Below, piece after piece: positions 1 through 64,000 of a stretch of 64,000 bases of DNA. Origin of the DNA: Candidatus Lutacidiplasma silvani (lineage in GTDB: Archaea; Thermoplasmatota; Thermoplasmata; Lutacidiplasmatales; UBA184); assembly GCA_022750295.1 (NCBI GenBank), contig JAKIVZ010000005.1, positions 1 through 64,000 of the forward strand, given 5' to 3'. The notes under the pieces were generated by a model. The model made no database searches. It was given only the letters and a program-made list of their open reading frames with translations, and was not told where the DNA came from. How positions within the stretch are numbered: the first letter of the stretch is position 1; every line of letters starts with the position of its first letter. Position numbers and translations under genes: made by a program.

Positions 1-717
1 CATCTCGCGGACCCCCTCGAAGCTCATCCCCTCGGCGAAGACGTAGCCGCGGAGACCGGACGGAACGAGGAGCGCGAAGACGACGTCGGGCTTCTCCTCG
101 GCGCGGGCAAGGAGGGTGTCGGCGACCTCCTGCTCGTAGCCGCGGGCCGTCTTGATCGCGAGGACCGCCTGGCGGGCGACGCAGGCGAGAGCGAGCGTCG
201 CGGGCTTCGAGGCGCCGCCTTCCCACTGGGCGGTGAGGTGGATCTCGACCCGGTCCCCGTACCGGACCCCGACGGGAGCGGTGATCTGGAACGCGTAGGC
301 GGCCGAGGCGCCGGGATTGAGCGTGACGAGCGACTTCTCCTTCCGGGCGACGAGCTCGAGGAACGAGCGCTTCCCGGGCGGCATCCAGGCGACCGGCCAC
401 TCGGCCCCCTCGCCCGGGTACGTCGAGGTGTAGGCGATGTCCACCGACACGAGGACGCCGCCGGACTCGGGGTGGCCGTTGGTGAGGACCACGGAGATCG
501 TGGTGACCGTTCCGGCGGTCACGTCCCGGGTCGGGTCGTCGGCGACCTTGAGGGAGAGCAAGTTGGGCGTCTCCTTTTTCGGAGGGGGGATCAGCGGCGT
601 GAGAACGGCCGGCGAGGCGGGAGCCGCCGCCGGCGCGGCCGGGTGCGGCGGGGACGGCCGTTCGGCCTCCTCGCCGGTCAACAGACCGATGCCCTCGTCG
701 TCCGGTTTTCCGCTCAT
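1..717 (-). CDS. spt5: Transcription elongation factor Spt5 with N-terminal Ig-like extension (partial)
   Basis: Archaeal Spt5 (NusG family) binds the RNA polymerase clamp with Spt4 and promotes processive elongation. The start codon at 717 is visible and the frame stays open to the left edge, so the C-terminal part (rest of the NGN domain and the KOW domain) is missing. Residues 1-50 are acidic, then Ala/Pro-rich. Residues about 50-180 look like a secreted-type Ig/NEW3 fold (alternating beta strands, segment VTAGTVTTISVVLTNG). The NGN domain begins near residue 184 (AVLAIKTARGYEQEVADTLL). It lies 10 bp after secE in the conserved ftsZ-secE-spt5 order. The NGN assignment is firm from sequence and context; the Ig-like reading of the extension is inference. 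Confidence 0.85.
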   Translation of the reverse strand, partial: MSGKPDDEGIGLLTGEEAERPSPPHPAAPAAAPASPAVLTPLIPPPKKETPNLLSLKVADDPTRDVTAGTVTTISVVLTNGHPESGGVLVSVDIAYTSTYPGEGAEWPVAWMPPGKRSFLELVARKEKSLVTLNPGASAAYAFQITAPVGVRYGDRVEIHLTAQWEGGASKPATLALACVARQAVLAIKTARGYEQEVADTLLARAEEKPDVVFALLVPSGLRGYVFAEGMSFEGVREM

Positions 718-727
718 CGGACGGTGC

Positions 728-979
728 CTAGATGCCCAGCGCCGAGAAGTACGTCGACCACAGCCACGGGCCGACCTGGGTGAAGAAAATGTAGATCGTG
801 AACCCGATCGAGCCGATCAGGACCGCGCCGATCCATGTCACTTCGAGGACCCGGACGTACTCGTCGACCGCCGGCTTCCGGGCCATCCGAAGGACGCGGC
901 CGAACTTGCCGTGGCCCACGCCCCGCAGGCGGCCGTCGAAATTGTCCTGCACCTTGCGGGCGCGGTCCAAGAACGCCAT
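728..979 (-). CDS. secE: Protein translocase subunit SecE (Sec61-gamma)
   Basis: SecE/Sec61-gamma is the small clamp subunit of the SecYEG translocon. The 83-residue protein has an amphipathic N-terminal half containing the conserved region FGRVLRMARKPAVDEY, followed by one transmembrane helix (about residues 48-70, with IGAVLIGSIGFTIYIFF). This is the normal archaeal size and topology. It sits between ftsZ (8 bp upstream) and spt5 (10 bp downstream) in a conserved euryarchaeal operon, which strengthens an otherwise short match. No start ambiguity is apparent. Confidence 0.93.
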   Translation of the reverse strand: MAFLDRARKVQDNFDGRLRGVGHGKFGRVLRMARKPAVDEYVRVLEVTWIGAVLIGSIGFTIYIFFTQVGPWLWSTYFSALGI

Positions 980-987
980 GAGTCACC

Positions 988-2112
988 TTAGCGGACGACG
1001 TCGAGCTCGGGCCCGGATTTCCGGGCCGGCGGGCCGCCGGCCGAGGGGCCCGCGAAAATCTGGGGGGATTTAACTCCGGTGACCACCAGCATCACGCGGA
1101 TCGTACTCTGCATCGTCGGGTCGACGGCGGCGCCCCAGATGATCCGCGCCGTGGGGGAGATCGTCTTCTGGACGACCTCGGCCGCTTTCTGAGCTTCGCT
1201 GACCGTCATGTCCGGACCCCCGGTGACGTTGATGAGCGCCCCGGTCGCCCCTCCGATGTCGACGTGGAGGAGCGGGGAGTTGATCGCCTCGAGGACCGCG
1301 TCCTCGGCGCGGTTCTCGCTCTCCGACTCGCCGATCCCGATGAGGGCGACGCCGCCGCCCTTCATGATCGTCCGCAGGTCGTTGAAATCGAGATTCACGA
1401 GGCCGGGCCGCGTGATGATCTCCGTGATCCCGCGGATGGCACGGGCGAGGACCGAGTCCGCGACCTTGAACGCCGTCTGGATGGGAAGACGAGGGACGAG
1501 CTCCAAGAGCCGGTCGTTCGGGATCGTGATGACGGTGTCGATCGTCGAGCGAAGCCGCTCGAGCCCCCACATCGCGTTCTCGTTCCGGACGAGCCCCTCC
1601 GAGGCGAACGGCAGGGTGCACACCGCGATCGTGAGCGGGTTGCCGCCGTTCGCGTCCTTCGCCGCCTGCGCGACGACCGGGGCCGAACCGGTCCCGGTGC
1701 CGCCGCCCAACCCGAGGGTGATGAACACCATGTCGGAGTCGGCGAGCGCTTTCTTCAGCTCGTCCTCGGCCTCGTGGGCGGCCTGCTCCCCGACCTGAGG
1801 GAGGGCGCCCGCTCCGAGCCCTCGCGTCAGTCGCCGGCCCAGGAGGATCTTCTTCGGGGCGTGGATCGCGAGAAGGTGCTGGGCGTCGGTGTTGCAGGCG
1901 ATCATGTCGGCGCCCGAGAGCCCCTCCTCGGCGAGCCGGTTGATCGTGTTGCATCCGCCGCCGCCGCACCCGACGACCTTGATGTTCGTCTTCAGCGAGG
2001 CGAGTACGGCCTCCAGTTCCGCATCGTCGTTGGTGGGGGGAGGTCGCGTTTCGGGGGTTCGTTTCGAGTCGTTCGGAAGGTGCGCAAGGATCTCCTGCGC
2101 GAGTGGTCGCAT
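988..2112 (-). CDS. ftsZ: Cell division GTPase FtsZ
   Basis: FtsZ is the tubulin-like GTPase that polymerises into the division ring at midcell. The 374-residue protein has a glycine-rich nucleotide loop ([14 protein letters not shown], about 47-60), the tubulin signature [10 protein letters not shown] (136-145) and the catalytic T7 loop NLDFND (240-245), so it should be an active GTPase. A 40-residue polar N-terminal extension and a short charged C-terminal tail flank the core. It is the first gene of ftsZ-secE-spt5. Its ATG lies about 35 bp from a TATA box at 2149-2155 that also serves the divergent mptE gene, giving a very short leader. Confidence 0.97.
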
Positions 2113-2146
2113 TTCGGCTGTCTCCGACGAGCGCGAGCAGCGGTCC

Positions 2147-2156
2147 CATTATAAAG
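2147..2156. promoter_or_regulatory. Shared TATA box for ftsZ and mptE
   Basis: The AT-rich stretch ATTATAAAG is the only TATA-like box in the gap between ftsZ and mptE. Its core TTATAA is self-complementary. Start sites about 26 bp to either side would fall near 2124 (ftsZ ATG at 2112) and near 2178 (mptE GTG at 2193), so one box could drive both genes. Confidence 0.6.
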
Positions 2157-2192
2157 CGTTCCGGTTCGCTGGTCGCGCCGGAGTCCGGAATC

Positions 2193-2936
2193 GTGGAGTA
2201 CGCGCGGTGGGCGCCGGTCTACGCTCGCATCGCGAACGCGTTCGGGTTCGACCTCCTCCAAGAAGGGGCAGCGGCCGAGGTCCTTCGGTCGATGCTCGAC
2301 GCCGAAGCTCGCACCGACCCGTTGGCCCGGTGTCGATCTCGGATCGAGGGCCGCGCCGCGATCGTCGTCGGCCTGGCTCCCGAGGCCGGTGCGCCGCCGC
2401 TCGACCGACTCCCGGCGACCCGCCTCGGCCGCGTGGTCCTCGCCGCCGACGGAGCGACCGCGCGCTGCCTCGCCGCCGGGATCGTGCCCGACCTCGTGGT
2501 GACCGACCTCGACGGGCCGGTCGCGTCGGAGGTCACGGCAAACGCCCGCGGGGCGTTGGTGGTCGTCCACGCCCATGGGGACAACATTCCCGCTCTCGGG
2601 GAGTGGGTCCCGGAGTTCTCCGGCGAACTCGCGGGCTCCTGGTCCGGCCCCCCGACGGCGGAGCTGCTCGACGTCGGTGGGTTCACCGATGGCGACCGTG
2701 CCGCCTACCTGGCCGAGCATTGCGGCGCAACCGAGGTGCTGCTCTGGGGATTCGACTTCGCTCGGACCGAGGAGCGGGAGGGGGCCGCCCGCGACCGAAA
2801 ACTCGCGAAGCTCCGATTTGCAGAGACGAACCTCGCCCTGCTCGCGGAGTCCTCCCGTGTGCCGATCCTCGAGTGGCGAAGGGATGGCACCCGACGGCCG
2901 TTTCAGGTCGCCGGGACGGGGAAGTCGACCCAGTAG
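2193..2936 (+). CDS. mptE: 6-hydroxymethyl-7,8-dihydropterin pyrophosphokinase, MptE type
   Basis: MptE (DUF115 family) transfers pyrophosphate from ATP to 6-hydroxymethyl-7,8-dihydropterin in archaeal pterin (methanopterin or folate-like) synthesis. Family motifs are present: LAADGATARCLAAGIVPDLVVTDLDGP, then VVVHAHGDN, then a C-terminal GFTDGDRA and LLWGFDFA region. The GTG at 2193 (protein beginning VEYARWAPVYARI) is preferred over an in-frame ATG at 2103, because the TATA box at 2149 lies between them. That gives 247 residues, the usual family length. The last 34 bp overlap the 3' end of the convergent membrane-protein gene. Confidence 0.9.
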   Translation: MEYARWAPVYARIANAFGFDLLQEGAAAEVLRSMLDAEARTDPLARCRSRIEGRAAIVVGLAPEAGAPPLDRLPATRLGRVVLAADGATARCLAAGIVPDLVVTDLDGPVASEVTANARGALVVVHAHGDNIPALGEWVPEFSGELAGSWSGPPTAELLDVGGFTDGDRAAYLAEHCGATEVLLWGFDFARTEEREGAARDRKLAKLRFAETNLALLAESSRVPILEWRRDGTRRPFQVAGTGKSTQ

Positions 2937-4630
2937 ACGGTCGTCCCTCCGTTCTCGTACACCGGAACGAATGGAACGGCGTCGAGCCACCGCGTCGCAT
3001 TCGCGCTCAAGGGGAGGGCGACTCCCCCCGGCTCGAGGGCCACCCCCGTGGTCCGCATCGTTCCGTCGACGATGACGACCGCGACCGCACGATTGACGTG
3101 GGGGGCGAGGGTCGAATTCAATTCGGCGTAGGCGGCGCTGGCGTTCGTGCCCCAGAGGAGGGCCGTCGTCGAATCCCATGTCGCCGGATTCCCGTCGAAG
3201 CCGAACACCATCGAGCTCACGCGGTGGTCGCTGGCCACCGCATCTCCGACCGGAACCGCGATCCCGGTCCACATCCAAACGGCCGCGTCGCCGTTCGTCA
3301 GCCCCTCCTGAAACCCGTCGAGGAGGGCGGGTGGCGGATAGGCGATCGCGGCGTTCGCCGCGACGAGCACGACGACGGCGAGGGCGACGGAAATCGCCGC
3401 GGGGCGTCCGGCCCGGTCGTGGGCGAGTCCGACGAGCCGGCCGAGGCAGATCGCCACGACGAGACCGAGCGGGATCACCAGGTACTCCGCGTGCCGTTCG
3501 GGGGAGATCGTCGATTCCCCCAGCGCGAGGGCGAGGATCGCCGACACTCCGATCGCCGCGACCCAGAGGAGCGCGAGCGGCCCGTCCCGGGAGAAGCCGA
3601 GGAGTCGCCGGGACCCCGACGTCAGGACGATGGCGAGGAGGAGGGGGGTGAAGAAGACCAGCGCCGCCACGGTTGTCGTCTGCCCGGTCGTGCCCGGGAG
3701 CGGGTGCACGATCAGGAGGGCCAGACCGCCGTAGATCCCGACGAGCAGGACGACGGCGTCCCGGATCACCGATCGGTCGGACGGGAACTTGAGGCGGATT
3801 GGGCGACTCCCCCCCATTCGTCGGCGGAACGCCACGAGGGCCGCCGCGACGACGAGGCCGCCCATCGCGAACGACTCGACGAACGGGTAGGTGAGCGTCA
3901 GTCCCGCGACCGGATGGCTGACGATGGCGCTGAACGCCTGGTCATGGAACCAGAACGCGATGGCGCCGGTCAGCAGGACCGCGACGAACGCGAACTCGCG
4001 GAGCGGGAACCGGACGCTCCACCGGCGCGGCCAGACGAGCTCGGGAAGGACGACGAGCCCGAGGGCGCTGACGGCGAAGAAGTACGTCGAGAGATGATGC
4101 GTGAACACGAGCGCGGCCGCCGTCACGGCGAGCGGGACGTACCACCGGACGTCGCGGCGGCTCTCGAGGAACATCCAGAGGGCCCCGATGACGAGGAAGT
4201 CCCCGAGGGCGAGCGGGGCGGGGTGGGCCACCGAGAACATCCGCGGCATGAACACGGCCCCGAGCGTGGCGCCGAGGATCGCCACCGTGTCGTTCCCCAC
4301 GAAGCGTCGGAAGAGGAGGAACAGCGGCACGACGGCGAGCGCCGCGAGGACCGGGGCGACGACCTGGAGGGCCGGGAGGACCCCCACGCCAGTCGCCCCG
4401 GCGGTCGCCGCCGAGACCTCGAACAATCCGGGGAACTCGGAGTACGCGAATCCCCAACCCGCGTACGACGCCGCGCTCGGGAGATGACCGCTCGTGAGCA
4501 GCGCGGACGTGAGGTTGTAGTATTCTCCGGTGTCGCTGCCGAAGATCGGGAACGTCAGGAGCGGTTCGAGCGCGACGAAGACGAGGAGGAGGATCGCCGA
4601 ACCGAGCCAGGCGAGGTCCGAGCGGTCCAT
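2903..4630 (-). CDS. Polytopic membrane protein, GT-C glycosyltransferase-like
   Basis: A 575-residue integral membrane protein with about 12 predicted hydrophobic helices. The first begins right after MDRSDLAWLGS. A first-loop motif FGSDTGEYYNL and a following conserved-looking YSEFPGLFEV resemble the acidic first-loop region of GT-C fold glycosyltransferases, which use dolichyl-linked sugars at the outer face. The C-terminal 120 residues form a soluble domain with N-glycosylation-like Asn-X-Ser/Thr sites, ending VYWVDFPVPAT. The internal ATG at 4630 is chosen because the longer frame (ATG at 4825) would run over the divergent gene's start and has no membrane character. The function is inferred from topology only. 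Confidence 0.72.
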   Translation of the reverse strand: MDRSDLAWLGSAILLLVFVALEPLLTFPIFGSDTGEYYNLTSALLTSGHLPSAASYAGWGFAYSEFPGLFEVSAATAGATGVGVLPALQVVAPVLAALAVVPLFLLFRRFVGNDTVAILGATLGAVFMPRMFSVAHPAPLALGDFLVIGALWMFLESRRDVRWYVPLAVTAAALVFTHHLSTYFFAVSALGLVVLPELVWPRRWSVRFPLREFAFVAVLLTGAIAFWFHDQAFSAIVSHPVAGLTLTYPFVESFAMGGLVVAAALVAFRRRMGGSRPIRLKFPSDRSVIRDAVVLLVGIYGGLALLIVHPLPGTTGQTTTVAALVFFTPLLLAIVLTSGSRRLLGFSRDGPLALLWVAAIGVSAILALALGESTISPERHAEYLVIPLGLVVAICLGRLVGLAHDRAGRPAAISVALAVVVLVAANAAIAYPPPALLDGFQEGLTNGDAAVWMWTGIAVPVGDAVASDHRVSSMVFGFDGNPATWDSTTALLWGTNASAAYAELNSTLAPHVNRAVAVVIVDGTMRTTGVALEPGGVALPLSANATRWLDAVPFVPVYENGGTTVYWVDFPVPAT

Positions 4631-4788
4631 GCGATCCGGGGGGCCCCGGGCGGGGGCTCGGAGGTTCGCGAGCGGCCGGTCACGGATTATCTTCTCGGCG
4701 GAGGAGTCGGCGACGTCTCGGCGAGTTCTCGTCGGCCATACCTTGAAATAGGGGGGGCTGGTGGGGGCCGAATCGAGGCGTTCTCGGG

Positions 4789-5220
4789 ATGGCATCGAAG
4801 GCGAAGCCGGCACGACGTCCGGCACCCGCCTCGAAGCCCAAGCCGCGGGCCGCCGCCCCCAAAGCTCCCGGTAAGAAACCGGCGGCCAAGGCGCCTCTGA
4901 GACCTCCGGCCAAGCCGGCGCCCAAGGGTCCGGCGAAGTCGTCCGGGAAGCCTCCCGCGAAACCCCCCGCGAGGGCGCCCGTGAAGGCCCCGGCGAAGTC
5001 GTCCGGCAAGAAAGCGGTCCCGGTGCCCGAGGAGACCAGCGCGATCCCCCTGCGCGGGGACGGGCGCCGGCACCTGCTCTCCCTTTCGTTCCTGCGCGAT
5101 GGCGACGAGTTCCTGGCCCGCCTCGAGACCGACGGCGGACAGATCACGGAACTGAAGAACCGGGCCCTCGACCAGCTGCTGACGCTGGTCGCGAGCGAGC
5201 TCGAAGACCTCCTCGAGTGA
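4789..5220 (+). CDS. Lys/Ala/Pro-rich tail protein with small C-terminal domain
   Basis: The first 80 residues are almost entirely K, A, P, R, G and S in imperfect repeats of the kind KPPAKPPARAP and PAKSSGK, resembling a linker-histone (H1) type tail or other nucleic-acid-binding tail. Residues about 85-143 form a compact alpha/beta-like segment (HLLSLSFLRDGDEFLARLET) ending in an acidic helix (SELEDLLE). I do not recognise the C-terminal domain. The TATA-like CCTTGAAATAG lies about 40 bp upstream. A DNA- or RNA-binding role is inferred from charge and composition only. Confidence 0.75.
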   Translation: MASKAKPARRPAPASKPKPRAAAPKAPGKKPAAKAPLRPPAKPAPKGPAKSSGKPPAKPPARAPVKAPAKSSGKKAVPVPEETSAIPLRGDGRRHLLSLSFLRDGDEFLARLETDGGQITELKNRALDQLLTLVASELEDLLE

Positions 5221-5230
5221 CCCCGCCCGT

Positions 5231-5788
5231 TCAGGGCGCCGGGGCGAGCCGGTCGAAGAATCCCCGTCCCACGAGGTAGCTCGCGCGGTGGCCTTCGCCA
5301 TCGGAGAACTCGACGAGCTCCGTCGGGTCGCCCATGAGGATCCCCCCCGCGTACCGCTGGAGGACGTGCGTCTTCAGTCGCGGGGGCGCGGGCCACCGGC
5401 GGCGGCGGCCCAGTCGGTCGGTCACGAGCACCCCGTCGGCCCCGAACGCGGCGCCGCGCGGAGCGCGAAGGACCGTGATCCCCGCGCCCACGGCGGCGAG
5501 GACGACGGTCAGGACGACGAGGAGGCCGTACACCTCACCGCTCGAGGCGATCCCGGGGTCGGACGACGAGGCCGCTTCGGCGACGAACAGGGCGAGGATC
5601 GCGATGAGGGCGACGCCGTACAGGCCGAACATCCGGTACGCCCGGGCGCTGCCCGCGCGGTTCTCCTCGTAGTCCGTCGAGCCGCCCCCCTCCGAATCCC
5701 AGAACCGCCGGTCGGCGTCGTCGCTCGGGGTCCGGCGGGGCCGTTCGGCGGGCCGGCGGGGGATCCGCACGGGGCGGGGGTCGGCCAT
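5231..5788 (-). CDS. Two-TM membrane protein with C-terminal cytoplasmic domain
   Basis: The 185-residue protein begins with an Arg/Pro-rich cytoplasmic stretch (residues 1-50). Two hydrophobic helices follow ([17 protein letters not shown] and [19 protein letters not shown]), then an 80-residue soluble tail starting [20 protein letters not shown] helix pair followed by a small beta domain resembles PH-like membrane proteins, but I cannot assign a family. It converges with the Lys-rich gene (10 bp between stops) and diverges from yjbQ. Function unknown. Confidence 0.75.
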
Positions 5789-5853
5789 CTGGCCGGATTC
5801 TACGGGGGGACGCGGGCGATAAACTTGACGAACGCGGCGCAGATGGGCCGGGG

Positions 5854-6264
5854 ATGACGACGGCGACCGAGTACCTGTGGTTCGAGACGAAGACCGAGCG
5901 CGCGTTCGTGCGGATCACCGACCGGGTCCGCGACGTCGTGCGGAAGAGCGGGGTCCGGGAGGGGCTCGTCCTCGTTTCGGCGATGCACATCACGGCGGCC
6001 GTGTACGTGAACGACGACGAGTCTGGGCTGCTCGCCGACATCTCGGCGTGGGCCGACCGGCTCGCGCCGCCCGGCGACTACGCCCACCACCGGACCGGCG
6101 AATCGAACGGGGACGCCCACCTGAAGAATCTCCTCCTCGGCCACCAGGTGATCCTCCCGGTCACGGGCGGGGACCTCGACCTCGGGCCGTGGGAGCAGGT
6201 GTTCTACGCCGAATTCGACGGCCGGCGGCGGAAGCGGGTCGTGGTCAAGGTGCTGGGGGAGTAG
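5854..6264 (+). CDS. yjbQ: YjbQ/UPF0047 family protein
   Basis: The 136-residue single-domain protein matches the YjbQ (UPF0047) family. It has the conserved [20 protein letters not shown] stretch, [17 protein letters not shown], and the terminal [15 protein letters not shown] segment, whose His, Glu and Asp residues are family-conserved. Bacterial members show weak thiamine-phosphate synthase activity; the physiological role is unsettled. A TATA-like GATAAACTTG about 35 bp upstream suggests a short leader. The last 20 bp overlap the end of the convergent PQQ/PKD gene. Confidence 0.9.
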
Positions 6265-8920
6265 GCGGCGACCCGGGCCCCTCGGAGCGTCGCCTCCGGT
6301 AGAGGGTCACGGCGACGGCGACGGCCGCGATCGCGACCACGCCACCGACCAAGAGCTCGAGAGCGAGCCCGCCGGTCCCACTGCTCGGCGAAACCGTGGT
6401 GCACGGCGGCGGCACGACCGAAACCGGGACCTGGGTCGTGGCCTGTGTTCCGTTCGCTTCGGTCGCGGTGAGGTTCACGAGGAACCGTCCGGCCGTCGTG
6501 TAGGTGTGGGCAACGGGATTCCCGGTGACCGTCGCCGAACCGTCCCCGAAGCTCCAGGAATTGCCGACCGGGGGCGTCCCGCCCGAGTCGTTCGCGGTGA
6601 ACGCCACCGACTCCTGGAACGGGTGGCATCCGAGCAGGTTCGACGACCAGTTCACGGTCAGGACGAAGGGCGGGGGGAACGTCGAGATCTCCGTCGTGAG
6701 CGTCAGTCGGCCGGTCAGGGAATCGGTGACGTTGGCACCCGCCGTGAAGTTCCCCACGGTGGTGTACGTGTGCTTCACGGTGGTCCCGCTGACCCGGGTG
6801 CCCCCGTCCCCGAACGACCACCCGATCGTGTACGGGGCGCTCCCGTTCGCAGCGGCCAGCGTGAATTCGACCGTCAGGGGGACGGTCCCGGTGCTCGGAC
6901 TGGCGAGCAGGGTCCCGGCAAGCGGGGCGACCGTCTGGACCGTGGAGCTCGCGTTCGACGTCTCTCCCAGCGGGCCCGTCTGCTCCAGCCGGACCCCAAA
7001 GACGCCGGCGCTCTCGAACGTGTGCGCGACCGGGTCGCCCGTGCCGGTCGTCCCGTCCCCAAAGTTCCAATCGTACTCGTACGGAGGGCCCGACCCGTTC
7101 TGTTCGTTGGCGCGGAACAGCACGGTGAAAGGGGTCTCGCCGAGGCTGGCCGACGCCGAGATCGCCGTCGAGAACGGCGGGGCGGCCGCGGTGGTGACGA
7201 CGCTCAGGTTGAACACCGCCACGTCGTCGGCCGGGTCGGTCACGACGAGGTGGCCCCAGTGCGACCCGGCGTACTCGAAGAGGTGGTCGACGGAGGGTTC
7301 CGAGACGACCGCGCCGTCGTCGAACGCCCAGACGAACGAGTACGGCGTCATTCCCCCGGTCGCGGCGGCCGAGAACGTGGCCTCCCAGGGGGTCGAGGCG
7401 TTCGGGGTTGACACGCTCGCCGTCGCGTCGAACGGGATCGCATACGCGGTGAGCCGTCCGGTCGCCCCGTTCGTGCTCCCCGACGGAACGTACAGGTGGC
7501 CGTCGGCCACGACGGCCTCGCCGTACACGACCTCCCCCGACGGCACGGTCGCGTTCCACAGAATCGTCCCGTTCGCGCCGTCGAGGGCGAACTCGCCGTT
7601 CCCGGCCCCAACGAACAGGAGGCCGTCCGCGGAATCGACCGAGGCGAACGGGAAGCGGGGCGCGGGGAGCGTGGTCTGCCAGTCGATCGCCCCGGTCTCG
7701 GGCGCGAGGGCATACACCGTGGTGGTGTTGTTGTCCACCGAGCCGCCGGCGACGAAGACGGTGGTGCCGTTGAACGCGGCGCCCGACCATCCCCCTCCCG
7801 TGTCGTCGGCCCAGGCGGGGCCCCAGCCGGAGGTGCTCACGTTCGACCGGTTCCAGGCGTACGTCTCGCCGTTCTTGTTGCTCGCCACGACGAGCGGGGC
7901 TCCGTGGGCGGGAGTCACGAGGACCGCGGTCGACCCGAAGTCCGAGTCGATGCCGATGACGTTCGGAACCTCCCAGGAACCCCGGACCGCCATCGTCGTC
8001 GCGTTGAGGGCGATGATCGACTGGGCGTACGGCTGGTAGGCGCCCTCGTCGTTTCCGGTCGTGACCCAGATCGTATTGGCGCCGGCGTCGGCGGTCGGTG
8101 TCGTCCAGACCGTGGAGCCGAGGAGCCCGCCCGAAACCGCTTGCCAGGTGTGGTTGACGCTCGGCGGCCCGGTGAGGTTGACCTGCTCGACCTCGCCCGG
8201 CACGAGCGGCTCGTCGTCGCAGCTGGCGAGTCCGACGTACAGGGAGTGCCGGTACACGAGCCCGCTCGCCCAGTTGTAGTACCCGTCGTCGAGGGCGCCC
8301 CCGAGCGGCAGCGACCAGTCGAGGGCGCCGGTGCTCGCGTTGAGCGCGTCCCAGGTGCCGTTCGGTGCGCCGAGGTACAGCGTGCCGTTCGAGTACGCGG
8401 GCGTCGATTCGATCCCTCCGGCATAACAGTCCGGGTCGAATCCCAGGTAGTCGCTCCAGAGGAGCGACCCGTTCGCCGCGCTCGCGGCGTACTCGTACCC
8501 GTTCCACTCCCCCCAGTAGACCGTCCCGTTGACCACGATCGGCGAGCTGAAGGCGCTCCCGTTCGTCGTCGTGTTCCACACCGGGGCGAGGAGCGAGACG
8601 TTGCTCGGGTTGATCGTCCGCTCGAGCGGGTTCGTCGACGTGTGGGAGTCCGACCCCATGTACGTGGGCCAGTTGACCGACCCCGTCGAGCTCACGTCGA
8701 TGGCCGGGGTCCGTGACTCCGGGGACGGCCCCCCGCGCGGAATCGCGGACGCGACGGGGTGGAACGCAGGCGCCCCCCGCACGGGGACGGCGGCGGCCGG
8801 AGTCGACCGGCCGATCGGGGAGGTCGCGATTCCGCCCAGAAGCATGACGCCGACAATCCCGAGGGCGAGCACGCCCCGGAACGTCGCGGGTCGGAGATCG
8901 AGGCCCGAGACGCGCAGCAT
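6245..8920 (-). CDS. Secreted PQQ-like beta-propeller protein with PKD repeats and C-terminal anchor
   Basis: This 891-residue surface protein starts with a signal or anchor helix (about residues 16-33, with [16 protein letters not shown]). A long beta-propeller with PQQ-type strand repeats follows (for example [40 protein letters not shown] and [16 protein letters not shown]; about residues 80-490). About four PKD domains come next, marked by repeated WNFGDG/WSFGDG and HTYTTVG/HTFESAG motifs. One C-terminal membrane helix with an RRRR stop-transfer follows. Asn-X-Thr/Ser sites are abundant. The ATG at 8920 is taken because the reading frame continues upstream only as an antisense shadow of idh. 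The idh stop is 10 bp away, so the genes may be co-transcribed. The ligand is unknown. Confidence 0.88.
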
Positions 8921-8930
8921 CGCGGCCGGA

Positions 8931-10043
8931 TCAGGCGCCCTCGAGGGTGGGGTCGCCGCCCGCGGCGGCCCGCGCGGTCGGCGGGACCGGCCGGGGCCGG
9001 GAGAGGTCCACGAGGGGGATCTTCCGAGCGATCTCCTTCGCCATCGCCGAACAGCTGGAGGCCGGGACCGGACGGTCGGTGTACCCCGGAAGGGCCAGGT
9101 CGTAGGTGACGAACTTCTTCTCGGCGATCGTCTCCCAGACGGCGCGCCACACTCGCTCGGCCGCCTCGGGCTTCCCAATGTGGCGGAGGAGGAGCTCGAC
9201 GCACAGGATCTCAGCGACCGGATTCGCCTTGTCCTGCCCGGCGTACTTCGGCGCCGAGCCGTGGACCGGCTCGAAGACGGCGATCGACTCGCCGTAGAGC
9301 GCTCCCGGGGCGATCCCGAGGCCGCCGGCGAGGCCCGCGCAGAGGTCGGAGAGGATGTCGCCAAACAGGTTCGTCGTCACGATGACGTCGTACTCGGCCG
9401 GCTTCTTCGCGAGTTGCATCGCCATGTTGTCGACGAGCCGCTCGTCGGACGGGATGTCCGGGTACTTGGCCCCCATCTCCCGGAACGCGGTCTGGAAGAG
9501 CGCGCCGGTCGTCTTCATGATGTTCGCCTTGTGGACGGCCGTCACCTTGCGTCGCTTCTGGGCGCGCGCGAGCTCGAAGGCGAACCGGATGACCCGGTCC
9601 GACGCCTTCCTCGTGATGACGTTCACCGTCTCGGCCGCGGAGTGCTCGCGGTCGACCCAATGCTCCACGCCCGAGTAGAGCCCCTCGGTCGCCTCGCGGA
9701 CGACGATGAGGTCGGTCTCGGGAAAGCGGGTCCCCTCCCCGGCGATCGCCCGCGCCGGTCGGACCGACGCGTAGAGGTCGAGCTGCTGGCGGAGCGCAAC
9801 ATTCACCGACCGGAACCCCGAGCCGATCGGGGTCGTGATCGGTCCCTTCAGAGCGAGCTTGTTCCGTCGGATCGAATCGAGCACCCCGTCGGGGAGCGGC
9901 GTCCCCGACGCCTGGATCGCCCGCTCGCCGGCCTGGACGACCTCCCACTCGATGTCGACCCCGGTCGCGGCGGCGACAAGGCGCGCCGCATCGGTGACCT
10001 CCGGTCCGATCCCATCGCCCGGAATCAGCGTGATCTTCACCAC
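8931..10043 (-). CDS. icd: Isocitrate dehydrogenase, NAD-type family (beta-decarboxylating)
   Basis: This member of the isocitrate/isopropylmalate dehydrogenase family oxidatively decarboxylates isocitrate to 2-oxoglutarate. The N-terminus is [13 protein letters not shown]. The substrate loop [20 protein letters not shown] (79-98) is of the isocitrate kind (Ser, Asn and three Arg positions) rather than the isopropylmalate kind. Later come the metal/cofactor region [19 protein letters not shown] and the cofactor-binding [14 protein letters not shown]. Length is 370 residues, normal for the family. A homoisocitrate substrate cannot be excluded, but aconitase in the same window favours isocitrate. 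A TATA-like GTTAAAGCC about 38 bp upstream fits a short leader. Confidence 0.88.
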
Positions 10044-10097
10044 GGACGGCCTCTCGGGCGCGGTCGAGTCGAAGCGGGCTTTAACGCGAACGGCCGC

Positions 10098-11024
10098 TCA
10101 GGCGGCTTTGGCGACTGAGGCCGGCGTCGCCGCTCGGATGCGGGGAAGGACCCGCCGCAGGATCGCGTCGCGGACCGGGCCCTCGTCGGCCTCGTTCGAC
10201 CAGAGGACCACCACGCCGTCCCAGGTCAGCACGCCGATGTCGGCGACCTCCACGCGGGGCGCCGGGAACCCGGGGATCGCTGCGTGCTGCGCGACGTACT
10301 CCGCGAGCGCCTCCTCGATGACCGTCACCGGGACCTTGAGGTCGAACGTCATCCGGACCCGGTAGCTGCGCGGCGACGGGTAGCTCAGGTTGAGCGCGAG
10401 GGCGCTCACCACGACCTGGTTCGGGATCTTCGCGATCCGGCCGTTGTCGAGCCGTAGGATCGTGTACGTGAGGTCGATGGCGCGGACGGTCCCGGTATAG
10501 GTCGGATAGACCATCTCGTGCGGATAGGTCGGACCGAACGCCCCGTAGTTCGCCGAGACGATCGCGATCCGGTCGCCGACGCGGAACGGAGTGGCCAGGA
10601 TCAGGAGGAACCCGGCGAAGACGTTCGCGAGGACGGTCTGCGCGGCGAGGCCGATGACGATCCCGGCGAACGCGCTCGAGAGGAGGAGGCTGCTGAGCGA
10701 GACGTTCAGCAGGCTCAGGATCGCGGCCACCACGACCGTCGCGATGACGATGTTCGTGACGAACCGGATCGCGGTCGCCTTGCCGGGATTCCCGACGTGC
10801 TTCAGGTAGATCCGGACCGCGGAACCGAACAGCAGCGCCGCGACGTAGGCGACGAGGACGGTCGCCCCGACATCGAGCGCTTTCCAGTAGAGCGAGGTGA
10901 TCGCCCCCCCGAAGAAGTGGGCGAGGATCACGAGGGTGGCGTACGCCCCGATCCCGACCACGATGACCGCGAGCACCCGGACCCCGAGCCGAAGGTCCGG
11001 CGTGTCGACGTCCTCGTCGACCAT
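10098..11024 (-). CDS. Mechanosensitive channel MscS-family protein
   Basis: Small-conductance mechanosensitive channels open on membrane tension and release osmolytes. After a short polar N-terminus there are about four hydrophobic helices. The pore helix is Ala/Gly-rich (SSAFAGIVIGLAAQTVLANV), followed by the conserved beta domain starting FAGFLLILATPFRVGDRIAI and VRAIDLTYTILRLDNGRIAKIPN. Length is about 308 residues. The ATG at 11024 has GGAG 8 bp upstream. An in-frame TTG at 11063 is the alternative start and would be nearly leaderless from the TATA at 11089. The TATA is shared with the divergent Orc1/Cdc6-like gene. Confidence 0.9.
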   Translation of the reverse strand: MVDEDVDTPDLRLGVRVLAVIVVGIGAYATLVILAHFFGGAITSLYWKALDVGATVLVAYVAALLFGSAVRIYLKHVGNPGKATAIRFVTNIVIATVVVAAILSLLNVSLSSLLLSSAFAGIVIGLAAQTVLANVFAGFLLILATPFRVGDRIAIVSANYGAFGPTYPHEMVYPTYTGTVRAIDLTYTILRLDNGRIAKIPNQVVVSALALNLSYPSPRSYRVRMTFDLKVPVTVIEEALAEYVAQHAAIPGFPAPRVEVADIGVLTWDGVVVLWSNEADEGPVRDAILRRVLPRIRAATPASVAKAA

Positions 11025-11087
11025 CGGGTCTCCGGAGGGGACCCGGGCCTTAGGGTTTGCCAAAAGTGAACGGTGGGGGTCTAAGGT

Positions 11088-11098
11088 TTCTTATACGC
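11088..11098. promoter_or_regulatory. Shared TATA box for mscS and the orc1/cdc6-like gene
   Basis: TCTTATACGCC is the only AT-rich box in the short gap between these divergent genes. Read rightward it lies about 26 bp before the GTG at 11117 (a leaderless start). Read leftward (GTATAAG) it lies about 26 bp before 11066, upstream of mscS. The flanks carry an imperfect repeat CTAAGG / CCTAAGG. Confidence 0.55.
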
Positions 11099-11116
11099 CT
11101 AAGGAATCTTGGAGGC

Positions 11117-12289
11117 GTGTACGCCACTCCGTACCCCGGGGTCCTCACCCCGGACTGGTTGCCGCCGGTCCTCCCCGACCGGGCCGCCGAGCTCGCCGAA
11201 CTGGCCGCAATCCTGGGCGACCCCTATCCGGGTCGGTCCCCGCCGTGGGTGGCGGCGGTCGTTGGCCCGTCGGGGTCCGGTACAAGCGCGACCGCGCGAT
11301 TGGCCGCCCGGCGCCTCGTCGAGGCGCTCCACCGGGAAGGGGGGTCCCCCTCGCCGGCGCTCGTACGGGTCCGCGTCGCCGAGGCGGGCGGGACCCAGGG
11401 GGTCGCGTCGGGGCTCCTCAAGGGGCTGGACGGCGGCTTCGAGCCGCGGGGGTTTCCCGTGGCGGAGATCCTCGCCGGATTCCTCCGTCGCCTCGCCCGG
11501 GAGCACCGGCCCGCCGTCGTCGTCCTCGACGACATCGGCCCGGACGCCCCGGACCTCGCGCCGGTCGTCCGCGCCCTCCTCGGGCCCGCGCGATTCCTCC
11601 CCGAAGGAAACGAGGCGGCCCCAACGGTTTGGACGATCCTGGCCGGGCGGAGCGAGGCGGAGGCGGCGTGGACCCGAATGCATCGGGCCGGGCTCCCCCG
11701 CACCGTGCGAATCCCCCTTCCATCCCTCGGGGACCCGGCGATCCGGGCGATCGTCCTCGACCGCGCTACGCGGGCCCTCGGTCACGCCCCGCCGGTCGAG
11801 CTCGTCGACCGGATGGTCGAGCGGTGCGCGCGCGAGGGCCGCGGCGTCGCTCGGGCGCTCGACCTTCTCCGGCGGGAACTCCTCGGGCCCACGGCGAGTC
11901 GTCCCGACCTCCCCTCGCTCGGGGCGGGTCCGGGGCGATTGCCGGTGGAGCCCCGCATCTTGGCCGCCGTCGAGCGGGCCACCCGCGGGCGGCCGGCGAC
12001 CCTCGGAGAGATTCGGTCCTGGGAGGAGCGGCTGGCCCAAGAGGAGGGCGTCCGGCCCCTGCCCGCGACGACGCTCTGGCGGCGGATGGTCCGACTGCAG
12101 GCGGCCGGCGTCATTCGACGCGAGGTCCGGCCGGGAGGCCCCGGCGGGACCCGCTCCACGATCGAGCTCGTCGGTCCGATCCCGTTCTACGCGGTCACGG
12201 CGGCGAATCGAACTCGTCGAGACGCTTCGGGCCCCGCGTCCGCGCCGGGGCCGGTCGCGCCGCCGGCACGGTGGGCGGCGCCGGCGTAG
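11117..12289 (+). CDS. Orc1/Cdc6-like AAA+ protein lacking the Walker A lysine
   Basis: The 390-residue protein has the layout of archaeal Orc1/Cdc6 initiators. There is an N-terminal P-loop position (VVGPSGSGTSATARLA, about residues 52-67), Walker B VVVLDDI, and a lid-like segment (ERCAREGRGVARALDLLRRE). A C-terminal winged helix carries TLWRRMVRLQAAGVIRREVR. The P-loop reads GSGTS where GTGKT/S is expected, so the ATP-contacting lysine is missing and ATP hydrolysis is doubtful. The leaderless GTG at 11117 fits the TATA at 11088. The last 95 bp overlap the convergent hel308 gene. The family assignment rests on the order of motifs; a diverged STAND-type ATPase is possible. Confidence 0.68.
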   Translation: MYATPYPGVLTPDWLPPVLPDRAAELAELAAILGDPYPGRSPPWVAAVVGPSGSGTSATARLAARRLVEALHREGGSPSPALVRVRVAEAGGTQGVASGLLKGLDGGFEPRGFPVAEILAGFLRRLAREHRPAVVVLDDIGPDAPDLAPVVRALLGPARFLPEGNEAAPTVWTILAGRSEAEAAWTRMHRAGLPRTVRIPLPSLGDPAIRAIVLDRATRALGHAPPVELVDRMVERCAREGRGVARALDLLRRELLGPTASRPDLPSLGAGPGRLPVEPRILAAVERATRGRPATLGEIRSWEERLAQEEGVRPLPATTLWRRMVRLQAAGVIRREVRPGGPGGTRSTIELVGPIPFYAVTAANRTRRDASGPASAPGPVAPPARWAAPA

Positions 12290-14468
12290 GCGGCTCGTCG
12301 TCGGCCGGCGTTCTTCGTCCGCCCCCAACCTCGGCCAGCACCGCTTTGGCGAGCGGCCGCGACTTGAGGAGCGTCTCCAGGTGGTCGAGTCGGGCCCCCT
12401 TCAACGCCTCGCGGTCGGGATACCCGGCGCGGTAGAGCGCCCGACCCCGCACGCGGCCGACGCCGCGCAACCGGACAAGGTCGAGGAGCTCCTCGTTGAC
12501 CCCGTACCGGACCCGGAGGGAGAGCGCGTCGATCGCGCGGGCCGCTCGCCGCTGGAACCGGACGGCCAGCCGGCTCGCGCCGAACAGGAGCCAATCGGCG
12601 TCCTCGACCTTCGCCCGAACGTCGCCCGCGCCGATCCCGAACCGCTCGGTGAGCTCGACGAGGGGGGTCTCGTCGACCCACGCCTCGAGCACGCTCGCCG
12701 TCTTCAGCGTCGCGAGGAAGAGGTCGAGGTCGAGCCGGAGCGGATCCTCGTCGGGCTTGATCAGGAGTTCGCTCTCGAGGTCGGTGAACTTGGCCAACAT
12801 CTCCACGTCCTCGCCCCGCCGGAGGAACATCGCCGGCAGGTCGGGCGTGGCGGCGACCGCCGCGAGGAGCGAGAACGCGCTCGGGTTGATCGGCGCCCGC
12901 TCGAGCGCCTGGCGGAGTACGACGGCGCTCATCGGATCGAGGTACAGCTCGCTCGTGAGCACCCCGAACCCGGTGGCCCGCAGCTCCGCGACCGGTTCGA
13001 GGAACTCGTGGTGTTCGAGGAACCTCCGCACGTTCTCGACGACGACGGCAATCTCCCGGAGCTCGACGGTGTGGCCGAAGAACGTCGCCGCGAAGAACTC
13101 CTCGAGCTCCGCCTCGGTGCCAACCTGGCCGCTCGCCACGAGCGCGAGGAGATGCATCCGCAGCGCCGGCTCGGCCGCCAGCCGCGACTGGACCCGCTCG
13201 GGCGGAGCGGAGAGGTAGTCATCGAGGAACCGCTCGGCCTCCTCCTCGCTCCGGGCGAGGAGCACAGCCTCGCCGGCGACGTCGAACCGGGGTCGGCCGG
13301 CCCGGCCGCACATCTGCTGGACCTCCATCGCCGAGATCGGCGCCTGAACCCCCAGGTGGTCGTCGTACCGGGTCGTGTCGCGGACGATCACCCGCCGCGC
13401 GGGAAGGTTGATCCCGGCGGCCAGCGTGGGGGTTGCGACAAGCGCCTTCAACGTCCGTTCCTTGAACGCTCGCTCGACGATCCGGCGCTCGGGATTCGTA
13501 AGCGACGCGTTGTGGAACGCAACCCCGTCGGGGAGGAGGCCCGAGAGCCGGCGGATGCCTTCGGTCTCCTCCTCGGCCACGGTCCCGAGGGCGTCGGCGG
13601 CGCCGCGCGCCGCGGCCTTCTCCTCGGGCGACAGGGTGGCCCGGACGGTGGGCGCGAGCGATTGGGCCGTCTGCTCGCTCGCCCGCCGCGTGTTGACGAA
13701 GACGAGCGCCTGGCCCCCGCCCCGGATTACGTCCCGAACGAGCCGGGGCAAGGCGTCGCCCGGCGGGGGCACGTCGCGGGTCGTGAGGTCGGTGAAGAGG
13801 ATCCGACCGTCGTGATACACCCCCGACTTGAGGGGGACCGGTCGGAACTCGCTCGCGACATGGCGGGCCTTCAGCCAGTCGGCGATCTCGGCCGAGTTCC
13901 CGACGGTGGCGGAGAGCGCCACGACCTGGACGTCCGGTCGCAGCCGCTTCAGGCGAGTGAGGGAAACCTCGAGGGTCGGACCCCGGTCCGGGTCGCGCAT
14001 GAGGTGCACCTCGTCGGCGACGACGGCGCCGAGCCGCTCGAGCCACGGGGCGCGTTTCCGCAGCAGCCCGTCCGCCTTCTCGCTCGTCGCCACGAGGATG
14101 TCGAGCTTGTCGAGGACGGCGTTCGAGAGGTCGTAGTCCCCGATCGAGAGCCCGACCCGGATCCCGAGCGACTCGAACGCCTGGAGTTCGTCGTATTTTT
14201 CCTGGGCGAGCGCCCGCAGCGGGACCAGGTAGAGACCGGTCCGGCCGGCCCGCGCGGCCCGGAGGAGGGCGAGGTAGGCGACGAGCGATTTGCCGCTCGC
14301 GGTCGGGCAGGCGAGCACGACGCTCTCGCCGGCCAGGACCGGGACGATCGCCTCCGCCTGGGGCGGATACAGGGACGTGATGCCGTCGGCCTCCAGGATC
14401 GCGCGGATCTCGCGCGGGATGCCGACCGAGTCGAGAGGGACCCGCGCCTCGGCGCCCGTACCTGACAT
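12195..14468 (-). CDS. hel308: Ski2-family DNA helicase Hel308
   Basis: Hel308 is a 3'-5' DNA helicase acting at stalled forks. The 757-residue protein has the Q motif YPPQAEA (34-40), Walker A CPTASGKS (54-61), the DExH box ADEVH (151-155), SAT motif III (186-188) and motif VI QQMCGRAGRP (384-393). The C-terminal half shows the winged-helix, ratchet and helix-hairpin-helix parts (RLRGVGRVRGRALYRAGYPD). It ends in a low-complexity Pro/Arg tail and KRLDEFDSPP. The start at 14468 is placed where similarity begins; the frame is open further upstream only as antisense of the acyl-CoA dehydrogenase. Its last 95 bp overlap the orc1/cdc6-like gene. Confidence 0.93.
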   Translation of the reverse strand: MSGTGAEARVPLDSVGIPREIRAILEADGITSLYPPQAEAIVPVLAGESVVLACPTASGKSLVAYLALLRAARAGRTGLYLVPLRALAQEKYDELQAFESLGIRVGLSIGDYDLSNAVLDKLDILVATSEKADGLLRKRAPWLERLGAVVADEVHLMRDPDRGPTLEVSLTRLKRLRPDVQVVALSATVGNSAEIADWLKARHVASEFRPVPLKSGVYHDGRILFTDLTTRDVPPPGDALPRLVRDVIRGGGQALVFVNTRRASEQTAQSLAPTVRATLSPEEKAAARGAADALGTVAEEETEGIRRLSGLLPDGVAFHNASLTNPERRIVERAFKERTLKALVATPTLAAGINLPARRVIVRDTTRYDDHLGVQAPISAMEVQQMCGRAGRPRFDVAGEAVLLARSEEEAERFLDDYLSAPPERVQSRLAAEPALRMHLLALVASGQVGTEAELEEFFAATFFGHTVELREIAVVVENVRRFLEHHEFLEPVAELRATGFGVLTSELYLDPMSAVVLRQALERAPINPSAFSLLAAVAATPDLPAMFLRRGEDVEMLAKFTDLESELLIKPDEDPLRLDLDLFLATLKTASVLEAWVDETPLVELTERFGIGAGDVRAKVEDADWLLFGASRLAVRFQRRAARAIDALSLRVRYGVNEELLDLVRLRGVGRVRGRALYRAGYPDREALKGARLDHLETLLKSRPLAKAVLAEVGGGRRTPADDEPPTPAPPTVPAARPAPARTRGPKRLDEFDSPP

Positions 14469-14521
14469 GACCGGAGCGACCCGCGTCGACCTCAAAGCGC
14501 TTGACCGGCCCGGGCCCGCCG

Positions 14522-15652
14522 TCAGCGGCCGACGAGCGTCCGACCGAGGATGAGCTCCTGGATCTCGGTCGTCCCCTCGACGATGGGGAATACCCGGGCG
14601 TCCCGGAAGATCCGGTTGGCGTCGGCGCCGTTCTGGGTCCCCGCCGGGCCGGCCACGTCGATCGCATGGCTCGCGATCCGGACCGCCGCGTCGCTCGCGA
14701 AGAGCTTGGCCGCCGAAGCGAATCCGTCGTACGGGCGGCCAGCGTCTTTTTCCTCCGCCGCGCGGGCGACGAGCGATTGGGCGGCGCTCAGGGTGACGAA
14801 CGCCCTCGCCACCTCGCCGCGCCGGGCGTCCGAGGGGTCGGCGATCGCCGCCGCCCGCATCGTCTCGAACGCGGCTCGGGCGACGCCGAGGGCGCAGGAG
14901 GCGATCCCCACCCGGCCGGCCGACAGCGCCCCGAGGGCGACCTTGAGACCCTCGCCCTCCGCCCCGAGGAGATTCCGGGCGGGCACCTGGGCATCCTGGA
15001 AGACGAGTTCGTTCGTCTCGCTCCCTCGGAGCCCCAGTTTGTCGAGTTTCTGGGCCGTGCCAAACCCCGGCGTCCCCTTCTCCACGAGGAACGCCGAGAT
15101 CCCTCGGGCTCCTTGGGCCGCGTCGCGGGTGGCGAATGCGAGGACCACGTCGGCCCTCGCTCCGTTCGTGATGAACATCTTGGCCCCATTGAGCACGAAG
15201 CCGCGCGGACCCGACGCGTACCGCGTGCTGAGTCGCGCGGCGTCGGAACCGACCGATGGCTCGGTCAGGGCGAACGCCCCGAGCGCGCGCCCCGCGGCCA
15301 GCGGCCGGACGAACCGCTCCTTCTGATCGTCGGTGCCGTGCGCGAAGATCGGGTGCGTGCAGACGGAAAGATGCACCGAGAGGAGGACGGCCACCGTCGG
15401 GCTCGCCGCCGCCAGCTCCTCGAGGACCCCCGAGATCGACCGGGTGTCGCCCCCCGACCCGCCCCACTCGGTCGGGACGCCCAGGCCGAACAGTCCCGTG
15501 GGGCGCATCCGGTCGAGGATCTCGGCGGGGAGCGCGTCGGTCTGGTCGATCTGCCCCGCGGCCGGCCGGACGACCTCGTCGGCGAACCGACGGGCCGCCT
15601 GCCGCCATTCCCCGGCATCCGAAGAACCTCCCATCGGCTCGCGCGTCGCCAC
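14522..15652 (-). CDS. Acyl-CoA dehydrogenase
   Basis: This FAD flavoprotein oxidises acyl-CoA to 2-enoyl-CoA and passes electrons to ETF. The 376-residue protein has an N-terminal helical domain, the FAD/substrate segment FALTEPSVGSDAARLST, a middle beta domain (MFITNGARADVVLAFA), and the C-terminal signature with PIVEGTTEIQELILGR. The Glu of VEGTTEI is at the usual catalytic base position. Chain length or branched specificity cannot be told. It lies 53 bp upstream of hel308 on the same strand and diverges from the RqcH gene. Confidence 0.93.
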   Translation of the reverse strand: MATREPMGGSSDAGEWRQAARRFADEVVRPAAGQIDQTDALPAEILDRMRPTGLFGLGVPTEWGGSGGDTRSISGVLEELAAASPTVAVLLSVHLSVCTHPIFAHGTDDQKERFVRPLAAGRALGAFALTEPSVGSDAARLSTRYASGPRGFVLNGAKMFITNGARADVVLAFATRDAAQGARGISAFLVEKGTPGFGTAQKLDKLGLRGSETNELVFQDAQVPARNLLGAEGEGLKVALGALSAGRVGIASCALGVARAAFETMRAAAIADPSDARRGEVARAFVTLSAAQSLVARAAEEKDAGRPYDGFASAAKLFASDAAVRIASHAIDVAGPAGTQNGADANRIFRDARVFPIVEGTTEIQELILGRTLVGR

Positions 15653-15709
15653 GTTCGGTAAGGCTATGTGCGTAACGCTCGCTCGTCGCTACCGGAGGCT
15701 CCGGGGCGA

Positions 15710-17617
15710 GTGGCTGCGACGGTGGTCGTCGGAAAGGATCGATTCACTTCGGTCGATTCGCTCGCCGTCGCTCGCGAGCTCCGCACCCTCGGTCGGGCCC
15801 ATGTCGACAAGGCGTTCGACCTCGGCCCCGACCGGCTCGCGCTGACGGTCCGCGCCTCGGGGGTCGGCAAGCGGGCGCTCGTCATCCGTCCCGGCCAGTA
15901 CGCCGCGGTCCTCGAGACGGTCGCGGACCGGGACGAGGGGCTGAGCCCGCTCGCGAAGGAGCTCCGCCGGGTCCTGAGCGGAGCCGCCCTCGTGAGCGTC
16001 GCCGATCCCGGGGGGGAACGGTACCTCGAGGTCGAATTCTCACGGGGCGATGCCGATGGGCCGCTCACGATGGGGGCGGAGCTCTTCGGAGCCGGGAATC
16101 TTCTGGTCGCGCGGGGCGGCAATCTCGTCGTCGTGGCCCATCCCAAAACGTGGTCGAATCGCGCGGTGCGCGTCGGCGCGCCGTACTCCCGTCCTCCGGT
16201 CCGCGTCGACCCGTTCCGACTGGACGTCCCCGGGATCGAGACGCTCCTCCGGGCCTCCCGGACCGACCGGACCAGCACGCTCGCGGCGCGCCTCGGACTC
16301 GGCGGCCCTCTCGCGGAAGAGGTCGTCACCCGCACCGGCCTCGGCGGCGAGCGACCGGCGATGTCCGAGCCGGAGGAGTTCGCCCCCTTGGTGCACCGGG
16401 CGCTCACCGACCTCGGGGCCGAGGTCGGCGACCGGCCGACCGGATACCTCTACTCCCTTGACGGCACCCCCGTCGACGTCACCCCGTTCGAGTCGCGACG
16501 GCTGGCCGGCCGCACCGGGATCACCGTCGAGGCGACCGGCACGTTCTCCGAGGCGGCCCACCGGTACTTCGACGCCCGGGCCGAGCGAGTGGCCCCGACG
16601 GTCTCCGCGGCCGACGGGAAGCGGGCGGAGTGGGAACGGCAGCGGCACCAGCAGGAGACGGCCGTCGGCGAGCTCCGCGCGCAGGCCGCGGGCCTCACCC
16701 GGCAGGCCGACCTCCTCCTCGCCCACTTTCCGGAGGTGGAGTCGCAGATCCGGGCCGCGGCGCCCGCCGAGACCGAGAACGAGCCCGTCGTCGTGACCGT
16801 CGAGGACCTCGCGATCCCGGTCCCCCGGGGTCGTTCGATCCGGTCGGTCGCGCAGTCCCGCTACGACGAGGCGAAGAAGGCGCAGGCGAAGCTCGCCGGC
16901 GCGGTGGCCGCCCTCGCCCAGTCGGACGACCGGCTCGCCGAACAGCTCCGCGCGATCCTGGCGGAGGCCCCAATGGCGACCGCCGCCGCGGCCGCGCGTC
17001 GACGCAGCCCGAACTGGTTCGAGCGGTACCGTTGGTTCCACAGTTCGGAAGGGATCCTGGTGATCGGGGGCCGGGACGCGGCCTCGAACGACCTCATCGT
17101 CCGACGGTACCTCAACCCCGGTGACAAGTACGTCCATGCGGACATCCACGGGGCGCCGAGCGTGATCGTCAAGCACCCGGCGCCCGGCGAACCGTCGGGA
17201 ACGGAGGTGACCCTCGAGGAAGCGGCGCAGTGGGGGATCGCGTTCTCGAAGGCGTGGCGGGCCGGACTCGCGAGCGCGTCCGCGTTCGCGGTCGAGGCCG
17301 ACCAGGTCTCCAAAGCCGGCGCGAGCGGCGAGTTCGTACCCCGGGGCGCCTGGGTGATCCATGGGACAAAGACGGTCTTCAAGGACCTCCCCACCGAGCT
17401 CGGGCTCGGTACGGTGGACGACCGCGGGGACACGCTCTGGGTGATCGCCCCGCCCCGCGCATTCACGGGCCGGGGGACGATGCTCTACCGCCTGACGCCG
17501 GGACCGGAGCGGGACCGGGCGGAGCGCGAGGTCGAGCTCGTGCGGGAGACCGGCCTCTCGCGGGACCGACTCCAATCGCTGCTTCCCTCCGGCGGCATCG
17601 CGTACCGCCGGGCGTAG
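15710..17617 (+). CDS. rqcH: Archaeal RqcH / NFACT-family ribosome quality control protein
   Basis: NFACT proteins (Tae2/Rqc2/RqcH) bind obstructed large ribosomal subunits and support C-terminal tailing of stalled nascent chains. The N-terminal NFACT-N fold covers about residues 1-250. Helix-hairpin-helix and coiled-coil segments follow (GKRAEWERQRHQQETAVGEL, about 305-325). The NFACT-R domain has the hallmark NWFERYRWFHSSEGILVIGG and DKYVHADIHGAPSVIVK. A C-terminal NFACT-C part completes it. The GTG at 15710 is preferred because GGAGG lies 11 bp upstream; a GTG at 15668 is an alternative. The last 133 bp overlap the convergent zinc-finger gene. Confidence 0.9.
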   Translation: MAATVVVGKDRFTSVDSLAVARELRTLGRAHVDKAFDLGPDRLALTVRASGVGKRALVIRPGQYAAVLETVADRDEGLSPLAKELRRVLSGAALVSVADPGGERYLEVEFSRGDADGPLTMGAELFGAGNLLVARGGNLVVVAHPKTWSNRAVRVGAPYSRPPVRVDPFRLDVPGIETLLRASRTDRTSTLAARLGLGGPLAEEVVTRTGLGGERPAMSEPEEFAPLVHRALTDLGAEVGDRPTGYLYSLDGTPVDVTPFESRRLAGRTGITVEATGTFSEAAHRYFDARAERVAPTVSAADGKRAEWERQRHQQETAVGELRAQAAGLTRQADLLLAHFPEVESQIRAAAPAETENEPVVVTVEDLAIPVPRGRSIRSVAQSRYDEAKKAQAKLAGAVAALAQSDDRLAEQLRAILAEAPMATAAAAARRRSPNWFERYRWFHSSEGILVIGGRDAASNDLIVRRYLNPGDKYVHADIHGAPSVIVKHPAPGEPSGTEVTLEEAAQWGIAFSKAWRAGLASASAFAVEADQVSKAGASGEFVPRGAWVIHGTKTVFKDLPTELGLGTVDDRGDTLWVIAPPRAFTGRGTMLYRLTPGPERDRAEREVELVRETGLSRDRLQSLLPSGGIAYRRA

Positions 17618-18231
17618 AGCCGCTCGACGTACATCGCCGCGAACTGGTCTTCCTCGTGGCGCCAGGTCCGGCCCCGGGCCCGCAGCGCCGAGATGTGCCA
17701 GGTCCGGCCGTCGATGGTGATCGGTCCTCCTACTGCGAGCATCGTCTCCGGCGGAAGGGTCAGGCGGGTCGCCGTCGTCCGCCGCCCATCGACCATGGAG
17801 ACCTTCACGACGGCGCCGACGTCCAACGTCAGCCACACCGTTCGGACTTCCCGCGCCGCGGCGGTCCGGGCGGGCCGTCCGTCGAGCCGGTCGATCTTGT
17901 GAACGATCGCGGGCGGGTCCCGTCCGGGGAACCGCTCCCCGAGGGTCAACTGCTCGAGCGCCGGTACCGAACGGAGGGTCCGGGTGGACGACTGCCCGTC
18001 CGAGACGATCTCAAAGAGCTCGTGCTCGGCCGGGGGCTCCATCCGGAACGGATGGGTCGTCCGGCAGGTCCGGCATCGGGCGAGCCCCGAGACGACCCGG
18101 CGCTGGGCGGGGTCGAGATGGACGACCCGGTGGGGGGTCTCCTCGCCGCACACCTCGCAGAAGATGGTGGCCGCATGGACACCGGCGGCCGCCGGACGCG
18201 ACCGGGGTTTCGGGACGGGCTCGTCGGTCAC
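17485..18231 (-). CDS. Archaeal zinc-finger protein of the HVO_0476 / COG1326 type
   Basis: The 248-residue protein has an N-terminal treble-clef-like zinc ribbon made of CEVCG and CRTC pairs separated by about 30 residues (about 25-56). A beta-rich domain follows, with repeated segments such as RTVWLTLDVGAVVKVSMVDGR and GGPITIDGRTWHISALR, resembling COG1326 archaeal proteins of unknown function. About 45 C-terminal residues (Ser/Arg-rich) are encoded opposite the end of rqcH and are probably not part of the fold. It is followed on the same strand (upstream in coordinates) by tRNA-Pro. Role unknown; a regulatory or RNA-related function would be a guess. Confidence 0.75.
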   Translation of the reverse strand: MTDEPVPKPRSRPAAAGVHAATIFCEVCGEETPHRVVHLDPAQRRVVSGLARCRTCRTTHPFRMEPPAEHELFEIVSDGQSSTRTLRSVPALEQLTLGERFPGRDPPAIVHKIDRLDGRPARTAAAREVRTVWLTLDVGAVVKVSMVDGRRTTATRLTLPPETMLAVGGPITIDGRTWHISALRARGRTWRHEEDQFAAMYVERLYARRYAMPPEGSSDWSRSRERPVSRTSSTSRSARSRSGPGVRR

Positions 18232-18273
18232 CGGGCCGTCTCCGAAGGCGCGACGGCGCTGCGCCGGTCCGGA

Positions 18274-18381
18274 TGGGGCTGCCCGAATTTGAATCGGGGT
18301 CCCGGGCTCCCAAAGCCCGAAGGATGGACCAATAGCGCGGCGCGGGGGCCGTCCCCGGCGCCGAAACTACCCCACAGCCCC
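18274..18381 (-). tRNA. tRNA-Pro (anticodon UGG) with 33-nt insertion in the D-loop
   Basis: The acceptor strands GGGGCTG and CAGCCCC pair perfectly, with discriminator A. The anticodon stem CGGGC/GCCCG closes the loop TTTGGGA, giving anticodon TGG. The T-arm CCCGA/TCGGG closes TTCAAAT. The gene is 108 nt because the D-loop, expected to read AGTTTGGTCCA, is split after AGTTT by a 33-nt segment. Without it the tRNA is a normal 75 nt. No CCA is encoded. It lies 42 bp downstream (lower coordinates side: zinc-finger start) and 13 bp from the UPF0179 stop, so it may share a transcript with these genes. Confidence 0.9.
18331..18363 (-). other. Putative non-canonical tRNA intron in D-loop of tRNA-Pro
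   Basis: The 33-nt insertion contains a strong hairpin: CGGCGC pairs with GCGCCG, a C-C mismatch follows, then GGGG pairs with CCCC over a small loop. Around the junctions TAGT can pair with GCTA as a 4-bp central helix flanked by bulges TTC and TTGG, with GGG/TCC outside. This is a relaxed bulge-helix-bulge. The exact ends are ambiguous by one or two T residues. Confidence 0.65.
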
Positions 18382-18394
18382 GCCACCGGCTCCC

Positions 18395-18823
18395 TCAGAG
18401 GGCGTCCACGCGTTTGAGCGTTCGGCCGATCCGACATTCGGCTGGCTCCGGATGGACCTTCGCGATCCGGAACCGCTGCTTGGCCGGCAACGAAGGCCCC
18501 GAGCAGATGTCCCAGTTCGAGCAGTCGAGCCGGTTGCATCCGTACCGCCCCGTCTCGACCGAGCTCCCGACCACGGCGGTCTGCGATTCCACGACGAGCG
18601 TCCTCGGGACCGCCTCGACCTCGACGACCGCGGCCGTGGTCTCCTGGAGGGCACAGGGATGGCGCACCGGCCGCACGTGCGTGACGGAGTACCGGCGCCC
18701 CGCATCGAGGGTCAGACACGCGTGGCGGTACGGACACGTTCGGCAGACGGGGGCCGCCCCCTGGTAGACGAACTCGAACCCGACCTTCGCCTGGTTCTGG
18801 GAGAGGAGGGTGATCTCGGCCAC
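18395..18823 (-). CDS. UPF0179 family cysteine-rich protein
   Basis: The 142-residue protein matches the archaeal UPF0179 family. The N-terminal strand segment begins ITLLSQNQAKVGFEFVYQG. A cysteine set follows: VCRTCPYRHACL near residues 26-37, CAL near 57, CNRLDC near 95-100 and IC near 106. The C-terminus ends FRIAKVHPEPAECRIGRTLKRV. The cysteines look suited to bind an iron-sulfur cluster or zinc (inference). It is separated by 3 bp from the upstream egsA gene, so the two are probably co-transcribed. Molecular role unknown. Confidence 0.88.
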   Translation of the reverse strand: MAEITLLSQNQAKVGFEFVYQGAAPVCRTCPYRHACLTLDAGRRYSVTHVRPVRHPCALQETTAAVVEVEAVPRTLVVESQTAVVGSSVETGRYGCNRLDCSNWDICSGPSLPAKQRFRIAKVHPEPAECRIGRTLKRVDAL

Positions 18824-18826
18824 GGT

Positions 18827-19933
18827 TCACCCCGCCACCCCGGTGACGCCGGCGATCCGCTCGGCCGCCTCCCGGCTCAACCCATTGTCGCCGAGGATGG
18901 TGTACCGCTCGGGCCGGATGGTGTGCGCCTGGACGAGCGCTTCGACGATCTCCTCGCTGCCCACGCCGAGCTCGGCCGCGGTCACGGGGGCGCCGATCGT
19001 GTGGAGGGCCGTGCGGATCCGCTTCCAGTCCCCACCGTGCAGGTACATCATCATGATCGACCCGACGCCGCACTGCTCGCCGTGCAGGCTCGGGTGCTTC
19101 GCGCTCCGGTCGAGGGCGTGGCTGAACAAGTGCTCGCTCCCCGAGCACGGCCGGGACGAACCGGCGACGCTCATCGCGAGACCCGCGACGATGATCGGGC
19201 GGATGGCGATCCAGGCCGACTCCTCGAGGTTCGGCTTGATCAGGGCGGCGTGGTCCATGATCTCCTGGGCGGCGTACTCGGCGAGCGTCGCCGCGCTCGA
19301 GGAGAACTCTTCGCTCCGGAGCCGGGCGGCGAGCTTCCAGTCGAGGACGGCGGTCACGTTCGAGATGACGTCGGCGCACCCGGAAGCCAGGAGTCGGAAC
19401 GGGGCTTGGACGATGACCGAGGTGTCCGCGAGCACCCCCATCGGGACGACGGCGGGCTCGCTCGTCACCGTCCCGGAGTCCCGGAGCGACGCCCTCGGAG
19501 AGGAGATCCCGTCGTGGGCGGCGGAGGTCGGGACGCTGACGTACGGGAGGTGGGCCCGGGCCGCGGCGACCTTCGCGATGTCGATCTTGCTGCCCCCGCC
19601 AACGGCGATCAGGAACCGGGCGCCCGAGGTACGGACCTCGCCGAGGACCCGGTCGACCTCGGCGCTCGTCGCCTCGTGGGCGACGATCGTCGCGATGTCG
19701 AACTTCGATTCGTTCAGGATCTCGGCGGCCCGGCGACCGGCGAGGTGGACCGTCTTCGGGCCGGTGACGACGGCCCCCCGGTCCGGGAAGTCGAACTGGC
19801 GGCACATCGACCCGAGTTCGGAGAGAACGCCGTGGCCGGCCAGCACGCTGCGCGGGAAGACCATCGACCGGGCCTTCCCGAACACGGAACCGAGTCCGAG
19901 GTCCGACGGGCGCGACGGGACCTCGTTCGGCAT
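18827..19933 (-). CDS. egsA: sn-Glycerol-1-phosphate dehydrogenase
   Basis: This enzyme reduces dihydroxyacetone phosphate to sn-glycerol-1-phosphate with NAD(P)H, setting the stereochemistry of archaeal lipids. The 368-residue protein has the nucleotide-binding GGGSKIDIAKVAA segment and the PTSAAHDGISSP motif. The metal ligands are Asp in CADVISN, His in GSEHLFSH and His in LHGEQCGVG, all family positions. The ATG at 19933 lies about 30 bp from the TATA box CTTTATAG at 19960-19968. UPF0179 follows after 3 bp. The assignment is secure and by itself marks the host as an archaeon. Confidence 0.95.
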   Translation of the reverse strand: MPNEVPSRPSDLGLGSVFGKARSMVFPRSVLAGHGVLSELGSMCRQFDFPDRGAVVTGPKTVHLAGRRAAEILNESKFDIATIVAHEATSAEVDRVLGEVRTSGARFLIAVGGGSKIDIAKVAAARAHLPYVSVPTSAAHDGISSPRASLRDSGTVTSEPAVVPMGVLADTSVIVQAPFRLLASGCADVISNVTAVLDWKLAARLRSEEFSSSAATLAEYAAQEIMDHAALIKPNLEESAWIAIRPIIVAGLAMSVAGSSRPCSGSEHLFSHALDRSAKHPSLHGEQCGVGSIMMMYLHGGDWKRIRTALHTIGAPVTAAELGVGSEEIVEALVQAHTIRPERYTILGDNGLSREAAERIAGVTGVAG

Positions 19934-19981
19934 GGAGTGGCGTCCCGGACGGGGGGCGGCTATAAAGCGTTCGACGCGCGG

Positions 19982-20611
19982 CTAGCGGCCCGGAACGTCG
20001 CCGAACAGGACCTTGTGTTCCTGCACCATGACCCGGACGTCGAGGCGGTCCGTCAGCACCCAATCGGCAAGGCGGCCTCCATCGGTTCCGTAGACGGGCT
20101 GGAACACGACGTTGGTGGGCATCGGTTCCCGGGCCAGGACGGACTTGGCGTACCGGTAGTCGCGGCGGTCCTGGATCACGAACTTCACGACGTCGGTCGG
20201 TCGGAGGAGCGGGAGGTTCGCCCACCGGTTCCGCTTCTCCATCTTGGAGGACGGGGCCTTCACGTCGACGCTGAGGACCGTGCCCGCAAGGTCGAGGTAC
20301 GGCCCCACGTCGAGCGACCCGCCGGTCTCGACGACGGTCGTCATCCCCCGCTCGCCCAATTTCCGCAGGAGCTCGACCGACTCCTTCTGGAGCAGGGGCT
20401 CCCCGCCGGTCAGGCACGCGTGTCGCGTCCGGTGCGACGCCACGGTCCGCAGGATGGAGGGAATCGAGCGCTCTGTCCCAGGGCCGAACGAGTAGGTCGT
20501 GTCGCACCACGCGCAGCGGAGATTGCAGCGCGCCGTCCGGACGAACGAGGTTCGGAAGCCGGTCATCGGCCCCTCCCCCTGCACCGAGTGGAAGATTTCG
20601 ATGATCCGCAC
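19982..20611 (-). CDS. queE: 7-carboxy-7-deazaguanine synthase QueE (radical SAM)
   Basis: QueE rearranges 6-carboxytetrahydropterin to 7-carboxy-7-deazaguanine on the route to preQ0 and archaeosine in tRNA. The 209-residue protein has the N-terminal EIFHSVQGEGPMTGFRTSFV signature and the radical SAM cluster motif CNLRCAWCDT (CX3CX2C). TGGEPLLQ (SAM binding) and SVDVKAPSSKM follow. It is divergent from leuS and ends 15 bp before the TATA box of egsA, so it is probably a separate transcription unit. Confidence 0.94.
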   Translation of the reverse strand: MRIIEIFHSVQGEGPMTGFRTSFVRTARCNLRCAWCDTTYSFGPGTERSIPSILRTVASHRTRHACLTGGEPLLQKESVELLRKLGERGMTTVVETGGSLDVGPYLDLAGTVLSVDVKAPSSKMEKRNRWANLPLLRPTDVVKFVIQDRRDYRYAKSVLAREPMPTNVVFQPVYGTDGGRLADWVLTDRLDVRVMVQEHKVLFGDVPGR

Positions 20612-20781
20612 GAGCGACTCGGACCGACCGGCGCCCTTTACCGCTTCCGACTCCGCCCCCCGACCGCGCCCCGACCCAACGGTTCCCGATCGTTCCCGCG
20701 TCTCCTTCGCGCGTCTCGGGGTATCCGAGCGGCTTGACGTGCGCGGAGGTCTAATACCGAGGTCTCCTCGAACCGCGGCCG

Positions 20782-23703
20782 ATGGAACCGTCCCGCGATT
20801 CCCACTGGCAGCGGGCGTGGGACGAGGCGCGCCTCTCCGAGGCGCAGCTCGACGGCCGGCGCGAGAAGTTCTACGCGATCGTCGCCTACCCCGGCTCCAG
20901 CGGATTCCTTCACCTCGGCCACCTGCGGGGGATGACCCTCGCCGACGTGCTCCACCGCTACTATCGGATGAACGGGCGCTCGGTCTTCTTCCCGACCGGC
21001 ACGCACGCCTCGGGGCTTCCCTCCGTTACGTTCGCCCAGAAGGTCCGCGAACGGGAGCCTCGGACCGTCGCCACGCTCCGAGCGGAGGGAATCCCGGAGC
21101 CGGACTGGGGCGGGTTGGAGGATCCGGTCGCCGCCGCCCGATTCCTCGGGAAGGCCTACCTCCGGGTCTACCGTTCGTTTGGCATCCTCGTCGACGAGCG
21201 GGCGTACGTCACGACCGTTGACGACGATTACCAGGCGTTCATCCGGTGGCAGTTCCGCCGGCTCCACGCCCGAAACGCCCTCCGGCAGGGGCCCCACTAT
21301 GCCGCGGTCTGCCCGGTGTGCGGACCGGTCTCGGTCGACGCCTCGGAGACCGACCTCTCCCGCGGCGGCGAGGCCGAAACGGTGGTCTACACGACGGTCC
21401 CGTTCGAGCTCGACGACGGTCGGGTCCTCCTCGCGGCGACGCTGCGGCCGGAGACCCTCTACGGAGCGACCAACCTCTGGCTTCCGACCAGCGGCGGCCT
21501 CGCCGTGTGGCACCACGGCGACCGAAGCTACCTCGTCGCCCCAACCGCGGCCCACCGACTTGTCGCCCAGCATGGCGGCCGCGTCGGCCACGTGGTGGAC
21601 GTCGGGGAGCTCGTCGGCCGAACCGTCAAGGTCCCCCGGACGGGGGCCGTCGTTCCGATCCTCGCGAGCCCCCTCGTCGTTCCGGAGCTCGGGACCGGGG
21701 TCGTGATGTCGGTCCCGGCGCACGCCCCGGCCGACTGGCTCGCCGTCCAGGAACTCGACCCGGCCGCGCGGGGACTCTTGCCCCCGGTCGTGTCGATCGT
21801 GACCGTTCCGGCGCCGGCCGACCTGACCGGGTCCGAACGGGAGCTCGTCGAAGGCGAGGGCGTCCCGGCGGAGCGCGCGGTCCGGGCCACCGGGGCGGGG
21901 CGGCTCGCCGACACGGACCCGCTCGCGGCCGCCACGGAGCGGTTGTACCGACTCGAGTTCGTTCGGGGCCGAATGCGACCCGACGTGCTCGGGGGGAAAC
22001 CGGTCGCCGACGCGCGTCGGGAAGTCGCCGCGAGCCTGCTCGCCGAGGGGAATTCATTCGAGCTTCGGGAGTTCTCCGAACCCGTCGTCTGTCGCAATGG
22101 GCACGCGGTCGAGATCCGGCTGGTCCCCGACCAGTGGTTCCTCCGGTACGGGTGGGCGGAGTGGAAGGACCGGACCCGCGCGGCCCTCGGATCGCTCGTG
22201 GCGACGCCCGAGGAGTACGGCCGGGAGCTTCCCGCGATCCTGGATTGGTTCCAGGACCGGCCGTGCACCCGAAGGGGCCGCTGGCTCGGAACGCCGTTCC
22301 CGTACGACCCGAGCTGGCAGATCGAGCCGATCGCCGACTCGACGTTCTACCCCGCGTACTTCGTCCTTCGGCCGATCGTGGCCGCGCACTCGATTCCAGT
22401 CGCCAGTCTCACCGACGCGTTCTTCGACCACGCGATCCTCGGCGAAGGACCGGGCGAGCCGTCGGTCGACCCGGCGGTCCAGCGGGAGGCGCGGGGCGCG
22501 TTCGAGTACTGGTATCCGCTCGACCTCAATATCGGCGGGAAGGAGCACAAGCGGGTCCACTTCCCGGTGTTCCTGTCGACGCACGCGCTCCTGCTCCCCC
22601 CGGAGCGCCAGCCGAAGGGGATTCTCGTCCATTGGTGGCTCGTCAACGCCGTCGGCGACAAGCTGTCGAAGAAGGACGTCGGCTCGAAGGGGGTCGCGGT
22701 CCCCCCGATCCCCGAATCCTTGGCCCGGTGGGGCGCCGATGCCCTCCGCCTCTTCTACGTCCAGGCGGCGAACCCCGAGCAGGATATCGAGTGGTCCCCC
22801 CGCCTCGTCGACGACGCCCGGCTCCGGGTCGACGAGTGCGGCCGGTGGGTTCGCGAGGCCCTCGCCGAAGGAGGCGGGGGCCCTCCCGAGCTCGACCGGT
22901 GGCTGGCGAGCGCGATGCACGGGGTCGTCCGCGACGTTCACGTCGCCGTCGAATCTCGCCGACTGCGGGACGTCGCGGAGCTGGTCTACGGCCGAGTTCC
23001 GTCGCTCGTCCGCCGGTATATCGCGCGGGGTGGGAGCCCCGGCCCGGCCCTCCAGCAGCTCGCACGGGCGTGGATCCCACTCCTCGCCCCGGTCACGCCC
23101 CACCTCGCCGAGGCGTTGGGGGCGGGCCGGTTCCCCGGCTTGGTCGCCATCGAGCCGTTTCCGACGGCGGAGTCGTTCGCCCGCGACGAGACGGCGGACG
23201 CCACCGAATCGTTCCTCGACCAGGTCGAGGACGACCTCCGACCGATCGTCCGGATGGCGACCGAGCGGCGCGAGCCCCCGGAGGGCGTCGTGTTCTTCGT
23301 AGCGTCCCCCTGGAAGCGGTCGGTCGAGGGGTGGACCCGGGAGGCCCTCGCCGCCGACCCGAAGGCGTTCCCGGTCGGGGCGGTCATGGGGCGGGCGGCC
23401 GCCCACCCGGAGATGGCCGCCTACCGGGGCGAGATTGCGAAGTACGTGACCCGCGTGACCCCCGCCCTCCGAACGGAGCCGACCGCGGCCCCGTCCATCG
23501 ACGAACTCGGCGCGCTCCGGGGCGCGGAGGGGTATCTCGCCCGCCGGTTCGGACTGGGGGCGGTTACGGTGTTGCCCGAGCACGAGGGCGCCGAGCACGA
23601 CCCCGCCGGGCGCCGCGACCGTGCCCGGCCGGGCCGGCCCGCGTTCTTCCTGTACGGGGCGAACGGCCCGCGTCCGCCGGCGGCGTCGCCCCCCGGAAAT
23701 TGA
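20782..23703 (+). CDS. leuS: Leucyl-tRNA synthetase, archaeal type
   Basis: This class I synthetase charges tRNA-Leu. The 973-residue protein has the HIGH-box equivalent HLGH (44-47) in AYPGSSGFLHLGHLRG, a zinc-like CPVCG pair and the CP1 editing domain (ATLRPETLYGATNLW). IADSTFYPAY and IGGKEHKRVHFPVF follow. The KMSKS equivalent is degenerate, KLSKKDVGSKG at about 627-637, and an anticodon-binding helical domain follows. Overall layout is that of archaeal LeuRS rather than IleRS or ValRS. The last 45 residues are Arg/Pro/Gly-rich and encoded opposite the end of the dcd gene, suggesting a recent extension. Confidence 0.88.
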   Translation: MEPSRDSHWQRAWDEARLSEAQLDGRREKFYAIVAYPGSSGFLHLGHLRGMTLADVLHRYYRMNGRSVFFPTGTHASGLPSVTFAQKVREREPRTVATLRAEGIPEPDWGGLEDPVAAARFLGKAYLRVYRSFGILVDERAYVTTVDDDYQAFIRWQFRRLHARNALRQGPHYAAVCPVCGPVSVDASETDLSRGGEAETVVYTTVPFELDDGRVLLAATLRPETLYGATNLWLPTSGGLAVWHHGDRSYLVAPTAAHRLVAQHGGRVGHVVDVGELVGRTVKVPRTGAVVPILASPLVVPELGTGVVMSVPAHAPADWLAVQELDPAARGLLPPVVSIVTVPAPADLTGSERELVEGEGVPAERAVRATGAGRLADTDPLAAATERLYRLEFVRGRMRPDVLGGKPVADARREVAASLLAEGNSFELREFSEPVVCRNGHAVEIRLVPDQWFLRYGWAEWKDRTRAALGSLVATPEEYGRELPAILDWFQDRPCTRRGRWLGTPFPYDPSWQIEPIADSTFYPAYFVLRPIVAAHSIPVASLTDAFFDHAILGEGPGEPSVDPAVQREARGAFEYWYPLDLNIGGKEHKRVHFPVFLSTHALLLPPERQPKGILVHWWLVNAVGDKLSKKDVGSKGVAVPPIPESLARWGADALRLFYVQAANPEQDIEWSPRLVDDARLRVDECGRWVREALAEGGGGPPELDRWLASAMHGVVRDVHVAVESRRLRDVAELVYGRVPSLVRRYIARGGSPGPALQQLARAWIPLLAPVTPHLAEALGAGRFPGLVAIEPFPTAESFARDETADATESFLDQVEDDLRPIVRMATERREPPEGVVFFVASPWKRSVEGWTREALAADPKAFPVGAVMGRAAAHPEMAAYRGEIAKYVTRVTPALRTEPTAAPSIDELGALRGAEGYLARRFGLGAVTVLPEHEGAEHDPAGRRDRARPGRPAFFLYGANGPRPPAASPPGN

Positions 23704-24226
23704 GGAACATCCGCGACGGGATCGGGTGCGGGCTGACGGTCCGATACTTCGCGCTCGCCTTGGTGTCGTACCCCCGGTGGATGGGGCCCGAGATCTCGAA
23801 ATAGATCAGCTGTCCGATCGGCATCCCGGGGTAGATCCGGACCGGGACCTTCACCGACATCTCGAGCGTCCAATAGTTGCAGAACCCCTCGTCGCCCTTG
23901 CCGGCGGTGGAATGGATGTCGATGCCGAGCCGACCGACGCTCGACTTCCCTTCCAGGAACGGGACGTACCCGTGGGTCTCCGTGTACTCCTCGGTGACCC
24001 CGAGGTAGAGCTGCCCGGGGACGAGGACGTACCCCGACTTCGGCATCTTGACCTCGGTGATCGGGTTCGACTTCCGGGCATCGAGCGCCCCATCGTCGTA
24101 CGTCGCGAGATACGGCCCGAGATGGACATCGTAGGAGTTCGTGCCGAGACAGTCCGGCCGGTACGGGCGGACGACGATCCGGCCCCCCTCGATCGCTTCG
24201 CGGATCCGGGTGTCGCTGAGGATCAT
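23564..24226 (-). CDS. dcd: dCTP deaminase
   Basis: dCTP deaminase makes dUTP (or dUMP in bifunctional forms) for thymidylate synthesis. The 220-residue protein begins MILSDTRIREAI. It has LGTNSYDVHLGP, LVPGQLYLGVTEE, and the active-site region GKSSVGRLGIDIHSTAGKGDEGF, followed by PIGQLIYFEISG. Residues after about 178 are a Pro/Arg/Gly-rich tail encoded entirely antisense to the last 140 bp of leuS. The core ends at a normal length before it. A TATA-like TCTAATGAAG about 30 bp upstream supports the start. Confidence 0.92.
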   Translation of the reverse strand: MILSDTRIREAIEGGRIVVRPYRPDCLGTNSYDVHLGPYLATYDDGALDARKSNPITEVKMPKSGYVLVPGQLYLGVTEEYTETHGYVPFLEGKSSVGRLGIDIHSTAGKGDEGFCNYWTLEMSVKVPVRIYPGMPIGQLIYFEISGPIHRGYDTKASAKYRTVSPHPIPSRMFLNFRGATPPADAGRSPRTGRTRAGPAGHGRGARRGRARRPRARATP

Positions 24227-24333
24227 TCCGACCGACGCGGGGGGAGCCCCGTGGCTTCATTAGACCGGCGCGGCCCCAGGACGGGGGGTCCGACGGAGTC
24301 AACGACTTTACCCCGGCCCCCCTCGTTGGGGGC

Positions 24334-27036
24334 ATGAACCCCTCGGACCCCCTCGGCGCTCGGGCGACGCTCGACATTCCCGGCGAACGATCGACCATCT
24401 ACCGCGTGGACCGGGTCGCCGGGGTGGACCCCGCCGCCCTGGCCCGGCGGCCGCTCACCGTCCGGATCCTGCTCGAGAACCTCGTCCGCAATTTCGACCC
24501 TCGACTCGTGGACGTGGAAACCGTCGTACGCCTCGCGAACACGGGAAACTCCGGCACGCGGGAGCTTCCGTTCTACCCCGCCCGGGTCCTGCTGCAAGAC
24601 TTCACCGGGGTTCCGACGATCGTCGACCTCACCGCGATGCGCGGGGCCGCGGAGCAACGCGGGATGCCGGTGGAGTCGATCAACCCCGAGGTTCCCGTCG
24701 ACCTCATCGTCGACCACTCCGTGCAGGTCGACAGCTACGGCACCGCCCAGTCGCTCCTGATCAACCTCGACCGCGAGTACGAGCGCAACGGAGAGCGGTA
24801 CGACTTTCTGCGGTGGACCCAGCAGGCGTACCGCAATTTCCGGATCGTCCCGCCCGGGAACGGGATCTGTCACCAGGTCAACCTCGAGTTCCTCGCCTCG
24901 GTCGTCGAGCGACGCAGCCGGGCCGACGGCGAGTTGGCCGCGTTCCCGGATACCCTCGTCGGGACCGACTCCCACACGACGATGGTCAACGGACTCGGAG
25001 TCCTCGGCTGGGGCGTGGGCGGCATCGAGGCCGAGGCGGTCATGCTCGGGGAGCCGTACTTCCTTCCGCCGATCGCGGTCGTGGGCGTCCGGATGTCCGG
25101 GCAACTCCGCGAGGGAACGACGGCGACCGACCTGGTCCTGACCGTCACCCGGGCCCTTCGGAAGAAGGGGGTCGTCGAGCGGTTCGTCGAGTTCTACGGT
25201 CCCGGCCTCGACGCGCTCAGCGTTCCGGACCGGGCGACGATCTCGAACATGTGCCCGGAGTACGGCGCGACGGCCGCGCTGTTCCCGATCGACGCCGCCA
25301 CGATCCGGTACCTGACCGGAACTGGTCGCGAGCCGGCGGCGGTCCGTAGGGTGGAAGCGTACGCCCGCGCGACGGGGATGTGGCGGGACGCGACCACGCC
25401 CGAACCGGAATTCTCCGAGGTCCTCGAGGTCGACCTCGGCCAGGTCGAACCGTCGATCTCCGGGCCGAAGAACCCCGAGCAATCGATGCGCCTCCCCGAC
25501 GCGCCCGCGTCGTTCCGGGCCGCGCTCGGCGACTACCGCGCCGGCCATCCCCGCAAGGGGGCCCCCAACGGAGCTCCCCCCGATGGCGCGGTGGTCATCG
25601 CCGCGATCACGAGCTGTACCAACACCTCGAACCCGTCGGTGATGATCGGGGCCGGATTGATGGCCCGCCGGGCGAACGAGCTCGGCCTCGCTCCCCCCAA
25701 GTGGGTGAAGACGTCCCTCGCCCCCGGTTCGAAGGTCGTCACCGCGTACCTGGAGCGGGCGGGGGTCCTCCAGTCGCTCGAGTCGATCGGGTTCGAGGTG
25801 GTGGGGTACGGGTGCACCACCTGCATCGGCAACGCCGGTCCGCTCCCCCCGGAGGTCGCCCGGGCGGTCGAGGAGTCCGACGCGTACTACGCCGCGGTCC
25901 TCTCGGGCAACCGCAACTTCGAGGCGCGGATCCACAACCAGGTGCGGGCCAACTACCTCGCGTCGCCGATGCTCGTCCTTGCGTACGCGCTCGCCGGTCG
26001 GGTCGACGTCGACATCTCCCGCGAGCCGCTCGGGACGTCCCGGGACGGGGCTCCGGTGTACCTTCGGGACCTTTGGCCGACCGCCGCGGCGGTCCGGTCC
26101 CTCGTCGAGTCGTCCCTCGACCCTCAACTGTTCCGGGACAAGTACCGGTCGATCACCGTCGGGGACCGGAACTGGGACAACCTCCCCGTCCGCTCCGGGC
26201 CGCGCTTTCCGTGGGAGCCGAAGTCGACGTACCTCCGCGACCCGCCGTACTTCTCGCTCCCTGTGACGCCGACGACCGTGAACGGGGTCGTCGTCGACGG
26301 GGCCCGCGTCCTCGCCGTTCTTGGCGACCAGGTCTCGACCGACCACATCTCCCCCGCCGGCAATATTCCGGTCGACAGCCCGGCCGGCCGGTACCTCCTC
26401 GAACACGGGGTGGAGCTCGCCGAGTTCAACACCTACGGCACCCGGCGCGGGAACCACGAGGTGCTGGTCCGCGGGACGTTCGCGAACGTCCGCCTGAAGA
26501 ACCGGCTCGCGGGCGGAAAGGAGGGCGGGTATACCACCGTCCTCCCCGACGGTCCGTTGACGACGATCTACGACGCGGCGAATTCGTACGGGCAGCGCCA
26601 CACCCCGCTGCTGGTCCTCGCCGGCAAGGACTACGGGCAGGGGAGCTCTCGCGATTGGGCCGCGAAGGGGCCCCTCCTCCTCGGCGTGCGCGCCGTCCTG
26701 GCCCGGAACTTCGAGCGGATCCACCGCGGGAACCTCGTCGGAATGGGGGTCCTGCCGCTCGAGTTCCCCGCATCGAAGGGCGTCGACGAGCTCGGGTTGA
26801 CCGGCCGGGAATCGTACCGGATCACGACCTTGGGGGGCGGCCCGCTCACGCCCCGCGGAGAGCTCGAGGTCACGGCCACGCCCGACGGAGGGTCTCCGAA
26901 AGTGTTCCGCGTCCGATGCCGGGTCGACTCCCCGGTCGAGATGGACTACCTCGCGAAGGGTGGGCTGCTCCCGTACGTGCTGGGCAAGGTGGCGGCCCGT
27001 CCGGCGCCGTCCCGCTCGAGCACGACCGCCGCATAA
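24334..27036 (+). CDS. acnA: Aconitate hydratase A
   Basis: Aconitase interconverts citrate and isocitrate. The 900-residue protein is of the AcnA/IRP1 type. It has VPVDLIVDHSVQVD, LVGTDSHTTMVNGLGVLGWG, and the cluster cysteines in AITSCTNTSNPSVM and GYGCTTCIGNAGPL. The swivel domain carries DQVSTDHISPAG, FNTYGTRRGNHEVL and KDYGQGSSRDWAAKGP. All catalytic positions look intact. The ATG follows a TATA-like ACTTTACC by about 26 bp. With idh it supplies the first TCA steps. Its last 91 bp overlap the convergent MEMO gene. Confidence 0.97.
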   Translation: MNPSDPLGARATLDIPGERSTIYRVDRVAGVDPAALARRPLTVRILLENLVRNFDPRLVDVETVVRLANTGNSGTRELPFYPARVLLQDFTGVPTIVDLTAMRGAAEQRGMPVESINPEVPVDLIVDHSVQVDSYGTAQSLLINLDREYERNGERYDFLRWTQQAYRNFRIVPPGNGICHQVNLEFLASVVERRSRADGELAAFPDTLVGTDSHTTMVNGLGVLGWGVGGIEAEAVMLGEPYFLPPIAVVGVRMSGQLREGTTATDLVLTVTRALRKKGVVERFVEFYGPGLDALSVPDRATISNMCPEYGATAALFPIDAATIRYLTGTGREPAAVRRVEAYARATGMWRDATTPEPEFSEVLEVDLGQVEPSISGPKNPEQSMRLPDAPASFRAALGDYRAGHPRKGAPNGAPPDGAVVIAAITSCTNTSNPSVMIGAGLMARRANELGLAPPKWVKTSLAPGSKVVTAYLERAGVLQSLESIGFEVVGYGCTTCIGNAGPLPPEVARAVEESDAYYAAVLSGNRNFEARIHNQVRANYLASPMLVLAYALAGRVDVDISREPLGTSRDGAPVYLRDLWPTAAAVRSLVESSLDPQLFRDKYRSITVGDRNWDNLPVRSGPRFPWEPKSTYLRDPPYFSLPVTPTTVNGVVVDGARVLAVLGDQVSTDHISPAGNIPVDSPAGRYLLEHGVELAEFNTYGTRRGNHEVLVRGTFANVRLKNRLAGGKEGGYTTVLPDGPLTTIYDAANSYGQRHTPLLVLAGKDYGQGSSRDWAAKGPLLLGVRAVLARNFERIHRGNLVGMGVLPLEFPASKGVDELGLTGRESYRITTLGGGPLTPRGELEVTATPDGGSPKVFRVRCRVDSPVEMDYLAKGGLLPYVLGKVAARPAPSRSSTTAA

Positions 27037-27842
27037 CCCACGACATCGGCCATCGGCTCCGCCTCGCCGGAGTGCCCCCAGCCCAGGGACCGGGCGGTGA
27101 GCGTCTCACCGGCGAGGGCCCCCAAGAGGACGCAGGTGGGTGCGATCCCGCACATCGAGATCGCGTGATCCCGGACCGTCTCGTAGAGGCCCCGCGCGTC
27201 CCGGCGCTCGATCTCCGCGATCGCGAGGGCGTCGAGCCGCCGCGCCGTTTCGGGTGGGATGTAGTGGGAGAAGTCGGTCGACGCGACCAGCAGGACGTCC
27301 CGGTCGGCGACCGCGGCCCGGACCGCCGCCGCGACCCCCATCAGTTCGTCGAACGAACCGTATCGGACCTGGAGCGGGACGACCCGGGGCGACGGTTCGG
27401 TGTACTGGAGGAACGGGAGCTGGACCTCGATCGAGTGCTCCCGACGGTGGGCCGACTCGTCGACGGTCACCGGCCCGGTCCGCAGCGCGCCGGAGAGTTC
27501 CGGGTCGCCCGGGACGACGCCCAACGGGGTCGTCCACGGCCGCTCCGAGAGCGCGGCCGCGGGTCCGAGTCCGTGGTGGTCGACCCCGAGCACGAGGATC
27601 GACCGGGCGGGGGCGTCCGCGGCCACCCGAGCGTAGGCGCGCGCGGCGATCGGTCCCGAGTAGACGTAACCGGCGTGGGGGACGACGATCGCCCGGAGGC
27701 TCCGGTCCCTGGACCGATGCCGGGTGGGGAGTTCGCCGGGTCCCCGACGGTCGAGGAAGCTCGCCTCGACCGCCTTCGCCAGCGCCGCCCCATCGGCGGG
27801 GTAGAACGCCCCCGCGACCGCCGGGCGCCGGGGTTCCGTCAT
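26946..27842 (-). CDS. MEMO1-like family protein
   Basis: The 298-residue protein belongs to the MEMO family, related in fold to class III extradiol dioxygenases. It has the N-terminal PAVAGAFYPAD, the metal-site-like VPHAGYVYSGPIAARAY, LGVDHHGLG, and REHSIEVQLPFLQY. LLVASTDFSHY and MCGIAPTCVLLGAL follow. The His residues expected to bind copper or iron are present. Its ATG overlaps the stop of the HIT gene (ATGA), so the two are translationally linked. The physiological substrate of archaeal members is unknown. Thirty C-terminal codons lie opposite the end of acnA. Confidence 0.92.
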   Translation of the reverse strand: MTEPRRPAVAGAFYPADGAALAKAVEASFLDRRGPGELPTRHRSRDRSLRAIVVPHAGYVYSGPIAARAYARVAADAPARSILVLGVDHHGLGPAAALSERPWTTPLGVVPGDPELSGALRTGPVTVDESAHRREHSIEVQLPFLQYTEPSPRVVPLQVRYGSFDELMGVAAAVRAAVADRDVLLVASTDFSHYIPPETARRLDALAIAEIERRDARGLYETVRDHAISMCGIAPTCVLLGALAGETLTARSLGWGHSGEAEPMADVVGYAAVVLERDGAGRAATLPSTYGSSPPFAR

Positions 27843-28267
27843 CGACGGAGAGGTCCGCCGAGGTCGCGGACGATCCCGGTCGCCTCGCCGCTCTCGAGTC
27901 GGGTGCGAGGGGTCTGCCCGAACGGGTTCCCGTCGTTGTATCGCGGGATGACGTGGAAGTGCAGGTGGAAGACGATCTGCCCCGCAAGACGGCCCTGGTT
28001 CAGTCCAACGTTGTAGTCCCGGGTCAGCCGTTCGACCTGTCGGCAGCCCTGAACGACCGCCCCGAGGAAGGCGCTGTACTCGGCGGGGGCGAGGTCCACG
28101 AGACGGTCGACGTGGCGCTTCGGGACGACGAGCAGGTGCCCTCGCGTGAAGGGGAAGATGTCGAGGAAGGCGAGGGTGGCGGCGTCCTCGTAGACGACGT
28201 GGGCCGGGGCGCGCCCCGCGACGATCTCGCAGAAGATGCAGGGCTCGGGAGCGGTGACCGTGCCCAT
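27839..28267 (-). CDS. HIT-family nucleotide hydrolase
   Basis: Histidine-triad proteins hydrolyse nucleoside phosphoramidates or dinucleotides. The 142-residue protein has an N-terminal CIFCEIVAGRAPAHVVYEDA (zinc-type Cys pair), LDIFPFTRGHLLVVPKRHV, and the triad HLHFHVIPRYND with the catalytic middle His. Length is normal. A TATA box (CTTTATTCC on this strand) about 26 bp upstream makes the ATG nearly leaderless. It overlaps the following MEMO gene by 4 bp. Confidence 0.94.
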   Translation of the reverse strand: MGTVTAPEPCIFCEIVAGRAPAHVVYEDAATLAFLDIFPFTRGHLLVVPKRHVDRLVDLAPAEYSAFLGAVVQGCRQVERLTRDYNVGLNQGRLAGQIVFHLHFHVIPRYNDGNPFGQTPRTRLESGEATGIVRDLGGPLRR

Positions 28268-28353
28268 CGGCGGTTGACGAGCCCGACGGAATAAAGGGTT
28301 GCCGAGCGGCTCGCCCCACCCCGGGCTTATCTCGCCGGCCCCGGTGACGAGCC

Positions 28354-30738
28354 GTGTCCCGCCTACCGTGGCTCATCGGCCTCGCGGTCGTGGTCCTCCT
28401 CACCTCGGGACTCACCGTCCCCGCCCCTGCTCGGGCCGCCCCCGCGGGGTCCGGCTCCCGGTCGGTCGTGGCGGCCGATGCCGCGATCGTCCCCGGAATG
28501 GTCCGAGCCCTCTCCGCCGGTCAGCGGCTCGCGGTGACGGTCTCCCTCGAACCCCGGAACGCGACGGCGCTCTTCCGGTTCGATGCGGCCCTCGCGGGTC
28601 GCGACCCGCCGCCGTTCCTGACCGAGCGCGAGTTCGAGCGACAGTTCTCCCCGGCTTCGTCGAACGTGTCCGCCCTCGAGTCGTACTTCCGCGCCGACGG
28701 GGCGAGCGACTTCTCGGTCACGTCGGACCACCTCGCCGTGCGGTTCACCGTCGCGGCTCCGGGAGCGGAAGCGGCGTTCTCGACCGGCCTCCTGAGTCCG
28801 ACCGGAAGCGTCGGATCGTGGACGTGGACCTCCCCACCGACCCTGCCGTCCTCGCTCGCCCCCATGGTGTTCGGAGTGGGCGGCCTTTCCCGGTCCGCGG
28901 CCACGCCGGACCTTCTGCTGAAGGAGACCCATCTCGCCCCGCGCTCGACGCTCTCGACCTACGTCCTCGACGGGAACGCGAGCGATACGCCGCTCTACAC
29001 GGGGGCCGACTTCGTGCAGGCGTACGGGGAAAACCGGCTCTTCCCGAACGGAAGCGCCTCGGGGGTCAACCACACGTTCGCGACGGGGCAGGCGATCGCG
29101 ACGATCCTCATGAGCGGGTACAACGCCACGACGCAGACGAACCTGCCGCCCTGGGACCCGGAGCAGATTTTCAGTTACTTCAACGACACGTTCCCCGCTG
29201 CCTGGCCCGTCCCCACGTACGCCGGCGTGCCCGTCACCGTCGACAACGAGACCCCGCCGCTCCCCGGATCGTACGGAACCGCGAACGACACCTCGTTCGA
29301 TGAGGCCGAGAATTCCCTCGACATCGAGATGGCGGGGAGCGCGGCGCCCGGGGCGTCGATCGTGAACTTCTACTTCGACGCGAGCCTGTTCCAGAACACG
29401 CCGAGCTCGGCCCCCCTCGGACCGATCGCCGACGACTTCGCCGCGGCCCTGTCGGCCGCCCTCTCGTACAATTACTCCGGGGCCCGCCTCGATGCGGTCA
29501 CGAACTCGTTCGCCCTTCCGGACCTGAACGACTCCGCGTGGAATCTCGAACTCGCGCACGCCGCGGCCACCGGCGTGACTGTCGTCGCGGCGAGCGGCGA
29601 CCAGGGGGACGCCCCCACGTACCTCTCGGGGCGATTCCAGGGACAGTGGCCTGGCTGGCCGGCCACGGCGGCGTTCGAGTCGTACGGGACGATGGCCGTC
29701 GGGGGCGTCTCCGTCTCCGTCGTGGGGAACCCGAGCGGGACGTTCACGAACAACGGCTCGCTGCCCGACCAGTTCGACCCGAACGTGACCGGGCTCGCGG
29801 GCCAGGCCGCCTGGTACGAGAGCGGGGCCGACGGCGCGAACATCTCCGGTTCCGAGGGCGGACTCAGCACGGTGATCCCGGAACCGGCGTGGCAGTTCGA
29901 TTCGGCCGCGCAGCCGTCGATCTCGGTTGCCGGGGGGGAGCAGGCGGCAACGTTCCTCGGGCGCGCCACGCCGGACGTCGCGTTCCCGGCGAACGATACG
30001 ATCGCGTACGTCGCCCAGGCGGGGAACAACACGTACTTCGCGGTCCTGGAGGGGACGAGCATCGCCTCGCCGTTCTTCGCCGGCCTCCTCGCCGAATGGT
30101 CGGCCGAGGCGAACCACTCGTTCGGCTGGCTCGACCCGGCGCTCTACCGGATGGCCGGGTACTACGCGGCGAACGCGGGGGTCGGCAGCCCGTTCCTCGA
30201 CGTCACTTCGGGAGGGAACTACCTCTTCTCGGCCGGTCCCGGCTGGGACGCCACGACCGGGTGGGGGGGGCTCGCGGGGGACGCGTTCCCCGCCGTGTAC
30301 GCGAACAGCACGATCCGGAACTTCGTGTACACGGGTCCGACGCCCGGGCTGCCGCCGCCATTCCTCGCGCTCGCGCCCCCGACGCCCGGGGTCACGTACC
30401 TCCTCATCCTCGCCGGCGTCGCCCTCGCGGTCGCGCTCGTCGTCATCGTCGTGTGGGACGAGCGGTCGCGCCGGGCCCGCACTCCGCCCACGGGCCCGTA
30501 CCAGGCACCGCCCTGGGCGTACGGCTCGCCCCCGCCCGCCCACGTCGGGGGGGCGGCGGCGCCCCCACCGGGAACGTATCCGAACCAATCGCCTCCCCCG
30601 CCCTCGTCGTCGGGGTACGCCCCGGGGGTGGTCACCGGGTGGGCCGCGATCCCGCCGCCCGCGTCGTTCGCCTGTCCGTACTGCGGGGCGATGCGCCCCG
30701 CCGAACCGGTCCGGTGCCCCGGATGTGGGGCGTTTTAG
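28354..30738 (+). CDS. Sedolisin-like (S53) serine-carboxyl protease with anchor and zinc ribbon
   Basis: Sedolisins are secreted, usually acid-active proteases that remove an N-terminal propeptide. The 794-residue protein has a signal peptide (residues 5-27) and a pro-domain (about 40-190). The catalytic Glu319 and Asp323 lie in ENSLDIEMAGSAAPGA, the oxyanion Asp416 in SGDQG, and the nucleophile Ser569 in GTSIASPFF; the E-x3-D spacing is that of the family. After the catalytic domain come a membrane helix (about 690-712), a Pro/Gly/Tyr-rich linker, and a C-terminal double-CxxC zinc ribbon (CPYCG, CPGCG). A leaderless GTG follows the TATA-like GCTTATCTC. Confidence 0.92.
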   Translation: MSRLPWLIGLAVVVLLTSGLTVPAPARAAPAGSGSRSVVAADAAIVPGMVRALSAGQRLAVTVSLEPRNATALFRFDAALAGRDPPPFLTEREFERQFSPASSNVSALESYFRADGASDFSVTSDHLAVRFTVAAPGAEAAFSTGLLSPTGSVGSWTWTSPPTLPSSLAPMVFGVGGLSRSAATPDLLLKETHLAPRSTLSTYVLDGNASDTPLYTGADFVQAYGENRLFPNGSASGVNHTFATGQAIATILMSGYNATTQTNLPPWDPEQIFSYFNDTFPAAWPVPTYAGVPVTVDNETPPLPGSYGTANDTSFDEAENSLDIEMAGSAAPGASIVNFYFDASLFQNTPSSAPLGPIADDFAAALSAALSYNYSGARLDAVTNSFALPDLNDSAWNLELAHAAATGVTVVAASGDQGDAPTYLSGRFQGQWPGWPATAAFESYGTMAVGGVSVSVVGNPSGTFTNNGSLPDQFDPNVTGLAGQAAWYESGADGANISGSEGGLSTVIPEPAWQFDSAAQPSISVAGGEQAATFLGRATPDVAFPANDTIAYVAQAGNNTYFAVLEGTSIASPFFAGLLAEWSAEANHSFGWLDPALYRMAGYYAANAGVGSPFLDVTSGGNYLFSAGPGWDATTGWGGLAGDAFPAVYANSTIRNFVYTGPTPGLPPPFLALAPPTPGVTYLLILAGVALAVALVVIVVWDERSRRARTPPTGPYQAPPWAYGSPPPAHVGGAAAPPPGTYPNQSPPPPSSSGYAPGVVTGWAAIPPPASFACPYCGAMRPAEPVRCPGCGAF

Positions 30739-30744
30739 ACTGGG

Positions 30745-31371
30745 CTAGTCGGAACCGGCCGCCGACGACGCGACGTCCGGCGGCACCGATTCCGCGCTCG
30801 CCGGGGGCTCCGGGACCTCGGCGGGAGGCGGGACCGCCAGCGAGGCGGGCGAGATCTTCAATTTCGTCTCGAGGAATCGTCGGATCTCCTCGGGCTTGGT
30901 GGAGGCGATCCCGAAGTACTCCGCGAACGCCTTCGTCGTACCGAGCTCGAGCGTGGAGCCCTTCGGTTCGGCCCGGATGAGCCCGAGGCCGCGGAGCCGC
31001 TCGACCTCCTCGTAGGCGGGTTCGCCGAGCATCCGGACGAGGAGGCTCTGCAGGACCGGCTGGTGGTAGGCGATGAGCGTGAGCGCCTTCAGCGTCCGCG
31101 GCGCCATCTCCATCGGGGTGACCGATTGGGCCCCCGGGACGAACTCGGGGCGCAGCTGGAGCGCGTACCGGTCCCCGACGTGCCGGACCTCAAGGGCCGT
31201 CTGGCGTCCGTCGTACGCCCGGATCAGCTTCTTGAGCGCGGCCTGGACCGGGCGGAAGTCCCCGACGCCGAGGGTGTCGGTCAGCTCCTTGACGCTGAGG
31301 GGTTTTCCCGAGGCGAACAGGACCGCCTCCACACGGTACTCGAGAGCGTCGACCTTCGCGGGCAACGTCAC
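30745..31371 (-). CDS. scpB: Condensin subunit ScpB
   Basis: ScpB is a winged-helix kleisin-interacting subunit of the SMC-ScpAB condensin. The 208-residue protein has tandem winged helices. It begins with ALEYRVEAVLFASGKPLSVKEL, then ALEVRHVGDRYALQLRPEF, PRTLKALTLIAYHQPVLQS (second wing domain) and ERLRGLGLIRAEPKGSTLEL. A Pro/Ala-rich tail completes it. Its ATG overlaps the scpA stop, the third gene of smc-scpA-scpB. It ends 6 bp from the stop of the sedolisin gene. Confidence 0.93.
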   Translation of the reverse strand: MTLPAKVDALEYRVEAVLFASGKPLSVKELTDTLGVGDFRPVQAALKKLIRAYDGRQTALEVRHVGDRYALQLRPEFVPGAQSVTPMEMAPRTLKALTLIAYHQPVLQSLLVRMLGEPAYEEVERLRGLGLIRAEPKGSTLELGTTKAFAEYFGIASTKPEEIRRFLETKLKISPASLAVPPPAEVPEPPASAESVPPDVASSAAGSD

Positions 31372-32333
31372 ACCTCCAGCACCCGTTCGGGCCGCACGTC
31401 GGCGGTCCGGACCAGGACGAGCGGGGTCTCACCGATCTTCTCCTGCTGGAGGTCGATGACCCTCTCCCGGGCGAGGAACAGGAGCGCGAGGAACACGGAG
31501 ACGAGCCGGTCGCGGCCCTCCGCCGCGCGCCAGAGCTCGGTGATCGGGAACGGCTGGTTCGCCGGGTGGCGGAGCGCGATCTCCCAGGCGTCGGCGAGGT
31601 CCCGTTCGGGGATGTCCCCGTGGACGAGGACCTCGGGGGCGGCCCGCTGCTCCTCTCGCAAGCGCTCGCGAAGCTCTTGGATCCGGAGGGCCCGACGGGC
31701 CTCTTCCTCGGCGTCGCCGAAGGCGTGGACGAGCTCGAGGAGGCTCACGGGGCGGGTCTCGGGGTGCCGGACCATCTGGACGAGCGCCGGCTCCTCGGTG
31801 TCGCCAAGGACCGCCGTCGTGACGTCGACCGCCTCCGGGGTGCCGAGCGCCCCGAGATACCCGTCGTCCGAGACGGCGAGCTCCGCGCCGGGGTCGAGGG
31901 CGGCCGGCTCGGCCGCCGGCTGGGCCCGGTTCTGGAGGAGCTCCTTGGACTGGAGGTAAAGGATGCTCCACGCCATGTAGAGCAGGCGTCCGGCGACCGC
32001 GAAGTCGACGCCGCCCTCCGAGCGGACCCGCTCCAAGTACGCTTCGGTGAACCGGACGAGGTCGATCTCCCACGGGTCGAACTCCTCGTCCATGACGAGC
32101 TCGAACAGCATCGCGGTGGCCTTCTGATAGGGGTCGGCGATGACGATGTGCACTCCGTCCTTGATGTCGTGGACGAGGGTCAGGTACCGCTCGAGGAGCG
32201 CCGGGGTCGCGTCCGATTCGCCGAGGAGCGACCGGTGGAAGATCAGGTAGTTCAGCATCCGCTCCGCGGCCTCCCGCTGGACCGGCGCGACCGTCTCGGC
32301 GAGCTCGGCCGCCGCGTGCTCGCTGATCGTCAT
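31368..32333 (-). CDS. scpA: Condensin kleisin subunit ScpA
   Basis: ScpA bridges the SMC head domains. The 321-residue protein shows the N-terminal kleisin helices, with KDGVHIVIADPYQKATAMLFELVMDEEFDPWEIDLVRFTEAYLER split over two segments, and YMAWSILYLQSKELL. A variable acidic linker follows. The C-terminal winged helix contains LVSVFLALLFLARERVIDLQQEKIGETPLVL. It overlaps smc upstream and scpB downstream by ATGA junctions, so the three subunits are made from one message in stoichiometric coupling (inference from overlap). Confidence 0.94.
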   Translation of the reverse strand: MTISEHAAAELAETVAPVQREAAERMLNYLIFHRSLLGESDATPALLERYLTLVHDIKDGVHIVIADPYQKATAMLFELVMDEEFDPWEIDLVRFTEAYLERVRSEGGVDFAVAGRLLYMAWSILYLQSKELLQNRAQPAAEPAALDPGAELAVSDDGYLGALGTPEAVDVTTAVLGDTEEPALVQMVRHPETRPVSLLELVHAFGDAEEEARRALRIQELRERLREEQRAAPEVLVHGDIPERDLADAWEIALRHPANQPFPITELWRAAEGRDRLVSVFLALLFLARERVIDLQQEKIGETPLVLVRTADVRPERVLEV

Positions 32334-35300
32334 GCGGCCCCCGGCGCGGCCGGGGCGAGGAGCGCCTCGGGGGCCCGGTCCTTCTCGTCGACGTCGACGA
32401 TCTCGTCGAGCTTCAGCCCGACGACCCGGGAGCAGCCGTCCCCGTGCATCGTCACGCCGAACAGCCGGTGGGCGAACTTGAGGGTGACTTTCCGGAGCGA
32501 GATCACGACGAACTGGGCCCGCTCCGCGTTCCGCCGGAGCAGGCGGCCGACGTTCTCCGCGTTGACGCCGTCGAGCGACATGTCGACCTCGTCGAACACG
32601 TAGAGCGGGCTCGGGTCGTGGCGCTGCAGCGCGAACACGAACGCGAGGCTCGCGAGCGACTTCTCCCCGCCGGAGAGCTGCTCGAGACGTTGAACGTTCT
32701 TTCCGATCGGGCGGGCCTTAATGAGCAGGCCCCCGGCGAGCGGGTCGTCCGGGTTCTCGAGGGAGATCTCGCCCTCCCCGCCCCCGGAGAGTTCGCCGTA
32801 GATCTCCCGGAACCCGGTCGCGACCGAGGCGACGACCTCAGTGAGCTTGACACGTTTCTTGGTCTCGATCTCTCCGACCAGCGCGAGGAGGTCCTGCTTC
32901 TCGGCCGAGAGCCGGTTCACTTCCGACTGGAACTCGTCGAGCCGGCCCTTCTCTTGGTCGTACTCCTCGAGCGCCCGGAGGTTCACCGACCCCATCGAGT
33001 CGAGTTGGGCCGTGACCGTCTGGATCGTCCGCTTCAGGTCCTCGACCGGGACCGGCTTCTCGTCGGCCTCGGGCGCGGGCAGCTCCTTCAGCGCCGCCTC
33101 GACCTCGGCGAGGTGGGCCTCCGCTTGCTGGAGTCGGAGCTGTTCCTGGTCGACCATGGTCGAGCGGGTCCGCAGCGACTCCTGGGCCCGGGCGACCTGG
33201 TCGACGAGGGTGAGGCGCCGCTCGTCGAGCTTCCGCTTCTCCTCGACCTGCTCCTTCACCCGGTCGAGCTGCTTCGATTCGACCGCCCGCATCGTCTCGA
33301 GGGCGGCCTTGGCCGAATCGCGGCTCTCCTCGACGACCTTGAGCTGTTGCTCCTTCTGCGACCGGTTGGCCTTCAGCGTGTCGAGTTCGCTCCGGCGGCC
33401 CTCGGCGGCGGAGTCGGCCGCCTGGATCGAAGCGCGCAACGCATCGAGCTCCCGACCCGCGGCCAGCCGCTCGTCGTTCGCGGCCTGGTTGGCCTCCTGC
33501 AGGGTTCGGATCTTGGAGGAGAGGGACTCGGGAAGATTGCCGAGATAGTCCTTCTGGTGTCCGGAAAGGGCGGTCTTGACCTCGGTCACGGCGACTTCGC
33601 GGCGGGTGACCAGTTCCATCGCCTTCGCGAGTTCCGCTTCGGCCGACGCCCGGGCGGCCCGCGCGGCGGCGGCCCGCTTCTTGACCTCGCCGAGTCGGTC
33701 GCGCGCGCCCGAGAGTTCGGTCTCGAGGACCGAACGGGTCGATTCATGAGCCTGCGTCTGCGCCGTTCGCTTGGCGAGTTCCTCGCCCATCGCCCGGACC
33801 TTGGGTCCGAGCGTGGCGAGTTCGGACCGAGCGTCGGCCTCGGTCTCGCTCTTCGCCCGAAGCTCGTCGCCGAGCCGCTTCAGCTCGGCTGCGTTGTCGG
33901 CGCCGCGCGCGTTCGCCCCGGTCTCGAGATATCCTCCGGAGATCGCCCCGGTCGCCTCGATGAGGTCGCCCTGGACCGTGACCAAGCGAACGCCCCCCAT
34001 CTGCGTTCGGGCGTGGGCGAGGTCGTCCATGACCACGGTTTCCCCAAAAACGTACCAGAAGGCGCCCTGGAGGCTCTCGTCGTACTGAACGAGGTCGAGC
34101 GCGAACCCGGACGACCCTGAGGACTGGGAAGCCAGCAGCGCCTTCCCCTTCGGTCGTCCCGGAAGCATCCGGTTGAGGGGCAGGAAAGTGGCGCGGCCGC
34201 GCTTCTCGGACCGGAGGACCTTGATGCACTCCTCCGCGACGAGATCGGTCTCGACGACCAATGCTTGGAACCGGGCTCCGGCCGCGACGGTGAGGGCGGT
34301 CGCGTGTTCGGATTTGAACGTCGCGAGTTCCTGGACCGTGCCCCGGATGCCGGCGATCTTGCCCAAGTTCCGCTGCGAGAGGAGATAGTCGACGGCGGCG
34401 AGGGTGCCACCGCCCCGGCCGCTGTCGGCCCGGGCCTTGAGCCGGGCGTCGAGGGCCATGTACCGGCGATTGAGCTCGAGGACCTCGTTGGAGAGTTTCT
34501 GAAGTTCGGCGTTGAGGTTCGTTTCGCGATTCTTGGACTGGAGGAATTCCTTGTGGAGGTCGGCCGTCGGGCGTACGTCCGGGCCGCCCGGCTTGGTGTC
34601 CTTCACCCGGAGTTCGAGGTCCTTCAGCTCGATCTCGCGCGTCCGCTGGTCGTCCTCGAGTTGCGCCGCCTCGCGCTCGATTGCCGTGAGTCGGCCGTTC
34701 GTCGCCTCGCGGGTCGAGACGGCCTCCTGCCACGCCTTCTGACGCTCGTCGTGCTCGGTCTCGAGACGAAGGATCTCCTTCCGAGTGCCGGCGAGCTTCC
34801 CTTGGGAGTGTTCGGCGCCCGACGTCGCCTCCTTCAAGGCGGTGCTCTGGGCAGCGAGTTCGGCATCGGCCTTGCGGAGCCGCTCGGCCCCGGACTTGTC
34901 CTTCTTCCGGAACGCCTCGAGCTCCTTGCGATCGGCCTCGATCCGGGTCGAAAGCTCGTCGGCCTGGACGCCCAGCGTCTCGAGCTCGGCCGTCGCCGCA
35001 CGGGCGTTCTCGTCGAGCCTCGCGAACGCCATCCGACGCTCGTCGAGCTCGGTCTTGAACTTGGCCGCCTCCGGTCCGCCGTGCTTCGCGATCGCCTGCT
35101 CGGCCCGGTCGATCGCGTTGGCAAGTTCGGTCCTCTCGGACTCGAGTTTCTGGGCGTCGGCCCGGGCCGTCTCCAGTTGGCCGTGAAGGTCCTCGAGGTG
35201 CTTCGCGCACGTGTCGACCTCCTGGCGGGCCATGCGGTGCCCGGCCCGGGCGAGGTGGGCTTCCGCCCTCCGTCGCTCGTCCTGCAGTTCCTTGTATTGG

Positions 35301-35956
35301 ATCGCCTGGAGCCGCTGGGATTCGAGCGTGGAGAGATGGCTCTTGATCTCCGTCAGGAGCGTGTTGATCTGTCCGAGATTGGTTTCGAGGTCGGCCCGCT
35401 TTCCTTCGGCCCGCGCCAACTCTTCGTCATACTGCGAGATCCCGGCGAGTCGTTCGACGAGACCGCGTCGGGGGACGGGCCCCATACTGACAATCCGGTT
35501 CACGTCCCCTTGCTGGACGAGGTTGTACCCGTCCCCCGAGAGGCGCGCGTGGGCGAGGACCGAGTCCATCTCGGTCTGGGTGGAGCGGCGTCCGTTGACG
35601 TAGAAGTACGAGTAGTAGCCGTTCGGGTCCGACGGCGCGAGCTTCACGTAGCGGGTGAGCTCGACCTCGTCGGTCTCGACCGGGAGGAGCCGGTCGGAGT
35701 TGTCGAACACGAGGGAGACCTCGCAATCGGTCGCGGGTTTTTTCGACGAGCCGCCGTTGAAGAACAGGTGGGTCAGGCGGTCGGCCCGGAGCGCCTTCGA
35801 GCTCGTCGGGCCGAGGACGAACAGGATCGCGTCCGAGATGTTGGACTTGCCCATTCCGTTCGGGCCCGCGACGCCGGTAAATCCGGGCTGGAACGGGATC
35901 TCGGTCGCGCCGGCGAACGACTTGAAATTGCGGACCTTGAGCCGCTTCAGGAACAT
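32330..35956 (-). CDS. smc: Chromosome segregation protein SMC
   Basis: SMC is the ATPase arm of condensin. The 1208-residue protein has the N-terminal Walker A GPNGMGKSN (31-39, Met in place of the common Ser) and a first long coiled coil (about 170-510). The hinge lies at about 520-680 (IAGIRGTVQELATF, GGVRLVTVQGDLIEATGAISGG). A second coiled coil (about 690-1050) follows. The C-terminal head carries the ABC signature LSGGEKSLASLAFVFAL and Walker B PLYVFDEVDMSLDG. First gene of smc-scpA-scpB. A TATA (ATTAAATATGG) lies about 95 bp upstream with a palindrome between it and the ATG. Confidence 0.97.
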   Translation of the reverse strand: MFLKRLKVRNFKSFAGATEIPFQPGFTGVAGPNGMGKSNISDAILFVLGPTSSKALRADRLTHLFFNGGSSKKPATDCEVSLVFDNSDRLLPVETDEVELTRYVKLAPSDPNGYYSYFYVNGRRSTQTEMDSVLAHARLSGDGYNLVQQGDVNRIVSMGPVPRRGLVERLAGISQYDEELARAEGKRADLETNLGQINTLLTEIKSHLSTLESQRLQAIQYKELQDERRRAEAHLARAGHRMARQEVDTCAKHLEDLHGQLETARADAQKLESERTELANAIDRAEQAIAKHGGPEAAKFKTELDERRMAFARLDENARAATAELETLGVQADELSTRIEADRKELEAFRKKDKSGAERLRKADAELAAQSTALKEATSGAEHSQGKLAGTRKEILRLETEHDERQKAWQEAVSTREATNGRLTAIEREAAQLEDDQRTREIELKDLELRVKDTKPGGPDVRPTADLHKEFLQSKNRETNLNAELQKLSNEVLELNRRYMALDARLKARADSGRGGGTLAAVDYLLSQRNLGKIAGIRGTVQELATFKSEHATALTVAAGARFQALVVETDLVAEECIKVLRSEKRGRATFLPLNRMLPGRPKGKALLASQSSGSSGFALDLVQYDESLQGAFWYVFGETVVMDDLAHARTQMGGVRLVTVQGDLIEATGAISGGYLETGANARGADNAAELKRLGDELRAKSETEADARSELATLGPKVRAMGEELAKRTAQTQAHESTRSVLETELSGARDRLGEVKKRAAAARAARASAEAELAKAMELVTRREVAVTEVKTALSGHQKDYLGNLPESLSSKIRTLQEANQAANDERLAAGRELDALRASIQAADSAAEGRRSELDTLKANRSQKEQQLKVVEESRDSAKAALETMRAVESKQLDRVKEQVEEKRKLDERRLTLVDQVARAQESLRTRSTMVDQEQLRLQQAEAHLAEVEAALKELPAPEADEKPVPVEDLKRTIQTVTAQLDSMGSVNLRALEEYDQEKGRLDEFQSEVNRLSAEKQDLLALVGEIETKKRVKLTEVVASVATGFREIYGELSGGGEGEISLENPDDPLAGGLLIKARPIGKNVQRLEQLSGGEKSLASLAFVFALQRHDPSPLYVFDEVDMSLDGVNAENVGRLLRRNAERAQFVVISLRKVTLKFAHRLFGVTMHGDGCSRVVGLKLDEIVDVDEKDRAPEALLAPAAPGAA

Positions 35957-36000
35957 CGTTGGTTTCCCCTCGGTGGACCGAGCGTCGTCGCCGGGCAGCT

Positions 36001-36055
36001 CTGTTTGTCAGACAGATGTCGGCGGAGAGCGACCACCTTGTCAGCCATATTTAAT
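36001..36055 (-). promoter_or_regulatory. smc promoter with leader palindrome
   Basis: The minus-strand box ATTAAATATGG (36046-36056) is a good TATA element, predicting a start near 36024. Immediately downstream lies the inverted repeat TGTC-A-GACA inside CTGT...ACAG (36001-36015), and a second half-like TTGTCAG at 36038-36044. A similar arrangement is seen upstream of the thermosome gene. Confidence 0.5.
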
Positions 36056-36056
36056 C

Positions 36057-37008
36057 ATATAGTCGGACCCGTCGGGTCGGGGTGCACTCCCTCTCACCAA
36101 TCCGACCGTAGATGACCCCCTTCACGAGCTCGAGTGAGCACCCCAGATGACCCGTCTCCATCGACCAAGGGCCCCGAGACGCGACCCATGGTGGCGCTCG
36201 ATCGCCACTTGGATCGAGTCGGGACTGAGGCTGACCGCGAGTGGAACGGGTTGATTCGGGAGCGCCTCATACTCTCGACGCCGTCCCCGCGGAGGACCGC
36301 CCAGAGCCGCTTCGCCGCAGCGCTCCGCGTTGTCAACCTACGTCAACCCACGCTCTCGGAAGATAAAGGTCGAGCCCGAGACATCATCCGGAGGTCTCCC
36401 GGGGATCGCCGTCCCCGGGCAATAGGTACACGACACCGACCAGGGAGTGTCCGTTCCCGACCGCGCCAATCGCGCCGCCGTATTGGCGGCGAACACCGGC
36501 GCTCTTGGTCCGCTGCTTGAAGAGCGGAACGTCGCCGAGGGCGAGGAGGGCCTCCGAACCGCGGGCCGCTCTCGCCATCGCGTCAATCAGTCGTGCCTAG
36601 CTCTCCCGCCCGTCCCACGGCGAACCGGAGATGAAGTGCGGAATAGTCTCGTATGAGGAGGTCCGGGGCTCGGAGCGCGGCGGGTGGCATGCCCTTTCTC
36701 TCGCCGGGATGCAGAAGGCCAAGGGTGTCCTCGAGGGCCCGTGCCCGCCGACGTCGCTCGCGAGGAGTATCGCGGAACGGACCACCGATTCCGATCTGCT
36801 CAAAGTTACGCTGGGGGCGCGAGAGACCGGGGGTCTTCCGGGTCGGCAGACGGCCGGCCATGGGGCACGGACAATCGGAGGCCGGCCCTTGGGCCCGAGG
36901 TCCGGCCGAACCCAAGCCGTGAACGTCAGGGGGAGCGTCAGATCCCGACCAAGTACTGCCCGTCGCAGCATCGTCCCACGGTATGCCCGCCTTCGCGTAC
37001 CCTCGAGC
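36057..37008. other. About 0.95 kb without a convincing gene
   Basis: No recognisable protein family, tRNA or strong repeat is visible here. Short frames exist with partly coding-like third-position GC. One is a 64-codon frame on the minus strand at 36384-36578 (protein ending VGVVYLLPGDGDPRETSG). Another is a plus-strand frame from 36631 whose first 70 codons look coding and the rest does not. Neither has a convincing promoter, and both may be decayed remnants. The stretch separates the conserved smc operon from the surface-protein/IS630 region. Confidence 0.5.
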
Positions 37009-37527
37009 CTACGACTCCCAAGACCCGTCCTCATCGAACAACTTGTCGACCCCTGGCGTGCTCGAGTCCGTCTCGGGGTGCTCGGTGACCTCCCAATCGC
37101 CGACCCTCTCCTCAGGGTTCCCCGGTCGAAAGCCCGCGGGTTCGAACGGACCGAGGCCTCGCCGGCGGGGGAGGACGGCGGCTCCGTAGAGGCCGGAGGG
37201 GAACACGGGGCCGAGCGGGTCGAGTAAGGCGACGAGCACCGGCGTCGACCCGGTAGGGAACTCTGCGAACCTGATCGAGCATGCGACCAGGAGGGCCCAG
37301 GGCAGGTTCCGATCGAGGTCGGGCCCGAGCCGAGGGCGGAGGAGCACGCTCCGGGCAAGCGCGTCCGATTCGCCCGCCCGACCACCGCCCGCGAGGTTCG
37401 GAGCCTTCGCTCGTAGAATCCCCCGGCTTCGCAAGGCGCTCGACCGTCGGTCAAACCCGCGAATCGGAGCGGCCCGTCCGGACGGCCGGAGGACGTCGAC
37501 GGGCCAGGCGACGCCGAGCACCGGCAT
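37009..37527 (-). CDS. Hypothetical protein with one or two hydrophobic segments
   Basis: The 172-codon frame from the ATG at 37527 (protein begins MPVLGVAWPVDVLRPSGRAA) shows the codon bias of its neighbours, with mostly C or G in third positions. It contains a hydrophobic stretch (about residues 82-125, including PWALLVACSIRFAEF and VLVALLDPLGPVFPSGLYGA). An acidic tail ends TPGVDKLFDEDGSWES. The TATA-like CATTTAGATG at 37549-37557 would place the transcript start at the ATG. I recognise no family. It diverges from the giant surface protein and might be its partner; it could also be a remnant. Confidence 0.45.
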   Translation of the reverse strand: MPVLGVAWPVDVLRPSGRAAPIRGFDRRSSALRSRGILRAKAPNLAGGGRAGESDALARSVLLRPRLGPDLDRNLPWALLVACSIRFAEFPTGSTPVLVALLDPLGPVFPSGLYGAAVLPRRRGLGPFEPAGFRPGNPEERVGDWEVTEHPETDSSTPGVDKLFDEDGSWES

Positions 37528-37547
37528 ACCACCGTTACCCGGCCAAG

Positions 37548-37558
37548 CATCTAAATGG
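37548..37558. promoter_or_regulatory. Shared TATA-like box of the divergent hypothetical/surface-protein pair
   Basis: CATCTAAATGG reads CCATTTAGATG on the other strand, so the same near-palindromic box can serve both directions. Predicted starts about 26 bp away fall near 37580 (surface protein TTG at 37589) and near 37525 (hypothetical ATG at 37527). Confidence 0.5.
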
Positions 37559-37588
37559 GAGAACACGGTCCCACGGCCCGCAGGTGGG

Positions 37589-40500
37589 TTGGACTTGGCA
37601 TCGTTCCGCGGCTCGAAGGCGTTCGCGTTCGTCGTGATTGGACTTTTCGTCGTGTCGGGGGCTGGGGCGATTGTCTCCCTGGCGCCGACGTTCGCGGTCG
37701 GGGGCACACTCGCCGCATCGCAAGGCTCGTCCCTCGCGACGGCGGCCGCCACGTGTACTATCACGGTCAATTCTGAGACGCCCGGCAACCATGCCGTGCA
37801 GCTCGCAATCGATACCTACGGGCCTCTCTCTTCGGCCGGTTTCCCGATCACGATTTGTCTCGGAGCGAACACGTTCCCCGAGCAGCTCACCATCGCCAAC
37901 ACGACCGACCTCACGATCTCTGGGGCGGGAAACGCCTCGACGTTTCTCGCTCCGACCACCGCATCGCCGAACCAGATTGATTGGGACAGCGGCCAAGCCA
38001 TCGATGCGCTCATCGGCGCCTCGAACGACACTGGCCTCGTTCTGGAAGATTTCGCGGTTGTCGGGACCTCCGTCGCGGCTGAGCTCGCCGGCTCGTGCGG
38101 CCCGGGCTTCGTCGGCGTGTACTATGGGAATTCCTCCGGCTCGGTCAGCGGCCTCACGGTCACGGACATCAACAACGACGCGGGCTGCCAGACCCAGATG
38201 GGTGTCCTCGCCAACACCGGCTACTTCCACACGGGCTTCGACGTTCCCCAGTCGTTCAGCGTCTCGAGCTCGACGGTCACCGGTTCGGGGAAGAACGGGA
38301 TCACTTGCCGCGACAACGGGCTCGTCTGCGCGATCACCGACAACACGGTCACGATGACGCCGATGGCGCTCAACTACGCGGCGACGAACGGGATCGAGCT
38401 GTGGGGCGCGAGCGGCACGGTCACGGGCAACTGGGTCTCGGGCAGCTGGTACCTACCGGGGAACTGTGCGGATGGGACGTACTTCACGGTCTCGGTCGCG
38501 TGCGCCCCGAACGACGCCTTTGCCTCCGGCATCCTGCTTCTCAACGCCGCCGGGTCGTTGAACGCGTCCGCGAACCGGCTCTCGGGCGACCAAGTCGGGA
38601 TTTGGACGGTGGACAACGCGGCGTCCGTCTGGGACAACTCGGTCACCGGCGGGATCTTCGGCGTCCTGTTCGACAACAACCCCGCGGACGGGTTCGGCGC
38701 GATCTTCTCCCCCGGCTCGAGTGTCGCGGGCGGCAACGCCGTCCAGAACGCGAACGTCGGTCTGTTCGCGTACGACACCAACGTGTCCTTCCTCGCGAAC
38801 ATCGTCCACGCCTCGAACGTCTCGTTCGAGGACGAGAACGACATCAACGCGCCCTACAACGTGGACCTGAGCGGGAACACGGGAGACGCGAACGTCAGCG
38901 GCGCTCTCCTCGGCGATGTGAGCTCGTTCCAGAACGGTTCGACCGGGGTCCTCCCCGTCGGCGTGTTCAGCCTCAGCGACAACTCGTTCACGAACATCTC
39001 GACGGCACCGGCGGGCACACCGTCGTTCGGGACGCTCGTCTCGGGCGTCTATGCGAGCGTTGCGGGCTCCTCGTTCCAGGCGTTCTCAGAGGGCCTCGCC
39101 GTGGTCGTGCAGGACAACGCGACGGTCCTCGAGAACATCGTCTCCGCGCCCGTCACGGCGAGCGCTGGCGGCGGGATCTACGTCTTTGCGGACACGGCGT
39201 TCCTCCAGTCCAACTCGGTCACCGGGTACTCCTACGCGACCGGGCCCGGCTGGTGGCCGAACAGCCAGGCGTGGGGGATCTTCCTGCAGGCGGAAGGGGC
39301 GGCGACGCTCAACCGCAACGTCCTCGTCGACGACGCGATCGGCATCGCCGTCAGTTCCTCGGTGTACGGCGCATTCCCGGCTCCAAGTTGGCCGTTCGTC
39401 GCCCCGGCGAGTGCCGGGCCGATTACCGTCAGTTTGAACGAGGTTCACAACTCGACGGCCTTCGGCATCGCCTTCGAGCTGAACCAGAACACCCTCGCGG
39501 AGGACGCGACCCCGACAGTGTCGGTCCTGGGGAACACGGTCGACAACACGGCGACCGGCGCGGTCGGCATGATGCTCGACCAGGGGACGTACACGGTCTC
39601 CGGGAACTCCTTCAATGGGACCACCGTGACCGGGGACAGCGGCCCGAGCCAGCCCACCGGGGTCGGAGCGATCGACACCGCCTCGGTCCAAGTGCTCGAC
39701 GCTTACGACAGCGTGACCCGCGTCCTCGCGGGTGGGAACAGCTTCGCCCACACGAGCGTGTACTACTCCCTCCTCAACCTCACGAGCAACCCGCCGTTCT
39801 ATGCGTCGATCATCGGCCAGCCGGCCTTGACGGCCGCCCCGATGCCCGTCGTGAGTGCCTCGAACCTCGACTCCGACCAGGCGCTCACGGTCACGAGCTC
39901 GCTCCCGACGACCGGGGTGCCCCCCTATGCGTGGACTTGGATGGTCTCCTCGAACGGTGGGTCGTACTCGGTGGAGACCCAGTGCGCCGTCTCCACGGGG
40001 ACGAACGGCGCGCCGGGCGCCGCCGTGGCGTGCGCGATCACCGCGAACTCGCTCACCCCGGGCGTTTCCTACACTTTCGAGCTCGAGGTCACCGACAGCG
40101 GGACGACCCCCGCGACGCAGACTACTTCCCCGTCGATCCCGGTCCTCGTTGCGACGCCGCTCAGCGGGCCCTCGACCCCCTCGGCCAGCGCGACAGTACT
40201 CGACGACGACCAGGCGCTCGCAGTGACGGGCGCGATCCCCTCGACGGGGAGCTCCGCCTACTCCTGGCAGTGGCTGGTCTCGGTGAACGGTGGGTCGTGG
40301 GTCAACGCGGCGCTATGCACGGCGAACAGCGGAAGTGGCGCCTCGGGTGGCCAATCGGTCTCCTGCGACGTCAACGGCGGGACGCTCGGAACCGGGAACA
40401 CCTATGCCTTCGAGCTGACCGTAACGGACGCGGCGGGCGAGACCACGACGTCGGCTAGCTCGGCGACCGTGACCGTCTACGCGGCACTGACCGCGCCGGC

Positions 40501-41818
40501 CGCCCCGAGCGTCAGCGCAACGGCGCTCGACGTCAACCAGGCGCTCACGGTCACAGCGACCCTCCAGTCGAACGGCGCCCCGCCGATCCAGTGGGCGTGG
40601 GTCGTCTCGGTGAACGGTGGCGGGTTCGGAGCGTCCACCGCCTGCACGGCGAACTCCGGCTCGAGCGCGCCGGGCTCGCTGATCACCTGCACCGTGCCGG
40701 TAAGCACCCTCACCGCGGGGGACACCTACGAGTTCGCGATCTCGGTCACGGATGGCGCCACGGCTCCGCAGTCACAGACGTCCGCGGCATCGCCCCTCGT
40801 GGCGGTCGCGACGATGTTGAAGGCCCCCGGGGCTCCGACGGTCAACCGTCCGGCCCTCGACGAGAACCAGATCCTCACGGTGAGCGGCCACATTCCGATG
40901 ACCGGGAGCGTCCCCTACAGCTGGGCGTGGCTCGTCTCCATCAACAGCGGGTCGTTCGTCGCGATGAGCCAGTGCAACGTTAATGGCGGATCCGGCGCGG
41001 CGGCCGGAGCGCTCGAGCAGTGTGTCATCCCTGCGAACACGCTCTCTCCGGGGAGCTTCTACAACTTCGAGCTCAAGGTGACCGACGGGGCCACGCACGC
41101 GGAGTCGAAGACGTCGGGCTCCTCGCTGCTGACCGTCACGGTCGCCTCGACGCTCGCGGCGTCGGCGGCGCCGACCGTCAGCTCGACCCAGCTCGACGTC
41201 AACCAGGTGCTGACGGTGACGGTCCACCTCCCGACCTCAGGGACCGCACCCTACGGCTGGACGTGGCAAGTCTCGGTCAACGCCGGCGTCTTCGCGACCG
41301 CGAGCGTGTGCGCCGCACCGACCGGGTCCGGCGGCTCCTCGGGTGCCCTCGTGACGTGCACGGTGGCCGCGAACTCGCTCACGGTCGGCGACCACTACCG
41401 GTTCCGCCTGGTATCGACCGACAGCGCGACCCTTCACGAGAAGGCGATTTCGGGACCCTCGTCAACGGTCACGGTCCACACGGCGCTCGGAACCGCCGCC
41501 GTCCCGACCTTGGCCTACCGGCGGCTCGTCGTCAGCCAAACCGAGACGGTGACCGGCAAGATTCCGACGGGCGGCACGTCGGCGGACTCGTGGACATGGC
41601 TCGTCTCGGTGAACGGCGGATCCTATACGACCGCCGGCCAGTGCTCGACGAGCGGCGGGTCCGGCGCGGCCGCCGGGGTGACCGAGACCTGCGCGATCGC
41701 CGGGGGCACGCTGACCGTCGGCGACACGTACCACTTTGAACTCCAGGTGAGCGACAGCGCGTCCTCGCCGGAGACGACGACGTCCGCGCCGTCCGCGACC
41801 GTCACGGTGGTCGCCTAG
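37589..41818 (+). CDS. Giant secreted beta-helix protein with six Ig-like repeats
   Basis: The 1409-residue protein starts at a TTG, then has an N-terminal hydrophobic signal or anchor (about residues 11-36, FAFVVIGLFVVSGAGAIVSL). Residues about 55-745 are a right-handed parallel beta-helix of NosD/pectin-lyase type, rich in NTVT, GNSV and ANxV turns. Residues about 749-1409 are six tandem repeats of about 110 residues. Each begins like LDxxQALTVT, has a WxWxVSVNGG core, a spaced Cys pair and a VTDxA end strand. There is no C-terminal membrane anchor. The stop codon coincides with the putative left end of an IS630 element, so the natural C-terminus may be lost. Likely a cell-surface adhesin or glycan-binding protein (inference). 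Confidence 0.85.
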   Translation: MDLASFRGSKAFAFVVIGLFVVSGAGAIVSLAPTFAVGGTLAASQGSSLATAAATCTITVNSETPGNHAVQLAIDTYGPLSSAGFPITICLGANTFPEQLTIANTTDLTISGAGNASTFLAPTTASPNQIDWDSGQAIDALIGASNDTGLVLEDFAVVGTSVAAELAGSCGPGFVGVYYGNSSGSVSGLTVTDINNDAGCQTQMGVLANTGYFHTGFDVPQSFSVSSSTVTGSGKNGITCRDNGLVCAITDNTVTMTPMALNYAATNGIELWGASGTVTGNWVSGSWYLPGNCADGTYFTVSVACAPNDAFASGILLLNAAGSLNASANRLSGDQVGIWTVDNAASVWDNSVTGGIFGVLFDNNPADGFGAIFSPGSSVAGGNAVQNANVGLFAYDTNVSFLANIVHASNVSFEDENDINAPYNVDLSGNTGDANVSGALLGDVSSFQNGSTGVLPVGVFSLSDNSFTNISTAPAGTPSFGTLVSGVYASVAGSSFQAFSEGLAVVVQDNATVLENIVSAPVTASAGGGIYVFADTAFLQSNSVTGYSYATGPGWWPNSQAWGIFLQAEGAATLNRNVLVDDAIGIAVSSSVYGAFPAPSWPFVAPASAGPITVSLNEVHNSTAFGIAFELNQNTLAEDATPTVSVLGNTVDNTATGAVGMMLDQGTYTVSGNSFNGTTVTGDSGPSQPTGVGAIDTASVQVLDAYDSVTRVLAGGNSFAHTSVYYSLLNLTSNPPFYASIIGQPALTAAPMPVVSASNLDSDQALTVTSSLPTTGVPPYAWTWMVSSNGGSYSVETQCAVSTGTNGAPGAAVACAITANSLTPGVSYTFELEVTDSGTTPATQTTSPSIPVLVATPLSGPSTPSASATVLDDDQALAVTGAIPSTGSSAYSWQWLVSVNGGSWVNAALCTANSGSGASGGQSVSCDVNGGTLGTGNTYAFELTVTDAAGETTTSASSATVTVYAALTAPAAPSVSATALDVNQALTVTATLQSNGAPPIQWAWVVSVNGGGFGASTACTANSGSSAPGSLITCTVPVSTLTAGDTYEFAISVTDGATAPQSQTSAASPLVAVATMLKAPGAPTVNRPALDENQILTVSGHIPMTGSVPYSWAWLVSINSGSFVAMSQCNVNGGSGAAAGALEQCVIPANTLSPGSFYNFELKVTDGATHAESKTSGSSLLTVTVASTLAASAAPTVSSTQLDVNQVLTVTVHLPTSGTAPYGWTWQVSVNAGVFATASVCAAPTGSGGSSGALVTCTVAANSLTVGDHYRFRLVSTDSATLHEKAISGPSSTVTVHTALGTAAVPTLAYRRLVVSQTETVTGKIPTGGTSADSWTWLVSVNGGSYTTAGQCSTSGGSGAAAGVTETCAIAGGTLTVGDTYHFELQVSDSASSPETTTSAPSATVTVVA
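39836..41815 (+). repeat. Six tandem Ig-like coding repeats of about 330 bp
   Basis: Repeat units begin near 39836, 40162, 40492, 40822, 41158 and 41491. Each encodes about 110 residues with the same landmarks: LDxxQALTVT at the start, WTW/WQW/WAW-x-VS-x-NGG in the middle, a Cys...Cys pair about 15-17 residues apart flanking a Gly/Ser/Ala-rich loop, and F-E-L-x-V-T-D near the end. The sixth unit is the most diverged at its first strand (TLAYRRLVVSQTETVTG). Confidence 0.9.
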
Positions 41819-42958
41819 TGCCGTGTCCACCAGCGGAGTGCGGGACGTGAGTTCGTCACGCAGTGGACGCGGTTGAGCCGTCGGATGGCGAGGCGGAGAG
41901 GCTCTCTTGCCTCGCCTCAGTCGGTGTAATTCGTCCCGGTGAACGCCCACCGGCGGATCGTCCGGAAGTGGGTCTCGATCGGGTTGAGGTGACTGGCGTT
42001 CGTGGGGGTCGGGACGAACGTGATCCGGAGCTTCTGGGCCTCCAGCACCGCCGCCGGAGTTGTGTGCGTCGAGAGGTGGTCCTGGATCAGATAGATCTTT
42101 CTTCCGGAGGGGTATCTCTCTCGGACCCACCGAAGGAATCGCACGTACCCCGCGCCGTTCTTCGACGGAGAGAGGTAGCCTCGAAACCGTTTGTGATAGT
42201 AGTCGTAGGCGCCCATCAGGTAGCGAATCCCGCCGAGCCGCTTGTACGTCGCCGGCACTCGGTCGGGGTGCCCCGACCGAGCCCACGTGTGGCCGCCGTA
42301 CGGCGGGAGGGAGATCGGACCCATCTCGTCGACCGAGACCACGATCGGAGGGTTGTGAGTGTGATTGGTGAGTTCGTTCAGCCGACGGAGCTTCTCGGCG
42401 AACTTGGGGTCCTTCGAGCTCTTCCAGGTCGTCACCGACTGGAACTTGAATGACTCCTCGAGGCGAATCTGCCGCAGTCGCTCGCGCCTGATCGACTCCA
42501 CTACGCCCTCAAAGACCGGGGTCTCCCGGAGGAGGTCGAGGGACCAACTGGTGGGGCCCCGCCAACCGCGGTCCTTCGGTCGGGAGAGGGCGAAGGTCAC
42601 GATGGCTTTGCGGATCGGGGGGGTGAACTTCGGCTCGGGCCTGGGACTCGTCTTCGGATAGAGAGCAGCTCGCCCCACTCGATTGTAGTCCTTGATTACC
42701 CGTCGGACCCGGTCCTCGCTCCGGAGGACCAACCCGGCGATCTTCGGGGGAGAGAACCCCTGGAACGAGTGCAGGACAATCATCGCGCGCTTGACGACCG
42801 TCGGGTCGTTGGAGCACTACACCAATCCGCTGAGGGCATGTCCCTCCTCGTCGGAGAGCTCGCGGACGCGCAGCATTGGTGAGGGGGCGACACCCCCCCG
42901 GGAAAGTACTATCGCTAGAGTTCAGGAATTCCGAACTCTCTTACTAGACGCGGCACTG
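41816..42958. mobile_element. IS630-family insertion sequence
   Basis: A transposase frame is bracketed by short imperfect inverted ends: GTGCCGTGTCC at 41818-41828 and, on the other strand, GTGCCGCGTCT ending at 42956. The left end is preceded by TA, the usual IS630 target dinucleotide; the right flank reads TG. The span of about 1.14 kb is normal for the family. The left TA plus first G form the stop codon of the surface-protein gene. The ends are proposed from pattern only. Confidence 0.6.
41917..42876 (-). pseudogene. IS630-family transposase interrupted by an in-frame amber codon
   Basis: The frame reads through from an ATG at 42876 (MLRVRELSDEEGHALSGLV), stops at TAG in 42817-42819, and continues in the same frame (CSNDPTVVKRAMIVLHSFQG) to the stop at 41917. 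The sequence after the stop holds the helix-turn-helix region (GFSPPKIAGLVLRSEDRVRRVIKDYN). The DDE catalytic parts are VVSVDEMGP, YLIQDHLSTH and THASHLNPIE-like PTNASHLNPIETHF. A TATA-like box at 42903-42912 points to the ATG at 42876, so the amber codon truncates the product to 19 residues unless translation restarts at the ATG at 42783. Probably an inactive copy. Confidence 0.85.
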
Positions 42959-43007
42959 GGGGTGCCCGGAGGCACCCGACCGCATCCCCATCGCGGACGC
43001 TCGCCAG

Positions 43008-43328
43008 CTAGCTCCGCGCTACCGAGGCCGCCCGAGCGTGGTTCGCACTCGTGACCCAATTGACGACCGTCTTTGCGTGGGCGCCGGTCCCGCGAAGGAC
43101 GAAGTTCGCGGAAAACGTCGCCAAGTGGGCGATGAGTTGGAAGGCGCGCGCCGCGGGCATCGGGACGGGCGAGGGCACCGAACTCCGGTTCGTGGTGCGA
43201 TCGGTCCGTTGTCCATCGACGGAGACGATTTGTTGGGGGCTGAAGAATCCGACGGATGCGTTTGCCTCCAGGCCAGAGGTGAGGTCGCGTCCCACCGCCC
43301 CGGGCCGGCCGGTGGCGGAGTCCCCCAC
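43008..43328 (-). CDS. Small hypothetical protein divergent from the methyltransferase
   Basis: A 106-codon frame starts at a GTG. Its codon bias resembles real genes, and its composition is balanced (SVGFFSPQQIVSVDGQRTD; ARAFQLIAHLATFSANFV). A TATA-like CGTTTAGCGG on this strand near 43345-43354 would make the GTG leaderless. The same box reads GCTAAACG toward the methyltransferase. No family is recognised. It lies just outside the IS630 right end and could be a truncated remnant. Confidence 0.38.
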   Translation of the reverse strand: MGDSATGRPGAVGRDLTSGLEANASVGFFSPQQIVSVDGQRTDRTTNRSSVPSPVPMPAARAFQLIAHLATFSANFVLRGTGAHAKTVVNWVTSANHARAASVARS

Positions 43329-43378
43329 GCCGGACCCGAACCCGCTAAACGTTCGATTTGCTGGGCGGTGACAGCCCC

Positions 43379-44215
43379 ATGCCGTGGACCTACACCGAGG
43401 ATTCGTACCGCGAGTACACCCGGACGTCGTGGAATCAGTCCGCCGATTCCTACGGCCGCTTCATGGAGCTCCTGCTCCCGTTTCGGACGGCGCTCGTCGA
43501 CGCGGTGGCAGCCCGCCAGGGCGAATCGATCCTCGACCTGGGGACCGGCCCGGGCGAACCGGCACTGACGATCGCAAGCTCGGTGGCGCCGGGCGGCCGC
43601 GTGCTTGGCGTTGACCTCTCGGAGCGCATGGTCGCGCTCGCGAGCGCGACCGCGCGCTCCCGAGGCCTCCCGAACGCCGAGTTCCGCGCGATGGACTCCA
43701 GCCGGCTCGACCTACCGGACGGCCAGTTCGACGCGGTGGTGAGCAACTTCGGCTTCCAGATCTTTACCGACCCCGAGGCGGCCGCCCGAGAGGCCCATCG
43801 GGTCCTCCGACCCCACGGCCGAATTGCCGTCACGATCTGGGCCCGCGGCGACCGAGTGCCGTTCCTCGACGCGCTCATCGCCCCGATGCTTCAGCATGCC
43901 GAACCCGACGAGAACGGATACATCCCGACCCCGTACGAGATCGGGGGCCCGGGAGAGATGGTCGGGTTCCTCGGGGCCGCCGGGTTCCGCGAGGGGCTCG
44001 AGGCGACCCTCTCGCACACCGTGCACTTCCCGAACGCCGACGCCTACCTGGACACCCTGTTGCGAGGCACCCCGATCGGCCATTCGCTCAGCGAAGAGTC
44101 GCCCGTGGTGCAAGCCGAGGTGCTGGCCGCGGCCCGTCGGACGCTCGCCGCGGCGACAGGTCCGACGGGAATCGATCTGCGAGCCGAGTGCTTGCTCGTC
44201 ACCGCACGAGCGTGA
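43379..44215 (+). CDS. SAM-dependent class I methyltransferase
   Basis: The 278-residue protein is a UbiE/Methyltransf_11-like enzyme. It has motif I ILDLGTGPGEPALTIA (SAM binding), the acidic VLGVDLSERMVALA, motif ARSRGLPNAEFRAMDSSRL, then FDAVVSNFGFQIFTDP and VLRPHGRIAVTIWA. The C-terminal part (EIGGPGEMVGFLGAAGFR) resembles arsenite- or quinone-type methyltransferases, but the substrate cannot be told. The ATG at 43379 is preferred over a GTG-type start 21 bp earlier; a TATA-like GCTAAACG lies about 30 bp upstream. Confidence 0.9.
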   Translation: MPWTYTEDSYREYTRTSWNQSADSYGRFMELLLPFRTALVDAVAARQGESILDLGTGPGEPALTIASSVAPGGRVLGVDLSERMVALASATARSRGLPNAEFRAMDSSRLDLPDGQFDAVVSNFGFQIFTDPEAAAREAHRVLRPHGRIAVTIWARGDRVPFLDALIAPMLQHAEPDENGYIPTPYEIGGPGEMVGFLGAAGFREGLEATLSHTVHFPNADAYLDTLLRGTPIGHSLSEESPVVQAEVLAAARRTLAAATGPTGIDLRAECLLVTARA

Positions 44216-44227
44216 GCCGCCGCCTCG

Positions 44228-44716
44228 CTATCGGCCGGCGCGGCTTCGGACCCGGCCCTTTCGCTGGGAGGCCCGGAAGTCGGTCTCGAACGCGCGGGCG
44301 TACTTCTTCCAGTTCGCGCCGAGGTTCCGCTCGATCTCGGCCCTCGTCGGGCCCTTCGACGCGAGCGCCGTCGGGCGACGCCGGCCGCGCAGCGTGAGCT
44401 CGGTGCCACCATCCGACCGACTTCGCAGCCGGTAGTCGACGCTCCAGTCTCGGTAGTTCCCCACCGATGTCGCCTGCCATGCGTCGGGTGGGTGGAGCGA
44501 CACCGTCCATCTGCTCCACTGCCAACCGGCCGCCGACGAGTCGAGGTCCTCGTATTCGACCCGACCGTCATCGCGGGAGAGGATGCGTCGGGCGTAGGAG
44601 TCGCCTTCCAACGCGGGGTCGTGCGGCGTGTAGTCGGTGCACCAGTCGAATACGAACCGGAGCGGGGCTCGGAATGTGACGCGGATCTCGATCGCCACCG
44701 TCGCGACTCGCGGCAT
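44228..44716 (-). CDS. SRPBCC (START-like) domain protein
   Basis: The 162-residue protein has the polyketide-cyclase/START-like pattern. The N-terminal strand is EIRVTFRAPLRFVFDWCTDYTPHDP. Long antiparallel strands (VEYEDLDSS, WTVSLHPPDAW, WSVDYRLRSRSDGGTELTL) follow, with a C-terminal long helix ERNLGANWKKYARAFETDF. Such folds bind hydrophobic ligands. The ATG at 44716 is chosen over a start 90 bp upstream because similarity and the fold begin there. It converges with the methyltransferase (12 bp between stops). Ligand unknown. Confidence 0.82.
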   Translation of the reverse strand: MPRVATVAIEIRVTFRAPLRFVFDWCTDYTPHDPALEGDSYARRILSRDDGRVEYEDLDSSAAGWQWSRWTVSLHPPDAWQATSVGNYRDWSVDYRLRSRSDGGTELTLRGRRRPTALASKGPTRAEIERNLGANWKKYARAFETDFRASQRKGRVRSRAGR

Positions 44717-45037
44717 GCCGGGCTCCTTCCGCTGGATGGGAAGTGCGTTGGCACAACCTTTTCGGTCGGTCGTCCAACTCGTACCCAGCCCGAGTACCGA
44801 CTCCAACCCGCCGTCGATCGGGCGACACGAATCGTCTCGTCGCTCGCCCTCTCGCCTTGCCCCCGCCGTCGGCCACCGGCTGAGGCACCACGTACTCCGC
44901 CGCCCCGCGGAAGGAGCCCGCCGGACCTCCCCCCGTCGAACCCTCCCCGTCCGGTGCCTGGGTCCGAGCGCGACCCGGCCACTCGAGTCGAATCGGTAAG
45001 GGAAGGCCTATCTCGGGTGGAAGGGCATCCGCGAGTC
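44717..45037. other. Intergenic region between divergent SRPBCC and phosphoesterase genes
   Basis: This gap of about 320 bp holds promoter-like boxes only: CGAAAAGGTTG on the minus strand near 44755-44765 for the SRPBCC gene, and GGCCTATCTC near 45004-45013 for the phosphoesterase. No further gene or repeat is visible. Confidence 0.45.
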
Positions 45038-46507
45038 ATGGACGCCAGACCGAGGCGTCAGACCCTTCGATCGGCCGGCGTGGCGGTCGCCATTGTTGCC
45101 CTCCTCGTCGTCGCCGGGTCGGTCGTAGTGGAGAACCCGGTCGAGGCGCTCGCCACCAAGCCCGTCGGCCCGGTTCAGGACTTCCTCGATCACATCCAGC
45201 ACGTCGTAGTCGTCGTGATGGAGAACCACGCGTTCGACACGATGTACGGGACGTACTGCCCGACGACCGGGCCGTACTGCCCCATGACGGTCGCGGGAAT
45301 TCCCGCCCGAGCGTGCCTTCCGTACAACCCCAACAATGCGTCGGCCGGCTGCATCCGACCGTATCCGTTCAGCGAACACAACGACTCCCTGTTCTACCCG
45401 CTCCCGCACTCGGAGAACTCGTCGCTCGCGTCATGGAACAACGGCTCGATGAACGGGTTCTATCGGGCCGAGTCCTCGGGGTGGGCCCCGTTCGGATACT
45501 ACGACGCGAATACGACCCCGTTGATGTGGGACTTCGCCGAGGAGTACGGTCTGGCCGACGACTACTTCGGAGGCACCCTCTCCTATTCGCTCCCCACCCA
45601 CTGGTCGTTCGTGTCCGGGGGCAACGGCCCGCCGGTCATCGACGACTTTGCCCTCGGTACCCCCCCGGCGGCGAACAGCACGACCGCGCCGTCCCGCGTC
45701 CGGTCGGTGTACCTCCAGGAGGCCCAGAACGTCACGAGCGTCGAGGACCTGTTGAACCGCACTTCGACCAGCTGGGACTACTACGAGTTCCCCCTCGGCG
45801 GATGGGCGGCGGCCTCGAACGTCTCCAAGTCGGGGGGGGCGAGCGTCGCCAACGCGTTCAACTATTGGAATCCCCAAGCGGCGAAGAAGGAGTCGTACGG
45901 TCCGCAGCTGACGACCCATTTCGTCCCGAACCAGGACTTCTTCGCCGCGGCGTCGAACGGGTCGCTTCCGAAGCTGTCGTGGGTCATCCCGTACTTCGAT
46001 TTCTCCGAGCATCCACCGGAGAACGTCACGCTCGGCGACCAATGGCTGTCGGAGGTGATCGACTCGGTCGAGGCGTCCCCCGACTGGAACACCACGGCGC
46101 TGTTCATCACGTACGACGAGTACGGCGGGTTCTACGACAACGTCCCACCGCCGACCGTAGACGGCATCCAACTCGGATTCCGGTTGCCGCTCGTCGTGAT
46201 CTCGCCGTATACACCGGAAGGGCTTGTCGTCTCCTCGCTGATCGACCCGTGGTCGATCCTCGCCTTGTTCGAGGCGGAAGGCAACCTGGGATGCATGAGC
46301 GCGGTCGACTGCGACGCCCCGTCCGCCCTCGCGTTCTTCAATTTCAGCTTGCCCCCGCGGGCGCCGATGCTGTTCGCGAACAACGACACCGGGAGTTCGT
46401 ACCCGCTCCCCCTCCAGCCGATGAACGCGACCTGGATGCGGCTCCACTGGCAGGTTCCGTATTCGATCGCCAACGGAGAGGGCGAGAGCAGCGGCTTCGT
46501 CGATTGA
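45038..46507 (+). CDS. Secreted phosphoesterase (phospholipase C / AcpA acid phosphatase family)
   Basis: The 489-residue protein has an N-terminal signal or anchor helix (about 12-33, AGVAVAIVALLVVAGSVVV). The phosphoesterase family (PF04185) core follows: HVVVVVMENHAFDTMYGTY contains the metal/nucleophile-type ENH..D, then DDYFGGTLSYSLPTHW. TTALFITYDEYGGFYDNVPP and RLPLVVISPYTPEG complete it. Many Asn-X-Ser/Thr sites suggest surface glycosylation. It may release phosphate from phosphoesters or phospholipids outside the cell. The ATG at 45038 is chosen as the first Met before the signal. Confidence 0.9.
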   Translation: MDARPRRQTLRSAGVAVAIVALLVVAGSVVVENPVEALATKPVGPVQDFLDHIQHVVVVVMENHAFDTMYGTYCPTTGPYCPMTVAGIPARACLPYNPNNASAGCIRPYPFSEHNDSLFYPLPHSENSSLASWNNGSMNGFYRAESSGWAPFGYYDANTTPLMWDFAEEYGLADDYFGGTLSYSLPTHWSFVSGGNGPPVIDDFALGTPPAANSTTAPSRVRSVYLQEAQNVTSVEDLLNRTSTSWDYYEFPLGGWAAASNVSKSGGASVANAFNYWNPQAAKKESYGPQLTTHFVPNQDFFAAASNGSLPKLSWVIPYFDFSEHPPENVTLGDQWLSEVIDSVEASPDWNTTALFITYDEYGGFYDNVPPPTVDGIQLGFRLPLVVISPYTPEGLVVSSLIDPWSILALFEAEGNLGCMSAVDCDAPSALAFFNFSLPPRAPMLFANNDTGSSYPLPLQPMNATWMRLHWQVPYSIANGEGESSGFVD

Positions 46508-46554
46508 GCCGTCCCCGAAGGGCCGGTCGCGGGGGCCGACGCGGGAAACGGACC

Positions 46555-48531
46555 CTACCAGATGCGGACCCTGGGAGCCGCCGTCGGCGTCGGCCCCTTC
46601 GGGGGGAACGCCGCAGCGAACTGCGGGTGCAGGATCGCGGGGGTGACCGCGCGGATGTCCCCGGGAGAATGCGGGTCGACCGTCAGCCGCCGTCGGCGCT
46701 CCGGTTCGCGACAATTCTGCCGCCAAACCTGCGCCCACGACAGGAAGAACCGCTGTTCGGGAGTGAGCCCGTCGACGGTCGTCCGCCGGGACGGGTCGGC
46801 GGCGAGCCGCCGCTCGAGCGCCTCGTACGCCAGGCTCACGCCGCCGAAATCGGCGATGTTCTCACCGAGGGTAAGCTCCCCGTTCACGAACACCCCGGGG
46901 AGACCCTCTTGGCGGCTGTACTCGGCGACGACGACCTTGGCCCGGGCCTCGAACTCACGGGCGTCCGCCTCGCTCCACCAGTCCCCGAGGTTTCCGTCGG
47001 CATCGAACCGGCGTCCCTGATCGTCGTATCCGTGTGTGATCTCGTGGCCGATCACCGCGCCGATCGCGCCGTAGTTCACCGCGTCGTCCATCGTCGCGTC
47101 GAAGAACGGGGGCTGCAAGATCCCCGCCGGGAACACGATCTCGTTCTGGGTCGGGCTGAAGTACGCGTTCACGGTCTGCGGCGTCATCCCCCACTCCGAC
47201 CGGTCGACGGTTCCCCCAATCCGGGCCATTTGGCGGTGGACCTCGAACGCGACCGCCCGCTGCCAGTTCCCCGCGTAGTCGTCCCGGCGGACCACCACCG
47301 AGGAGTAATCCCGGAACCGCTCGGGATGCCCGATCTTCGTCGTGAACCGGTCGAATTTCGTGAGGGCCTTCTGCCGGGTCGGTTCGGTCATCCAGTCGAG
47401 CCCCTTCAGACGGTCCCGGAACACCGCGCGTAGGTCCGACACCAGCTCGACCATCCGGGCGCGGGCGTCCGGCGGGAAATGCCGCTCCACGTAGAGTGCG
47501 CCGAGCGCCTCCCCGAGGTTGTCATCGATGGCGCGCGCCGCCAGCTTCCAGTCCGGCTCCGGCTCGGGCTGACCCTGGAGGACGCGGTGGAAAAACTCGA
47601 AATCCTCCCGCTCGACCGCCGGCTGGAGGTACGGAGCGATCGCGTGAAGGACGTGCCATCGGAGGTAGACCTTCAGGTCCGCGAGGTTCCGCTGGGCGAG
47701 GACTGCCTCGAGCGAGGTGAAGAACTCGGGCTGTCCCACGACGACGTAGCCGATCGATTCGGCGTGGCGGTCGGCCAGGTAGGCGGTCCATGGGAACCCC
47801 GGGAACCGAGTAGCGAGCTCCGCCACCGGGAACGGGTGGTGGTTTTTCACGTCGTCGCGCAGGTCCGTCGCGCTCCGACTGGCCCGAGCGAGCTCGGTCT
47901 CGATCGAGACGATGGTCGCCGCCTCCGAATCCGCGGTCGATTCCGGGTCCCCGAGGAGCCGGAACATCCGGGCGACGTGGGCCTGGTACCCGACTCGCTG
48001 GGTGTCGAACTCTGGGGCAAGGTAGTACTCCCGGTCGGGGAGTCCGATTCCGCCTTGGTAGACGTAGAAGGCGTACACCGAACTGTGCCGACGGTCGGGG
48101 TGGACGAACGGCTGGAAGAAGGGCGCGACCCCGGAATCGTGCAACGCCGCCACGGTGTGCACGAGCTCCGGCACGCTTCCGATCCGCTCAATGGCGTCGA
48201 GCTGGGCCCGGATCGGCGCGAAGCCGACCGACTCTCGACGCACCTGGTCGAGGGCGGAGGCGTAGAAGTCCCCGACTTGGCGTCGGGGGGAGTCGGGGGC
48301 GGCCGATCGATCGGCCCCGGCGGACTCGAGGAGCGCCCGCAATAGCATGAAGTTCCGCTCGATCAACTCCGTGAACCCCCCCCAGATCGCCTTGTCGGCC
48401 GGTACCGGATTGTTCCGCCGCCACGTTCCCGTGGCGTAGCCATAGAAGTCCACGGTCGGGTCGACCGACCGGTCCATGTAGTCGACTGAAAACCTCGGGA
48501 CACTGGGTTGGCTCGACGCCGCCTGCTCCAT
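46555..48531 (-). CDS. M13-family (neprilysin/PepO-like) zinc metallopeptidase
   Basis: The 658-residue protein has the family N-terminus (SVDPTVDFYGYATGTWRRNNPVP), NAYFSPTQNEIVFPAGILQPPFF, the zinc motif HEITH (496-500) in GAVIGHEITHGYDDQG, and the third-ligand motif GENIADFGG. The end RVRIW replaces the common Cys-x-x-Trp of eukaryotic members. No signal peptide is seen, so it probably degrades peptides in the cytoplasm like bacterial PepO. It is separated from the upstream MFS gene by 70 bp on the same strand and may be co-transcribed with it. Confidence 0.94.
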   Translation of the reverse strand: MEQAASSQPSVPRFSVDYMDRSVDPTVDFYGYATGTWRRNNPVPADKAIWGGFTELIERNFMLLRALLESAGADRSAAPDSPRRQVGDFYASALDQVRRESVGFAPIRAQLDAIERIGSVPELVHTVAALHDSGVAPFFQPFVHPDRRHSSVYAFYVYQGGIGLPDREYYLAPEFDTQRVGYQAHVARMFRLLGDPESTADSEAATIVSIETELARASRSATDLRDDVKNHHPFPVAELATRFPGFPWTAYLADRHAESIGYVVVGQPEFFTSLEAVLAQRNLADLKVYLRWHVLHAIAPYLQPAVEREDFEFFHRVLQGQPEPEPDWKLAARAIDDNLGEALGALYVERHFPPDARARMVELVSDLRAVFRDRLKGLDWMTEPTRQKALTKFDRFTTKIGHPERFRDYSSVVVRRDDYAGNWQRAVAFEVHRQMARIGGTVDRSEWGMTPQTVNAYFSPTQNEIVFPAGILQPPFFDATMDDAVNYGAIGAVIGHEITHGYDDQGRRFDADGNLGDWWSEADAREFEARAKVVVAEYSRQEGLPGVFVNGELTLGENIADFGGVSLAYEALERRLAADPSRRTTVDGLTPEQRFFLSWAQVWRQNCREPERRRRLTVDPHSPGDIRAVTPAILHPQFAAAFPPKGPTPTAAPRVRIW

Positions 48532-48601
48532 CAGTTCGCACCTCGGACGGTCGGGACTCGGGACCCTCGGACCCCTATCATGCTTGGGAGTTGCCCCCGA
48601 A

Positions 48602-50065
48602 TCACGACGCGGGCACGGGACGGGGGGTCCCCTTGCCTCGGGACCAGGAAAGGGCGGCCGCGAGAAGGAGGATCACGATTGAGCCGTAGAAGGCGGCGCG
48701 AATGCCGGTGAGGAACTCCGAGCCGATCCCGCCAACCAGGTTGGTCGTCCCGAGGAACACCTCGTAGGTGACGTATCGGGGGACGCTCGTCGAAGCGATC
48801 GTGATCGCGAGGACGAAACTGAGGAGCGTGCCGATGTTCGCCAACGTCGCCCGGAGCCCGCTGATCGTTCCGAACGTTCGCGGCGTGGCCTGGCTCATGA
48901 TCGCGGTCGAGTTCGCCGGGTAAAACATCCCGGATCCCATTCCCCCGATCAGGGAGATCACCGGGATCCAACCGAGCCAGGTGGTCAGCGTGAGTTGGGA
49001 ATACGCCACGACCGCGCCGGCCATGGCGAGGATTCCGAGGGTCGCGAGGAGCCGGGCGCCGAGCCGGTCGACCTGCCGTCCCATGACCGGTCCCGCGAGC
49101 GCCCCCAGCAGGTAGCCGGGGACGAGGAGGAGTGAGGCGTTCAGCGGGGAGAGTCCCCGGAGCCCCTGGAGGTACATCGTGAGGAGGAAGATGACCGCGA
49201 GGTATCCGAGCGCCTGGAGCAAACCCGCGACCAGCGAGAACCCGAGGAGCCGATTCTTCAGCTGCCGAAGGTCGAGCAGCGGGTCGGTCACCCGCAATTC
49301 GGTGTACAGGAACGCCGGCAGCAACGCGGCCCCGACCACGAGGTAGGCGAGGTTCCCGATCGTGACCCCGAAGATCGAGAGCTCGATCAGCCCGTAGCAG
49401 AGCAGGGTCAGCATTCCCGAGAAGGTGAGGAATCCGGGGAGGTCGAACCGGACCCGGTGCGTCTCGGTGGGCGGCAGGGTTCGGAGCCCGAGCGCGATGG
49501 CGACGAGCCCGATCGGGATGTTGATGAAGAAGATGTAACGCCAACCGACCTCCGTCGTGATCACGCCCCCGAGGAGGATCCCGAGGATCGCACCGAGGCT
49601 GTAGCCGAAGACGAAGAAGCCGAACGCCCGGCCGCGCCGCTCCGGCGGGAAGACCGCCGCGATGAGCGCGCCCGCATTGGCGAACATCAGCGACCCACCG
49701 ATCGCTTGGATCGCCCGGGCCGCGATCAGGAACGTCGTGGTGGGGGCAAATCCCGAGAGGGCGGATCCGACGGTGAAGATGGCGAACCCGCTGTTGTAGG
49801 CTCGGCTCCGGCCGACCGTATCCCCGAGCCGGCCCGCCTGGGTCGTCAGCGCGGCCGTGACGAGGAGGTAGATCAGGACGGTCCAGATGATCGAAGAGAG
49901 CGGCGAGTTGAGTTCCCTTGCCATCGTGGGAATGGCGAGGATCACGATCGTGCTGTCGACCGCCACCATCAGCGTGCCGAGGGTCGTGAGGAGGAGGACG
50001 GCGTTCTCGTGCGGGTCGCGACCGGGCGCCGATGGGGGAACGGTCGCGGGGGAGACTCGGGCCAT
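48602..50065 (-). CDS. MFS transporter, DHA2-type (14 TM) drug/solute exporter
   Basis: The 487-residue protein has about 14 hydrophobic helices. Major-facilitator marks are VDSTIVILAIPTMARELNSP in the first helix, the loop motif GRLGDTVGRSRAY, and the antiporter-type motif C region GYSLGAILGILLGGVIT. A second-half GRQVDRLGARLL repeats the loop motif. These fit proton-driven multidrug exporters of the EmrB/QacA type. The ATG at 50065 is preferred over one at 50140 because the TATA-like CCCTAAATCCC lies between them. The substrate is unknown. Confidence 0.9.
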   Translation of the reverse strand: MARVSPATVPPSAPGRDPHENAVLLLTTLGTLMVAVDSTIVILAIPTMARELNSPLSSIIWTVLIYLLVTAALTTQAGRLGDTVGRSRAYNSGFAIFTVGSALSGFAPTTTFLIAARAIQAIGGSLMFANAGALIAAVFPPERRGRAFGFFVFGYSLGAILGILLGGVITTEVGWRYIFFINIPIGLVAIALGLRTLPPTETHRVRFDLPGFLTFSGMLTLLCYGLIELSIFGVTIGNLAYLVVGAALLPAFLYTELRVTDPLLDLRQLKNRLLGFSLVAGLLQALGYLAVIFLLTMYLQGLRGLSPLNASLLLVPGYLLGALAGPVMGRQVDRLGARLLATLGILAMAGAVVAYSQLTLTTWLGWIPVISLIGGMGSGMFYPANSTAIMSQATPRTFGTISGLRATLANIGTLLSFVLAITIASTSVPRYVTYEVFLGTTNLVGGIGSEFLTGIRAAFYGSIVILLLAAALSWSRGKGTPRPVPAS

Positions 50066-50380
50066 GGGGTTCGGGACCGGTCGGCTCCGATTCCCGACGG
50101 GATTTAGGGATTCGGGCCCGAGTATCGCCGGGGCAACCAACGGGGGGTCTCGGGGGCCGCCGAATCACGCCCCGCGAGACGTCCCATCCCCTTCGAGCGA
50201 CGTGGCGACCCGAGGTCAACTTCGAAAGTCGATCGATCCCTCGAGAGGGTCGGCCCGGCGTCGGCCTCATCGACTTTCCCCTCCGTCGCGGTCCCCCCTC
50301 CGACGCCGCGCGAGAGAGCCCGCGTGGAAACCCTTTTTAACGACCCCCCCTCTCGTACGCTAGAATGCGCCGTTTTGTCG
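50066..50380. other. Intergenic region upstream of MFS gene and nitroreductase
   Basis: The first 45 bp hold the MFS promoter box. The rest has no recognisable gene. Short frames here are not coding-like. Near 50333-50342 CTTTTTAACG is a TATA candidate for a rightward transcript starting near 50365 that leads into the nitroreductase leader. Confidence 0.4.
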
Positions 50381-50423
50381 CCGAGGAATAACCCCTCGGA
50401 CCGTTTTCGCTCGAGTTTTTTTT
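50381..50423 (+). promoter_or_regulatory. Leader hairpin followed by T8 tract before nitroreductase
   Basis: CCGAGG (50381-50386) pairs perfectly with CCTCGG (50394-50399) around a 7-nt loop. It is followed 17 bp later by eight T residues (50416-50423), and the nitroreductase ATG is at 50443. The arrangement could be a terminator or attenuator in the leader of the nitroreductase-XTP pyrophosphatase unit. Confidence 0.35.
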
Positions 50424-50442
50424 CTGCCCTGGACGCGGTGTC

Positions 50443-50973
50443 ATGGACCTCAACGAGGCGATTCGCTCTTACCGGCCCTGCCGGTCGTTCCAGTCGCGCC
50501 CGATCCCCTCCGAGAAGGTCCGAGCGATCCTCGCTTCGGCGCGGCTCGCCCCCTCCCAAGGAAACCTCCAACCGTGGCGATTCGTGGTCGTTCAGGACGA
50601 CGAACGGAAGCGACTGCTCGCCCAGGCCTGCGTGAAAGGGAAACCGGTGGCGGAGGCGCCGATCGCCGTCGTGGCGTTTTCGGTCGAAGAGGATGTCCCA
50701 GTGACGATCGGCGGGTACATCTCCGCCTACCCGCTCGACGTCGCGGTCGCGATCAGCCACCTCCAGCTCTCGGCGACGGCCGAAGGTCTTGGAACCTGTT
50801 GGATCGTCGACTTCCACGAAGACAAGGTACGGGCGGTGCTCGGCGTCCCCGAGGGGATTCATCCCCTCGCGATCCTCCCCGTCGGATATCCGGCGGAGAA
50901 TGGGGGTCCGGCCCCCGCCGAGGGGCGAAAAAGCCCCGACGAGATCATCGCCTACAACGAATTCGACTGGTGA
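50443..50973 (+). CDS. Nitroreductase-family flavoprotein
   Basis: The 176-residue FMN protein begins DLNEAIRSYRPCRSF, the usual nitroreductase N-terminus with Arg contacts to FMN phosphate. It continues LASARLAPSQGNLQPWRFVVV, DVAVAISHLQLSATAEGLGTCWI and LAILPVGYPAE. Substrates could be nitroaromatics, quinones or enone compounds; the sequence does not tell. It is followed after 2 bp by the XTP/dITP pyrophosphatase gene, so they form a two-gene unit. Confidence 0.93.
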   Translation: MDLNEAIRSYRPCRSFQSRPIPSEKVRAILASARLAPSQGNLQPWRFVVVQDDERKRLLAQACVKGKPVAEAPIAVVAFSVEEDVPVTIGGYISAYPLDVAVAISHLQLSATAEGLGTCWIVDFHEDKVRAVLGVPEGIHPLAILPVGYPAENGGPAPAEGRKSPDEIIAYNEFDW

Positions 50974-50975
50974 GC

Positions 50976-51530
50976 ATGGACGTCACCTTCGTGACGTCGA
51001 ACCCCGGGAAGTTGGCGGAGGTCCGGCGGATTTTCCGGCCCTACGGAATCCAGGTCGGCTGGAGCCAGCAAGAGCTCCCCGAGCCGCAGGCCGAGCGGTT
51101 GGAAGACGTCGTCCGGGCGAAACTCGCGGCCGCGGCGCGCGCCGGCTCCGGCGTGGTCGTCGAGGACTCGGGAATGTTCGTCCGCGCGCTGGGAGGGTTT
51201 CCCGGCGTTTACTCCCGCTATGTGCTGGACACGATCGGCCTCGACGGGGTTCTGCGCCTGGCCCACGGCCGGTCTCGGGCCGTCCAGTTCCGGGCGGTGG
51301 CCGGATATCGGCGCGGTCGGACCGAGCTCTACGCGACCGGAACGGTCCAGGGTACGCTCGCGACACGTCCGCGCGGGGCGAACGGGCTCGGATACGACCC
51401 GATCTTCGTCCCGACCGGCGAGCGACGAACGTTTGCGCAGATGGATCCCGCCGCGAAGGACGCCCGGTCGCATCGGGGCCGCGCGATGCGGTCGCTCGCC
51501 CGGAAGATCCGGGCGCTCGAAGGGACGTGA
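50976..51530 (+). CDS. XTP/dITP pyrophosphatase (RdgB/HAM1 family)
   Basis: This enzyme hydrolyses non-canonical purine triphosphates (XTP, dITP) to monophosphates. The 184-residue protein has the N-terminal VTFVTSNPGKLAEVRRIF, the metal/catalytic VVVEDSGMFVRALGGFPGVYSRYV, GANGLGYDPIFVPTGE and the C-terminal SHRGRAMRSLARKI. All conserved positions are present. The ATG at 50976 follows the nitroreductase stop by 2 bp; a longer open frame upstream is a shadow of that gene. Confidence 0.95.
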   Translation: MDVTFVTSNPGKLAEVRRIFRPYGIQVGWSQQELPEPQAERLEDVVRAKLAAAARAGSGVVVEDSGMFVRALGGFPGVYSRYVLDTIGLDGVLRLAHGRSRAVQFRAVAGYRRGRTELYATGTVQGTLATRPRGANGLGYDPIFVPTGERRTFAQMDPAAKDARSHRGRAMRSLARKIRALEGT

Positions 51531-51594
51531 GGCCGCCCCGGGGGAGCTCCCCCGGAGCGGCAGAACGGGTTCGGTCGGGCGGGAGACGGAGCGT

Positions 51595-53268
51595 CTAGTC
51601 CTCGCCGAAGTCGCCGCCGCCCATGCCGCCCATGCCACCCATACCGCCCATGCCGCCGCCGGGACCCCCGGCGCCGCCGGGCGGGGCGGGGCTGCCCTTG
51701 GAAGCGATGACGTCGTCGATGCGCAAGATCATGACCGCAGCGTCGGTCGCCGACTCGATCGCCTGGCGTCCGACCCGGATCGGCTCGACGACGAAGAGCG
51801 CCTTCATGTCGTCGACCTTGCCGAGCTGGACGTTGACGCCGGCGTGCTTCTGACCCGCCTTGTGCGTCTTCCGCAGTTCGATCAGGATGTCGATCGGGTC
51901 GAGACCGGCGTTCTCGGCGAGCGTCCGCGGGATCGTCTCGAGCGCCTCCGCGAAGCTCTCGAACGCGAGTTGCTCCCGGCCCCCGACCTTCGCCGCCTCG
52001 TCGCGCAGGTGGAGGGCGAGTTCGCTCGCCGCCGCCCCACCGCCGTAGACGACGCGGCCGTCCTCGACCGCGACCGCGACCACGTTGAGCGCGTCGTCGA
52101 GCGACCGCTCGATCTCATCGAGCACATGCTCGGTGCCGCCGCGCATCAGGATCGAGACGGCCTTCGCCTTCACGCAGCCGGTGACGAACGTGAGGGAATC
52201 CTCCCCGATCTTCCGCTCTTCGACGAGCCCCGCGACACCGACATCGTCGGCCGTCAGTTCGGAGACCTTCGAGACGATGTTCGCCCCCGTCGCCTTGGCG
52301 AGCTTCTCCATGTCCGACTTCTTGACGCGCCGGACCCCGTAGATTCCCTCCTTGGCGAGGTAGTGCTGGGCGAGGTCGTCGATCCCCTTCTGGCAGAAGA
52401 CGACGTTCGCTCCGGATTTCTTGACCTGCTCGACCATCCGCTTCAGCATGTTCTCCTCCTCCTGGAGGAACGCGTTCAGCTGGTCGGGGTCGTTGATCTC
52501 GATCTTCGCGTCGATCTCGGTCTTCTTGATCTCGAGCGCGGCGTCGAGGAGCGCGATCTTCGGGCTGGCGACCCGGTTGGGCATTGCCGTGTGAACCTTC
52601 TCCTTGTCGACGATGACGCCCTCGATGAGCTCGGTGTCGGTCATCGAGCCACCCTGCTTCTTGATCAGCTGGATGTTGTCGAGGTCGACGTAGTAGCCCT
52701 TCTCGGTCTTCTCCGCGACGGCGGTGATGGCCTTCACGGCGATGTCGCCGAGCTTCTCGCGGTTGTAGGAGACGGACTTCGAGGCCATCGAGGTGATCGC
52801 GACCCGCTTCAGCGTCGCCGTGTCGGTGACCTCGACGGGCTCGCTGATCTTTTGCAGGACCTCGAGCGCCTTCTGCGAGGCCAGGCGGTACCCTTGGCTG
52901 ATCAGCGTCGGGTGGATGTTCTGCTCGACGAGCGTCTCGGCGCGCTTGAGGAGCTCGCCCGCGAGGACCACGGCGGTCGTCGTGCCGTCGCCGGCTTCCT
53001 GGTCCTGCGTCTTGGCGACCTCGACCAGCATCTTGGCCGCCGGGTGCTCGACGTCCATCTCCTTCAGGATCGTGACCCCGTCGTTCGTGACGACGACGTC
53101 GCCCATCGAGTCGACGAGCATCTTGTCGAGGCCGCGCGGGCCGAGGGTCGAGCGCACGGCGTCCGCGATCGCCTTGGCGGCCGCGATGTTGTTCGAGAGG
53201 GCGCCCTTGCCGCGTTCGCGCCTCGTCCCTTCCTTCAGCACCAGAATCGGCGTTTGTCCTGTCAGCAT
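51595..53268 (-). CDS. thsA: Thermosome subunit (group II chaperonin)
   Basis: The thermosome is the archaeal double-ring ATP-dependent folding chamber. The 557-residue subunit has the N-terminal [14 protein letters not shown] and [16 protein letters not shown]. The ATP site is in [10 protein letters not shown] and [18 protein letters not shown]. The apical helical protrusion region follows, then [20 protein letters not shown]. The C-terminal tail has GGM repeats. Only one subunit gene is in the window. The TATA box TTAAATAC at 53325-53332 and a palindrome around 53287-53305 precede the start. Confidence 0.97.
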
Positions 53269-53286
53269 GGTTCGGAATTCTCCGGC

Positions 53287-53332
53287 AGGTCGACTGACCT
53301 GTCAGCTCTGGTGAATTACCGCTTGTATTTAA
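53287..53332. promoter_or_regulatory. Thermosome promoter and leader palindrome
   Basis: On the minus strand TTAAATAC is a strong TATA box whose predicted start is near 53302. At that start lie two overlapping inverted repeats: AGGTC-n4-GACCT (53287-53300) and CTGAC-n2-GTCAG (53294-53305). Toward the right the same AT-rich box (GTATTTAATGG) could serve the small membrane-protein gene. The palindrome is a candidate operator. Confidence 0.5.
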
Positions 53333-53431
53333 TGGGTGGCGTCGCCTTCGGCTCTTGTCCTCGAACGCGCCGGCCCCCGAGCCGAACGGCCGGTCGGAAG
53401 GGTTCTTCGGGGCCGTCCGCCTGAGGGGAGC

Positions 53432-53797
53432 GTGCCACGGCGATTCGACTTCCACGGGTGGGACCTCCCCATTGTCCTCGCCGGCGTCGCCGCCATCGCG
53501 GCAGCCGTCACGCTCGTCGTCGTCGGAACCGCGATGGTGGGAGACGGGGAGGCCAAGATCGCGAGCGCGAACGAGTTCGTCGAGCAACAGAACTCCCGCG
53601 GATGCGGAGGGAATTCGACGGGACCCCTCCCGTCGTGCGCCGTCCTAGCGCCGGGAATCGACCAGCGGGAGGGTCTGGCGGGCCAACAGGAGGTCAACCT
53701 CGGGGGAACCATTGCGCTGGAATCGCTGGTCCCGTTCACGGCCCTCGGCGTGCTCGGGGTCCTCCAGCTCTGGCGCTGGGCGAGGCACGAAACGTGA
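53432..53797 (+). CDS. Small two-TM membrane protein A (tandem paralog)
   Basis: The 121-residue protein has an N-terminal membrane helix (LPIVLAGVAAIAAAVTLVVVG), an external loop of about 65 residues with two cysteines, and a second helix (VPFTALGVLGVLQLW). The loop reads ASANEFVEQQN, then GCGGN, SCAVL, GIDQREGLAGQQE. The same landmarks occur in the next gene, so the two are tandem paralogs. The GTG at 53432 has GGGGAG just upstream; the frame also opens earlier at 53336, but that precedes the predicted transcript start. Function unknown. Confidence 0.7.
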   Translation: MPRRFDFHGWDLPIVLAGVAAIAAAVTLVVVGTAMVGDGEAKIASANEFVEQQNSRGCGGNSTGPLPSCAVLAPGIDQREGLAGQQEVNLGGTIALESLVPFTALGVLGVLQLWRWARHET

Positions 53798-53864
53798 GAC
53801 TCACCCGGAGGAGCCCTCTCACCCGTCAGTCCCGGCGAATCGATGGGCCGACGGGGGGCGCACG

Positions 53865-54263
53865 ATGCGACGGTTGACCCAAGTACTCCTCCTCGGCCTC
53901 GTCGCCGCGGGAGCGGTGTTCGGTACGCTCGCCGTCGTAGGGGAGCAGCTCGTACTCGGCGGGCAGGGTCAGATCCAGGGGGCCAACGCGTGGGTCAACG
54001 CCCAGAATGCGCAGTGGGCCCAGTACTGCGCCCAGAACGGCTCGCAAACCATCGGCTGCAACGGCCCGCCGCCCCTTAGTTCGGGGATCGAGCAACCCCA
54101 GGGGCAAGCCGGTGCGCGGGAGCTCCGGTTCGGACAGGGACTCCTCACCGACTCCGTAGCTCCACTCGGGGTCGCCTTCGGGCTCGGCGCCGCGTGCGCG
54201 GGAGCCCGACGCGGGGCGGATCGGCCGCCGCCCGTGCGACCTCGATCCGACGGACGATCCTAG
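53865..54263 (+). CDS. Small two-TM membrane protein B (tandem paralog)
   Basis: The 132-residue protein has a first membrane helix (VLLLGLVAAGAVFGTLAVVG), an external loop and a second helix (SVAPLGVAFGLGAACAG). The loop contains GANAWVNAQN, YCAQNGSQTIGCNG and GIEQPQGQAGARE, aligning with GSAN-type, Cys-pair and GIDQ...AG...E landmarks of the preceding gene 67 bp upstream. A Pro/Arg-rich tail follows. I do not know a named family. Tandem duplication and conserved loop features suggest a selected extracytoplasmic role. Confidence 0.72.
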   Translation: MRRLTQVLLLGLVAAGAVFGTLAVVGEQLVLGGQGQIQGANAWVNAQNAQWAQYCAQNGSQTIGCNGPPPLSSGIEQPQGQAGARELRFGQGLLTDSVAPLGVAFGLGAACAGARRGADRPPPVRPRSDGRS

Positions 54264-54318
54264 AACCCGAACCCCGGCGGGCCACGCGGACCCAGGGCCC
54301 AACGTGGCCGAGGAGGGA

Positions 54319-55131
54319 TCAAGTCCCGTACCGGCGTTGCCGGTTCTGGAACGCTTGGATCGCCTTCAGGAAGTCGATCTTCGCGAGGCCCGGCCACAGC
54401 ACGTCGGCGAAGTAGAGCTCCGCGTACGCGGTCTGCCAGAGGAGGAAGTTCGAGATTCGCTCCTCGCCGCTCGTCCGGAACACCAGGTCGGGGTCCGGGA
54501 GGTCGGCGGTGTAGAGACGGCGCGAGACCATCTCCGCGTCGATCTGGTCGGGCTGGACCGACCCTTTCGCGACGTCCTCGGCGATGCGGCGGATCGCGAG
54601 GAGGATCTCCTCCCGGCCTCCGTAGGCGATCGCGATGTTGTACTGGTACTCGCTGTAATTCTTCGTCGCGTCCTCCGCGGCCCGAATCGCTTCCTGGACA
54701 TCCGCCCGCAGGAGCGGGATGTTCCCGATCGCCCGCACCCGGATTCGGTGCTGGTGGACGCGGGGATCGGTCACGACGTCCCGGAACCCGTTCGCGAAGA
54801 GGTCCATCAGCGCCGCGATCTCCTCTTTCGGACGGGAGAGGTTCTCGGTCGAGAGGGCGTAGACGGTCAGGATCCGTACGCCGGCCTCGAGGCACCAGTC
54901 GAGGAGCTGCTCGAGCTTGTCGCGGCCGCTCACGTGCCCCTCCGAGATCATCATCCCGTGGCCCATCGCGAACCTCCGGTTCCCGTCCATGATGATGGCG
55001 AGGTGGCGCGGGACCGGGGCCATCCGGACCCGCTCGAGGAGCTGGCGCTCCTGCGCCTCCTTCAGCGCCCCCGCGACGACCGTCGAGAACGAGCGGGCCG
55101 GCGGCTCCGGGGAGGTTGGAGGGTCGGTCAC
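54319..55131 (-). CDS. uppS: cis-Prenyltransferase (undecaprenyl/dolichyl diphosphate synthase family)
   Basis: This enzyme elongates allylic diphosphates with isopentenyl diphosphate in cis to make the polyprenyl (dolichyl) carrier for glycan assembly. The 270-residue protein has the catalytic HLAIIMDGNRRFA, GRDKLEQLLDWCLEAGVRILTVYALSTENLSRP, and the C-terminal signature DLVFRTSGEERISNFLLWQTAYAELYF split by a few residues. It starts at a GTG. A TATA-like CTAAACCG about 26 bp upstream makes it leaderless. The carrier would serve the glycosyltransferases encoded nearby (inference). Confidence 0.95.
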   Translation of the reverse strand: MTDPPTSPEPPARSFSTVVAGALKEAQERQLLERVRMAPVPRHLAIIMDGNRRFAMGHGMMISEGHVSGRDKLEQLLDWCLEAGVRILTVYALSTENLSRPKEEIAALMDLFANGFRDVVTDPRVHQHRIRVRAIGNIPLLRADVQEAIRAAEDATKNYSEYQYNIAIAYGGREEILLAIRRIAEDVAKGSVQPDQIDAEMVSRRLYTADLPDPDLVFRTSGEERISNFLLWQTAYAELYFADVLWPGLAKIDFLKAIQAFQNRQRRYGT

Positions 55132-55194
55132 GGCGAATTGAGGAACGCCGAACGGTTTAGCGGTTCCCGTTCGACGGAGCCTCGGGGTGGGGAG

Positions 55195-55296
55195 CGCCCT
55201 GGTCGGGAGTTTCGACGGCCCGCTCGCGCGGACCGCATTCGAACCCGAGTCCCAAGCTCGACAGACTTAGATCCTAGACCGCTAGACTACCAGGGC
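55195..55296 (-). tRNA. tRNA-Asp (anticodon GUC) with T-loop intron
   Basis: Acceptor strands GCCCTGG and CCAGGGC pair perfectly, with discriminator G. The D-arm is GTCT...GGAT. The anticodon arm TAAGT/GCTTG closes CTGTCGA, anticodon GTC. The T-stem TCGGG pairs with CCCGA only when a 29-nt segment inside the T-loop is skipped. The mature T-loop is then TTCGAAT and the tRNA is a regular 73 nt. Without removal the T-arm cannot form. No CCA is encoded. It lies upstream of uppS on the same strand. Confidence 0.92.
55209..55237 (-). other. Non-canonical 29-nt intron in the tRNA-Asp T-loop
   Basis: The boundaries sit in a bulge-helix-bulge. The outer helix is the T-stem TCGGG/CCCGA. The 3' bulge is ACT, the central 4-bp helix TTCG/CGAA, the 5' bulge AAT, and the inner helix GCGGTCC/GGGCCGT. 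Cutting after the second base of each bulge joins ...TTCGAA to T..., restoring a 7-nt T-loop. The insertion point is between nucleotides 59 and 60. Confidence 0.88.
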
Positions 55297-55519
55297 AGCC
55301 CCGCGGCCGCTAGCCGCCTCCTCTCATGAATCTTGCGCGGCCCGCTGGGGGCCGGCGCCTGGTGCGGAGGCGCGACGGAGGAGTCGGAGCTGCGGGGGAT
55401 GCGTCATGGCGCTAGCTTCCCTCCCCCGCCGCAGGGCTTCTCCAACCCCTCGTGGCTGCGGGTGGAACTCGGCATTTATCTACCGGTTCGCGGCGTGACG
55501 CGCTCCCGCGGAGGAGAAG

Positions 55520-55708
55520 TTGACCGCAACCCAGGCTTGGTTCGTCACCGCCACGCTCGTCGTCGGGGCGCTCGTCGTGTTCTTCTTCCTCGGCTGGAAC
55601 CTAGCCGGGTCGATCGGCGCGGCGCTCCACGGGCTCGAGCACTTCCTCGGCCAACCGCTCGACTGGCCGTCGGGGTTCGCGTCGGGGGCCGTGGCGCCGT
55701 CAAGTTGA
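55520..55708 (+). CDS. Single-TM small protein
   Basis: A 62-residue protein starts at a TTG with GGAG 5 bp upstream and a TATA-like CATTTATC about 45 bp upstream. It has one membrane helix (FVTATLVVGALVVFFFLGW) and a C-terminal segment SIGAALHGLEHFLGQPLDW with possible amphipathic character. It precedes the glycosyltransferase gene by 25 bp and may be co-transcribed. No family is recognised. Confidence 0.55.
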   Translation: MTATQAWFVTATLVVGALVVFFFLGWNLAGSIGAALHGLEHFLGQPLDWPSGFASGAVAPSS

Positions 55709-55733
55709 TGGCCCATCTCCCGTAGTCTCCCGG

Positions 55734-56678
55734 GTGGCCGCGGTCGTCCCTCTGCTCTCGTTCTGCGCCACGAACCTCAACACCCGCGACCGGATCGAGG
55801 CGTCGCTCGCCTCGATCGCGGCATTGGGCGGGGCCGTCGAGGACTCGTACGAGATCGTGGTCGCCGAGGGGCCGAGCGACGACGGCGCCTCCGAGTGGCT
55901 CACCACCGAATCCGGTCGAAACCCGCGGCTCCACGTCGTCCGTCACACCGCCCGCAACCGCGGATATGGACGCCGGCGGGCGTTCGAGGCGAGCCACGGC
56001 CGGTGGATCATCCCCTTCGACACGAGCCTCCTCTACAGTGTGGAGTACGGGCGGATCCTCGCGCGCTTCGCCGGATTCGGCTCGTCGAAGATGCTCTTCA
56101 GCGAGATCTGCGCCCTGCCGCGGGCCACCGTCGATGCGTCGGGGGGGTGGCGGGACCTGGTCGGGGGCGAGGACGTCGACCTCTACGCCCGCGTGATCGC
56201 GAAGTTCGGCGTCGTCGCCTACCCGACCGGTGCTCCGACGAGCCAATCGGCGACCCTCGACTCGTACGCGCGGCAGATGCGGTACGTCCGGGGCGGACGG
56301 TTCGCGAGGGCGCGCCGGATGTACGCCGTCCAGCGGGACCAGATGATCGCGAGCCACGCGACGATCGGCGACCTCATGGCGTTCAACCGGAAGAAGTCGC
56401 TCCGCGCCCGCCTCGCCCGGCGGGCGTTCTTCACCCTCGCGGCGGTCGGGGCCGGGTTCTCGAAGATCCGCCCGGTAGAACTCGGGACCAACAATTACCT
56501 CCTCGTCCGGGAGGGACTGTTCGCGAGCTTCCTCGCCGGCGATTGGAAGTCCCTCGCTCCCGGAGGGCCTTCCCCTCGGCTCCCTCTCACGGACGACGAA
56601 TTCGCATTCCTGGAATCGCGCTCGCCATTCTACCAGCGCCACGCGACCGAGCTCGCGCCATACCTCGGCCGGAAGTAG
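55734..56678 (+). CDS. GT-A family (GT2-like) glycosyltransferase
   Basis: The 314-residue protein has the GT2 start VVPLLSFCATNLNTRDRIEASLASI, then IVVAEGPSDDGASEWL. ARNRGYGRRRAFEASHGRWIIPFDTSLLY (nucleotide-sugar site with the D-x-S position in place of DxD) follows, then GGWRDLVGGEDVDLYAR, the ED motif of family 2 enzymes. The C-terminal third is basic and could contact the membrane, without clear helices. It starts at a GTG. The acceptor and sugar are unknown; its neighbour uppS suggests a lipid-linked glycan. Confidence 0.83.
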   Translation: MAAVVPLLSFCATNLNTRDRIEASLASIAALGGAVEDSYEIVVAEGPSDDGASEWLTTESGRNPRLHVVRHTARNRGYGRRRAFEASHGRWIIPFDTSLLYSVEYGRILARFAGFGSSKMLFSEICALPRATVDASGGWRDLVGGEDVDLYARVIAKFGVVAYPTGAPTSQSATLDSYARQMRYVRGGRFARARRMYAVQRDQMIASHATIGDLMAFNRKKSLRARLARRAFFTLAAVGAGFSKIRPVELGTNNYLLVREGLFASFLAGDWKSLAPGGPSPRLPLTDDEFAFLESRSPFYQRHATELAPYLGRK

Positions 56679-56681
56679 GCT

Positions 56682-57677
56682 TCACTCGGGGCGACGGGTT
56701 CGAGAAAGTCGAGCGGCGAGTTTTCCCGGCGGAATGAGCCCGTCCGGGGTCACGAACGCCGTCACGAACCGGGCGGGGGTGACATCGAACGCCGGGTTCC
56801 GGGCGTTCGCCCGGGCCGGAGCGGTCCGGTGGCCCGCGACCTCAAGCACCTCGTCGGCCGACCGTTCCTCGACCGGGATCGCCCGCCCGCTAACCTTCGA
56901 GCCGTCGAACGTCGACCACGGGGCCGCCACGTAGAACGGGACCCCGTTCTCCTTGGCGACCACCGCCTTCTCGTACGTCCCGATCTTGTTCGCGAAGTCC
57001 CCGTTCCGCGCGATCCGGTCCGCCCCGACGATCACCGCGTCGACGTTCCCACTCTGCAAGAAATGGCCCGCCGCGTTGTCGGCGATCACCGCGTACGGGA
57101 TCCGCTCTCGCCCGAGTTCCCAGGCGGTCAAACGGGATCCCTGGAGGAGTGGCCGAGTCTCGTCGACGTAGACGAACAGCTTCGCGCCCCGCTCCATCGC
57201 GACCCGTAGCGGCGCGAGGGCCGTGCCCCATTCCACGGTGGCGAGGGCGCCCGCATTGCAATGCGTGAGGACGTTCGTCCGCGTCCGGAACAGGTCGGCG
57301 CCGGCGAGGCCGATCTGCCGACACTCCTCGACGATCCGGTCCTTGTAGGCGGTGGCGGCACCGAGCGTGTCGTCGCCGCCGACCCACGCCGCGCGGACCG
57401 TCTCGACCCCCACGAACAGGTCGTACGCGGTCGGGCGGGTCGCGCGGAGCTGCTTCGCGGCCGTCTCGGGCCTGGACCGACCGTCGGCGGCGGCGAGCGC
57501 CATCCCGAACGCGGCCGCCACGCCGATGGCGGGCGCGCCGCGGACCTGCATCGTCCGGATCGCTTTCGCGACCTCCCCGACCGAGCGGAGGCGCCGGACG
57601 ACTTCACGGCCGGGGAGGAGCCGCTGGTCGAGGAGCGCGAGCCGGCCGTCGTCCCACCAGAGCGCGCGGACTCGCAT
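56682..57677 (-). CDS. mtnA: S-methyl-5-thioribose-1-phosphate isomerase (aIF2B/MtnA family)
   Basis: MtnA isomerises methylthioribose-1-phosphate in methionine salvage. The 331-residue protein has TMQVRGAPAIGVAAAFGMAL, TNVLTHCNAGALAT with the catalytic Cys, VYVDETRPLLQGSRLTAWEL, ADNAAGHFLQ, and NKIGTYEKAVVAKENGVPFYVAAP, all characteristic of MtnA rather than ribose-1,5-bisphosphate isomerase. It is the last gene of the run from gcvPA, 6 bp after the phosphofructokinase. It ends 3 bp from the convergent glycosyltransferase. Confidence 0.93.
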   Translation of the reverse strand: MRVRALWWDDGRLALLDQRLLPGREVVRRLRSVGEVAKAIRTMQVRGAPAIGVAAAFGMALAAADGRSRPETAAKQLRATRPTAYDLFVGVETVRAAWVGGDDTLGAATAYKDRIVEECRQIGLAGADLFRTRTNVLTHCNAGALATVEWGTALAPLRVAMERGAKLFVYVDETRPLLQGSRLTAWELGRERIPYAVIADNAAGHFLQSGNVDAVIVGADRIARNGDFANKIGTYEKAVVAKENGVPFYVAAPWSTFDGSKVSGRAIPVEERSADEVLEVAGHRTAPARANARNPAFDVTPARFVTAFVTPDGLIPPGKLAARLSRTRRPE

Positions 57678-57683
57678 GGCCGC

Positions 57684-58706
57684 CTACGCGTCGAACGTGT
57701 GCAGCAGGTCGAGCCATTCGGCGCCGACCTTCTTGTTCTCGCGGAGCGCCTCGTCGAACGGGACCCCGACGATGGTGCCCCCGCGCAGCACGGCCACCTC
57801 GCCGGATCGCCCCTCGAGGAGGAGGTCGACCGCCTTGGCACCCATCCGAGTGGCGAGGATCCGGTCGAAGAGGGTCGGCGCGCCGCCCCGCTGGATGTGG
57901 CCGATCACCGCGCTGCGCGTCTCGATCCCGGTTCCGGCCTCGATTCGGCGCGCCACTTCGGGGCCCGCCTCGCGCTCCCGCAGGAGCTCGTGGCCGAACT
58001 CGTCCTTCGCCCCCGCCGTGCCCTTCCGGGGGCCGAGGTCGACTCCTTCCGACACGACGACGAGGGCGAACCCCTTGCGGACGACGGCCGCGCGAACGTG
58101 GGTGAGGAGACGCTCCTCATCGTACGGTTCCTCGGGAAGAAGCGTGAAATCGGCCCCGCCGCCCAAGCCCGTCGCGAGCGCGACCCAACCGGCGTGGCGT
58201 CCCATGACCTCGAGGACGATCGCCCGGTGGTGGCTCGCCGCGGTATCGCGGAGCCGCTCCAGGGCGTCGACGGAGACGCTCGACGCCGAGTCGAACCCGA
58301 ACGTCCAATCGGTGGCGGCCACGTCGTTGTCCATCGTCTTCGGGACGCCGACGACCTTGCGGCCCCGCTTCGCGAGCTCGCGCGCGGCGCCGAGGGTATC
58401 GTCCCCCCCGATCGCGACGAGGGCATCGATCCCGCGCCGGTCGAGCGTGGCGTCGACCTTCTCGGCGTCGCCGGGTTTCGCGAATGGGTTCGTCCGCGAG
58501 CTGCCGAGCATCGTCCCTCCGCGGAGGACCGCGTCGGCGACGTCGGCCGGGGCGAGGGGCCGGGCGAGGTCGTCCCGGACCCCCCGCCAGCCGTCGAGGA
58601 ACCCGACGACCCCGTGGCCATTCTGGGCCGCCCGGTAGACGACGGCACGGACCGCCGCGTTGAGGCCGGGGCAGTCGCCGCCCCCCGTGAGGACTCCGAT
58701 TTTCAC
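57684..58706 (-). CDS. pfkA: 6-phosphofructokinase with PPi-type active-site residues
   Basis: The 340-residue group A phosphofructokinase phosphorylates fructose 6-phosphate. It has the N-terminal GVLTGGGDCPGLNAAVR, AIGGDDTLGAA (98-107), VPKTMDND (121-128), GRHAGWVALATGL and VIGHIQRGGAP. Asp at the second position of GGDD (where ATP enzymes have Gly) and Lys in PKTMDND (where they have Gly) are the known marks of pyrophosphate-dependent enzymes. Its start overlaps the M24 peptidase stop (ATGA). PPi use would make the step reversible; this is inference from residues. Confidence 0.92.
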   Translation of the reverse strand: MKIGVLTGGGDCPGLNAAVRAVVYRAAQNGHGVVGFLDGWRGVRDDLARPLAPADVADAVLRGGTMLGSSRTNPFAKPGDAEKVDATLDRRGIDALVAIGGDDTLGAARELAKRGRKVVGVPKTMDNDVAATDWTFGFDSASSVSVDALERLRDTAASHHRAIVLEVMGRHAGWVALATGLGGGADFTLLPEEPYDEERLLTHVRAAVVRKGFALVVVSEGVDLGPRKGTAGAKDEFGHELLREREAGPEVARRIEAGTGIETRSAVIGHIQRGGAPTLFDRILATRMGAKAVDLLLEGRSGEVAVLRGGTIVGVPFDEALRENKKVGAEWLDLLHTFDA

Positions 58707-59812
58707 GCCGCCACCTCGAGGTACTCGCGCGGTGCCTTCGTCAGGAACCGGTAGCCCTCGTCGGTGACCACGATGTCGTCCTCGATCCGGACGCCGCCCT
58801 TCCCGGGAAGGTAGATGCCGGGCTCGATGGTGATTGTCATCCCGGTCTGGAGCGGCTCCTCCACGAGGTGGTTCATCCCGAACCCGTCATGGACGGCGAG
58901 GCCGATCGAGTGCCCGAGCCCATGGGTGAACCGACCCTTGAACGGGGACGCATCGATCACCCGCGCGGCCGCGAGGTGGACGTCCTTCGCGATCGCGCCA
59001 TCGTGGACCGCCGCGAGGGCCGCCTCCTGAGCGGCGAACACCGTGTCGTGGACCTGCTTCATCTGCTCGTCGCGCGGGCCAAAGTGGTACGACCGGGTGA
59101 TGTCGGACGCGTACCGCTGGTAGAGCGCCCCGAAGTCGCAGACGATCGACATCCCGGGCTCGAGCTTTCGACCGCCCGGGGCGAAGTGGGGCTCCGCGCC
59201 GTCGGGGCCGAAGCCGGCGATCGTCGCGAAGCTTCGGCCCGATGCGCCTTCCCGCCCCATCGCGTATTCGATCTCGGCCGCGAGTTCGAGCTCGGTGATC
59301 CCCGTGTGCAGCATGGCCGGGATCTTCGTGGCGACGACCGACCCGATCCCCGCCGCGCGCTCGAGCCGCTCGATCTCGTTCGCATCCTTGATCATCCGGG
59401 CCTTCCGGATCGCCGGGGAGGCGTCGACCCACTTCGCCGACGGGAACGCCTTTTCGACCTGGAGGAACGCCTCGTGCGTGAGCTCCCGGTAGTTGAGTCC
59501 GACCGTGGCCGGGTTGGGGAGGATCTTGCGGGCGATCTTCTCGCGCTCGGAGTTGTCCTTCATCTCGTGGACGGTGACCGAACTGTCGTGCTTCGCGGCC
59601 TGGCGGGCGCTCTCCGCCTCGAGGATCGAGGAGACGACGTCGAGTCGGCCGTCGGGGTGGGCGACCGCAATCGACCCCTCGAAGAGGCCGGACGGGACGT
59701 CGAACAGGTAGAAGAAACTCTGATCGAGATGGGGGTCGACCGAGTTCGCGAGGACGACGGCATCGGGGCGGGGATCGAGCAGCGAGAACAGTTTCCGAAC
59801 GCGGTCCTTCAT
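58703..59812 (-). CDS. M24-family metallopeptidase (Xaa-Pro dipeptidase-like)
   Basis: The 369-residue protein has a creatinase-like N-terminal domain and a pita-bread catalytic domain. The five metal ligands are visible: Asp in CDFGALYQ, Asp in SDITRSYHFG, His in THGLGHSIG, Glu in IEPGIYLPG and Glu in RIEDDIVV. It fits prolidase or aminopeptidase P enzymes that clear proline-containing peptides. It lies 25 bp after gcvPB and overlaps pfkA by 4 bp. Confidence 0.93.
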   Translation of the reverse strand: MKDRVRKLFSLLDPRPDAVVLANSVDPHLDQSFFYLFDVPSGLFEGSIAVAHPDGRLDVVSSILEAESARQAAKHDSSVTVHEMKDNSEREKIARKILPNPATVGLNYRELTHEAFLQVEKAFPSAKWVDASPAIRKARMIKDANEIERLERAAGIGSVVATKIPAMLHTGITELELAAEIEYAMGREGASGRSFATIAGFGPDGAEPHFAPGGRKLEPGMSIVCDFGALYQRYASDITRSYHFGPRDEQMKQVHDTVFAAQEAALAAVHDGAIAKDVHLAAARVIDASPFKGRFTHGLGHSIGLAVHDGFGMNHLVEEPLQTGMTITIEPGIYLPGKGGVRIEDDIVVTDEGYRFLTKAPREYLEVAA

Positions 59813-59837
59813 CGGGCCGTCCGAGGGCCGGCCGGGT

Positions 59838-61304
59838 TCAAGACGGTTGTGCCGAGGCCGCGCGCACGTCCTTCCGCGACAGGTGGAGCTGGCGGGCGGC
59901 GAGGACCTCGTCGACCCGTCGGACCGAGGTCGCCTGGGGCGCCGCGTGGAGGTGCTCCGGCGTGTCGTGGACCGCGCGCTCGAACGCGGCGGCGAACCCG
60001 TCGAGCTCCCGGCGGCTCTCGGTTTCTGGGAACTCGATCATCAGCGCCTCGTCGACGAGCGACGGGAAGTACACCGTGGGGGCGTGGTACCCTTCGTCGA
60101 GAAGTCGCTTCGCGAGATCCAGCGTTCGGACTCCGTGGGCCTTGAGGGGAGTGCCCGAGAGCAGGAACTCGTGCTTCACAAGCGTGCGGAACGGACGCGG
60201 AAGGAACTTCCCTAACTTGGCGCCGAGGTAGTTCGCGTTCAGGACCGATCGTCGGCTGATGTGCCGGAGCCCTTCTTCCCCATGCGCGAGGAGGAACGCG
60301 TAGGCCCGCAGGTCGAGTCCGAAGTTTCCATACCCGGTCTTGATCTTCCCAATCGATTTCGGCCGGTCGTAGTCGAGCCGGTACGCCCGGCCGCGCTTCA
60401 CGACCCGAGGGACCGGAAGGTACGGCCCGAGGGTCTCCGTCGCCGCGAGGACCCCGGCGCCGGGGCCACCGCCGCCGTGGGGCGTGGCGAACGTCTTGTG
60501 GAGGTTCAAGTGGGCGACGTCGAACCCCATCCGACCGGGATTGGTCACGCCGAGGATCGCGTTCAGGTTCGCCCCGTCGTAGTAGAGCATCCCGCCGGCG
60601 CCGTGGACCGTTTCCGCGATCGCCCCGATCTCCGACTCGAACAGCCCGGCGGTGTTGGGATTCGTGAGCATGAAGGCGGCCGTGCGCTCGTTCACGGCCG
60701 CCTTGAGTGCCGCGACGTCGACGCATCCGTCGACGCTGGCGATCTCCCGGGTCGTGAAGCCGGCCATGTGCGCGGACGCCGGGTTCGTCCCGTGCGCCGT
60801 GTCCGGGAGCAGGACCTCGGTCCGCTGGGCGAGTTCGCCCCGCTCCTGGAAGTAGGCGCGGACCATGAGGAGCGCCGCGTACTCCCCGTGCGCCCCCGCC
60901 GCCGGTTGGAGCGAGACTTCCGGGAGTCCGGTGACCTTCGCGAGGGTGCTCTCGAGGCGCCACAGGATCTCGAGCGCCCCCTGGACGGTCTCTACCGGCT
61001 GGTACGGATGGAGCGCGGCCGCCCCGTCCCGCCGGGCGAGCTGCTCGGAGACCTTCGGATTGTACTTCATCGTGCACGACCCAAGCGGGTAGGCGACGGT
61101 GTCGATCCCGAAGTTCATCTGCGAGAGCCGGGTGTAATGGCGGACGACCTCGAGCTCGCTCAGTTCCGGCCAGTCGACCGCCTTCCGACGCCGGAACCGC
61201 TCGGGGATCCCGGGGACCAATGCCGGGGGAGGCGTCGGCGTCGCGGTCGGCGCGGCCAACTCCCAGACGGGGGGCTCGTCGTACCGGGCCTGGCGGAACG
61301 TCAT
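59838..61304 (-). CDS. gcvPB: Glycine decarboxylase (P protein) subunit 2
   Basis: The P protein decarboxylates glycine with PLP and passes the aminomethyl group to lipoyl H protein. The 488-residue subunit 2 has QMNFGIDTVAYPLGSCTMKYNP, LQPAAGAHGEYAALL, PDTAHGTNPASA, and the PLP lysine (Lys270) in LNLHKTFATPHGGGGPGAG. The start ATG overlaps the gcvPA stop (ATGA). Two-gene P protein is the archaeal and Firmicute arrangement. The other cleavage-system genes (gcvT, gcvH, lpd) are not in this window. Confidence 0.96.
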   Translation of the reverse strand: MTFRQARYDEPPVWELAAPTATPTPPPALVPGIPERFRRRKAVDWPELSELEVVRHYTRLSQMNFGIDTVAYPLGSCTMKYNPKVSEQLARRDGAAALHPYQPVETVQGALEILWRLESTLAKVTGLPEVSLQPAAGAHGEYAALLMVRAYFQERGELAQRTEVLLPDTAHGTNPASAHMAGFTTREIASVDGCVDVAALKAAVNERTAAFMLTNPNTAGLFESEIGAIAETVHGAGGMLYYDGANLNAILGVTNPGRMGFDVAHLNLHKTFATPHGGGGPGAGVLAATETLGPYLPVPRVVKRGRAYRLDYDRPKSIGKIKTGYGNFGLDLRAYAFLLAHGEEGLRHISRRSVLNANYLGAKLGKFLPRPFRTLVKHEFLLSGTPLKAHGVRTLDLAKRLLDEGYHAPTVYFPSLVDEALMIEFPETESRRELDGFAAAFERAVHDTPEHLHAAPQATSVRRVDEVLAARQLHLSRKDVRAASAQPS

Positions 61305-62782
61305 GGCGACCCCGGAACGTGGGCGAGCGCGGCGCGGGCCGCCTTCGCGTATTTCGCGATTTCCTTGTCGGAGACGAACTCCGTCGTCGCGGTGAGGAAG
61401 ACCTCCCCGAGCGGGTTCGACGCGTTCGGGCGGGGGTCGGCGAGCGGGTGGCCGCCGAGGACCTTCTTCCGGCGAAGACGGTCGAGGAATCCGGTCGCGG
61501 TTCCCCGGGCGACCTCCACCGTGAACTCGTGGAGGTACGGGGCATCGAAGCGGGGCGCCCGGAGGCCATCGATCCCGGCGAGGGCGCTCGCCAGCGTCCT
61601 CGCCTTCTCGGAGAGCGAACGCTCGAGGTCGGCGAGGCCGCGTGGTCCGACCGTCGTCGCGTACACCACGAAGGCGAGGGCCAGGAGCGACTGGTTCGTG
61701 CAGATGTTCGAGGTCGCCCGCGAGCGTCGGATGTGCTGCTCGCGGGTCTGCAGCGTGAGGGTGTACGCGGGCCGCCCGTCCGCGTCGTTCGTGGCCCCGA
61801 CGATCCGGCCCGGGGAGAATCGCAAGTGCTCGCGACGGCAGGCGAACAGTCCGAGGAGGGGGCCGCCGAACGAAGGGGTGGCGCCAAACCCTTGCCCTTC
61901 GCCCACGACGATGTCGGCGCCCCATTGGCCCGGCGGTTCGAGGACGGCGAGCGCGAGCGGGTCGGCGACCACCGTCAACGGCACATCGCCGATCGTCGCC
62001 TTGAGGTCGAGGAGCCCTTCGTCGACGTGCCCGAACCCATTCGGGACGTCGGCGAGGACGCCGAACACTCCGCCCCCGGCCACCTGGGTCCGAATCCAGT
62101 CGAGGTCCAGCCGTCCGGTCCGGGGGTCGAACGGGATCTCCTCGATCCGGATTCCGGTCCCCGCGGCGTAGTTCGCGAGGACGCTCTTCTCCTCCCACGG
62201 AAGGCTCGCGGGGACCAGGAACCGGTTCCCCTCGTGGATCCGCCGGGACAGGAGCAACGCCTCCCCGGCGGCGGTCGCGCCATCGTAGAGGGAGGCGTTC
62301 GCCGCGTCGAGCCCGGTGAGCTCGACCCAGAGGCTCTGAAATTCGAAGAGCGCCTGGAGCATGCCCTGGCTCGCTTCGGGCTGGTAGGGTGTGTAGGACG
62401 TGTAGAACTCGCTCCGCAGGAGGATCGCGTCGACGGCCGCCGGGACGAACCGAGGCGCGATCCGGCCGCCGAGGAAGGTGGCGAACCCGGTGTACGGCCG
62501 GTTTCGGGCGAGGATCGTGTCGACGACGCGAACGATCTCGGGCTCCTCGTGGGAGGGTCCGAGCCCCATGCGGCCGAGCCGGACCTTGCGGGGAATGTCG
62601 GCGAACAGCTCCTCGGCGTTGGTGAGGCCGATCTCCTTCAGGAGGCTCGCCTCGGTCTCGGCGTCGTCCGGGATCCACCGGGGCACGTGAGGAACCTCGG
62701 AGGGCGCCGAGGCGAGGTCGTCCACAAAAGGACTTGCCCCTCCGACTCCGGGCGAATCGGCGAGCGCGCGCGGAACAGTCAT
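61301..62782 (-). CDS. gcvPA: Glycine decarboxylase (P protein) subunit 1
   Basis: The 493-residue subunit 1 pairs with GcvPB. Marks are PYTGFATFLGGRIAPRFVPAAVD (diverged), the SEFYTSYTPYQPEASQGMLQALFEFQ signature in two parts, NASLYDGATAAGEALLLSRR, and GADIVVGEGQGFGATPSFGGP. SNICTNQSLLALAFVVY follows. The ATG at 62782 is chosen because the frame upstream enters the divergent GTPase gene. First gene of a likely five-gene operon ending at mtnA. Confidence 0.94.
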   Translation of the reverse strand: MTVPRALADSPGVGGASPFVDDLASAPSEVPHVPRWIPDDAETEASLLKEIGLTNAEELFADIPRKVRLGRMGLGPSHEEPEIVRVVDTILARNRPYTGFATFLGGRIAPRFVPAAVDAILLRSEFYTSYTPYQPEASQGMLQALFEFQSLWVELTGLDAANASLYDGATAAGEALLLSRRIHEGNRFLVPASLPWEEKSVLANYAAGTGIRIEEIPFDPRTGRLDLDWIRTQVAGGGVFGVLADVPNGFGHVDEGLLDLKATIGDVPLTVVADPLALAVLEPPGQWGADIVVGEGQGFGATPSFGGPLLGLFACRREHLRFSPGRIVGATNDADGRPAYTLTLQTREQHIRRSRATSNICTNQSLLALAFVVYATTVGPRGLADLERSLSEKARTLASALAGIDGLRAPRFDAPYLHEFTVEVARGTATGFLDRLRRKKVLGGHPLADPRPNASNPLGEVFLTATTEFVSDKEIAKYAKAARAALAHVPGSP

Positions 62783-62885
62783 TACCGACAGGCCGCCATC
62801 GCCGGCGAGCGGGACCGTGACGGCAATGCTAGGTCCACGGAAGGGCCGGGAAGACCGGGGCGCCGCCGGCAATGCCCGACCCGGG

Positions 62886-63863
62886 ATGGCCCCGTCCGCG
62901 GCGATCCTCGACGCGGCGTTTCACAAGGCGTACAAGGCGACGCCGCACGGCGCGACCGCGCTCGACCGGTCCCGCCGCCGGGCCCTCCTCAAGATCGTGC
63001 GGACGGGCGCCGTGGTGGTCCGTCACCTGCGGGCCGCCGACAAGCGGTTCCGGACCCCCGAGCTCACCGATTTCGAGAAGACGCTGATTGCCGACCGGTT
63101 CGGTCGGGGGACCCTCGAGCGCTCCCGCCGGCGGCTCGAGCGGGCGATCGAGCGGATCCGGGGACTCCTCGCCGAGGAGCAGCGCGCCCTCCGGAAAGCG
63201 TCGAGCCGGGAGGCGTTCGGCGAGCTCGTCCGGCGGTTCTACGGCCGGGTCGCGAGCTTCACCCGCGAGGTCGACCCCGACCTCGTGATCCTCGCCGAGA
63301 TCACGAAGTTCCTGAAGGTCCGCCCCCAGCTCGACCCGCTGACCCCCACGGTCGTGATCGCGGGGTTCCCGAACGTCGGGAAGTCGTCGCTCGTCGAGAA
63401 GCTCTCGAGCGCCCGGCCGAAGGTCGCCGAGTACCCGTTCACGACCTTGTCTCTCGAAGTCGGCCACGCCGACCTCGGGTTCGACCGCCTCCAGATCCTC
63501 GACACGCCGGGGGTCCTCGACCGGAGCGGCCAGAGCAGCCGGGCCGAGCGGGAGGCGGAGGTCGCGGTCGAGCACGCCGCCACCCTGGTCGTATTCTTGA
63601 TCGACCCGACCGAGAGCTGCGGCTACCCGCTACCCGACCAACTCCGACTGCTCGCGCGCTGGCGGGAGGAGCTTCCGAACGTGCCGATCCTGGTCGTCGC
63701 GACGAAGGCCGACCTGGGGCCTTCCCCGGGCGACTGGCTCCGGATCTCGGCGAAGACCGGCGAGGGCGTCGACGCCCTCCGCGACTGGATCGGACGGGAG
63801 CTCCGGATGCGCCGGGCCCAGGAGACTCCGGCCGACGCGATCCCCGGGGTCCAGGACATCTGA
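62886..63863 (+). CDS. NOG1-like Obg-family GTPase
   Basis: The 325-residue protein has an N-terminal helical bundle (AFHKAYKATP start, long basic helices to about residue 150) and a G domain. G1 is GFPNVGKSSL, G2/switch YPFTTLSLEVGH, G3 ILDTPGVLD and G4 ATKAD, with a G5-like ISAKTGEG. This is the layout of archaeal NOG1 proteins involved in large-subunit assembly. The ATG at 62886 is preferred to a GTG at 62817 because homology-like sequence starts there. It diverges from gcvPA. Confidence 0.87.
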   Translation: MAPSAAILDAAFHKAYKATPHGATALDRSRRRALLKIVRTGAVVVRHLRAADKRFRTPELTDFEKTLIADRFGRGTLERSRRRLERAIERIRGLLAEEQRALRKASSREAFGELVRRFYGRVASFTREVDPDLVILAEITKFLKVRPQLDPLTPTVVIAGFPNVGKSSLVEKLSSARPKVAEYPFTTLSLEVGHADLGFDRLQILDTPGVLDRSGQSSRAEREAEVAVEHAATLVVFLIDPTESCGYPLPDQLRLLARWREELPNVPILVVATKADLGPSPGDWLRISAKTGEGVDALRDWIGRELRMRRAQETPADAIPGVQDI

Positions 63864-63910
63864 GCGACGCGGCGGCCGACGCTAAGTAGGCTCCCGCGCT
63901 CGGAGTGCAG

Positions 63911-64000
63911 ATGAACTGGCACTCGACCGGGATCGCCCTCGCGACCCTCGCCCCGGGGGGCAAGCGGGAGGTCCTGATCGCCGGCGCGACGGTCCTCGTC
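63911..64000 (+). CDS. Start of an unidentified gene (partial)
   Basis: An open frame of 30 codons begins at the ATG at 63911 and runs off the right edge. The protein starts MNWHSTGIALATLAPGG. A TATA-like GCTAAGTAGG at 63880-63889 would give a nearly leaderless start, which makes the call plausible. Too short to identify. Confidence 0.5.
   Translation, partial: MNWHSTGIALATLAPGGKREVLIAGATVLV

Follow-up and report, generated by a model that had tools for sequence, protein, structure and literature searches.

The minus strand of the window (the whole 64,000-nucleotide stretch of DNA analysed here) carries at 55195..55296 a tRNA-Asp(GUC) gene, which, judging from its sequence, is very probably functional and bears a protein-spliced archaeal intron at position 59/60 in the T-loop. 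The source lineage is Ca. Lutacidiplasmatales (Thermoplasmatota), an acid-soil archaeon. This interpretation is supported by the structure of the gene, its occurrence as a single copy, its conservation, the covariation of exon and intron bases, the presence and type of the splicing endonuclease, and the RtcB ligase. Counted against it are base mismatches at A57 in tRNA genes with introns at the same site and the state of the assembly (2.10 Mb, 29 contigs, 91% complete draft).

Read from 5' to 3', the tRNA-Asp gene (positions 1-73) is GCCCTGG-TA-GTCTAGCGGTCTAGGAT-C-TAAGT-CTGTCGA-GCTTG-GGAC-TCGGG-TTCGAA, TGCGGTCCGCGCGAGCGGGCCGTCGAAAC, T-CCCGA-CCAGGGC-G, where the second element is the intron. 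Exon 1 (55238..55296) comprises positions 1-59 with a normal D arm and the anticodon arm TAAGT-CTGTCGA-GCTTG (anticodon GUC at 55262-55260). Exon 2 (55195..55208) consists of T60, the T-stem 3' strand CCCGA, the acceptor 3' strand CCAGGGC, which completes the acceptor stem GCCCTGG/CCAGGGC, and G73. The two halves of the T-stem, TCGGG and CCCGA, are parted by TTCGAA, 29 nt and T, with the 29-nt insert (55209..55237) starting after A59. Its borders form a strict bulge-helix-bulge (BHB) motif with a 5' bulge AAT (55237..55239), a 4-bp central helix and a 3' bulge ACT (55208..55210). The 5' strand of this helix is the T-loop sequence TTCG (positions 54-57; 55240..55243), which is kept in orthologues, and the 3' strand is CGAA (55211..55214). 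The intron also contains a 9-bp inner hairpin, GCGGTCCGC-GCGA-GCGGGCCGT (55215..55236). Its removal restores, by sequence, a canonical tRNA with the T-loop TTCGAAT. An earlier note on this DNA had described the 29-nt T-loop intron with these bulges, helix and restored loop, and all of these elements are present at the positions it gave; the strand and the inner hairpin were absent from it.

In the precursor, the T-loop TTCG would pair with CGAA near the 3' end of the intron, between the two 3-nt bulges, with the T-stem serving as the outer helix and the 9-bp intron hairpin as the inner helix. An alpha'2-type endonuclease would then cut in both bulges, and RtcB would join the exons to give the mature T-loop. 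The BHB rule places each cut after the second bulge base, that is at 59/60. Splicing at 60/61 would yield the same mature sequence, but this holds for this gene alone, and we consider the later site very unlikely: it departs from the BHB rule, and some tRNA-Asp orthologues have G, C or A as the first intron base. Since cutting further on would alter base 60 in those orthologues, 59/60 is favoured as the cut site.

The genome contains one splicing endonuclease gene, on contig C10, with two PF01974 domains, and PF01974 matches were found in 36 of 41 relatives, nearly all with two per frame. Among solved structures, the best match was the EndA-like two-repeat protein 5x89, followed by EndA of M. 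jannaschii and A. fulgidus, and the second (catalytic) repeat aligns with A. fulgidus EndA across the region of the catalytic Tyr/His/Lys. The crenarchaeal specificity loop was not found in this protein, which at the site of that loop aligns without a gap with wild-type A. fulgidus EndA (GSRIGERLELSL / GSEKGDLVTLSL), whereas the loop-grafted variant 3p1y has extra residues. Two separate subunit genes, as in (alpha-beta)2 enzymes, were not found either, with one gene only in the genome. The protein is therefore predicted to be an alpha'2-type endonuclease with two repeats in one chain, and such an enzyme without a specificity loop fits the strict BHB of the tRNA-Asp intron. The earlier note had expected an endonuclease capable of cutting non-canonical introns, with the broad-specificity enzymes of Thermoproteales in mind; the endonuclease gene is indeed present and its product is probably able to cut the non-canonical introns of this genome, but it is not of the (alpha-beta)2 broad-specificity type. 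The homodimeric EndA of Ferroplasma, another Thermoplasmata archaeon, cleaves minimal BHB RNAs (PMC8707768), and according to reviews relaxed motifs are poorly handled by alpha'2 enzymes (PMC6379350, PMC12397907). An RtcB ligase is also encoded (E 4e-170). Retention of the insert, giving an unspliced tRNA-Asp with a permanently extended T-arm, would be compatible with a conserved hairpin alone. We find this very unlikely, because the locus retains the TTCGAA and T60 found in every tRNA, although positions 54-57, once paired, would be unavailable for the elbow. In addition, the elements are spaced 3 nt / 4 bp / 3 nt as expected of a BHB, and both EndA and RtcB are encoded.

tRNA-Asp was found by DNA search in 55 of the 61 genomes of the order. 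We parsed 33 orthologous sequences (30 from DNA searches and three from named records, some of them from the same genomes), among which there are 29 different introns, 27-34 nt in length, but just 11 different exon pairs. All four pairs of the central helix are present in 28 of these 29 introns, and the inner hairpin exceeds dinucleotide shuffles in stability (mean z -2.6; 26/29 below -1). Most helix pairs within groups of equal-length introns occur as two to four standard types. Thus, the intron sequence drifts and the structure stays, and its retention across 33 orthologous sequences (29 distinct introns) argues against a chance structure. With near-invariant exons, hypervariable introns, and a hairpin and 4-bp helix that are kept, the insert is a maintained intron rather than the mark of a pseudogene.

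Standard finders handle this locus poorly. ARAGORN calls the tRNA-Asp misfolded and places its 3' end within the intron, the Rfam model RF00005 scores it at 18.3 bits, below the cut-off, and an RF00005 scan of the window gave nothing above the cut-off. This denial of an intact-tRNA score is what a tRNA-Asp broken by random insertion, with the real gene elsewhere, would lead one to expect, but that reading is hardly credible, as the genome search for a second intact copy, which the earlier note had linked to a pseudogene, found one tRNA-Asp only, and in the relatives the same insert is accompanied by unchanged exons and preserved base pairing.

A co-directional gene 64 bases downstream of tRNA-Asp (54319..55131, minus strand) appears from its sequence to encode a uppS-like cis-prenyltransferase. 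A protein search with this gene identified the relatives AcS13-54, AcS1-3 and AcS5-58 at 81-86% identity, each with a tRNA-Asp containing a T-loop intron beside the uppS-like gene. These three are listed as Ca. Lutacidiplasmatales by Sheridan et al. 2022 (PMC9287336), in the main text of which the word "intron" is absent.

The tRNA genes of the genome were collected using the Rfam model, our own scanner allowing one or two introns, and R1, a covariance model of T-loop-intron tRNAs. All 46 expected elongator and initiator tRNAs are present with one gene each (three with CAU), together with one odd class II tRNA. This 47th gene (contig C3, 12100-12184) has a long variable arm, A73 and the apparent anticodon GAA, and a normal tRNA-Phe(GAA) is also present. 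In total, 21 of the 47 genes carry 23 introns: 14 in the T-loop, five in the D-loop and four in the anticodon loop. Hence 19 of the 23 lie outside the anticodon loop, and site 59/60 alone holds 14. The T-loop introns occur in Asn(GUU), Asp(GUC), Arg(UCU), Arg(UCG), Gln(CUG), Glu(CUC), Ala(GGC), Gly(UCC), His(GUG), Ser(GCU), Ser(GGA), Ser(CGA), Lys(UUU) and Leu(UAG), the last two of which also have a D-loop intron (the double-intron Lys gene is at C16:215806-215942). A D-loop intron alone was found in a CAU tRNA, Arg(GCG) and Pro(UGG), and anticodon-loop introns in Tyr, a CAU tRNA, Leu(UAA) and Trp. The suggestion that this lineage carries non-canonical introns is borne out by the T-loop and D-loop sets, and the search for further T-loop introns proposed in the earlier note revealed 13 other tRNA genes with an intron at the same site.

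Most T-loop-intron genes score below or near the Rfam cut-off. Within the window, the tRNA-Pro(UGG) gene on the minus strand (18274..18381) contains a 33-nt D-loop intron (about 18331-18363) bordered by a BHB with the central helix TAGT/GCTA and bulges TTC and TTG; it had been overlooked by ARAGORN and by the earlier note. A tRNA-Ser with an intron called by ARAGORN at 29644-29835 was judged spurious. The tRNA-Trp gene (C5:166110-166272) has an intron of about 90 nt; long tRNA-Trp introns of archaea are known to contain a box C/D guide RNA. The assembly breaks within the T-loop of tRNA-Ser(CGA), where the end of contig C8 and the start of C15 share a 55-base identical overlap and could be joined.

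The T-loop introns share one design. In each of them the universal T-loop sequence TTCR serves as the 5' side of the central helix, and the intron ends with a matching NGRN followed by two bulge bases. Across 51 parsed T-loop-intron genes, C stands opposite G57 in 23 of 26 cases and opposite A57 in none of 25 (Fisher p about 1e-11, for sequences that are not independent), revealing exon-intron covariation across isotypes. Opposite A57, the family of this genome has G in 18 cases and T in seven, that is mostly an A.G mismatch beside the 5' bulge, whereas other families have A-U pairs. In this genome itself the A57 tRNAs show A.G or, for instance in Glu(CUC), A.A at this place, so several sister introns are slightly relaxed. 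Because TTCRAA is near-identical in all tRNAs, the design fits any isotype, which would explain the 14 carriers. Shielding of tRNA genes from integrases is another conceivable cause. Comparison of the 14 introns by eye, with no statistic, revealed no evident copies between different tRNAs of the kind associated with Thermoproteales-type intron mobility, and introns evolve too fast to keep traces of copying.

Introns at this site were found elsewhere in the Thermoplasmata. In all 12 genus relatives, the top hits were T-loop-intron genes where parsed. For six further genera in the family, and for one additional genome of the genus, 6-12 hits per genome had the length of a T-loop-intron gene, and all 28 loci parsed from them are such genes. 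Hit counts alone were not taken as proof, since R1 also matches intron-free tRNAs, and long listed hits were parsed where their DNA was available. Beyond the host family, T-loop introns were parsed in ten sampled families of the same class (f2, f3, f4, f5, f9, f11, f13, f14, f16 and f18), usually with at least one to five per genome among the matches listed, and with some less clear folds in f11 and f14; the matches listed for f8, f15 and f17 included none. Thus, most of the other sampled families of Thermoplasmata contain T-loop introns, in smaller numbers. The pairing of a D-loop with a T-loop intron in tRNA-Lys(UUU) is met again in distant families of the class, being found in f1, f2, f3, f5 and f18, which suggests an old origin of this double intron. 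An f3 genome from another family of the order (G014; loci L088, L209 and L210) has 14-nt T-loop introns without an inner helix and a second intron in the same genes. A pattern census of T-loop introns in 295 genomes of the phylum was discarded, as intron-free tRNA ends match the pattern too and AT-rich genomes give equal numbers of control hits.

On balance, we favour the view that the T-loop of Thermoplasmata is an old and recurrent intron home. With TTCRAA providing the splice motif's 5' half, any tRNA could take up a short hairpin ending in YGAAAC, and an alpha'2 endonuclease lacking the loop would tolerate A.G at 57 and remove 14 such introns per cell. If true, the published link of broad-specificity enzymes to non-canonical introns would break. 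The genome itself places many non-canonical introns in a euryarchaeal lineage with an alpha'2-type enzyme, where reviews expect few introns, at 37/38 only. One enzyme with about 20 natural substrates also makes it possible to test the supposed co-evolution of endonuclease type and intron position. In practice, genomes of this kind will probably seem to lack tRNAs, because the tools used missed or misdrew these genes.

Position 59/60 is a listed archaeal insertion site, mainly in Crenarchaeota and Nanoarchaeota, and reviews credit the Euryarchaeota that possess alpha4 or alpha2 enzymes with intron ratios below 10% (about 8%), at canonical positions only (PMC4090602), and describe these enzymes as cutting canonical BHB motifs only (PMC4033280). 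Curated non-canonical introns from Crenarchaeota and Euryarchaeota were used in tRNAscan-SE 2.0, and the present set may be partly catalogued already. Our literature search, which covered openly accessible articles, brought up no account of T-loop introns from Thermoplasmatota.

The system described here resembles that of Thermoproteales and other Crenarchaeota (PMC4090602, PMC4033280) in the 59/60 site, the BHB, the presence of several introns in some genes and the large share of tRNAs affected. In contrast to the crenarchaeal (alpha-beta)2 enzymes, however, its endonuclease, from a member of the Thermoplasmatota, appears to be of the alpha'2 type without the specificity loop, and a single site holds 14 of the 23 introns. 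With the euryarchaeal 37/38 system (PMC4090602, PMC6379350) it shares the strict BHB and the predicted alpha'2-type enzyme, but here nearly half of the tRNA genes (21/47) have introns, most of them (19/23) elsewhere. Like the ARMAN epsilon2 system (PMC6379350, PMC12397907), it represents an acidophile with non-canonical tRNA introns outside Crenarchaeota; the enzyme of ARMAN consists of three units and has a specific loop, whereas the present one has two repeats and, at the position examined, no insertion of that kind. Thus, the single tRNA-Asp gene is of a known kind, and what would surprise a specialist is the set of 14 in this lineage with this type of enzyme: the motif, site and pathway are known, whereas the lineage, the scale and the putative enzyme type are new.
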